Assembly: GCA_903911455.1 (NCBI GenBank)
Contig: CAIWDQ010000623.1
Span: forward strand, 1-34,721
Source: an uncultured bacterium
GTDB taxonomy: Bacteria; Bacteroidota; Bacteroidia; Bacteroidales; JACABE01
DNA length: 34,721 bases
Reading direction: 5' to 3'
Within the stretch, counting starts at the first letter, position 1; the number at the start of each line of letters is the position of its first letter. The position numbers and the translations under genes were made by a program. Shown here piece after piece: positions 1 to 34,721 of the stretch. The notes below the pieces were generated by a model, which was given only the letters and a program-made list of their open reading frames with translations, had not been told where the DNA came from and did no database searches.

Positions 1-517
1 CTTCAACTTGTGCTTTTAACAACGTTTTATCAGATTGTTTTGTGGTAATTTCACTTTGTTTTAGTATTAAATCAGCTTTGATGGCTGCCAATTTAACATC
101 TGAGCCACATGCTAACAGGAAACGTCTTACATTTCCCAATTTAACAGATATGCCACCTCTAAACATATCAGAAATATTCATAAAGAATAACTCCTTATAT
201 TTATCAGTTTCGGGCTTATATATTCCCACTATAGTTTGTTGATATCCTGTAAATACCGAATTCAAACCTTTTTCCAATACATCAAAAGCTGCATTCATTA
301 ATTTTAAATCTCCTTCACCTTTATCAAATTTAGTTTTATCAACCATAAAAGTATCGTAAAGTGGATGTGTAGCTGTCCACATTGCCAAAATTTTGGGGTC
401 AACTAGTTTGTTGGCATTTAAAGCCTCCACATGAAATGCTCCATCAGTAGCTGTAGTTTCTAATGGTGCAGGAGGAATGGTGGCGAAAATTTCATTGAAA
501 ATTGGTAATCCTTCCAT
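1..517 (-). CDS. Hypothetical protein, 3'-truncated by window edge
   Basis: Absent from the ORF track because it has no stop in the window. Reverse strand is open from ATG (CAT at 515-517) to position 1: MEGLPIFNEIFATIPPAPLETTATDGAFHVEALNANKLVDPKILAMWTATHPLYDTF... Confidence 0.75.
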   Translation of the reverse strand, partial: MEGLPIFNEIFATIPPAPLETTATDGAFHVEALNANKLVDPKILAMWTATHPLYDTFMVDKTKFDKGEGDLKLMNAAFDVLEKGLNSVFTGYQQTIVGIYKPETDKYKELFFMNISDMFRGGISVKLGNVRRFLLACGSDVKLAAIKADLILKQSEITTKQSDKTLLKAQVE

Positions 518-957
518 AATTATGTTGTGTTAATTTTGTGTGTAATTTGAAATTTAAAAAATGTTTAACTATCAATTTAAATAATTTTGCAAATATAATA
601 AAAAATTAATTCATATGCAAACGAACTATTTTTTTAAAAATAATTTTAAAATTATTATTAACAACAGATAATGGTTATCTTTAACACTATACTGATTTAA
701 TTTGTGCTAATTTTTAGTTTATTTATTTTTATTATTCCTTGTTTAACGAATATTTATCGATTTTTAGGACAGAAATACCCTCCTTTTTTATTGATTTTAT
801 ATAAATTTATTTTTCAGAATTCATAATTTTAAGGTTAATTACTAAACTGAAAAATAAAAGTGGCAATAATGTGTTTCAATGTGGACATTTTATTTTTTCA
901 GATGCATAAATGAAGACTTAAAATTGCCAAAAAATATTTTTATTTATGAAAAAAGGC

Positions 958-1167
958 ATTGTAATACGTCATCTGCATTTTACAAAAGCATAGATACAAT
1001 GACTTTTTCGTGTTTATAAATTAATATTTGTCCAAAACCTGACAAAATGTCAGGTTTTTATTTTGAATTTGACCACATTTTAATACAAAATAACCTTTTG
1101 TAAAAAAAATATGGCGTACTTTTGATTGTACTAAGCCATTTGTAAAATGCAGATGGCGTATTACAAT
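958..1167. mobile_element. MITE-like non-coding element bounded by 29-bp terminal inverted repeats
   Basis: Arm 958-986 ATTGTAATACGTCATCTGCATTTTACAAA is the reverse complement of arm 1139-1167 TTTGTAAAATGCAGATGGCGTATTACAAT with one mismatch (28/29). No ORF inside; no clear target-site duplication. Confidence 0.5.
1035..1057. repeat. Perfect 10-bp stem hairpin AAACCTGACA-aaa-TGTCAGGTTT
   Basis: Direct inspection. A degenerate second copy (gacaaaatgtcaggg) lies near 1240-1260. Confidence 0.7.
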
Positions 1168-1514
1168 TACCACTAAGCTAGTTAAAAACATGAAATGACG
1201 CGTTTTAACGATTTTTGCCTATTTTCACAAATAAGTTTTTGACAAAATGTCAGGGTTTTTGGATGCAGGAAAAATGGGGTGATAAAAATGTTTTTGTAGG
1301 GACATTCCATGGAATTTATTTACGAAAGAAATCATTTTATTTTGGTAAGATTGGGATTATTTTGTGTAATTTTGTTGGGTGATTTGGATAAGTTTAAATA
1401 ATAGAATAATAACCTTTTATTTATTATTGTGATTTTACATTATTTTTACAATGATTATTAACTTAAATCCATAAAACACAAATTGTAAATACTATTTACG
1501 TTAAAATATGAACT

Positions 1515-1921
1515 ATGGATTTTAGTGAACTTAATGGTAATGAATGGGGATTAATTCAAATAATCCGAGCTTTTGATTTTTTATATGATAATCATTATGA
1601 CGGAAAAGAATTTACTTATAGAGTAAGAGGTAATCCATCTATAACGTTTTATAATTATAGAATAAATCAAACAATTAGTGTAATTGGTGATGAAAGTCAA
1701 TCCTGGTCAGTTGTTATACAAAGAAAAAAAAATTTCATATGTACAAAAAGTCTTTTGTTTTTGATATTAGTGATTATTATAGTTGTTTTGATTGTAGTTT
1801 GTTAAAAGGAAGAAATTATACTTTACAAACACAAGCAAAATTTATCCAACAATTTTTAATGCCTGTAATAACTGGAGAGATATGGATTGAGGAGTTGATT
1901 AAAAAAAATATTAATCATTAA
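1515..1921 (+). pseudogene. Small hypothetical protein, apparently split by a -1 frameshift at an A9 run
   Basis: ORF 1515-1805 (frame 0) and ORF 1739-1921 (frame 2) join after a -1 shift at A9 (1724-1732), giving ...SVVIQRKKKFHMYKKSFVFDISDYYSCFDCSLLKGRNYTLQTQAKFIQQFLMPVITGEIWIEELIKKNINH. The unshifted frame ends in a low-complexity ILVIIIVVLIVVC tail. Confidence 0.5.
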
Positions 1922-1984
1922 AACTTTAAAAGAAATAATCTTTTTTCTAAAGAAATACTTTATCAATAATAAAATCATAAAAAC

Positions 1985-2440
1985 TGTGGGCTGAAGCCCG
2001 AGGGGTGTTTTGCCATTCTACCCTAGCTTGAAGGCTAGGTCTAACACATAAAATGCAATCCTAAAAATAAATTATTCATACCTATTATATATAATAGCAT
2101 TCTTAATATCTATTATCCCCAGCATTTATGCCGGGGGTTGAATACTAATATAATCTTACCGCAATTCCCTTCGACAGGCTCAGGGGCCCTTTTTGTAGTG
2201 TGTCATTTGATTTCGGTCCTTGAGCTTGTCGAAAGGACAAAATGCTGATTCGTGCTTTGGATTGCTTCTTAACAATATAATTTGGGGCTATAAGCCACAT
2301 GTCATATTATTATTATAAATAAAACCATTATGCATCCTGTCAGGTTTTTCATCCTGACAGGTTTTAAACTTAAAAATGAAACAAATTTCTTACTTTTTGT
2401 TATTTATACCTGACAGGATTGGAAACCTGTCAGGATGTAC
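1985..2440. repeat. Cluster of REP-like palindromes
   Basis: GGGCTgaAGCCC (~1988); CCTAGCttgaagGCTAGG (~2021); CCCCaGCATttATGCcGGGG (~2117); CCTTCGACAGGCTCAGG ... CCTTGAGCTTGTCGAAAGG (~2167-2240); CCTGTCAGG ... CCTGACAGG (~2335-2362); CCTGACAGG ... CCTGTCAGG (~2410-2436). Confidence 0.7.
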
Positions 2441-2464
2441 ACTTTCGATTATTACAAAAATAAC

Positions 2465-2917
2465 TTACTCCTTATCCTTTGTATCTATGTAAATAGTCAC
2501 CGGACCGTCGTTTGTGAGCGAAACTTTCATGTCGGCACCAAAAATACCCGAATGGATGGCTCTTACTAATTCAAAATGGATTTGTTGTTTAAACTTTTCA
2601 TATAATGGTTTTGCTTTATCGGGGTGTGCAGCCTTTAAATACGAAGGACGACTTCCTTTTTTGGTGGATGCATGCAACGTAAACTGACTTATCAATAAAA
2701 TATCTCCTTTTACTTCTTCAATTGAGAGATTCATTACTTTGTCGGCATCGTTAAAGATGCGTAGCTTGCAAATTTTGTTACTCAACCACTCAATATCTTC
2801 TTTTGTATCGGTGTCTTCGATTCCTAATAACACCACCAAACCAAGATTTATTGAATCGTGTATTTTGCCATCTATCGTTACCGAAGCTTCGCTGACTCTT
2901 TGTATAACTGCTCGCAT
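2465..2917 (-). CDS. dtd: D-aminoacyl-tRNA deacylase
   Basis: MRAVIQRVSEASVTIDG N-terminus and GDILLISQFTLHASTKKGSRPSY motif typical of DTD. Confidence 0.95.
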   Translation of the reverse strand: MRAVIQRVSEASVTIDGKIHDSINLGLVVLLGIEDTDTKEDIEWLSNKICKLRIFNDADKVMNLSIEEVKGDILLISQFTLHASTKKGSRPSYLKAAHPDKAKPLYEKFKQQIHFELVRAIHSGIFGADMKVSLTNDGPVTIYIDTKDKE

Positions 2918-3035
2918 CTTTTTATTTCATTAAATTAATATTCTGCAAAAGTAACTAAATAGTTGTTATAACCACTTAACATTAAATTAATATAGCTTTC
3001 GCAGAAATTGGTGAAATTTAACCTTGTATTTAAAT

Positions 3036-3080
3036 ACTCTAAGTACTCAAAGCACTCAAGTCACTCTAAGTACTTTTCTT
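3036..3080. repeat. Degenerate 9-bp tandem tract
   Basis: ACTCTAAGT ACTCAAAGC ACTCAAGTC ACTCTAAGT ACTTTTCTT. Confidence 0.8.
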
Positions 3081-3143
3081 ATCCTTATATTAAATCTTTG
3101 TTAACTTTCAACATTTTAATTCCAAGTATTCATAAAATTAGTT

Positions 3144-3151
3144 TACTTTTG
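3144..3151 (+). promoter_or_regulatory. Bacteroidota-type -7 element TAnnTTTG
   Basis: TACTTTTG 34 bp upstream of the response regulator ATG; no clear -33 element seen. Confidence 0.4.
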
Positions 3152-3184
3152 TGCAATAATTAAAGGCATACAAATATTAATAAT

Positions 3185-3868
3185 ATGAAAGAGGAAGTTT
3201 TTAGCATACTGCTTGTAGACGACGAACCGGATATTTTAGAATTTCTGGGTTACAATCTTCGTAAAGAAGGCTACATCGTATATACTGCCGAGAACGGTAA
3301 GGATGCGATAAAGATAGCCACGCAAATTTTGCCGCAGTTAATTATATTAGATGTGATGATGCCTGTAATGGATGGCATTGAAACTTGCGCCGAACTAAAG
3401 AAAATTCCTAAACTAGAGAATACTTTAATCGTCTTTTTAACTGCCCGCGGAGAAGATTACTCTCAAATAGCCGGCTTTGAGGCAGGCGCAGATGATTATA
3501 TCACCAAACCTATCAAACCTAAGATAATTGTAAGTCGCATAAAGGCATTATTGCGCAGATATAAGGATGATGATGCTAAAAGTACTGCAGTTGAACTGAT
3601 AGATATAACAATTGATAGAGAAAGATACGTAGTTGTGAAGGATGGTCAGGAATATTCACTTCCCAAAAAGGAGTTTGAACTGCTTTTATTCCTTGCTTCA
3701 AAACCCAATAAGGTGTTTACCCGTACAGATATCTTTTCGGAAGTTTGGGGAAACGATGTTATTGTAGGAGACAGGACAATTGATGTTCACGTGCGCAAAA
3801 TCAGGGAGAAATTAGGGATAGAAAATATAAAAACCATCAAAGGAGTTGGCTATAAATACGAACAATAA
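3185..3868 (+). CDS. Response regulator, OmpR/PhoB type
   Basis: Receiver domain (LLVDDEPDILEFLGYNL, LDVMMPVMDGIETC, DDYITKP) plus C-terminal winged helix (DRTIDVHVRKIREKLG...IKTIKGVGYKYE). Confidence 0.95.
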   Translation: MKEEVFSILLVDDEPDILEFLGYNLRKEGYIVYTAENGKDAIKIATQILPQLIILDVMMPVMDGIETCAELKKIPKLENTLIVFLTARGEDYSQIAGFEAGADDYITKPIKPKIIVSRIKALLRRYKDDDAKSTAVELIDITIDRERYVVVKDGQEYSLPKKEFELLLFLASKPNKVFTRTDIFSEVWGNDVIVGDRTIDVHVRKIREKLGIENIKTIKGVGYKYEQ

Positions 3869-4918
3869 ATGACTAATTCCTATCCTAAGAAAATAGCTTT
3901 CAATATTTCGTTATTGATAACGGGTATATTCGTAATAATATACCTAAGTTTATCATTAGCCTTTGATATCTTCAGAATAATCCCTTTTATTGTTCTTCCG
4001 ATTGTATTGTTTTTTGCCGTTTTTTATGTAGTTAGTTTTGTATTAAAGAAGTTTATTTATGAAAAGATACGTATCATCTATAAAACGATTCATAATATTA
4101 AAGGAACCGAGAAATATGTAAAAGAAGAGTTGGGTAAAGATAAGAATCTATTGGAAAACGTAAATCAGGAAGTGCTTAATTGGGTTTCGGATCGCCGTAA
4201 GGAAATAGAAGAATTAAAGAAATTAGAGATTTATCGCAGAGAATTTATTGGGAATGTTTCGCACGAATTAAAAACACCTATATTTAATATACAAGGTTAC
4301 ATACTTACCCTGCTTGATGGAGGTCTTGAAGATCCAACTATCAACAAAGAATATCTTTTGCGTACCGAGAAAAGTATCAACCGCATGATTTCTATCGTTA
4401 ACGATTTGGAAGCAATCTCGCAACTGGAATCCGGCGAACTTAAACTGGAGTTCTCAAAGTTTGATATCATTGCTTTGGTTAAAGAAGTAATAGAGTTTTT
4501 AGAGATTAAAGCAAAAAAGAGAAATGTTAAGCTTAATTTAAATCAGGGAAGCGATAAATACCTAATGGTTTACGCCGATAAAAAACGCATACGACAGGTA
4601 TTGACTAATCTTCTTGAAAACTCAATTAAATATTCGGGAGAAAAGGAACAAGCTACCAAGATTAGTTTCTTTGATATGGATGAGGTGATGCTTATTGAGG
4701 TTGCGGATAATGGCGTTGGCATAGCCGATAAGGATATTCCCCGTTTGTTTGAAAGATTCTTCCGAACTGATAAAAGCAGATCGCGTGAGCAAGGTGGAAC
4801 CGGCTTAGGTTTGTCAATTGTTAAGCATATTATAGAAGCCCACAACCAAACTATCAACGTAAGAAGCGCCCTCGGAATCGGAACAACCTTTGGTTTTACA
4901 CTAAAGAAAGGGGAATAA
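3869..4918 (+). CDS. Sensor histidine kinase
   Basis: H-box EFIGNVSHELKTPIFNIQGY, N-box, GTGLGLSIVKHIIEAH; two N-terminal hydrophobic segments. Starts immediately after the response regulator stop. Confidence 0.95.
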   Translation: MTNSYPKKIAFNISLLITGIFVIIYLSLSLAFDIFRIIPFIVLPIVLFFAVFYVVSFVLKKFIYEKIRIIYKTIHNIKGTEKYVKEELGKDKNLLENVNQEVLNWVSDRRKEIEELKKLEIYRREFIGNVSHELKTPIFNIQGYILTLLDGGLEDPTINKEYLLRTEKSINRMISIVNDLEAISQLESGELKLEFSKFDIIALVKEVIEFLEIKAKKRNVKLNLNQGSDKYLMVYADKKRIRQVLTNLLENSIKYSGEKEQATKISFFDMDEVMLIEVADNGVGIADKDIPRLFERFFRTDKSRSREQGGTGLGLSIVKHIIEAHNQTINVRSALGIGTTFGFTLKKGE

Positions 4919-4944
4919 AAACGATTTTCTTTATAAATAAGAAA

Positions 4945-5679
4945 TTATTGCTTTACAGCGAATGCTATCTCTTTGATAAGTCCGCTTTCTTTCTCAAAAG
5001 CATTACCAATCACTACTAAATCTGCTCCATTTTGACAATGTTCAAATGCTTTTTCAGGAGTTTTGATTCCACCTCCAACAATTAAAGGTACATTTATGTT
5101 ACTTTGAACACTTTTTATCATTGAGGCAGAAACAGGATTCAAAGCGCCACTACCTGCATCCATATAAATAAGTTTTAAACCCAACATTTCGCCAGCCATT
5201 GCAGTACAAACAGCTATCTCGTCCTTATCTGAAGGAATAGGTTGCGAATTGCTCATATAAAGTACCGTAGTTGCCTTGCCACTTTCAATTAACATATATC
5301 CTGTTGGGATAATTTCCAGCTTACTATCCCTTAAATAAGGTGCAGATACCACATGTTTGCCAATAAGCATCTCAGGATTTCTTCCGGATATCAAAGATAA
5401 TAGTAGAATTGCATCAGCGTTAGAATTAATTTGCATAGAACTGCCCGGAAATATAACTACAGGAATATTACTATGTTGTTTTAATAGCAAAATACACTTC
5501 CCCAGATGATCATTTGTTAATAAACTGCCACCAACAAAGAAATAATCAACCTTAGCATCGTTAGATATTGAAGCTATTCGTTCAATTTCTTCGGGTATTG
5601 CTTTATCAGGATCAATTAATACAGCAAATTGTTTCAAGCCTTTAGCTTTCTTTTCCAGGATTGTAGTATAGACATTCAT
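4945..5679 (-). CDS. Geranylgeranylglyceryl/heptaprenylglyceryl phosphate synthase family protein
   Basis: FAVLIDPDK, FFVGGSL, VIFPGSS, YMDAGSGA, PLIVGGGIKTPEKA motifs of the GGGPS/PcrB TIM barrel. Confidence 0.9.
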   Translation of the reverse strand: MNVYTTILEKKAKGLKQFAVLIDPDKAIPEEIERIASISNDAKVDYFFVGGSLLTNDHLGKCILLLKQHSNIPVVIFPGSSMQINSNADAILLLSLISGRNPEMLIGKHVVSAPYLRDSKLEIIPTGYMLIESGKATTVLYMSNSQPIPSDKDEIAVCTAMAGEMLGLKLIYMDAGSGALNPVSASMIKSVQSNINVPLIVGGGIKTPEKAFEHCQNGADLVVIGNAFEKESGLIKEIAFAVKQ

Positions 5680-5735
5680 GAAGTTGATATTTTTGACAAA
5701 TATACAATTAATAACAGTATTAATCTTAAATATGT

Positions 5736-6629
5736 TTAGATTTTTTTAATGAATTTAAAAGAACTTTGCTGAATAGCTATCCCGCCAAGGATAAAAACTA
5801 ATCCCGCCAAGGTATAAATTGCTATCGTTTCCTTTATTATTAAATGGATAAATAGTAATGATAAGAAAGGGGAGAGGAATATTAACTGACTAACCTTATC
5901 TGTAGAAGCAGTATACTTTAAAGCTAATAGCCAGAACACAAAAGTTACGCTCATTTCTAATATCCCAACATAAACTATTGCAGGTATTGCTTCCGGATTT
6001 AGACTTGTAAATCCCGTTAAGGCAATCATTAAAATACCTGAACATATTGTTCCCGCAAGGAAGTTTAAAAACAGCTTAATAACCTCATCTTTCTTATCCT
6101 TTACATTATAAATCCAGAACAAAGCCCAGATGATAGAACTCCCAACCGCTAAAGTATCGCCAAATACATTACTCAGACTTAAATTTATGATGTTTCCTTT
6201 AGTTGTAATGATGATTATACCTGTAAAACTCACAAATATTGCCACCATACTCTTGATGGTAAGTTTTTGTTTTAACAATGGTATTGATAACAGCACCAGC
6301 ATAACCGGCCAGGTGTAGTTTAAAGTCATGGCTTCCTGTGCAGGCAAAATGGAATAGGCTTTAAATAAGATGGTATAGTACAAAAACGGATTCAATATCC
6401 CTAATGTTAAAGAGTATGCGGCAGTTTTTCTTTCTATTTTAATTAACTGAGAAGTTTTCTTCTGTATAATTAAAATAATAAACAACATTATGGTAGAGAT
6501 AAACGAAGTATAGAATAATAATTGAATAAAAGTGCAATTTTGTAAAGCAATTTTAAAAGCAGTAGCTACAGTTGACCAGCACAAAACTGCCATTAATGCA
6601 AATATATACGCTTTCTTTTGGTTATGCAT
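5736..6629 (-). CDS. EamA/DMT-family transporter
   Basis: About 10 hydrophobic segments; WSTVATAFKIAL and duplicated EamA-like architecture. Confidence 0.85.
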   Translation of the reverse strand: MHNQKKAYIFALMAVLCWSTVATAFKIALQNCTFIQLLFYTSFISTIMLFIILIIQKKTSQLIKIERKTAAYSLTLGILNPFLYYTILFKAYSILPAQEAMTLNYTWPVMLVLLSIPLLKQKLTIKSMVAIFVSFTGIIIITTKGNIINLSLSNVFGDTLAVGSSIIWALFWIYNVKDKKDEVIKLFLNFLAGTICSGILMIALTGFTSLNPEAIPAIVYVGILEMSVTFVFWLLALKYTASTDKVSQLIFLSPFLSLLFIHLIIKETIAIYTLAGLVFILGGIAIQQSSFKFIKKI

Positions 6630-6682
6630 CTGTGTTTTTTAAGTCATTTTAATAATAGTTTTCAAAAGTACTAATTTAAACT

Positions 6683-6713
6683 TTTGTTATTTGCTTATTT
6701 TAGATTAATTTTG
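6683..6713 (+). promoter_or_regulatory. Promoter for ahcY (TTTG - 19 bp - TAATTTTG)
   Basis: TTTG 6683-6686 and TAATTTTG 6706-6713 match the -33/-7 Bacteroidota consensus. Confidence 0.5.
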
Positions 6714-6740
6714 CAGAAAATTTATTAACACAATAATAAA

Positions 6741-8150
6741 ATGACAGATTCTAATCTAACATACAAAGTAGCTGACATTAAATTAGCGGATTGGGGCAGA
6801 AAAGAAATAGAAATTGCCGAGAAAGAGATGCCGGGTTTGATGTCTTTAAGAAAGAAATATGGTGCTGAGAAACCATTAAAGGGTGCCAGAATTACCGGTT
6901 CTCTTCACATGACGATTCAAACTGCAGTCTTAATTGAAACATTGACAGAATTAGGTGCTGATGTTCGTTGGGCAAGTTGTAATATCTTTTCAACTCAGGA
7001 TCATGCAGCAGCAGCGATTGCAGCAGCAGGTATTCCTGTGTTTGCCTGGAAAGGTGAAACTCTTGAAGAGTATTGGTGGTGCACTAATCAGGCATTAGCT
7101 TTTCCTGGCGGCAAAGGTCCTAACTTGATTGTGGACGATGGTGGCGATGCTACCCTCTTTATTCACATTGGTTTCAAGGCTGAGAAAGATGCAAGTGTTT
7201 TAGATAAAACTCCTGAGAGCAGAGAAGAAGGAATTATTTTAAATGCATTAAAAGATATCTTAAAAGAAGATAATCAAAGATGGACTAAGGTAGTTGCTGA
7301 GCTTAAAGGTGTTTCTGAAGAAACTACAACAGGTGTTCATCGTCTGTACCAGATGATGGAAAAGGGTGAATTATTGATCCCTGCTATCAATGTTAACGAT
7401 TCAGTTACTAAATCTAAGTTTGATAACCTTTACGGATGTCGCGAATCTTTGGCTGACGGTATTAAACGTGCTACAGATGTTATGATTGCCGGCAAAGTTG
7501 TTATCGTTTTAGGTTATGGTGATGTTGGTAAGGGTTGTGCACATTCAATGCGCTCTTACGGTGCCAGAGTTATCGTTACCGAGATTGATCCTATCTGTGC
7601 TTTACAAGCTGCAATGGAAGGTTTTGAAGTAAATACCATGAACGATGCAGTTACCGAAGGTAATATATTTGTAACTACTACAGGTAATAAAGATGTAATC
7701 ACTGTTGAGCACATGGCTCGCATGAAAGATCAGGCAATTGTATGTAATATTGGCCATTTTGACAACGAAATTCAAGTTGATTTGCTTAATGAATTTCCTG
7801 GTATTAATATGATCAATATCAAACCTCAGGTTGATAAGTATATTTTCCCTGACGGACATGCTATCTTCATGTTAGCTGAAGGTCGTTTGGTTAATTTAGG
7901 TTGTGCTACAGGTCATCCTTCTTTTGTAATGAGTAATTCTTTCACAAATCAGACCTTAGCTCAGTTAGATCTTTGGAAAAACAAGTTTGAAATTGGTGTT
8001 TATCGTCTTTCAAAACAATTAGACGAAGAAGTTGCTCGTTTACATTTAGAAAATATAGGTGTAAAGCTAACTAAACTTACTCCCGAACAGGCTGCTTACA
8101 TCAGCGTACCTGTTGAAGGACCATACAAAGCGGATCACTACCGTTACTAG
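6741..8150 (+). CDS. ahcY: Adenosylhomocysteinase
   Basis: [50 protein letters not shown]-terminal [10 protein letters not shown]. Confidence 0.98.
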
Positions 8151-8153
8151 AAG

Positions 8154-8279
8154 AAGAAAGTGCCTTGAGTACTTGGATTGCCTTGAGTACTTAGAGTTAT
8201 AAAGGCAATTAATAATAAGAAAGTGTCTTGAGTACTTGGATTACTTAGAGTATTTAGAGTTGAAAAGGCATTAAATAAT
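8154..8279. repeat. Two ~63-bp direct copies, each containing 9-bp period repeats
   Basis: 8162-8197 gccttgagt acttggatt gccttgagt acttagagt; 8225-8260 gtcttgagt acttggatt acttagagt atttagagt. Both are flanked by aagaaagtg ... aaggca(a)ttaataat. Confidence 0.8.
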
Positions 8280-8282
8280 ATT

Positions 8283-8317
8283 AAAGCTCTGTCATTTACT
8301 TGGCAGAGCTTTTTGTT
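8283..8317 (+). terminator. Intrinsic terminator of ahcY
   Basis: AAAGCTCTG ... CAGAGCTTT stem followed by a T-rich stretch. Confidence 0.8.
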
Positions 8318-8355
8318 TTAGTATGAATATGTATTAATTCATCATTTTCTTAAAT

Positions 8356-8400
8356 ACTCTAAGTACTCTAAGTATTATAAATACTCTATGAACTTTTTCT
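8356..8400. repeat. Degenerate 9-bp tandem tract
   Basis: ACTCTAAGT ACTCTAAGT ATTATAAAT ACTCTATGA ACTTTTTCT. Confidence 0.75.
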
Positions 8401-8503
8401 ATCTTCTTTTTTATCTTAAATTAAATTACATTTATTAATAAGATAAGAAAGAACAGAATAAGAAAGACAATAATTTCCCTTTCGGGGAAAGAATAATTAT
8501 GTT

Positions 8504-8537
8504 AGACCTAACAGGTTTCCAAAACCTGATAGGTCTT
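8504..8537. repeat. Long hairpin AGACCTAACAGGTTT-cca-AAACCTGATAGGTCT
   Basis: 15-bp stem with one mismatch; shares its AACCTG/CAGGTT core with palindromes at 1035 and 2335-2440. Confidence 0.7.
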
Positions 8538-8601
8538 AATCATTCAAATCACAATTATATTTATATCTGCGAAAGCATTCTTAATAACATTGGGCATTTC
8601 C

Positions 8602-8626
8602 TGCCTGCCGGTAAGCAAGGTAGGCA
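8602..8626. repeat. Imperfect palindrome TGCCTGCC ... GGTAGGCA
   Basis: Direct inspection; 8-bp stem including one G-T pair. Confidence 0.5.
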
Positions 8627-8652
8627 CTTAAAGTACTTTAGGCACTCTTTGT
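8626..8652. repeat. Degenerate 9-bp tandem tract
   Basis: ACTTAAAGT ACTTTAGGC ACTCTTTGT. Confidence 0.55.
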
Positions 8653-8779
8653 TTTAGTATGATTTATTATTTATAACAAGAGGAAATGGATAATTTATTT
8701 CTAAAATAAATAATTTTAGATGGCAATTTTATCAATACAATTTCCATTAATAAAGACTCAGATTTCAAATTAGGCAGTC

Positions 8780-9003
8780 GAGGTCTCAACTTTGTCATTG
8801 GAAGTCTCAACTTCATCAGTGGAGGTCTCGGAAGAGTCATTGGAAGTCTCAACTTCATCAGTGGAGGTCTCGGAAGAGTCATCCGAAGTCTCGGAAGAGT
8901 CATTGGAAGTCTCAACTTCGTTAATGGAAGTCTCAACTTCGTTAGTTGAAGTCTCAACTTCATTAGTGGAAGCCTCAACTTCATCATTGGAAGTCTCGAC
9001 TGC
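8780..9003. repeat. 21-bp tandem array, 10.7 units, no indels (array 1)
   Basis: Units such as GAAGTCTCAACTTCATCAGTG and GAGGTCTCGGAAGAGTCATTG in exact 21-bp register; GAAGT-ctca-ACTTC is an internal dyad; array edges are GCAGTCGAG and CTCGACTGC. Confidence 0.95.
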
Positions 9004-9108
9004 TATTTCACACCCTTATATCTAATTATGATAAGAATGAAGTTGTGATAATTGTGTAATGTAGCTTAAGCAACTCATATTATCTATTAAAAAACAAGAA
9101 TAATTAAC

Positions 9109-9158
9109 AACAAAAAACCGCTTAACAGTAAAAGAACTATTAAGCGGTAACATTTTTT
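9109..9158. terminator. Bidirectional intrinsic terminator, 3' of pyrD
   Basis: ACCGCTTAA(c)AG ... CT(a)TTAAGCGGT stem with A-run (caaaaaacc) on the left and T-run (cattttttc) on the right. Confidence 0.75.
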
Positions 9159-9186
9159 CTTTATAAAAATTAATTCACTTTAAATC

Positions 9187-9258
9187 TAAATCATTAAATC
9201 ACAAATTTACTATATCACCAAATCTCTAAATCACCATATCACCAAATCACCAAATACT
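9187..9258. repeat. Degenerate 8-bp tandem tract abutting the pyrD stop codon
   Basis: TAAATCAT TAAATCAC AAATTTAC TATATCAC CAAATCTC TAAATCAC CATATCAC CAAATCAC CAAATACT. Confidence 0.85.
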
Positions 9259-10166
9259 TATCTTAATCCCCCAATGATATCATAAACAGAGTTATGGCGA
9301 TGTCGACGGAGGTAATCTTCAATACCATCAATAATTTTAACAGATACTGCCGGATCAATGAAGTTAGCGGTACCGATCTGGATAGCAGTAGCTCCGCAAA
9401 GCAGAAATTCAATAGCATCAGTGGCAGTCATAATGCCACCCATACCAATTACAGGTATCTTTACAGCTTTCGAAACTTGCCAAACCATACGTAAAGCAAT
9501 AGGTTTAACGGCAGGGCCTGACAAACCACCTGTTATAGTTGACAAAAGAGGTCTTTTACGTTCGGCATCAATTGCCATCCCTAATAAGGTATTAATTAAA
9601 GAAACCGAATCGGCACCAGCAGCTTCAACAGCCACAGCCATCTCGGCAATATTGGTTACATTTGGCGAAAGCTTCACAATTAAAGTCTTCTTGTAAACTT
9701 CTCGTATCGCTTTTGTTACAGTACTTGCCGAATGGCAACTAGTACCAAAAGCCATACCGCCTTCTTTAACATTAGGACACGAAATATTAAGCTCAATAGC
9801 AGGTATTTTATCCAACTCATTAAGTTTAGATGCCACCTCAATGTACTCTTCAACAGTTGAGCCCGAAACATTAACGATAAAATGAGTATCAATATCCTTG
9901 ATGCGAGGATAAATATCGGAGATAAAGTAATCAACGCCTTTGTTTTGCAATCCAACAGCATTCAGCATTCCCATTGGAGTTTCGGCCATGCGTGGATACG
10001 CGTTGCCTTCGCGATGTGCACCTGTAGTTCCTTTAACAAAAATGCCGCCCAACCTTGCAATATCAAAGAAATCAGTAAACTCTTCGCCGTAACCGAATGT
10101 TCCCGATGCCGTCATCACAGGATTCTTAAGATATAAATCTTTTATAGTAACGCCTAAATCAATCAT
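9258..10166 (-). CDS. pyrD: Dihydroorotate dehydrogenase, type 1B catalytic subunit
   Basis: [46 protein letters not shown]; adjacent to pyrK. Confidence 0.95.
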
Positions 10167-10178
10167 ACTAATGTTTTA

Positions 10179-10955
10179 TTAAATCCAACCAACCAGCTCT
10201 TTAGAATTATAAATCGGTCCTTCGGTACATGTACATTTATTACCATGTCGGGTCTCAACCACACAACACAAACAAGCACCTATGCCACAAGCCATCATGT
10301 TCTCAAGCGAAACTTCACAAGGTTTGCCATGTAGAACTGCAAATCTTGAGATAGCTTTCATCATAGCCAGTGGGCCACAGGTATATACCATTGAATACTC
10401 AAACTTTTTAGCTTTAAACAAACTGTGTTCGGTAACCAAACCTCTCTCACCCAAAGAACCATCCATTGTAGTGATGAAAACATCACCATATTTACGATAT
10501 TCATCTGGCTCAATGATGTCTCCCTTGCTTGCACCACCAATCAAAGTAGTAACTTTATAATTTCTTTCGGATAAATATCTTGAAAGATATAATAAAGGAG
10601 CAATACCACAACCACCTCCTACTAAAAGCAGGTTGTCTTCGTGTGGTTTGCTGAACCAATTGCCTAATGGATAGATAATATTCAATTTCTCGCCACTCTT
10701 AATATGACTTAAAGTATTGGTACCCTCACCTAACTTCTGTATAAGTAGCTTAATAGTGTTTTCTTCGGTATTAATGTCGTGTATAGAAATAGGACGACGC
10801 AGAAAAACATTTTTATTCCCCTTAATCTCCACCTGAACAAACTGTCCGGGAATGATTTCGGGTAGCACATCGGGTGCTTTGAGTTCTAATATATAATAAT
10901 GAGTGTTGATGTTTCGTCGTCCAACAACCAACATATCGTGAATAAACTTCTTCAT
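10179..10955 (-). CDS. pyrK: Dihydroorotate dehydrogenase electron transfer subunit
   Basis: FAD/NAD domain (PGQFVQVEI, FLRRPISI, GGGCGIAPL) and C-terminal 2Fe-2S cysteines MACGIGACLCCVV...CTEGPIY. Confidence 0.95.
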   Translation of the reverse strand: MKKFIHDMLVVGRRNINTHYYILELKAPDVLPEIIPGQFVQVEIKGNKNVFLRRPISIHDINTEENTIKLLIQKLGEGTNTLSHIKSGEKLNIIYPLGNWFSKPHEDNLLLVGGGCGIAPLLYLSRYLSERNYKVTTLIGGASKGDIIEPDEYRKYGDVFITTMDGSLGERGLVTEHSLFKAKKFEYSMVYTCGPLAMMKAISRFAVLHGKPCEVSLENMMACGIGACLCCVVETRHGNKCTCTEGPIYNSKELVGWI

Positions 10956-10985
10956 TTAATAATATTTAGTAAAAATAATAATAGA

Positions 10986-11447
10986 TTACATCCCTCTGTT
11001 TCTTCCACTTATTTCTTCAATATTAACAACAAAACAAACAACATTTTTAATAGCCGGAGCCGAATATTCAAATGTCTTGTTGGTATATTTAAGCATTACT
11101 TTGTTCATCATATCAATCTTCTTCTCAATATCCTCTTCAAAAACTACCTTACCACTTACAACAACGCTCTTGTATAACATACTATAACTACATGCAACAG
11201 TCTCATGCTGATGAAAAAGCTTATGCCCGATACTAAAAGCAATGCATACATCAGGATTTTCTCTGAGAATCTCTAATTTCTTACCATAATTACCTGAATG
11301 CAAATAGATCTTGTTGTTTTCGTAAGCAAAATTATAAGGCAACACATAAGGCTTGCCTTCCTTATCAATCATACTTAAATAACAAACCTCACACGTATTG
11401 ATAACTTCCTCCAGTTCGCTATGTTTCTCAATTACTGTAGTCTTCAT
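10986..11447 (-). CDS. Pyridoxamine 5'-phosphate oxidase-like flavin-binding protein (NimA-like family)
   Basis: CEVCYLSMIDKEGKPYVLPYNFAYENNKIYLHSG and ACSYSMLYKSVVVSGKV, typical of the split-barrel family. Confidence 0.8.
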   Translation of the reverse strand: MKTTVIEKHSELEEVINTCEVCYLSMIDKEGKPYVLPYNFAYENNKIYLHSGNYGKKLEILRENPDVCIAFSIGHKLFHQHETVACSYSMLYKSVVVSGKVVFEEDIEKKIDMMNKVMLKYTNKTFEYSAPAIKNVVCFVVNIEEISGRNRGM

Positions 11448-11818
11448 TCTTTATATTTTTTAATAACAACCTTGCCGGATTTAAGTTTATCAGGCAATTC
11501 TAATACAAAAGTGATTAGTGATAGTATAATACTGAATAAAATTGCTGTTCCAAAGCTCCGAACTTCAAAATCTTTGACAATATATGAAGTAAGTTCAATC
11601 ATAAATGCATTAAGTATTAGTAAAAATAATCCCAGAGTAAATATTGTTGCAGGTATTGTTAGTATTAACAGTAATGGTTTCAGGAAAGTATTTAGTAACG
11701 AAAGTACAACCGCAACAATGATTGCTGTGATAAAATTGGGCACATATATACCCGGGAGTAGCTTTGCTGTGATGACAACAGCAAAAGATGTAACTATTAT
11801 TTTATAGATAAATTTCAT
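11444..11818 (-). CDS. Phage holin family / small four-TM membrane protein
   Basis: KLLPGIYVPNFITAIIVAVVLSLLNTFLKPLLLILTIPATIFTLGLFLLILNAFMI matches the common phage_holin_4_2-like family. Confidence 0.75.
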   Translation of the reverse strand: MKFIYKIIVTSFAVVITAKLLPGIYVPNFITAIIVAVVLSLLNTFLKPLLLILTIPATIFTLGLFLLILNAFMIELTSYIVKDFEVRSFGTAILFSIILSLITFVLELPDKLKSGKVVIKKYKE

Positions 11819-12072
11819 AATATTATGTATTTACTGTCTTTAATTGCTTAAAGAACTTGTTAAAATAATTCTGTACAAAACTAATAATTTTTCATGATTT
11901 AAAAGAGATAAAATTAAATAGTTTAATTTAAGCGATCTTGTTTTTATTTATCAATACAATATTCTTTAACAAATTAAGTTCTTATTAACAAATGACTGTT
12001 CAAAAATAAGTTGAAAAGATAGTTTTACTATCAGTATAAAGTACTAATTTTAAGAACTAAAATAATGTAACA

Positions 12073-12801
12073 ATGATTGGAATAATTTTGCAAATAACAC
12101 AAGCCGCAACTAACGTTGGGGACACCATTAACAAAGTAGCAAATCAAGTGGTTAATACTCCAGTGGCACCACCAAAAGAGGAAGCAATTACAATAATGAA
12201 CCTCGTAATAAAAGGTGGCTGGATAATGATACCAATCGTTATTTTGTCGTTAATTACAGTATATGTTTTTATAGAAAGATATATTGCGATTAAAAAAGCG
12301 TCAAGAGAAGAAGCTAATTTCATGAATAATATTCGTGATTTTATAGTAAATGATCGCCTTGATTCTGCAACAGCTTTGTGTAAATCAACCGACAGTCCTA
12401 TTGCCCGTATGACAGAAAAAGGATTGTCACGTTTAGGTCGTCCGCTTAAAGATATTGAAGAATCAATTGAGATAGTCGGTAAGTTTGAGGTATATAAACT
12501 TGAAAAGAACCTTGCTATCCTTGCAATTATTGCAGGTATAGCACCTATGTTCGGGTTTATCGGAACAATTATCGGTGTAATTAAGATCTTCCACGACATT
12601 TCCATAGCAGGAGATGTAAGTATTTCAAGTGTTTCGGCAGGACTTTATACTAAGATGGTGTCAAGTGCTTCGGGACTTATTGTTGGTATCGTAGCTTTTG
12701 TATGCTATCATTGGTTGAGTATAATGATAGAAAAGATTGTTCAGAAAATGGAATACAATGCGATGAACTTTATTGATTTCTTACAAGAACCAACACGATG
12801 A
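12073..12801 (+). CDS. MotA/TolQ/ExbB proton channel family protein
   Basis: LAILAIIAGIAPMFGFIGTIIGVIKIFHDI and GLYTKMVSSASGLIVGIVAFVCYHWL. Confidence 0.93.
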   Translation: MIGIILQITQAATNVGDTINKVANQVVNTPVAPPKEEAITIMNLVIKGGWIMIPIVILSLITVYVFIERYIAIKKASREEANFMNNIRDFIVNDRLDSATALCKSTDSPIARMTEKGLSRLGRPLKDIEESIEIVGKFEVYKLEKNLAILAIIAGIAPMFGFIGTIIGVIKIFHDISIAGDVSISSVSAGLYTKMVSSASGLIVGIVAFVCYHWLSIMIEKIVQKMEYNAMNFIDFLQEPTR

Positions 12802-13208
12802 AACTTCGCAGGAAAAATAAAACAACAATAGAAGTAGCCACATCTTCAATGAACGACATCATGTTCTTCCTGATGTTGTTCTTCTTGATTATGTCTACTT
12901 TGCTTAATCCGAATGTGATTAAGCTATCGTTGCCAAGTTCACAGCATCCGGGTAGAGTTAACACTAAAGAAATAAGTTTATCGGTTACTAAAGAGATGAA
13001 TTACTTTATTAACAACAGACAGATTCCTTTTAGTAATCTGGAAGCAGAGTTGATTACAGAACTTAAAGGTGCACAAGAAGCAACAGTTATACTTCGTTGT
13101 GATAACTCTCTTACGGTTCAGAATCTAGTGGATGTATTGGAGATTGGAAATAAGTTAAGGGTAAAGATGATACTTGCAACTAAAGCATCAAATGGAACAA
13201 AGAACTGA
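12798..13208 (+). CDS. ExbD/TolR family biopolymer transporter
   Basis: Single N-terminal TM after basic residues; MNDIMFFLMLFFLIMSTL; 4-bp overlap with ExbB. Confidence 0.92.
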   Translation: MKLRRKNKTTIEVATSSMNDIMFFLMLFFLIMSTLLNPNVIKLSLPSSQHPGRVNTKEISLSVTKEMNYFINNRQIPFSNLEAELITELKGAQEATVILRCDNSLTVQNLVDVLEIGNKLRVKMILATKASNGTKN

Positions 13209-14109
13209 TAGTAAAGACGTCAAACGCCAAATACTGGGAGTTTCAGGAACGATCTTCTTTCATGCGTTGCTGATACTCTTACTATGGCTTGCTGTTCTTA
13301 AAACTCCTATCCCACCTTGGCCTGATGCAGGTGGAGGAGGCGGTGGCTTAGGTATTGAAGTTAACCTTGGCAACTCTGATAACGGTATGGGAATAAGTGA
13401 AGCTAACATTGCTTTCCCAGAGTTCAAAGAACAGGCACAGAATATTATCAATCCTGATCCGGTTGATTTAAAATCTCCTATTAAAGACAATCAGGAGAAT
13501 ATTATTACAGATGAAACAAGCACTGACAATGCTACTTCGTTAAAAACTAATAAAGAGAAAACTAATAAAAAGGTTGAAGTTAAGCACGACGAAGTTAAGA
13601 TTAATCAGAATGCTTTGTTTACTAAAACTAAAGGCGACGGCACTACCAATAAACAAGGCAATCAGGGTGATCCTAACGGTAATCCTAATAGTAAGAACTA
13701 TACTAAAGGAGGTGGTTCAGGTACAGGCCAGGGAACTGGAAATGGTTCGGGTATTGGTCCGGGTAATGGTTCAGGAACAGGTGGCGGGACTGGTTCAGGT
13801 GTAGGTACTGGTACAGGTCCTGGTAAGGGCCCTGGTATTTCTTATAGTTTATCTGGCAGGTCTAATAAATCTTTACCACATCCTAATTATAATTCTAATA
13901 GTAACGGAACTGTTGTTGTTAAAATATGGGTGAATAAAAATGGTCAGGTTACGCGAGTTCAGGAAGGTGTAAGTGGCACTACTACAACTGATCAGAATTT
14001 ATGGGCTCAGGCTCGGATTGCTGCTTTAAAAGCTACATTTAGTTCGGATGCTAATGCTCCTGAAGAACAAACCGGAACAATTACGTATCGTTTTATTCAT
14101 CAAAACTAA
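13192..14109 (+). CDS. TonB-family energy transducer with Gly/Ser/Thr-rich spacer
   Basis: N-terminal TM; C-terminal PNYNSNSNGTVVVKIWVNKNGQVTRVQEG; follows ExbB/ExbD. ATG at 13192 preferred over the TTG at 13174 in the ORF track. Confidence 0.85.
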   Translation: MEQRTDSKDVKRQILGVSGTIFFHALLILLLWLAVLKTPIPPWPDAGGGGGGLGIEVNLGNSDNGMGISEANIAFPEFKEQAQNIINPDPVDLKSPIKDNQENIITDETSTDNATSLKTNKEKTNKKVEVKHDEVKINQNALFTKTKGDGTTNKQGNQGDPNGNPNSKNYTKGGGSGTGQGTGNGSGIGPGNGSGTGGGTGSGVGTGTGPGKGPGISYSLSGRSNKSLPHPNYNSNSNGTVVVKIWVNKNGQVTRVQEGVSGTTTTDQNLWAQARIAALKATFSSDANAPEEQTGTITYRFIHQN

Positions 14110-14131
14110 GCTCCTTTTCATTTATTTATCT

Positions 14132-14139
14132 TACTTTTG
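14132..14139 (+). promoter_or_regulatory. -7 element TACTTTTG upstream of folC
   Basis: Matches TAnnTTTG 22 bp before the folC ATG; no clear -33 element identified. Confidence 0.35.
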
Positions 14140-14160
14140 CCTTTGTAATTAAATTCAACA

Positions 14161-15450
14161 ATGGATTACAAAGAATCACTGGAATATATGTTCAATCAGT
14201 TCCCTATGTTTCATCGCGTGGGTGCTGCTGCTTACAAGGCTAATCTTGACAATACAATTGCCTTGCTTTCTCTTTTAAATAATCCTCAACATAAGTTCAA
14301 AAGCATACACATTGCCGGTACTAACGGCAAAGGTTCTGTATCTCATTACATGGCAGCCATACTTCAGAGTGCAGGTTATAAGACAGGTTTATATACTTCT
14401 CCACATCTAAAAGACTTTAGGGAGCGTATTAAGATAAATGGTGTTATGATAGATGAGCAAAAGGTTTGTGAGTTTATTAATGCTTATTATAATGACTTTA
14501 ATGAATTAAAACCTTCCTTTTTTGAGATGACCGTGGGAATGGCTTTTCAATATTTTGCAAATGAAAATGTAGAAATTGCAGTCATTGAGACAGGTCTTGG
14601 TGGTCGTCTTGATTCTACTAATATTATTATTCCCGAACTCTCTATTATTACTAATATTAGTTTTGATCATACACAGTTTCTTGGTGATACTTTAGATAAG
14701 ATAGCTTCTGAAAAGGCAGGTATTATAAAGCCTGGGATTAATGTTGTAATTGGTGAAACACATCCCGAAACTAAGGATGTATTTATTAATAAAGCTTTGC
14801 AAGAGTATTCTCCAATTGTCTTTGCTGATGAAAAGTATAAGATATTAAGTCATTCTTTTAATGATAATAATTATCTTGAAGTTTTGGTTAAAGATATTAA
14901 TAATAATGTTGAATTTAAAGTTGAATCAGGTTTAAAAGGTATTTATCAGCTTAAAAACATTATTACTACATTAACTGCTATTGATTTTCTTAAAGATAAA
15001 TTCAATTTAATTAATGATGATACTATTTATAAAGGTATTAAAGATGTTGTGGAGCTTACTGGTCTGATGGGGCGGTGGCAATGCCTTACTACTAATCCTC
15101 TTACTATCTGTGATATCGCTCATAATGTTGATGGTATAAAAGAAGTTTTAAGTCAGATAAAAACTGTAACTCATCATCAATTACATTTTGTGTTGGGGAT
15201 GGTTAATGATAAAGATATTGATAATGTATTAGAGCTTTTACCTAAAGATGCTGTTTATTATTTCTGTAAAGCAGATATTCCACGTGGTCTTGATCAATAT
15301 ATTTTACAAGAAAAAGCTATTGCAAAACAACTTAAAGGTACTGTTTATAATTCAGTTAAAGATGCATTGAAAGCTGCTCAACATTCTGCCAAAGCTAACG
15401 ATCTTGTTTTTGTAGGAGGAAGTACTTTTGTTGTTGCTGAAATAGTTTAA
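14161..15450 (+). CDS. folC: Bifunctional folylpolyglutamate synthase/dihydrofolate synthase
   Basis: IHIAGTNGKGSVSHYMAAIL, GLYTSPHLKDFRERI, ETGLGGRLDSTN, CDIAHNVDG. Confidence 0.95.
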   Translation: MDYKESLEYMFNQFPMFHRVGAAAYKANLDNTIALLSLLNNPQHKFKSIHIAGTNGKGSVSHYMAAILQSAGYKTGLYTSPHLKDFRERIKINGVMIDEQKVCEFINAYYNDFNELKPSFFEMTVGMAFQYFANENVEIAVIETGLGGRLDSTNIIIPELSIITNISFDHTQFLGDTLDKIASEKAGIIKPGINVVIGETHPETKDVFINKALQEYSPIVFADEKYKILSHSFNDNNYLEVLVKDINNNVEFKVESGLKGIYQLKNIITTLTAIDFLKDKFNLINDDTIYKGIKDVVELTGLMGRWQCLTTNPLTICDIAHNVDGIKEVLSQIKTVTHHQLHFVLGMVNDKDIDNVLELLPKDAVYYFCKADIPRGLDQYILQEKAIAKQLKGTVYNSVKDALKAAQHSAKANDLVFVGGSTFVVAEIV

Positions 15451-15489
15451 GGGATTATTAGTAATGTTATTTAATAAAGGTAAAACAAT

Positions 15490-15520
15490 TTTGGTAAGAA
15501 TAAAAAAAGTAGTATCTTTG
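15490..15520 (+). promoter_or_regulatory. Promoter of tRNA-Leu (TTTG - ~19 bp - TATCTTTG)
   Basis: TTTG at 15490-15493 and TATCTTTG at 15513-15520, 18 bp before the tRNA 5' end. Confidence 0.5.
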
Positions 15521-15538
15521 CAGTCTGAAATCTTAAGA

Positions 15539-15620
15539 GCGGATGTGGCGTAATTGGTAGCCGCGCCAGACTTAGGATCTGGTGTCGAGAGACGTGGGGG
15601 TTCGAGTCCCTTCATCCGCA
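15539..15620 (+). tRNA. tRNA-Leu (anticodon UAG)
   Basis: Acceptor GCGGATG/CATCCGC, anticodon stem-loop CCAGA-CTTAGGA-TCTGG, long variable arm, TTCGAGTCC T-loop. Confidence 0.95.
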
Positions 15621-15631
15621 CACAATCAATG

Positions 15632-15659
15632 AAAAAGCCTGCAATTGCGGGTTTTTTTT
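15632..15659 (+). terminator. Terminator downstream of tRNA-Leu
   Basis: CCTGC-aatt-GCGGG followed by T8. Confidence 0.7.
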
Positions 15660-15712
15660 ATTTTAAATATATTCTAAGGATTTTAAATTACACCTTATTT
15701 TATTATTATTGA

Positions 15713-16060
15713 TTAAAATGGTAAGTCATCTTCCTCAATATAAGGTACTCTATCTATTTCGGGAGGTGCTTCTATACCTTGATTTGATGGTTCTTTAGAT
15801 TCCTTTTTAATCATCCATGCTCTGGCTTCAGTAAACCACTTTCCATTATATTCTTTACTCTCTATGTCAAAAGAAACCACAACATTATCTCCCACAACAG
15901 CATCTAGTTTGTCAATTTTATCACCCCATAAAGTAAAGCAAACCTTTTTAGGATATTGAGCATTAGTTTCAACTACGAAGTCTTGTTTCTTCCAAACTCC
16001 GTTTTTACCTTCACCTGATACTATCTGATTTTTAAGTATCATCTTACCTGTTACTTCCAT
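15713..16060 (-). CDS. DUF3127 domain protein
   Basis: EVTGKMILKNQIVSGEGKNGVWKKQDFVVETNAQYPKKVCFTLWGDKID; C-terminal acidic tail EEDDLPF. Confidence 0.85.
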   Translation of the reverse strand: MEVTGKMILKNQIVSGEGKNGVWKKQDFVVETNAQYPKKVCFTLWGDKIDKLDAVVGDNVVVSFDIESKEYNGKWFTEARAWMIKKESKEPSNQGIEAPPEIDRVPYIEEDDLPF

Positions 16061-16078
16061 ATATTTAATTTATTCTTT

Positions 16079-16729
16079 TTATTGATTAAAAACATATCTA
16101 ATTATATTCGCACCCATCTTTAAAGCCTGTGTCCTCTTGGCTTCCGAATCCTTATGAACATCCTGATCTTCCCAACCATCACCTAAATCAGTTTCATATG
16201 AATAATATACAATAAGTCTACCTTTATAAATCAAACCAAAACCCTGTGGTCGTTTACCATCATGCTCATGTATCTTAGGCAATCCATTTGGGAAATCATA
16301 TTTCTGATGAAAGATAGGATGATTAAATGGTAACTCAACTAAATCAAGTTCAGGGAATAGCTTTTTTAACTGTGGACGAATAAATTTATCCATACCATAG
16401 TTATCATCAATATGTAAGAATCCTCCACCTATTAAATAGGTACGAAGATTCTCCATTTCTCTATCCGAAAACACAACATTCCCATGGCCGGTCATATGCA
16501 AGAAAGGATAATTAAAGATCTCAGAACTCCCAACATCAACTGTCGCATATTCAGGGTTTATATTTGTGCCAATATTATCATTGCAAAACTTAATAAGATT
16601 AGTTAATGAAGTTGGATTAGCATACCAGTCGCCACCTCCATTATATTTGAGCAATGCAATTTGGAACGAGGGTGTATTAAAGGATGTAAGTGATATAAAT
16701 AGTATTACAAAAAGAAATATCTTTTTCAT
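16079..16729 (-). CDS. DUF4159 domain protein (exported)
   Basis: Signal peptide; FQIALLKYNGGGDWYANPTSL, LHMTGHGNVVFSDREMENLRTYLIGGGFLHIDDNYGMD. Confidence 0.85.
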   Translation of the reverse strand: MKKIFLFVILFISLTSFNTPSFQIALLKYNGGGDWYANPTSLTNLIKFCNDNIGTNINPEYATVDVGSSEIFNYPFLHMTGHGNVVFSDREMENLRTYLIGGGFLHIDDNYGMDKFIRPQLKKLFPELDLVELPFNHPIFHQKYDFPNGLPKIHEHDGKRPQGFGLIYKGRLIVYYSYETDLGDGWEDQDVHKDSEAKRTQALKMGANIIRYVFNQ

Positions 16730-16735
16730 TAATGG

Positions 16736-17449
16736 TTATTCATTTAAAAAATTTATAGAATGACAAGCCACTAAAGCAGCTGTTTCTGTCCTTAAACGTG
16801 CTTTACCCAAAGTTATTATTTTAAAACCATTTTCTATTGCCAGTGCAACTTCTTTTGGACTAAAATCTCCTTCAGGACCAATCAATATCAAAGCATCTTT
16901 TTTCTTTTTATAACATTGTTTTATTGATAAGCGTTCACTCATATCATCATCACAATAAGCTATATACTTCTCACCTGAATAAGTTTTAGTTGATTTAATA
17001 AAATCCTTAAACTTAACAATTGTATTTAACTTTGGATGATATGCTTTGATGGATTGTTTAACAGCAGATGTAACTATTTTGTTCAGTCTGTCAGTATTAA
17101 TTACAGTTCGTTCGGAGTGCTCACAATTAAGGAAGCTTACTTCATCAATACCTATCTCTGTTGCTTTCTCCATAAACCATTCAACACGTGATATATTCTT
17201 AGTTGGAGCCATTGCAATATGCAGATTAAAGTTCCTCTTCTCATAATCATGTATTGTTTCCTTTATTTCTACAATACAGCACTTTGGACTATCATCTATA
17301 AGAATTGCATGAAAAAGATTCCCTTTCCCATCTGTTAAATGTATAGCACTCCCTATTTTTAGCCTTAATACATTTACACAATGTGTTGATTCATCCTTAC
17401 TAAGTGTATGTAAACTTGAAGTAATTTCAGGCGAATAGAATAAATTCAT
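16736..17449 (-). CDS. rsmE: 16S rRNA (uracil(1498)-N(3))-methyltransferase
   Basis: HCVNVLRLKIGSAIHLTDGKG, LILIGPEGDFSPKEV, ITLGKARLRTETAA. Confidence 0.95.
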   Translation of the reverse strand: MNLFYSPEITSSLHTLSKDESTHCVNVLRLKIGSAIHLTDGKGNLFHAILIDDSPKCCIVEIKETIHDYEKRNFNLHIAMAPTKNISRVEWFMEKATEIGIDEVSFLNCEHSERTVINTDRLNKIVTSAVKQSIKAYHPKLNTIVKFKDFIKSTKTYSGEKYIAYCDDDMSERLSIKQCYKKKKDALILIGPEGDFSPKEVALAIENGFKIITLGKARLRTETAALVACHSINFLNE

Positions 17450-17476
17450 TTAATTATATTGTTTTCTTTTTATAGA

Positions 17477-18349
17477 TTAATGAGTTTTTGTCATATCATC
17501 TGGTATACAGAGGATATAATCAGCTTTATTTAAAGTTTCTTTTGATAATTCGTTAATATTTTCCTGCTCTGTTGAAGCTATAGTTATTATTTTTAGAGTT
17601 GGATCCATTTGTTTTAGATACCAAACAATACCTTCATGATCTTCAGAATGATAAGAGCCATTAAAGTGTAGGAATACTTTTCCTTTAGTCCTGTTTTTCA
17701 TAATAAAATAAGCCATCGTTGCATCCTTTATAGCTTGTGCCTTAGGTAGATTTGGTGTTATATGAGCTGCAGCCATATTTGTAGAATCCTTGCCCATCAT
17801 ATCTTTATAACATTTAAGCTCTTTGTCATATTTAGGTGGCAAAGGGGCAATAAATTTCTTTGCTTCTACATCAAGAGCATCCAGTGCTTCAAATCCGCCT
17901 TTATTAACCATTGAAGCATATCTTCGTGGTATGTTTGTAGCTATAAAAGGTATCTGATTTTTAAGCGAAAATGTAAGTAAAGCCTTATAATCTGTTTTAT
18001 AATTTGGCCATAATTTAGCTTCAGCTTCAAAACTTTTTTCTGAAACACGTTTTGATAAATATTCATTTAAGATTAACTGATTATCGGCTTCAAACATTTC
18101 AGCGCCAAGCACTAAATTGTTTTTCTTTTCTTTATAAAGATCTTTTGCAACCTGTAATTCCAACCAATGACAGATTGGATTCTCATGCATCTCACCAAAA
18201 AATACGATATCAGCTTTCTGCAAATCGTCCATCATTGATTCATAGGAAGATTTGCTCCCTTTTGCATCATAAATAATATAAGCAGGTTTATCAAACTTCA
18301 TGGCAATTGTTGTAAGAAAGATAATTAATAAAAGAATTTTGTGTTTCAT
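17477..18349 (-). CDS. ChaN family protein
   Basis: Signal sequence; DIVFFGEMHENPICHWLE, LGAEMFEADNQ, FLHFNGSYHSEDHEGIVWYL. Confidence 0.9.
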   Translation of the reverse strand: MKHKILLLIIFLTTIAMKFDKPAYIIYDAKGSKSSYESMMDDLQKADIVFFGEMHENPICHWLELQVAKDLYKEKKNNLVLGAEMFEADNQLILNEYLSKRVSEKSFEAEAKLWPNYKTDYKALLTFSLKNQIPFIATNIPRRYASMVNKGGFEALDALDVEAKKFIAPLPPKYDKELKCYKDMMGKDSTNMAAAHITPNLPKAQAIKDATMAYFIMKNRTKGKVFLHFNGSYHSEDHEGIVWYLKQMDPTLKIITIASTEQENINELSKETLNKADYILCIPDDMTKTH

Positions 18350-18367
18350 ATGATATGTTTATTATGT

Positions 18368-18853
18368 TTATTTAAGATTATCAGCATTAAAAACAAAAGG
18401 AAGCAGGTTTTCAATACCATTAATAATAAGTATTTTACCTGATGCTCCTTTAAGTATTATCTTAATATGTTTTTGTTGTTTATGCTCATACTCAGCCATT
18501 ACCTGACGACAAGATCCGCAGGGCGAAACAGGGATATCTATTTCAAACTTATCAGTATGAGCAGTTATTGCAATAGTTTTCATAGCTACATCAGGATATT
18601 GTGATGCTGCTGCAAACATTGCCACTCTCTCGGCACAAAGTCCTGAAGGATAAGCAGCATTTTCCTGATTACTACCACATATTATCTCACCATTATCTAA
18701 TAAAATTGCAGCCCCAACACAAAATCCTGAGTAAGGAGCATAAGCTTTCTTAGTAGTTTCAGTTGCTTTAGCCAAAAGAGTTTTATCTTCTTCAGATAGT
18801 TGATCTAAAGATAGATACTCTTCATAACTTATTTTAATTTCTTTAGTATTCAT
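18368..18853 (-). CDS. cdd: Cytidine deaminase
   Basis: YAPYSGFCVGAAILLDNGEI, GSNQENAAYPSGLCAERVAMF, VSPCGSCRQVMAEY. Confidence 0.95.
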   Translation of the reverse strand: MNTKEIKISYEEYLSLDQLSEEDKTLLAKATETTKKAYAPYSGFCVGAAILLDNGEIICGSNQENAAYPSGLCAERVAMFAAASQYPDVAMKTIAITAHTDKFEIDIPVSPCGSCRQVMAEYEHKQQKHIKIILKGASGKILIINGIENLLPFVFNADNLK

Positions 18854-19080
18854 GTTTTTAGATACTGAAATATTTGTCCCAAAATTACTAATAATTATTG
18901 ATTAATTATGAATAATTATTAATGTTTTATTCTTATTTAAATTAGTTCTAATTATAAAGTGATTTAATTGTCTAGTAAATAAGTTATCAACTTTAAGTAA
19001 TATAAAAGTTGTTATCATAAAATATATCGAAACTAAAAAGAGTGATGCTATGTGTTTATATTATAAGCTATTGGTATAAT

Positions 19081-19332
19081 AAAAAAACGTTGCGGATGGG
19101 TAAAACAACTTTGCACCTACATAAAACAACTTTGCGCCTACCTTAAACAACTTTACTCCTTGGTAAAACAACTTTGATTCTGACTAAAACAACATTCCAT
19201 CTGCAAAAAAGAACTTTGATTCTAACTTAAACAACTTTACACCTAAGTTAAACGACTTTACTCTTCTATAAAATAACATTACACCTTCAAAAAAGAACTT
19301 TGATTCTACCTAAAACAACTTTACACTAATAT
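19081..19332. repeat. 21-bp tandem array, 12 units, no indels (array 2)
   Basis: aaaacaactttgcacctacat / aaaacaactttgcgcctacct / taaacaactttactccttggt / aaaacaactttgattctgact / aaaacaacattccatctgcaa / aaaagaactttgattctaact ... exact 21-bp register for 252 bp. Confidence 0.95.
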
Positions 19333-19415
19333 TTCATAGTTTCTTATTATAATAAATACTAAAAAAGGCTGCCGGAATCCCCAACAGCCTTCTCATTTAA
19401 TACAAATCAATCACA

Positions 19416-21335
19416 CTATTTAATTACAACCATCTTTTTAGTTGTTGTACTTTTATCAGTTTTTAAACTATAGAAATAAGTTCCACTAGCAAAGGCATTC
19501 AGATTAATTTCAATAGAATGATAACCTGCTGCTACTCTTCCTTCATTAAATGTCTTAATTTTATTACCTAAAAAATCATAAATATCAATATTTACAGTCT
19601 CAGTTTTCTTAAGTTCATAAGATATCCTTGTAGTATTAGTAGCCGGATTAGGCATGTTCTGATATAAAATTGCATTGGTTAGATTATATTCATTAATATT
19701 ACTTGGAGGACCGGTATAAAATCTAATCATAGCTGGAGCAGTTCCTTTAGGATAATAATACCAGGTGTTATCAGTATCAAAGATATACATACTATAATCA
19801 GGCTGAGGAATTGTACTACTTCCAACTGCTAACCAAACACTATCACTACCCCCAAAAGCTTGCAAAGCCACAAAATAAACTGAATCTTTTTGAAGCTTAC
19901 AATTTGTATAATTATTAAAGTATAAATTTATTTCATGAGGATTATCACCAATAGTATGTACAATTTCGTTAGCTTGAATAAAATGATAATCAGTTTCTGC
20001 AACTACAGTTTTGCTTTGTCCCCAACCCCTATATAATATAGCCTTTATTGGAGCATTAATTGTAGTTCCTTCTCCTATTATTACACCGATTGATTTTGCC
20101 CAAAAGCCAGGATATTCTGCATTCACCTCAACCAGATTTGCGAACTGATAAGCATTCACACTTGATCCATTTACTCCATTCCATCTTCGGTAACCATTAT
20201 AATAATTGTTATCTCTCGAGTAAAGCCCTTGATAATAATTGTTAACTACTAAAGATAAAGTGTCTTTATATGGAATTTGACTAATTGAATCACTTACGAC
20301 CTTTATAGCATATTTATATGTTCCTATGGTACTTAAGGTATCAATATCTACGTAAGTAGTATCAGTAATAATTATAGGTAAGGAATCAATATTAGCAGAG
20401 GTTCCGGTTTTAGAATTCGTTAGATCTTTAATTATTAGTTTAACATTCTTCTGAGTAGCTCCTCCGGTATTCGTAAAAGAAGCCTGCATTGTAACCGGAT
20501 AGCTTTGTCCCGAAGGAAATTTAGTATAGCCACTCCACATTGCAGGAGATTGTGCTGCAAAACCACCCCATAACTCACTAAATTCTATGCGATTGCTAGG
20601 GGCGTCTTCAATAGAAACATCATCTATCATCCATCCATAACCACCACTGTATTGTGCTCCACTTGAGGTAGTAGCAGGTGCAATAAATCTAAATCGTATC
20701 CATACCTGAGCCTTATTACCTGCCCACGGAGTAATATTAAATTCTTTGATTCCATATGCATATTTATTAGCATTGCCATTAGCAGTAATGTCAGGATTTG
20801 CTAATACTTTATACCATGTTACATTATCATTACTTACCTCAATAAGAGTGGTGTCATGATTATATGCTTTATATAACTGATAGAATTTAAGACTTACAGC
20901 ATTATGACCAAGAGTATTGATAGGAGTAGAATTCGTTAGTTTAGAGTTCTCATATCCATAGGTGGAATTTACAAGATTAGTGATCCCATCAAAATAAAAT
21001 ACTCCCTGATTTGCAGTTGGGGATAACATATAAGTAGAAGATCCTACATATTGTTTAAAATAAGTTGAAGCATGGGCAGTATCCTGTATCCATGTCCATT
21101 GAGTAGATAATGTCCCTGATTCGTTTGCAACTGTCCACCCTGATGAAGAACTCATATTTGATGACCAGATTACTGCCCTTGTTTGATTTACATTCTTTAC
21201 AAAATAATGATCAAGGTTTTGATAAGTATTCTTTTCAATCCCTGAAAACTTAACAGGAGCAGGTGATACCTGTTGTCCATTTGTAATAATACTACTAATA
21301 ATTAAAAGTATTATAACTGATAAAAATTTTTTCAT
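19416..21335 (-). CDS. Secreted protein with T9SS type A C-terminal sorting domain
   Basis: Signal peptide; MAM/lectin-like GYGWMIDDVSIED; C-terminus LYQNMPNPATNTTRISYELKKTETVNIDIYDFLGNKI...GTYFYSLKTDKSTTTKKMVVIK. Confidence 0.9.
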   Translation of the reverse strand: MKKFLSVIILLIISSIITNGQQVSPAPVKFSGIEKNTYQNLDHYFVKNVNQTRAVIWSSNMSSSSGWTVANESGTLSTQWTWIQDTAHASTYFKQYVGSSTYMLSPTANQGVFYFDGITNLVNSTYGYENSKLTNSTPINTLGHNAVSLKFYQLYKAYNHDTTLIEVSNDNVTWYKVLANPDITANGNANKYAYGIKEFNITPWAGNKAQVWIRFRFIAPATTSSGAQYSGGYGWMIDDVSIEDAPSNRIEFSELWGGFAAQSPAMWSGYTKFPSGQSYPVTMQASFTNTGGATQKNVKLIIKDLTNSKTGTSANIDSLPIIITDTTYVDIDTLSTIGTYKYAIKVVSDSISQIPYKDTLSLVVNNYYQGLYSRDNNYYNGYRRWNGVNGSSVNAYQFANLVEVNAEYPGFWAKSIGVIIGEGTTINAPIKAILYRGWGQSKTVVAETDYHFIQANEIVHTIGDNPHEINLYFNNYTNCKLQKDSVYFVALQAFGGSDSVWLAVGSSTIPQPDYSMYIFDTDNTWYYYPKGTAPAMIRFYTGPPSNINEYNLTNAILYQNMPNPATNTTRISYELKKTETVNIDIYDFLGNKIKTFNEGRVAAGYHSIEINLNAFASGTYFYSLKTDKSTTTKKMVVIK

Positions 21336-21452
21336 ATTCTTTGTATTTAAATTGTAATTATTATTCTATTTCCCAATGTAGATATAATAGTGTAAAATTA
21401 CTACAATGTGAAGATAAAAACAACAAATAATAAAAGAAAATGAAAAGAAATC

Positions 21453-21485
21453 AGTTAACGGTAATTTATGAAAAGTTAACGGTAA
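21453..21485. repeat. Direct repeat AGTTAACGGTAA x2, 21-bp spacing
   Basis: Copies at 21453-21464 and 21474-21485, upstream of the T9SS gene. Confidence 0.6.
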
Positions 21486-21492
21486 AATTGCT

Positions 21493-21520
21493 GTAGGGAC
21501 ATTACATGGAATGTCCCTAC
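21493..21520. repeat. Perfect 11-bp stem palindrome GTAGGGACATT-acatgg-AATGTCCCTAC
   Basis: Three bp past the stop of the TonB-dependent receptor. A truncated copy (GTAGGGACATTCCATGGAAT) is at 1296-1315. Confidence 0.8.
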
Positions 21521-21523
21521 GGA

Positions 21524-23950
21524 TTAAAATTCAATTATAAAACCTAATGAAGGTGTGAAATTAGAACTTTGATTTTCTAATATCATAGGAATGCCATTGC
21601 TGCCATCAGGTTTCAAAGCATTGCCATCAGTAGTGGCAAAGCCTGAGTTGTCTGCTTTTCTTTTAAAAGTATAAGTAGGAATTCCGGCATTACTTAACAT
21701 TAATACATTGGTAAAGTCTAAATAAAAGTCATAACTAATATGTTTAGCATAGAATTTTTTATCAATACGAAAATCTATTTCTTTATAAGGAGTAAGTTTT
21801 AATGAGTTTAAATGGGTGTAATCTAATATCCCCACACCTGTTGTTACATAATTTTGTTGCGAACTTTGCATATCAAATGGTGTATAAGGTGAAGCACCTG
21901 TTATTCTTACTTTTAATCCTGCCTCCCAGTCTTTCCCAAATTTCTTACCTAAAATACATGATAACAAATGGCGGGTATCCCAAGCTGAAGAGATATAAGT
22001 ATTAGTAGTACCTGTAAACTCACTCCAGAATAGAGTATATGAAGCTGTTATAAATAAATTTTTAATAAGCTTTTGCTGAACAAATAATTCAAAACCATAG
22101 GCACGACCTTTACCAGTACTTAATGTTTTTTCGTTGCCTATTGCACCAAAGTCTCCTCCTTCATTAGCTATTGAAATTCCATCACGAGATGAGACAGGAT
22201 AATTACTGTATTGTTTATAAAAGGCTTCTGTAGTTATACGTAATGAGTTTGTCGGGTTATATTCTAAGCCTGTTACAAAATGATTGCAAAAGATATAATC
22301 ATTGTCTTTGTTAACAAAATCATTAAAATCATTTTTAAAACCTAATATAGTATAAATTGGTATCTTTGCATACCTTCCAACACTTGCATTTACATTCCAC
22401 TTTGAATTTAAAGCATAAGAAAGAGCCACTCTAGGTGATAGATTTTGTAAGAAGTTATTCCCATTAGTCATAAAGGTATTTCCATCAGTTCTAATCCCTA
22501 AGGTAACTGAAAGTTTATCATCAAGTAATTTCTTATTTAATGAAGCAAAAGCTCCGTACTTAAAGAACTCAAGAGCTGTATTAAAATTAAGATTATATCC
22601 CGGAACTAATATATTTCCTGCGCTGTCAGTAATAGTTTTACGTAGTACTGCAAAAGTAGTATTGTTATATTCTACATATTGAGCCATAGCGCCATAACTA
22701 AGCTTCCAGCCATCCATCATTCTAACTACATCAAACCGAAGTTTGTTTTCAATCTCCTGTGATGTAGTTTTGAGTGTTCTTTTACTTTCATCATTTTGCT
22801 GAGCATCTTCAAACTGATCCAGACGATTGTTAAACATATTTCTACTTAAAGATAAATCCCAATAACCTTTATTTAAAAGATGTTTTAAACTCACACCCAT
22901 AGTATAAGTCCATTGATTTATATTAGGATAAGCCCTTAATACATATTCTTTTTCGGGTGTAGAATTCTTAGGCACACCAAAACTAAAATCATCAATTGCT
23001 CCTAAACCAATAGATGTTAAGGTAGTTTTAGGATCAATCTTATAAGTTATCTTATATTGAAAGTCCCAATAATTAGGACGAATAGGTAAATCAATTGCTT
23101 GAAATAAATACTGAAGATACGAACGACGGGCCGATGCCATATAAGTTACTTTATTACTTATAGGTCCATCTAAAGTCAAAGCAAGTTCGGTACTGCTCAA
23201 TCTAATATTTCCTTCTGTTTTATAAGGATTTCCTTCTTTTTGTTTAAATTGTAGGACAGAAGAAAGTGCATTGTCATATTTAGCATTAAAACTACTACTG
23301 CTTAAAGTAACATCGTCAATAAAAGATACATTAAGAATCCCTGCAGGACCTCCTGCACTTCCTTGTGTTGCAAAATGATTGATCTGAGGTACTTCAATGC
23401 CATCAAGATAATATACATTTTCGTTGGGGGCGCCTCCTCTTATAATAATATCATTCCTAAAGCCGGCTGTAGCAGTGGTTCCACTTACGCCCGGTAATAC
23501 TTGTACTACTTTAGAAATGTCGAAGTTACCTCCCGGATTACTCTTAATCTCTTCGGCTGTCATACTTTGAACCGATAGAGGAGTTTCAGTTTGTTTACCA
23601 TAAGTATTAGCAGTAATAGTAACTTCCTTTAAGTCTTTAGACATTGATTCCATCTCAGCATTAATACTGATAGAATTACCTGTCCCTACAATAATATTAT
23701 AAAGTGTTAATGGTTTATAACCAATAAGCTGGAATTTGAGATTATAACTCTTTGGTGTGATGTCTGTGATCTTAAATTTCCCATCTATATCCGCAACAGT
23801 ATTATAACTTGTGTTTTCAATAGAAATGATGGCTCCCGTCAATATTTCCTGTGTTTCCCTATCTTTCACAGTTCCGTAAATAGTACCAGTCTTCTGGGCA
23901 AATATATTTAGTGATAATACGATAAGTGTTATTAAAATTATATGTTTCAT
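21524..23950 (-). CDS. TonB-dependent receptor with carboxypeptidase-regulatory-like N-domain
   Basis: GTVKDRETQEILTGAIISIENTSYNTVADIDGKFKI, plug SNPGGNFDISKVVQVLPGVSG...RNDIIIRGGAPNENVYYLDGIEVPQINHFATQGSAGG, C-terminal beta-barrel. Confidence 0.93.
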   Translation of the reverse strand: MKHIILITLIVLSLNIFAQKTGTIYGTVKDRETQEILTGAIISIENTSYNTVADIDGKFKITDITPKSYNLKFQLIGYKPLTLYNIIVGTGNSISINAEMESMSKDLKEVTITANTYGKQTETPLSVQSMTAEEIKSNPGGNFDISKVVQVLPGVSGTTATAGFRNDIIIRGGAPNENVYYLDGIEVPQINHFATQGSAGGPAGILNVSFIDDVTLSSSSFNAKYDNALSSVLQFKQKEGNPYKTEGNIRLSSTELALTLDGPISNKVTYMASARRSYLQYLFQAIDLPIRPNYWDFQYKITYKIDPKTTLTSIGLGAIDDFSFGVPKNSTPEKEYVLRAYPNINQWTYTMGVSLKHLLNKGYWDLSLSRNMFNNRLDQFEDAQQNDESKRTLKTTSQEIENKLRFDVVRMMDGWKLSYGAMAQYVEYNNTTFAVLRKTITDSAGNILVPGYNLNFNTALEFFKYGAFASLNKKLLDDKLSVTLGIRTDGNTFMTNGNNFLQNLSPRVALSYALNSKWNVNASVGRYAKIPIYTILGFKNDFNDFVNKDNDYIFCNHFVTGLEYNPTNSLRITTEAFYKQYSNYPVSSRDGISIANEGGDFGAIGNEKTLSTGKGRAYGFELFVQQKLIKNLFITASYTLFWSEFTGTTNTYISSAWDTRHLLSCILGKKFGKDWEAGLKVRITGASPYTPFDMQSSQQNYVTTGVGILDYTHLNSLKLTPYKEIDFRIDKKFYAKHISYDFYLDFTNVLMLSNAGIPTYTFKRKADNSGFATTDGNALKPDGSNGIPMILENQSSNFTPSLGFIIEF

Positions 23951-24187
23951 AGTGGTTTCAATTGACCCATTTAAACATACTTTTTACTAAAATGTTCACA
24001 GGATAATCTTTGTATAGACCTTGAATGCAAAGTCTCATTAAATAAAAAAACCGTCATTGCGAGCCCAATACTTTCAGCATACCAAATGAAATTAAAAACC
24101 TGACAAACATTAAAAATCAACTGTATTGATTAATAAAATAATTTAATATTAAATTTTAACAAAGTGTTAATTAAAAAAAAGATAGTA

Positions 24188-24455
24188 GTTTAAAGTTTCA
24201 AACACCTCCATTTTCAAAAAATATACTGTTTGAAAGTTTCAAGTACTCTTTATTTCAAAAAATATACTGTTTGGAAGTACCAAGTACCATCTTTTTCAAA
24301 AAATATAGTGTTTGAAAGTTTCAGGTAGTATTTTTTTCAAAAAATAAAATGAGAAAAAAGTTTCAAGTACCATCTTTTTCAAAAAATGTATTGTTTGAAA
24401 GTTCCAAGGTGTCCATATTTCAAAAAATACTATAGTTGAAAGTTTCAAAGTGTCT
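24188..24455. repeat. ~41-bp degenerate tandem array, 6 units plus partial (array 3)
   Basis: Unit GTTTGAAAGTTTCAAGTACCATCTTTTTCAAAAAATATACT, unit lengths 40-42 bp, containing the dyads TTGAAAgTTTCAA and TTTTTcAAAAA. Confidence 0.9.
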
Positions 24456-24529
24456 ATATTTATTTATCAATGTCTGGCGAAAGTACTCACAGCTTTATAA
24501 AAATATATTTTCATTAGTTAGTAGTTTTT

Positions 24530-24560
24530 TTTGTATTATATAAATAATGTCGTATCTTTG
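24530..24560 (+). promoter_or_regulatory. Promoter of beta-barrel gene 1 (TTTG - 19 bp - TATCTTTG)
   Basis: TTTG 24530-24533 and TATCTTTG 24553-24560. Confidence 0.5.
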
Positions 24561-24586
24561 TTCTCTTATTAACAAATATATTACCC

Positions 24587-25231
24587 ATGAAAAGAAAAAC
24601 ATTATTTATTATCTGCCTGATGATAATCAGTTTGCAGCTAACAGCCCAAAGCAAGAAGTTTTATATTGGCTTGATGGGCTCTACAGATTTTTATTATCCT
24701 AAATTTGAAAGCTCATATCAGATTAATACTATTCAAAGAGATCTGGGTTTCCATTATGGTGTTACTATACAATATAATATAAGTGAGAAGTTGTCTATCA
24801 AAACTGGATTAAACTATTCTACTTTCAATTATAAAGTTATAACTAGTTATTTTGATCCAAAATATGGTTTTGGTGGTCATGAGGACAGTTTAAGTTTTAG
24901 GAATTGGAATATTCCAATTATGCTAAAATATTCATTATTTTCAGAAGGTAATTTTAAAATTACTCCCTCTTTAGGATATGTTATTAGTTTTTTAAAAGGT
25001 AATCGTTCATCTTTTTACGTATTTTCATACTCTTTAGATTCAAATAAAGATTATAAATTAACTATGCATTCGACCCAGTTTAATTTAGGCTTAGAATATT
25101 TAATTAAAGATAAAATCCTCATCACCTTAGAGCCCTATATTAATTGGAACTTTACCGAGATAGATGCCATTCTTTATAAAAAGAATACCATTTCCTTTGG
25201 CGAGATATTAAGTATTAACTATAAATTTTAA
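24587..25231 (+). CDS. Outer membrane beta-barrel protein (tandem paralog 1)
   Basis: Signal peptide MKRKTLFIICLMIISLQLTAQ; FNLGLEYLIKDKILITLEPY ... EILSINYKF. Confidence 0.85.
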   Translation: MKRKTLFIICLMIISLQLTAQSKKFYIGLMGSTDFYYPKFESSYQINTIQRDLGFHYGVTIQYNISEKLSIKTGLNYSTFNYKVITSYFDPKYGFGGHEDSLSFRNWNIPIMLKYSLFSEGNFKITPSLGYVISFLKGNRSSFYVFSYSLDSNKDYKLTMHSTQFNLGLEYLIKDKILITLEPYINWNFTEIDAILYKKNTISFGEILSINYKF

Positions 25232-25244
25232 ACACAATATTATT

Positions 25245-25940
25245 ATGAAAAGAAAAATATTAATTAGTATCTGCCTGTTGATATTCAGTTTGCAGATAAA
25301 AGCGCAAGATCATAAGTTTTATTTAGGTATAATGAGTTCTATGGATTACTATAAATTTCAAAGAGATGATTATTCAATCACTTCCTCGAATGATACTTAT
25401 TTGGGATATCATTTGGGAATAAAAGCCCAGTATGATATTAATAAGAAGTTCTCGTTAAGAAGTGGAATTGATTACTCAAAAATAGTAATTAAGTTTGATT
25501 ACACAGGATTCTTGCCAATTGATGCTGCAGACCCATTGCTTATGAATGATCCTAAAAACACAATAGATAAAAGTTATTTTCTTCATATTCCATTAATGGC
25601 AGGTTATACTATATATAAAAAAGGGGGCTTTAGATTCACTCCTTCTTTTGGATATATATTAAATATTAAACTAACTAGTAGGGTAAATACTACTTTAATT
25701 ACATATGATGCACAAAAAAACGCATATATTGAAACACCTCAGTTTACAGTATATAACAATCTGCTTACGTATCATTCGTTGCAGCTAAATTTAGGTTGCG
25801 AATACATGCTTGGCAAGAAATACCTTATCACCTTCGAGCCCTATTTAAACTACATCATTGATAAAAATAATTCTTATCTAAATATATTAAGTTCGCCATT
25901 TACCTTTGGCGGAATAGTAAGTGTTAATTATAGATTGTAA
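25245..25940 (+). CDS. Outer membrane beta-barrel protein (tandem paralog 2)
   Basis: Signal peptide MKRKILISICLLIFSLQIKAQ; LNLGCEYMLGKKYLITFEPY ... GIVSVNYRL. Confidence 0.85.
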   Translation: MKRKILISICLLIFSLQIKAQDHKFYLGIMSSMDYYKFQRDDYSITSSNDTYLGYHLGIKAQYDINKKFSLRSGIDYSKIVIKFDYTGFLPIDAADPLLMNDPKNTIDKSYFLHIPLMAGYTIYKKGGFRFTPSFGYILNIKLTSRVNTTLITYDAQKNAYIETPQFTVYNNLLTYHSLQLNLGCEYMLGKKYLITFEPYLNYIIDKNNSYLNILSSPFTFGGIVSVNYRL

Positions 25941-25951
25941 ATATTGTTATT

Positions 25952-26620
25952 ATGAAAAGAAAATTATTAATAACTATCTGCCTGTTGATATTCAGTTTGC
26001 AGATAAAAGCACAGCATCATAATTATTATGTTGGCTTAATGTCATCCGTAGATTTTTATAATTATTATTACAACTCGTATGGTAATTTTCATGAAAACAT
26101 TGAAAATAATTTAAGCTATCATTATGGTTTAAAGTTGCAATTTGATGCTAATAATTGGTTTTCGCTACGACAGGGAATATATTTCTCAAGGGTTGCATAT
26201 AGATATGATGATCCATATTTTGGCACAATATATCAAAGTAATCCACTTCAAACTGTTCCCACTTATTATATAATTAAAAATTACTTTATAAATATTCCTT
26301 TTATGGCTGGCTTTACTCTATTTTCAGAAAAGGATTTTAAATTCACGCCTTCAATAGGTTTAATATTAAATATAAATAATAGTTCAAGTTTTACTACTTA
26401 TTATCCTACATATACAACTAACTATACTGATAATTATAATGATATTTCTATTTCTGTTCAACTTAATTTAGGGTTTGAATATTTATATAAAGATAAATTC
26501 CTTTTTACTCTTGAACCTTTAACAACTTTTAAATATGGTAACGAAATAAATAATGGCAATATAATATCTACACCCCGGAATTTTGGAATAATGCTTAGTG
26601 TAAATTATAAATTATTATAA
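25952..26620 (+). CDS. Outer membrane beta-barrel protein (tandem paralog 3)
   Basis: Signal peptide MKRKLLITICLLIFSLQIKAQ; LNLGFEYLYKDKFLFTLEPL ... GIMLSVNYKLL. Confidence 0.85.
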   Translation: MKRKLLITICLLIFSLQIKAQHHNYYVGLMSSVDFYNYYYNSYGNFHENIENNLSYHYGLKLQFDANNWFSLRQGIYFSRVAYRYDDPYFGTIYQSNPLQTVPTYYIIKNYFINIPFMAGFTLFSEKDFKFTPSIGLILNINNSSSFTTYYPTYTTNYTDNYNDISISVQLNLGFEYLYKDKFLFTLEPLTTFKYGNEINNGNIISTPRNFGIMLSVNYKLL

Positions 26621-26644
26621 GTACTTATTTTAATTTATACTTTC

Positions 26645-26680
26645 TATTGCCTATTGCCTAATTTCGTAATTCGTAATTTT
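26645..26680. repeat. Degenerate ~7-bp tandem tract at the 3' end of the PgpH-like gene
   Basis: TATTGCC TATTGCC TAATTTCG TAATTCG TAATTTT. Confidence 0.65.
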
Positions 26681-28746
26681 TAAAGAGTGGGATACTCCAA
26701 ACGTACATGGTGAACACTCATCAGATTCCTTTTTAGTATCTTCTTTATCTTTTCAATATCACGAAAAGTAATATTAGAATTATTAAATTGATTTAATTTA
26801 ATCTGTTTGTTAATAATATTCTCAACCAGATCATTTATTGATTGCTCATCAATAACCTGTGTACTTCGGGTAGCAGCTTCCACCGAATCAACCATCATAA
26901 CTACAGCAGTTTCTTTGGAGAAAGGAATAGGTCCGTGATAGGTAAACTTACCCTCGTTAAAACCTTCTTCAGCAAATTCATCTTTCTGCTTACTAAAGAA
27001 ATAATCAGTCTTACGCGTACCATGATGCGTTCGGATAAAATCAATAAGTTGTTCAGGGAGATTATGTTTCTTAGCCTTCTCCACACCTTTAATAACATGA
27101 CTAATAATAATCTCAGCACTCTCTTCGCTCGATAATTCGTTGTGAGGATTAATACCGTGCGCCTGATTCTCTATAAAATAAACAGGCATGTCGAGTTTAC
27201 CAATGTCATGATACAATGCACCTGCACGCGTTAATAAAGGATTGCCACCAATCTCAAATATAACTTCCTCGGCCATATTAGCCACCTGCATCGAATGCTG
27301 GAAAGTCCCGGGAGCTTTAGCAGCAAGTTCGCGCAAGAGTTTAGTATTAGTATTAGATATCTCCATCAACGAAACATCAGTAACATAGCCAAACATCTTC
27401 TCGAAAAGAAAGATAAGAGGATACGAAAAGAGAGTCATCAAAGCACTTCCTCCAAAATAAGCAAACCGAATATAAGTAATATTATGAAGATTGCCATCCT
27501 GAATCATCGTCAATCCAATATATATTAACGAATAAGTGAAGAAGATAAACAAAGAGGTAAGGAAAAACTGCGCCCTTCTTTCCAGATTAGAAATACTAAT
27601 AATAGTAATAATACCGGCTATCAACTGCAGGAAAATATACTCAAAACTATTAGGTGCCAGAAATCCAATGATCATAATAGTAACAAGATATACGAACAAT
27701 GCAAGTCGTGTATCAAAGAAAACGCGGATAATAATCGGCACCAGACACAACGGAACTAAATACAATAAACTTGGATTGGTACGGATAACGATACTTGTAA
27801 TAAGCACCATCATTATAATAACTAATAGTATGAATACGATGTTTTTGTTATCAAGAATAATCTCTCTGCGGAATGAATATAAAAATAATGCAAGCACAAT
27901 TAATGATAACGAAAGTAGAATAATTTGTCCTAATATAATAATATAATATTTAGAAGTAGAACCCAATTGCTTTTCATATTCTGCTTTTAAAGATATAAGC
28001 ACCTGATACTTCTCAGCAGTAATAATATCTCCTTTCGAAATAATACGTTGCCCATTTTCAATCATCCCTTTAGTAGCAGAGATCTTAGCCAACGTATTTT
28101 GTTTTTCCTTTTCAGTAATATCAGGATCATATTTTACATTCTGGAAAACAAAAGACTGAAGCAAAGGTATCAAAAGATCTTTATCAATATCTTTAACAGA
28201 ATTAAACTCCTGTTGAATAAAATTATTAGCATTGGTTATTGTAAAAAAAGAAGTAAGATCACGAGGGTCGGCTGTATTCTTATTAAGAAGATTAATAGTA
28301 AGATTTGTAGGTTTGTTTTCAATCTCAGGAACTAATTCAATAACTCCCTTATTATATATTGTATCAAAAATCTTAATAGCAAAAATTTTATTCTTCTCTT
28401 TATTAATAATGATCTTTTTATATTTCTTATTCCAGGCATCCTCAAAAGCAGTTTGTAATTCCTGTTTTTTCTGATTTGTTTCTTCTATATTCTTCCTAAA
28501 AAAAGGTTTAGTATCTTTAAGGATAGTATCCTTTTCAGCCCCCAGATCTTCTTCAGATTTATTAATAGCAAAATCAAAAGGAGCAATCAAATCATCATGC
28601 ATCCAGAACTTACCCTTATGAAACTCATATTTAAAAGTACCTTCTTTTGGAAAAAGCAATACTAAAATAATAATACCTAATACAAAGAGAATGACTTTGT
28701 AGATATTAGCAAACTGATTCCTTAAGTAGCCAAATATTTTCTTCAT
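26680..28746 (-). CDS. 7TM-HD (PgpH-like) HDIG phosphodiesterase
   Basis: Extracellular 7TMR-HDED-like region, multiple TMs, HD domain AAKAPGTFQHSMQVANMAEEV...RAGALYHDIGKLDMPVYFIENQ...IIISHV...FIRTHHGTRKTDYFF. Confidence 0.92.
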   Translation of the reverse strand: MKKIFGYLRNQFANIYKVILFVLGIIILVLLFPKEGTFKYEFHKGKFWMHDDLIAPFDFAINKSEEDLGAEKDTILKDTKPFFRKNIEETNQKKQELQTAFEDAWNKKYKKIIINKEKNKIFAIKIFDTIYNKGVIELVPEIENKPTNLTINLLNKNTADPRDLTSFFTITNANNFIQQEFNSVKDIDKDLLIPLLQSFVFQNVKYDPDITEKEKQNTLAKISATKGMIENGQRIISKGDIITAEKYQVLISLKAEYEKQLGSTSKYYIIILGQIILLSLSLIVLALFLYSFRREIILDNKNIVFILLVIIMMVLITSIVIRTNPSLLYLVPLCLVPIIIRVFFDTRLALFVYLVTIMIIGFLAPNSFEYIFLQLIAGIITIISISNLERRAQFFLTSLFIFFTYSLIYIGLTMIQDGNLHNITYIRFAYFGGSALMTLFSYPLIFLFEKMFGYVTDVSLMEISNTNTKLLRELAAKAPGTFQHSMQVANMAEEVIFEIGGNPLLTRAGALYHDIGKLDMPVYFIENQAHGINPHNELSSEESAEIIISHVIKGVEKAKKHNLPEQLIDFIRTHHGTRKTDYFFSKQKDEFAEEGFNEGKFTYHGPIPFSKETAVVMMVDSVEAATRSTQVIDEQSINDLVENIINKQIKLNQFNNSNITFRDIEKIKKILKRNLMSVHHVRLEYPTL

Positions 28747-28809
28747 AATGATAAGATATCTATTTATATTAATGTATCAAATAGAAGAATCGAACATATC
28801 AATTTAAAA

Positions 28810-29838
28810 TTATAAAGGAACTATATCCAATATAGTAAACGAATTAGGTTTAGGAGCAGGACGAGGTTTAGGATTCTCAGCAGTTGGCTTGGGAGCAGGC
28901 TGAAAGTCAGAACAAGGTAAATAAATATGATGTGTCTTTTGATTAACTGCAATAGTACGGGCTCCTCTTTGGGTAATAGTATTTTCAATCACTACATATT
29001 TATCTTTGCCCTCTTGCTGCACAACAGTCATAGTCCCATCGCCATTAGAGCTGTATATTCTTTTTAAATCTATATCAAAAGCAACTCCATCCACTCTTTC
29101 TCCAATAGGAATAGTTGTAATAGTATTTCCTGTTTCTGCATCAATAATAACCATCAACTTGTTTCCACAAACAGTAAATAGACGATGATTAACATTGTCA
29201 ATGGCTAAACCACTTGGCTCTTCTCCTTGTTTAACATCAAAATACTTTTCAACTTTTAAAGTAATTGAATTAATAACTGCTATCTGGTTTTTGTCTTCTA
29301 TATTTACATAAACTAAACCATTATTATTGGTAACAGAAAACTCAGGTTTACCACTAAGCGGAATTGTAGCTATTACTTTATTTTCTTTTGCATCTATAAC
29401 AGTAGCACTTGCACTTCCTCCATTATAAGCAAATACTTTATGTGAAAACGGATCATAAAGAATAGCATCAGGATTACGTCCTGTAACTTTAATCTTAGTA
29501 ATAGTCTTTAATGTTGTTAGATCAAAGATAGTAACAGCCGAATCTCTGCCATCACTAATAAAACCTTTGTTAAGATCTGCAGCAATAGCTATCCCATGAA
29601 CTCCTTTAGTATCCTGAATAGTTCCAACGACTTTATTTTTGGTAATATCTACAACCTGTACCATATTTCCATGCGAAACATACAATCTGCCTGCTACATC
29701 ATCCACTGAAAGATAATCCCAACCTGCATCACCATCTAAATGAATGCGGTCGCTTATCTTATATTTATTTACATTCTGAGCTTCCACTCTTATAAAAAGA
29801 GCAAAAAGTAGAACGATTAAAACATTAATTTTTTTCAT
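28810..29838 (-). CDS. YncE/YVTN-type beta-propeller repeat protein (exported)
   Basis: Signal peptide; VTIFDLTTLKTITKIKVTGRNPDAILYDPFSHKVFAYNGGSASATVIDAKENKVIATIPLSGKPE repeats. Confidence 0.88.
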   Translation of the reverse strand: MKKINVLIVLLFALFIRVEAQNVNKYKISDRIHLDGDAGWDYLSVDDVAGRLYVSHGNMVQVVDITKNKVVGTIQDTKGVHGIAIAADLNKGFISDGRDSAVTIFDLTTLKTITKIKVTGRNPDAILYDPFSHKVFAYNGGSASATVIDAKENKVIATIPLSGKPEFSVTNNNGLVYVNIEDKNQIAVINSITLKVEKYFDVKQGEEPSGLAIDNVNHRLFTVCGNKLMVIIDAETGNTITTIPIGERVDGVAFDIDLKRIYSSNGDGTMTVVQQEGKDKYVVIENTITQRGARTIAVNQKTHHIYLPCSDFQPAPKPTAENPKPRPAPKPNSFTILDIVPL

Positions 29839-29883
29839 TGTTTAAATATTAAATTGTCATTAACTAAAGTACAAAATTAAGCT

Positions 29884-30606
29884 TTATTCTTTTAAAGCAT
29901 CAATTAAAACATTTCCTTTTAACACAGGAACTACATTTGTTGAGTCATTTTTAAAAGTATATTCAAGTACATCATCAAGTTTTAATCTTTTTAAACGATG
30001 TCGGTGAGCAGCTTTCTCAATATAAGCCAAAGGATCTTTCTTAGCTGTCAACCAAAGATCTAATGAGGCTTCTGCAGCATCACAATCCATCTTAAAATTA
30101 TTATTTAAAAGAAGTCTTTCAATTAATGCTCCTGCAAAGATAGTATCTTCCAGATTAAATTTATTCTTCCATCCTGCACATAAAATTACAAGATTCTTAT
30201 TTTCTTTTATTAAATAATCAGCTAATACACTTAAATTATTAAACGCACCAATTGCAAGTCCCTTAGCATGTTTTGCCAGATCAATTGCCTGAGTCCCGTT
30301 AGTTGTACTATAAACTATTGTCTTTCCTTTTACTTCTTCATTCATAAAATTGAATGCAGAATTACCGAAGTCAGCAAAATCCAGTACCTTTCCATCTCTT
30401 TCAGAAGCCACAAGAAAACCTTTACTTTTATATTCTTTTGCCTGCTCAATAGTTGCAACAGGTATTATTTCTTTTACACCGTTTTCGAATGCAGCACAGA
30501 TAGATGTACTTGCTCTAAGTATATCTACCATCACTACAATATAGTTTTCTTTAGTCATTATCTCATCAAATAACTTAGGCGTAAGACAAACCTCAATAGT
30601 ATTCAT
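29884..30606 (-). CDS. 2-phosphosulfolactate phosphatase family (ComB-like)
   Basis: VVMVDILRASTSICAAFENG, ASERDGKVLDFADFGNSAFNF, GKTIVYSTTNGTQAI, LCAGWKNKFNLEDTIFAGAL. Confidence 0.88.
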   Translation of the reverse strand: MNTIEVCLTPKLFDEIMTKENYIVVMVDILRASTSICAAFENGVKEIIPVATIEQAKEYKSKGFLVASERDGKVLDFADFGNSAFNFMNEEVKGKTIVYSTTNGTQAIDLAKHAKGLAIGAFNNLSVLADYLIKENKNLVILCAGWKNKFNLEDTIFAGALIERLLLNNNFKMDCDAAEASLDLWLTAKKDPLAYIEKAAHRHRLKRLKLDDVLEYTFKNDSTNVVPVLKGNVLIDALKE

Positions 30607-30692
30607 AAAAATTGAATTAAATTCACTACAAAATTAATGCTTTCTATGATATAAATGAGAGGAAATGTTAATTGTTTTAAAATTGTTAATAA

Positions 30693-32753
<2,061 letters not shown>

Positions 32754-32780
32754 TTAGGGTGTTTATACTGTTTGTTTAAA

Positions 32781-32810
32781 AATACTGCCTCTCTGGCAGT
32801 ATTTTTTTTT
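32781..32810 (+). terminator. Intrinsic terminator of gyrB
   Basis: AATACTGCC-tctct-GGCAGTATT followed by a T-run. Confidence 0.88.
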
Positions 32811-32894
32811 GCCTTTTTATCAAAAATCTTCTTATAAAAGATGTCATTCATTCGTTAGAAATTATTATTTTTACATCCTAAATGATTTATCACA

Positions 32895-33428
32895 ATGAAA
32901 GAGTTAGAAAACATGCTTTACGACAGTAGCAGAAGGTGTATTCTGTTGGCTGTAGATGTGTTGGAGCAAAAGCCCGAACTATTTAATGACATGCTTTCAC
33001 TTTGTATGGAAAGCAAATATCCAATGGCAATGCGTGCTGCCCGTGTTATCCAGTTTTATTGTGATAAATTTCCTGAAACCATCCTTAATCATATCGATTA
33101 CGTTATTCCATTGTTTATTAAAACTAATGTGGATGGTGTGAAAAGAAGTATTATGAAGATTTTTATCGATCGTATTGATGTAAATCTTATTCCTGACCTA
33201 GGGCTCGTCCTCTCAAAATGTTATGACTGGCTTCTTTCAGATAAAGAACCAATTGCCGTAAGGGTTTACAGTCTTGAATTGATAAATAAAATAGCTTTAT
33301 CCGAACCCGATCTCTTTCTGGAACTTAAAATTGTTATTGAGCAAATGGATTTTGATAATTATCCAAGCCTTCGTTATAGAACGCAAAGGATTTTAAAGTA
33401 TCTTAGGAAAAAAGAAATGCTTTATTAA
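32895..33428 (+). CDS. HEAT-repeat-like alpha-helical hypothetical protein
   Basis: Open frame with repeated helical segments (MAMRAARVIQFYCDKFPETILNHIDYVIPLF..., IAVRVYSLELINKIALSEPDLFLELKIVIEQ). Confidence 0.75.
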   Translation: MKELENMLYDSSRRCILLAVDVLEQKPELFNDMLSLCMESKYPMAMRAARVIQFYCDKFPETILNHIDYVIPLFIKTNVDGVKRSIMKIFIDRIDVNLIPDLGLVLSKCYDWLLSDKEPIAVRVYSLELINKIALSEPDLFLELKIVIEQMDFDNYPSLRYRTQRILKYLRKKEMLY

Positions 33429-34603
33429 TGTAGTCTAAGCTTTTCAACTGAACCTGAAAATGTATCGTACTCAATTGAGCGTGTTGAGCGAGGCAAATTC
33501 ACAACAATTCCAAACTGACTTATTGATGTTTTGTAATCCTTTAATATATTATTATGATATGATATTATTACTTCCGAAAACTCAGGTATTCTGTAAGCAA
33601 ACCCATGTTTCCCTTTGTTAAGAGATTCCTTTTGTTTATTATAAATATTTGTATTGTAAAGACACCCTTTACTACTTACATTAATATTTACATAATCACC
33701 TTCTTTACTATATAAATCAAGGACTCCTTTACTTGCTGAGAACTTGAATAATGGAGCATTATTAACAGTCGTCACCTTTGCTGAAGTATCTTTTTGAGGT
33801 AAATAATAAAAAGTATATGTTAAAGTATGCTTCACGGTTATTCCCGAAAAGAGTTTCAGATAATCATTTTCCTGCTTATCCAATTCATTGTAAATAAACT
33901 CAAGTGTTGATTTATCTTTCACATCCTGATCACCGTTAAGGTACGAAAATCTGGTTTCTTTAAGTTTATTAATAAAGTCAACCATCTCTTTGGCTTTCTG
34001 TTCAGTAGGTTTTTCAACAATAGTTTTCTTTAAAATAGTTTCTCTAACTATTCCCGTATCACCTTCCACGTCACGATACATAGTATCAACCTTTTCGTAC
34101 ATATTTAACTCAACAAAATTCTTAAACAATTCAGGAATGTCGCCATTATCTTTTGTGTCTTTTACATTATCTTTATAATAATTTTGTTCTGTTTCTATTT
34201 TTTTTATTCTTTTAGGATTAATAGCTTTAAGATAACCTCTATAGTCAATATCAACACCTAGTTTTTTACAATTAGTTTCAACAAAATAAAACTGACTTGT
34301 ATCCGGTTCACTATACGAAATTATTTCAACGTCAGCAATCTGATATGAGGTAGCATTTTCAGTAATAATATTCTTCAATCCCAGATATTTGGCAGCATAT
34401 TCAGAGTATGGCCCTTTGATATTCTCCTTTTGCACAACTTTAACAGTTATCTTAAAATAAGTTTGTGGAAGCATATAATAAAAACCCGCTTTCTTGGTGG
34501 GTTTAGCATCTTTAGTAACGCGAATAACATTGTAACCGGGCAGGCACGACGTCATTACAACGACAACCATCAGCATATAAAAGCCAAATCTAATCTTATT
34601 CAT
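33425..34603 (-). CDS. DUF4831 family lipoprotein-like protein
   Basis: Lipobox-like VVVVMTSCLPGYNV; GFYYMLPQTYFKITVKVVQKENIKGPYSEYAAKYLGLKNIITENATSYQIADVEI. Confidence 0.85.
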   Translation of the reverse strand: MNKIRFGFYMLMVVVVMTSCLPGYNVIRVTKDAKPTKKAGFYYMLPQTYFKITVKVVQKENIKGPYSEYAAKYLGLKNIITENATSYQIADVEIISYSEPDTSQFYFVETNCKKLGVDIDYRGYLKAINPKRIKKIETEQNYYKDNVKDTKDNGDIPELFKNFVELNMYEKVDTMYRDVEGDTGIVRETILKKTIVEKPTEQKAKEMVDFINKLKETRFSYLNGDQDVKDKSTLEFIYNELDKQENDYLKLFSGITVKHTLTYTFYYLPQKDTSAKVTTVNNAPLFKFSASKGVLDLYSKEGDYVNINVSSKGCLYNTNIYNKQKESLNKGKHGFAYRIPEFSEVIISYHNNILKDYKTSISQFGIVVNLPRSTRSIEYDTFSGSVEKLRLH

Positions 34604-34721
34604 ACTCTTAATTATTATTTTGTTGATAGAAATAAGTATTTCTTTTCTGCAAAAGTAGTTATTTTTTAGCTATTGAAGTCTTTTTTAATTCTTAAAATTA
34701 TCTTAATAATAAAATTGAACA

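What the first reader, a model, noticed from the sequence alone, without database searches (positions are those of the whole stretch)
8780..9003. Array 1: 21-bp tandem array with two unit subtypes and an internal dyad
10.7 units with no indels. Two unit types alternate irregularly (A: GAAGTCTCAACTTC..., B: GAGGTCTCGGAAGAG...). Each A unit contains the dyad GAAGT-ctca-ACTTC. Array edges carry inverted 9-mers GCAGTCGAG/CTCGACTGC. It lies in the ahcY/pyrD convergent gap. 21 bp equals two B-DNA turns and seven codons, so either same-face protein binding or a degraded heptad-coding repeat would preserve register.
Basis: partly seen in the sequence, partly recalled or inferred. Interest (0 to 1): 0.7.

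Follow-up and report, generated by a model that had tools for sequence, protein, structure and literature searches.

The report
One of many helix-paced intergenic satellites
The 21-base tandem array is real and is one of an estimated 350-450 such arrays in this Bacteroidales genome, nearly all unrelated in sequence but almost all repeating every 21, 41 or 42 bases (two or four turns of the double helix); they belong to a described but unexplained class of bacterial 'satellites' and array 1 is probably not coding.

Summary
The array at 8780-9003 is real: about 10.7 units of 21 bp without indels, far beyond chance. Some details fail. The dyad is intact in about half the A-type units and is not significant, the alternation is a short 42-bp dimer expansion, and the edge inverted 9-mers are borderline (p=0.09). 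The array looks non-coding and lies between the terminator-like hairpins that follow ahcY and pyrD.

It is one of a genome-wide class. In 847 kb of this genome I found 72 arrays with periods of 21, 41/42 or multiples and very few at other periods (extrapolated total 350-450). Of 43 classifiable arrays 42 are intergenic. Apart from small families of 2-3 dispersed copies (array 1 has one sister, 75% identical), units are no more alike than shuffled ones. One relative of the same family has similar arrays; another shows none in 111 kb.

This matches the published 'constant repeat length, variable sequence' 20-21-nt bacterial satellites (PMC8161180), function unknown. New here: a Bacteroidales host, high density, 41/42-bp arrays without a 21-bp subrepeat. 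Best reading: mostly non-adaptive satellites made by a duplication process quantised in helical turns, then decaying. A curvature or architectural role is the main rival.

The parts
8760..9003 (.). Array 1: 21-bp tandem array, about 10.7 clear units (8780-9003) plus a decayed unit from about 8760
8794..8892 (.). 42-bp dimer (A+B units) expanded 2.4 times inside array 1, 96% identical
8774..8782 (+). Left edge 9-mer GCAGTCGAG, inverted match of the right edge; borderline (p=0.09)
8995..9003 (+). Right edge 9-mer CTCGACTGC
6741..8150 (+). ahcY (adenosylhomocysteinase), convergent neighbour
8283..8312 (+). Terminator-like hairpin with T-run after ahcY
9117..9148 (-). Terminator-like hairpin with T-run after pyrD
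9258..10166 (-). pyrD (dihydroorotate dehydrogenase), convergent neighbour
19080..19326 (.). Second array of the same class in the window, period 21, unrelated unit
24123..24461 (.). Third array of the same class in the window, period 41, unrelated unit

Best explanation
Array 1 is one member of a genome-wide class of intergenic satellites whose repeat length is quantised at two or four helical turns (21, 41/42 bp) while the sequence is free. Shown: the period spectrum, intergenic location, unrelated units, decay by substitution, small dispersed families of 2-3 copies. Inferred: each array arose locally by serial duplication of whatever intergenic sequence was there, through a process that steps by whole helical turns (for example slippage or template switching of a loop held on one face of the helix). 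Arrays inside genes are removed by selection, the rest decay by point mutation, and now and then a block is copied elsewhere. On this reading array 1 has no sequence-specific job next to ahcY and pyrD.
For: Lag spectrum 21 (33), 41 (15), 42 (44), 63 (22), other lags from 10 to 65 at most one each; 72 arrays in 847 kb. Units no more alike than shuffled ones outside obvious families. 42 of 43 classifiable arrays intergenic with no orientation pattern. Consensus-to-variant changes run GC-to-AT 0.142 against AT-to-GC 0.083, the direction of mutational decay in an AT-rich genome. Enriched-motif columns not better conserved. Present in one family member and not seen in others. Array 1 has one sister. 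Array 1 lies beyond both terminators.
Against: No duplication machinery was identified; Ku is absent from all five family genomes and Y1 transposase counts do not follow the arrays. Arrays are GC-richer than their flanks (0.378 against 0.252), which local duplication of flank-like DNA does not predict. Paralogous arrays are slightly less diverged than their flanks and keep unit number. Excess 10.5-bp bending hints at a constraint. The absence from genes may owe more to targeting than to selection.
Confidence: 0.45

Rival explanations
1. Architectural DNA: any bent unit repeated at whole helical turns adds up to planar curvature, so the period but not the sequence is selected, perhaps to seat a nucleoid protein or hold a supercoil apex. 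This is the nucleoid idea of Subirana and Messeguer in a sequence-free form.
For: Excess in-phase bend of 21-bp units at the 10.5-bp harmonic only (mean rank 0.28, z=-3.2, eight other harmonics near 0.5); AA/TT rhythm weaker (z=-2.1); periods 21, 41, 42 near integer turns; arrays less diverged than flanks in paralog pairs.
Confidence: 0.3
2. A sequence-specific protein binds a motif in each unit (same-face binding).
For: TCCGA/TCGGA enriched, 12 against 2.1 expected, Bonferroni 9e-4; array 1 B units hold TCGGAA; about 40% of 41/42-bp arrays have a significant dyad.
Against: Motif in 10 of 58 arrays and no better conserved than the rest (0.138 against 0.144); 21-bp arrays show no dyad excess worth the name (2 of 22); units otherwise unrelated.
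Confidence: 0.1
3. Mobile element body: arrays are the core of small non-autonomous elements copied around the genome.
For: 2-3-copy families with shared flanks beside non-paralogous genes; edge inverted repeats in 12 of 64 arrays at p<0.05.
Against: Homology ends at different places in different pairs, no common end sequence, very low copy number; array 1 and its sister share little beyond the repeats.
Confidence: 0.15
4. Small non-coding RNA, as proposed for Bacillus satellites.
For: RNA-seq reads from 52-nt arrays of B. coagulans (PMC8625621); part of the 41/42-bp arrays fold better than permuted.
Against: Array 1 folds no better than permuted, lies beyond both terminators with no promoter-like excess, and has no Rfam match over cut-off.
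Confidence: 0.06
5. Remnant of a heptad-coding protein repeat.
For: 21 = 7 codons; open frames on both strands (77 aa with TTG start on +, 106 aa on -).
Against: Open frames come free with a stop-less 21-bp unit; substitutions 12/12/16 by column modulo 3 and near-neutral syn:nonsyn; no convincing family match; 41-bp arrays cannot encode such a repeat.
Confidence: 0.02

Closest known systems
Constant-length, variable-sequence bacterial satellites, 20-21 nt class (Subirana and Messeguer, PMC8161180)
   Same: Period 20-21, unit sequence free, mostly non-coding, several small families per genome, some 40-41 nt arrays, patchy among relatives
   Different: Bacteroidales host; density about 85-100 per Mb (other detection method); abundant 41/42-bp arrays, about half without 21-bp subrepeat; no dominant motif
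52-nt satellites of Bacillus (same papers)
   Same: Constant length near whole helical turns (5 x 10.4), variable sequence, internal inverted words
   Different: No 52-bp class here
Borg tandem repeats (PMC9879509)
   Same: Independent local origin, patchy among related genomes
   Different: Borg arrays are perfect, variable in period, about half inside ORFs; here degenerate, period-quantised, intergenic
REP/BIME elements
   Same: Intergenic, palindromes in part of the arrays
   Different: REPs share one sequence genome-wide (own knowledge); here units are unrelated
Plasmid iterons
   Same: About 20-22 bp phased repeats (own knowledge)
   Different: One sequence per replicon next to a rep gene; here hundreds of unrelated arrays by ordinary genes
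Leptospira interrogans intergenic satellites (PMC6749651)
   Same: Intergenic satellite families dispersed in a bacterial chromosome
   Different: Long repeats in shared families there; period-locked short units here

Membership tests
Subirana-Messeguer 20-21 nt satellites | Repeat length constant at 20-21 nt | tested here: met
   array 1 is 21 bp; genome spectrum peaks at 21, 41, 42
Subirana-Messeguer 20-21 nt satellites | Sequence variable between arrays of one genome | tested here: met
   pairwise unit similarity 0.404 against 0.401 shuffled
Subirana-Messeguer 20-21 nt satellites | Generally non-coding | tested here: met
   42 of 43 classifiable arrays intergenic; array 1 substitutions not codon-like
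Subirana-Messeguer 20-21 nt satellites | Several small families per genome, species-specific | tested here: met
   2-3-copy families; array 1 unmatched in 39 relatives; no genome of the same genus held
Subirana-Messeguer 20-21 nt satellites | Characteristic short word in most arrays of a genome | tested here: inconclusive
   TCCGA enriched but in 10 of 58 arrays, not conserved
Subirana-Messeguer 20-21 nt satellites | Transcribed (shown only for 52-nt arrays) | not testable with these tools
   no RNA data; array lies beyond both terminators
CRISPR array | Constant repeats separated by unique spacers | tested here: not met
   head-to-tail units with no spacer
REP/BIME | One shared palindromic sequence genome-wide | tested here: not met
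MITE | Fixed ends with terminal inverted repeats, many copies | tested here: not met
   copies 2-3, variable ends
MITE | Target-site duplication | not tested
   element ends could not be defined
Iteron origin | Next to a replication initiator gene | tested here: not met
   neighbours are ahcY and pyrD
Protein-coding heptad repeat | Codon-position bias of substitutions | tested here: not met
   12/12/16
VNTR | Copy number varies between strains | not testable with these tools
   no sibling strain held

The most novel reading that the evidence does not exclude
Some bacteria carry a process, or a nucleoprotein, that counts whole helical turns and so creates or keeps hundreds of intergenic arrays of unrelated sequence at 2- or 4-turn periods (21, 41/42 bp here; perhaps 5 turns for the 52-nt arrays of Bacillus). 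Sequence is irrelevant; helical phase is the information.
Probability: 0.35. Interest if true: 0.8.

Novelty: new member of a known kind. Interest (0 to 1): 0.5.

Why it matters
Constant-length, variable-sequence bacterial satellites have been reported but not explained. This genome is a dense example outside Bacillus, with repeat lengths that are near-integer helical turns and one of which (41) rules out a codon explanation. That turns a vague puzzle into a specific test: does helical phase, not sequence, define these arrays, and is it made by a duplication process or kept by a protein?

Tried and rejected
Heptad-coding repeat: rejected. RNA element: no Rfam family over cut-off, no excess folding for array 1. 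Dyad as protein site: not significant. Common descent of all arrays: no residual similarity between units beyond obvious families. Phage, plasmid or viral origin of the unit: no match. REP-transposase link: Y1_Tnp counts do not follow arrays. Ku-dependent repair of paired nicks: no Ku in five family genomes. Orthologous empty site: not available, ahcY not found next to pyrD in the relatives examined. Gene paralogy as cause of array families: flanking genes of sequence-related arrays are not paralogous. Indel purging: not significant (p=0.13). The J Bacteriol 2020 paper on this class was not held.

Full report
OBSERVATION. From 8780 to 9003 the sequence aligns in 21-base rows without indels; a decayed unit can be seen back to about 8760. 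A self-match score of 89 at lag 21 compares with none of 15 or more in 12 first-order Markov windows of equal length. The details hold less well. The dyad GAAGT-ctca-ACTTC is intact in only about half of the A-type units; a 5-bp stem occurs in 7% of shuffled 21-mers; a whole-unit dyad test gives p=0.45; and RNA folding does not beat column-permuted arrays. The A/B alternation is limited to units 2-6, a 42-bp dimer expanded 2.4 times (8794-8892). The edge 9-mers exist, but p=0.09.

SURROUNDINGS. ahcY and pyrD converge on the array. A terminator-like hairpin with T-run follows each gene, at 8283-8312 (+) and 9148-9117 (-), so the array lies beyond both. Promoter-like sites in the gap are fewer than in shuffles. 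Two ORFs overlap the array because a stop-less 21-bp unit stays open, but substitutions are spread 12/12/16 over the three positions, synonymous and nonsynonymous changes are near expectation in the plus-strand frames, and neither ORF convincingly resembles a known family.

A GENOME-WIDE CLASS. The window holds two more arrays, at 19080-19326 (21 bp) and 24123-24461 (41 bp), with unrelated units. I read 847 kb (about 19%) of the genome G000. It holds 83 tandem arrays, 72 of them with period 20-21, 41-44 or a multiple. The lag spectrum is 21 (33), 41 (15), 42 (44), 63 (22), with one each at 16, 20, 24, 40 and 44 and no other lag from 10 to 65. Density is about 85 per Mb overall and about 100 per Mb in contigs not chosen for any hit, so roughly 350-450 genome-wide; this is an extrapolation. 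Median length is 224 bp and median lag identity 0.82. Of 43 arrays that can be classified, 42 are intergenic, with neighbours ++ 10, -- 11, -+ 12, +- 9, and at least 47 bp from a gene (genes there are ORFs of 120 aa or more, not curated calls).

SEQUENCE RELATIONS. Array 1 has one relative in the genome, at C305 (75% identity, shared over the repeats and about 11 bp beyond one edge). Several other arrays form families of 2-3 dispersed copies, some with up to about 170 bp of shared flank, beside non-paralogous genes. Outside such families, 21-bp units are no more alike than shuffled ones (0.404 against 0.401). One word, TCCGA/TCGGA, is enriched (12 against 2.1 expected), but in only 10 of 58 arrays and not at better-conserved columns.

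RELATIVES. About 1.18 Mb of other Bacteroidales DNA gives a handful, some coding. Array 1 itself has no significant match in 39 relatives, and ahcY was not found next to pyrD in the relatives examined, so there is no empty site to compare.

WHAT THE CLASS IS PACED BY. 41 bp is not a codon multiple, and 21, 41 and 42 bp are near two and four helical turns, so helix geometry is the natural common factor (inference). A model-free AA/TT rhythm is weaker (z=-2.1). Arrays of 41 and true 42 bp show a 20.5-21 bp rhythm (z about -2.5 to -2.7). This is suggestive, not decisive: samples are small, several tests were made and none was replicated. Column mutability shows no 10.5-bp rhythm.

SELECTION OR NOT. 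Against selection on sequence: motif columns are not conserved, changes run AT-ward, the indel:substitution ratio is not significantly lower in arrays than in flanks (26:299 against 34:255, p=0.13), there is no orientation pattern, and presence is patchy among relatives. For some constraint: array GC is 0.378 against 0.252 in flanks, several paralogous arrays keep unit number and register and arrays are slightly less diverged than flanks (299 of 2255 against 255 of 1433), and bending is in excess. I therefore prefer a mostly non-adaptive process that duplicates in helical-turn steps, with an architectural role as the main rival.

KNOWN CLASS. PMC8161180 describes Bacillus genomes in which most tandem repeats are 20-21 or 52 nt long with variable sequence and no known function, notes a few related 40-41 nt repeats, states that the 20-21 nt type occurs in many bacterial groups, and remarks that 20-21 nt is two helix turns. 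Array 1 meets the defining features that could be tested. What this genome adds is a Bacteroidales host, high density, and abundant 41/42-bp arrays, about half of the 42-bp ones and nearly all of the 41-bp ones without a significant 21-bp subrepeat. The founding 2020 paper could not be read, so whether Bacteroidetes examples are already listed there is unknown to me.

VERDICT. Real, apparently non-coding, one of hundreds; a new member of a described but unexplained class. The single array is ordinary within that class; the class, with its helical quantisation, is the interesting object.

Noticed in passing
window 8154-8280: 63-bp direct duplication (85%) with AGTACTTAGAGT-type words just after the ahcY stop codon; this kind of word recurs elsewhere in the genome.
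   Followed up: no
window 9188-9255: Degenerate 8-bp AAATCACC repeats just 3' of pyrD; unlike array 1, this word is shared in sequence by many loci (L057, L142, L168, L173, L177). A different class of repeat.
   Followed up: partly
window 19080-19326 and 24123-24461: Two further arrays of the same helix-paced class, periods 21 and 41, with unrelated units.
   Followed up: yes
L042 (C305) 2165-2506: A Y1 transposase (PF01797) with an internal stop lies about 1 kb from the sister of array 1.
   Followed up: partly
L078:5850-6199: A Prevotellaceae MAG has a 16.7-copy, 21-bp array at a contig end with a palindromic unit (CACTCG...CGAGTG); the class may reach other Bacteroidales.
   Followed up: no
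L120:12129-12333: A Bacteroidales MAG (UBA6267) has a 32-bp-period intergenic array of 6.3 copies, about three helical turns, which would fit helical quantisation.
   Followed up: no

Follow-up and report, generated by a model that had tools for sequence, protein, structure and literature searches.

A 21-bp intergenic array in an uncultured Bacteroidota belongs to a dense class of arrays that share unit length rather than sequence

Introduction

The literature has yet to explain why some bacteria bear many arrays whose unit length is fixed while the sequence is arbitrary. The locus at 19081-19332 raises this question within one intergenic region: units of 21 bp keep their register from one end to the other, and part of each unit varies. 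We asked whether the spacing itself is maintained and what might maintain it. The locus was analysed within a window, the whole stretch of 34,721 nucleotides in which it lies, which belongs to the 4.44-Mb draft genome (657 contigs) of an uncultured Bacteroidota.

Structure of the array

The features of the window used here are as follows.

18368-18853, minus strand: cytidine deaminase gene cdd (PF00383), whose start faces the array at a distance of 248 bp
19081-19101, no strand: degenerate first unit, AAAAAAACGTTGCGGATGGGT, placed by alignment in the 21-bp register
19102-19332, no strand: array of 11 clear 21-bp units with the consensus TAAAACAACTTTGCTCCTACA, plus an 84-bp higher-order repeat
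19416-21335, minus strand: gene of a 639-aa protein with a type IX secretion C-terminal sorting domain (PF18962), whose end faces the array at a distance of 90 bp
8765-9012, no strand: second 21-bp array of the same class, found by TRF, with the unrelated sequence GTCTCAACTTCGTCATTGGAA and a paralogue on contig C305
24167-24449, no strand: third array of the class, found by TRF, with a period of 41/83 (20.5-20.75 bp per monomer)

The initial annotation counted twelve units in exact register. Through alignment in the 21-bp register, we found eleven clear units without any gap at 19102-19332, but the first unit is degenerate. The clear array thus extends from 19101 to 19326 or 19332, and TRF placed it at 19101-19326 with periods of 21, 42 and 84. 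In the 19101 register, columns A3-A5, A8, C9, T11 and T12 are invariant and positions 13-15 and 19-21 are variable. The recurrence of GATTCT in units 5, 7 and 11, described earlier, was confirmed. Identity at lags of 21, 42, 63 and 84 in the array was 0.66, 0.66, 0.63 and 0.765, and the 84-bp higher-order repeat had not been mentioned before. Among 2000 first-order Markov sequences, the highest identity at any lag between 5 and 99 was 0.507, well short of 0.765.

The array at 19102-19332 is closed in all six frames; stops number 6, 3 and 7 on the plus strand. The minus-strand heptad frame contains exactly two stops, both TAG, as the initial annotation had stated in arguing that it does not code; the other minus frames contain 10 and 6. 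A CRISPR array was considered and rejected, because every unit position traces to one consensus and the variable positions recur (GATTCT, CACCT). For the cytidine deaminase, the nearest named relatives come from Bacteroidota MAGs, which, like the type IX sorting domain of the neighbouring protein, fits a Bacteroidota host. The gene order upstream of cdd differs from that of the window in all four same-family genomes.

Other repeats of the window

The C305 paralogue of the 8765-9012 array differs from it by one whole 21-bp unit. A small palindrome, TTGAAAGTTTCAA, lies within the 24167-24449 array, and hairpins are frequent in 41/83-bp arrays elsewhere in the genome, which suggests that these arrays are built of alternating inverted half-units. 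Two 63-bp copies at 8154-8280 are built on a GAGTACTTA-like 9-mer, and many further intergenic sites in the genome bear short repeats related to them. The 8-bp AAATCACC repeat at 9188-9255 belongs to an intergenic family that is scattered over many contigs. The segment at 8397-8512 is a dispersed intergenic element with 87% identity to L034:16798-16913 and partial identity to L034:16149-16234. Three successive genes at 24587-26620, the first encoding an outer-membrane beta-barrel protein, are apparent tandem duplicates, their first 100 bases being 77-79% identical in DNA.

Genome-wide occurrence of the arrays

Arrays of 60 bp or more were collected with TRF from 792 kb, one sixth of the genome. 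The periods 20, 21, 41, 42, 63, 83, 84, 103, 105 and 123 were counted as the class. The monomer was 20-21 bp in 66 of the 80 arrays found there, exactly 21 bp in 46 and shorter in 20; no monomer was longer. A 147-bp period (7 x 21) was seen in two arrays (L042:1181-1454 and L065:2627-2978). The density was 65 per Mb in contigs chosen without a repeat search and 83 per Mb in all contigs, and therefore the whole genome is estimated to contain about 290-370 arrays. By the same procedure we found 15 per Mb in four genomes of the same family. In a further 858 kb, taken from 80 other records that are mostly of Bacteroidota, the density was 3.5 per Mb. The array at 19102-19332 is thus one of several hundred non-coding arrays whose monomer spans two helical turns (20-21 bp) independently of its sequence.

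The 34 distinct 21-bp consensus units had a mean best circular similarity equal to that of shuffled units, and 11 consensus pairs were distantly similar (14 or more of 21 matches) against 2.6 expected. No universal motif was present in the class; only AAAA and AAAAA exceeded chance, both marginally, occurring in 20 and 7 of 51 arrays against shuffled maxima of 19 and 6. Arrays have a GC content of 0.379 against 0.262 in other intergenic DNA. Their median distance to the nearest gene is 188 bp, a position in the middle of the intergenic region, and their orientation to the flanking genes is random, also within families. A UTR element was rejected on the random orientation.

The initial annotation had proposed a conserved half and a variable half. 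This fits the 19102-19332 array and a few families and is no general rule, the first-harmonic z being 1.0 over 25 arrays. Curvature divided in the same way: in a wedge model, the 19102-19332 array scores as strongly curved, but 42 arrays of the class did not exceed their column-permuted versions (z -0.30 +/- 0.20). No 10.5-bp sub-period was present in the conservation or the AT content of the arrays.

Families, relatives and orthology

Many arrays form small dispersed families. Their relatives lie at unlinked loci of the same genome, with flanks that are unrelated or share a short stretch. The relative of the 19102-19332 array is on contig C59 in opposite orientation. No similarity between the 19102-19332 array and the array at 8765-9012 could be detected, in agreement with the earlier statement that the two are unrelated. 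In one family, a conserved stretch of about 55-90 bp outside the repeats borders one array end (L043:14443-14532 and L039:19522-19628).

Among 58 related genomes, the tested array families matched one array only, with 70% identity, in G001, a genome from another genus of the same family. This array is orthologous, the adjacent gene being 79% identical over 696 bp, and it aligns without gaps at about 70% identity with the register kept. The half GGTCATCGTGCAC is retained, and the other half has changed in nearly all units. A single 21-spaced match in G031 was rejected as a relative: it comprises two copies only and lies within an apparent protein-coding frame, and it is therefore a chance match. 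Four same-family genomes were examined at orthologous or syntenic loci, and most of these loci have no array, which makes individual arrays dispensable.

Related arrays seemed to match end to end at equal length, as if their copy number were frozen. This was rejected, because identity is about the same at any whole-unit shift; the equal lengths therefore reflect query overlap, and the units turn over. Array comparisons are thus silent on copy number, and only sub-unit indels are informative.

Evidence for a maintained spacing

Pairs of related arrays were set against pairs of related intergenic segments outside arrays, both from this genome and under identical alignment settings. The 25 array pairs contained 1013 substitutions and 21 gap events, mostly paired +1/-1, against 684 substitutions and 93 gap events in 27 control pairs. 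Sub-unit indels were depleted in arrays with an odds ratio of 6.6 (p = 4e-18), and of 5.8 (p = 7e-10) when the control was restricted to its GC-richer half (285:34, with GC of at least 0.32), figures to be read with the caveats that detecting arrays through their periodicity disfavours queries with indels, and that pairs within a family share a query and are not fully independent. Within arrays, TRF gave 1315 substitutions to 91 gap columns, against 939 to 338 in an earlier control whose 338 gap columns are the sum from a gap-length table.

Frequent out-of-register indels in homologous arrays of relatives had been named in advance as evidence against a maintained spacing; the G001 orthologue has none, and in the array pairs of this genome they are rare. 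The proposal that the 21-bp spacing is maintained is supported by this depletion of sub-unit indels and by monomers of 20-21 bp, never longer, throughout the genome. The roughly six-fold deficit of pitch-breaking indels relative to comparable DNA points to a role that depends on the spacing.

Substitutions between related arrays concentrate in unit columns (sum chi-square 653, against a null mean of 178 and maximum of 238). Part of this clustering occurs in nearly all units and is concerted evolution; it may also reflect constraint.

Possible explanations of the constant unit length

We infer, with a probability of about 0.4, that the array pitch is under selection, and that something, likely a DNA-binding protein, is assembled on the units one by one on one face of the helix. 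The reasons are that monomers measure 20-21 bp with none above 21, that sub-unit indels are depleted and that substitutions are clustered in columns; the non-coding state, random orientation, mid-intergenic place, raised GC and G001 orthologue also support it. The factor would most likely be a polymerising or cooperative DNA-binding protein that tolerates differing base sequence, its sites all lying on the same side of the helix. An indel would turn the adjacent sites away from that side, and a change by a whole unit would leave the phase intact and the unit number free to vary. The role of the pitch would be architectural, in the nucleoid, rather than gene-specific. Against selection stand the lack of a motif common to the families, of a 10.5-bp sub-period and of excess curvature, and no candidate binding protein for the arrays was identified. 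The more specific picture, in which several hundred non-coding arrays have the two-turn pitch as their sole common property, are held by purifying selection and serve as tracks for a putative chromosomal protein that reads phase and not sequence, is one we consider somewhat doubtful.

The dispensability of individual arrays also speaks against selection, and neutral inheritance with turnover gives a shared period without function. A few ancestral 21-bp arrays may have been copied to many intergenic sites, the period being inherited while the sequence drifts; unequal exchange by whole units, or slippage, would homogenise the arrays, and units with an indel would pair badly and get lost. We regard this origin as quite possible, although we do not lean towards it. 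It accommodates the dispersed families, the similarity at any unit shift, the array-wide concerted changes, the excess of distantly similar families and the absence of two-copy 21-bp seeds outside arrays, and the arrays of 41, 83 and 103 bp resemble a 1-bp deletion amplified along with its neighbours. However, at the control indel rate only about 31% of periods would be intact once 10 substitutions per unit had been fixed, yet monomers above 21 bp are absent, and column-specific constraint is unexpected under pure neutrality. Selection and neutral turnover both fit most of the data, and the indel deficit and the lack of monomers above 21 bp slightly favour selection.

A mutational step of two turns, such as the filling-in of nicks staggered by 21 bp, could repeatedly make arrays from local sequence, and this would suit an identical period in mostly unrelated sequences. 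We consider it improbable, because no two-copy 21-bp tandem duplication was found outside arrays in 792 kb, where duplications of 8-12 bp are common, and because the arrays are far richer in GC than the presumed local source DNA. A bias towards 21-bp duplication was rejected on the first of these grounds, and mutagenic retroelement copying because the substitution spectrum has no A bias.

A transcribed RNA element is less probable still. Subirana and Messeguer also put forward an RNA role for Bacillus repeats (PMC8161180), and 34% of the arrays, many 41/83-bp ones among them, fold better than their column-permuted versions (z below -2, better strand). However, orientation to the flanking genes is random even within families, the 19102-19332 array does not fold better than its column-permuted versions (z +0.7 and +1.5), and a tRNA is the sole Rfam match in the window.

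A decayed or cryptic coding repeat of seven residues, suggested by a period divisible by 3 and an open frame in 41 of 66 arrays, is already largely refuted and scarcely credible, because any 21-bp unit free of stops will leave a frame open, 25 of the 66 arrays have no frame without a stop, substitutions show no codon-phase or third-position bias overall and in most families fall evenly on the codon positions, and periods of 41, 83 and 103 bp disrupt the frame.

The two-turn length and the idea of a nucleoid protein are already known from Subirana and Messeguer, and the evolutionary measurement was not found in the available portion of their paper (PMC8161180). The unusually array-dense host genome allows a direct test, in which the resistance to change lies in the spacing and not in the sequence; this makes the hypothesis of a protein platform experimentally approachable. 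The number of indels per substitution is a measurable expectation for other genomes.

Comparison with known systems

The TAACTGA heptamer repeats are intergenic and occur in Beggiatoaceae, Cyanobacteria and some Bacteroidetes (PMC4679880). They likewise form many intergenic direct-repeat sets per genome, partly in Bacteroidetes, but they have a single fixed 7-bp sequence near start codons, whereas here the length is fixed, the sequence is free and the median distance to a gene is about 190 bp. Borg tandem repeats resemble our arrays in being regularly distributed, with sequence mostly novel per region; unlike ours, they are perfect, vary in unit length (24.8 +/- 16.3 bp), belong to archaeal extrachromosomal elements and lie in genes in 44% of cases (PMC12660748). 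CRISPR arrays share a unit that is partly conserved and partly variable, but no unrelated unique spacers are present here, and the variable halves are related and homogenised within an array.

Subirana and Messeguer are said to have described a 22/44-nt repeat class in J Bacteriol in 2020. Another paper of theirs describes units of constant 20-21 (also 52) nt and variable sequence, non-coding, with several families per genome and few other sizes, in Bacillus, Cyanobacteria, Actinobacteria and others (PMC8161180). The unit length is there equated with two helix turns, and protein polymerisation, nucleoid stabilisation or small RNAs are proposed. A characteristic short sequence is present in all repeats of most arrays, with B. 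weihaiensis as an example, as a feature and not as the definition of the class; our arrays have no such general motif. Families of that class are given as species-specific; here, the match in G001 bears on this point. Like that class, the arrays here are non-coding and have a constant unit of 20-21 bp, with 34 distinct consensus units in one genome. They differ from it in their host, an uncultured Bacteroidota, in their density of about 65-83 per Mb and in the higher-order forms of 41, 83 and 103 bp, and they add to it the measurement of indel depletion and an orthologous array across genera. The arrays of this genome are therefore of the Subirana-Messeguer kind, constant in size and variable in sequence, and form a very dense Bacteroidota member of it.
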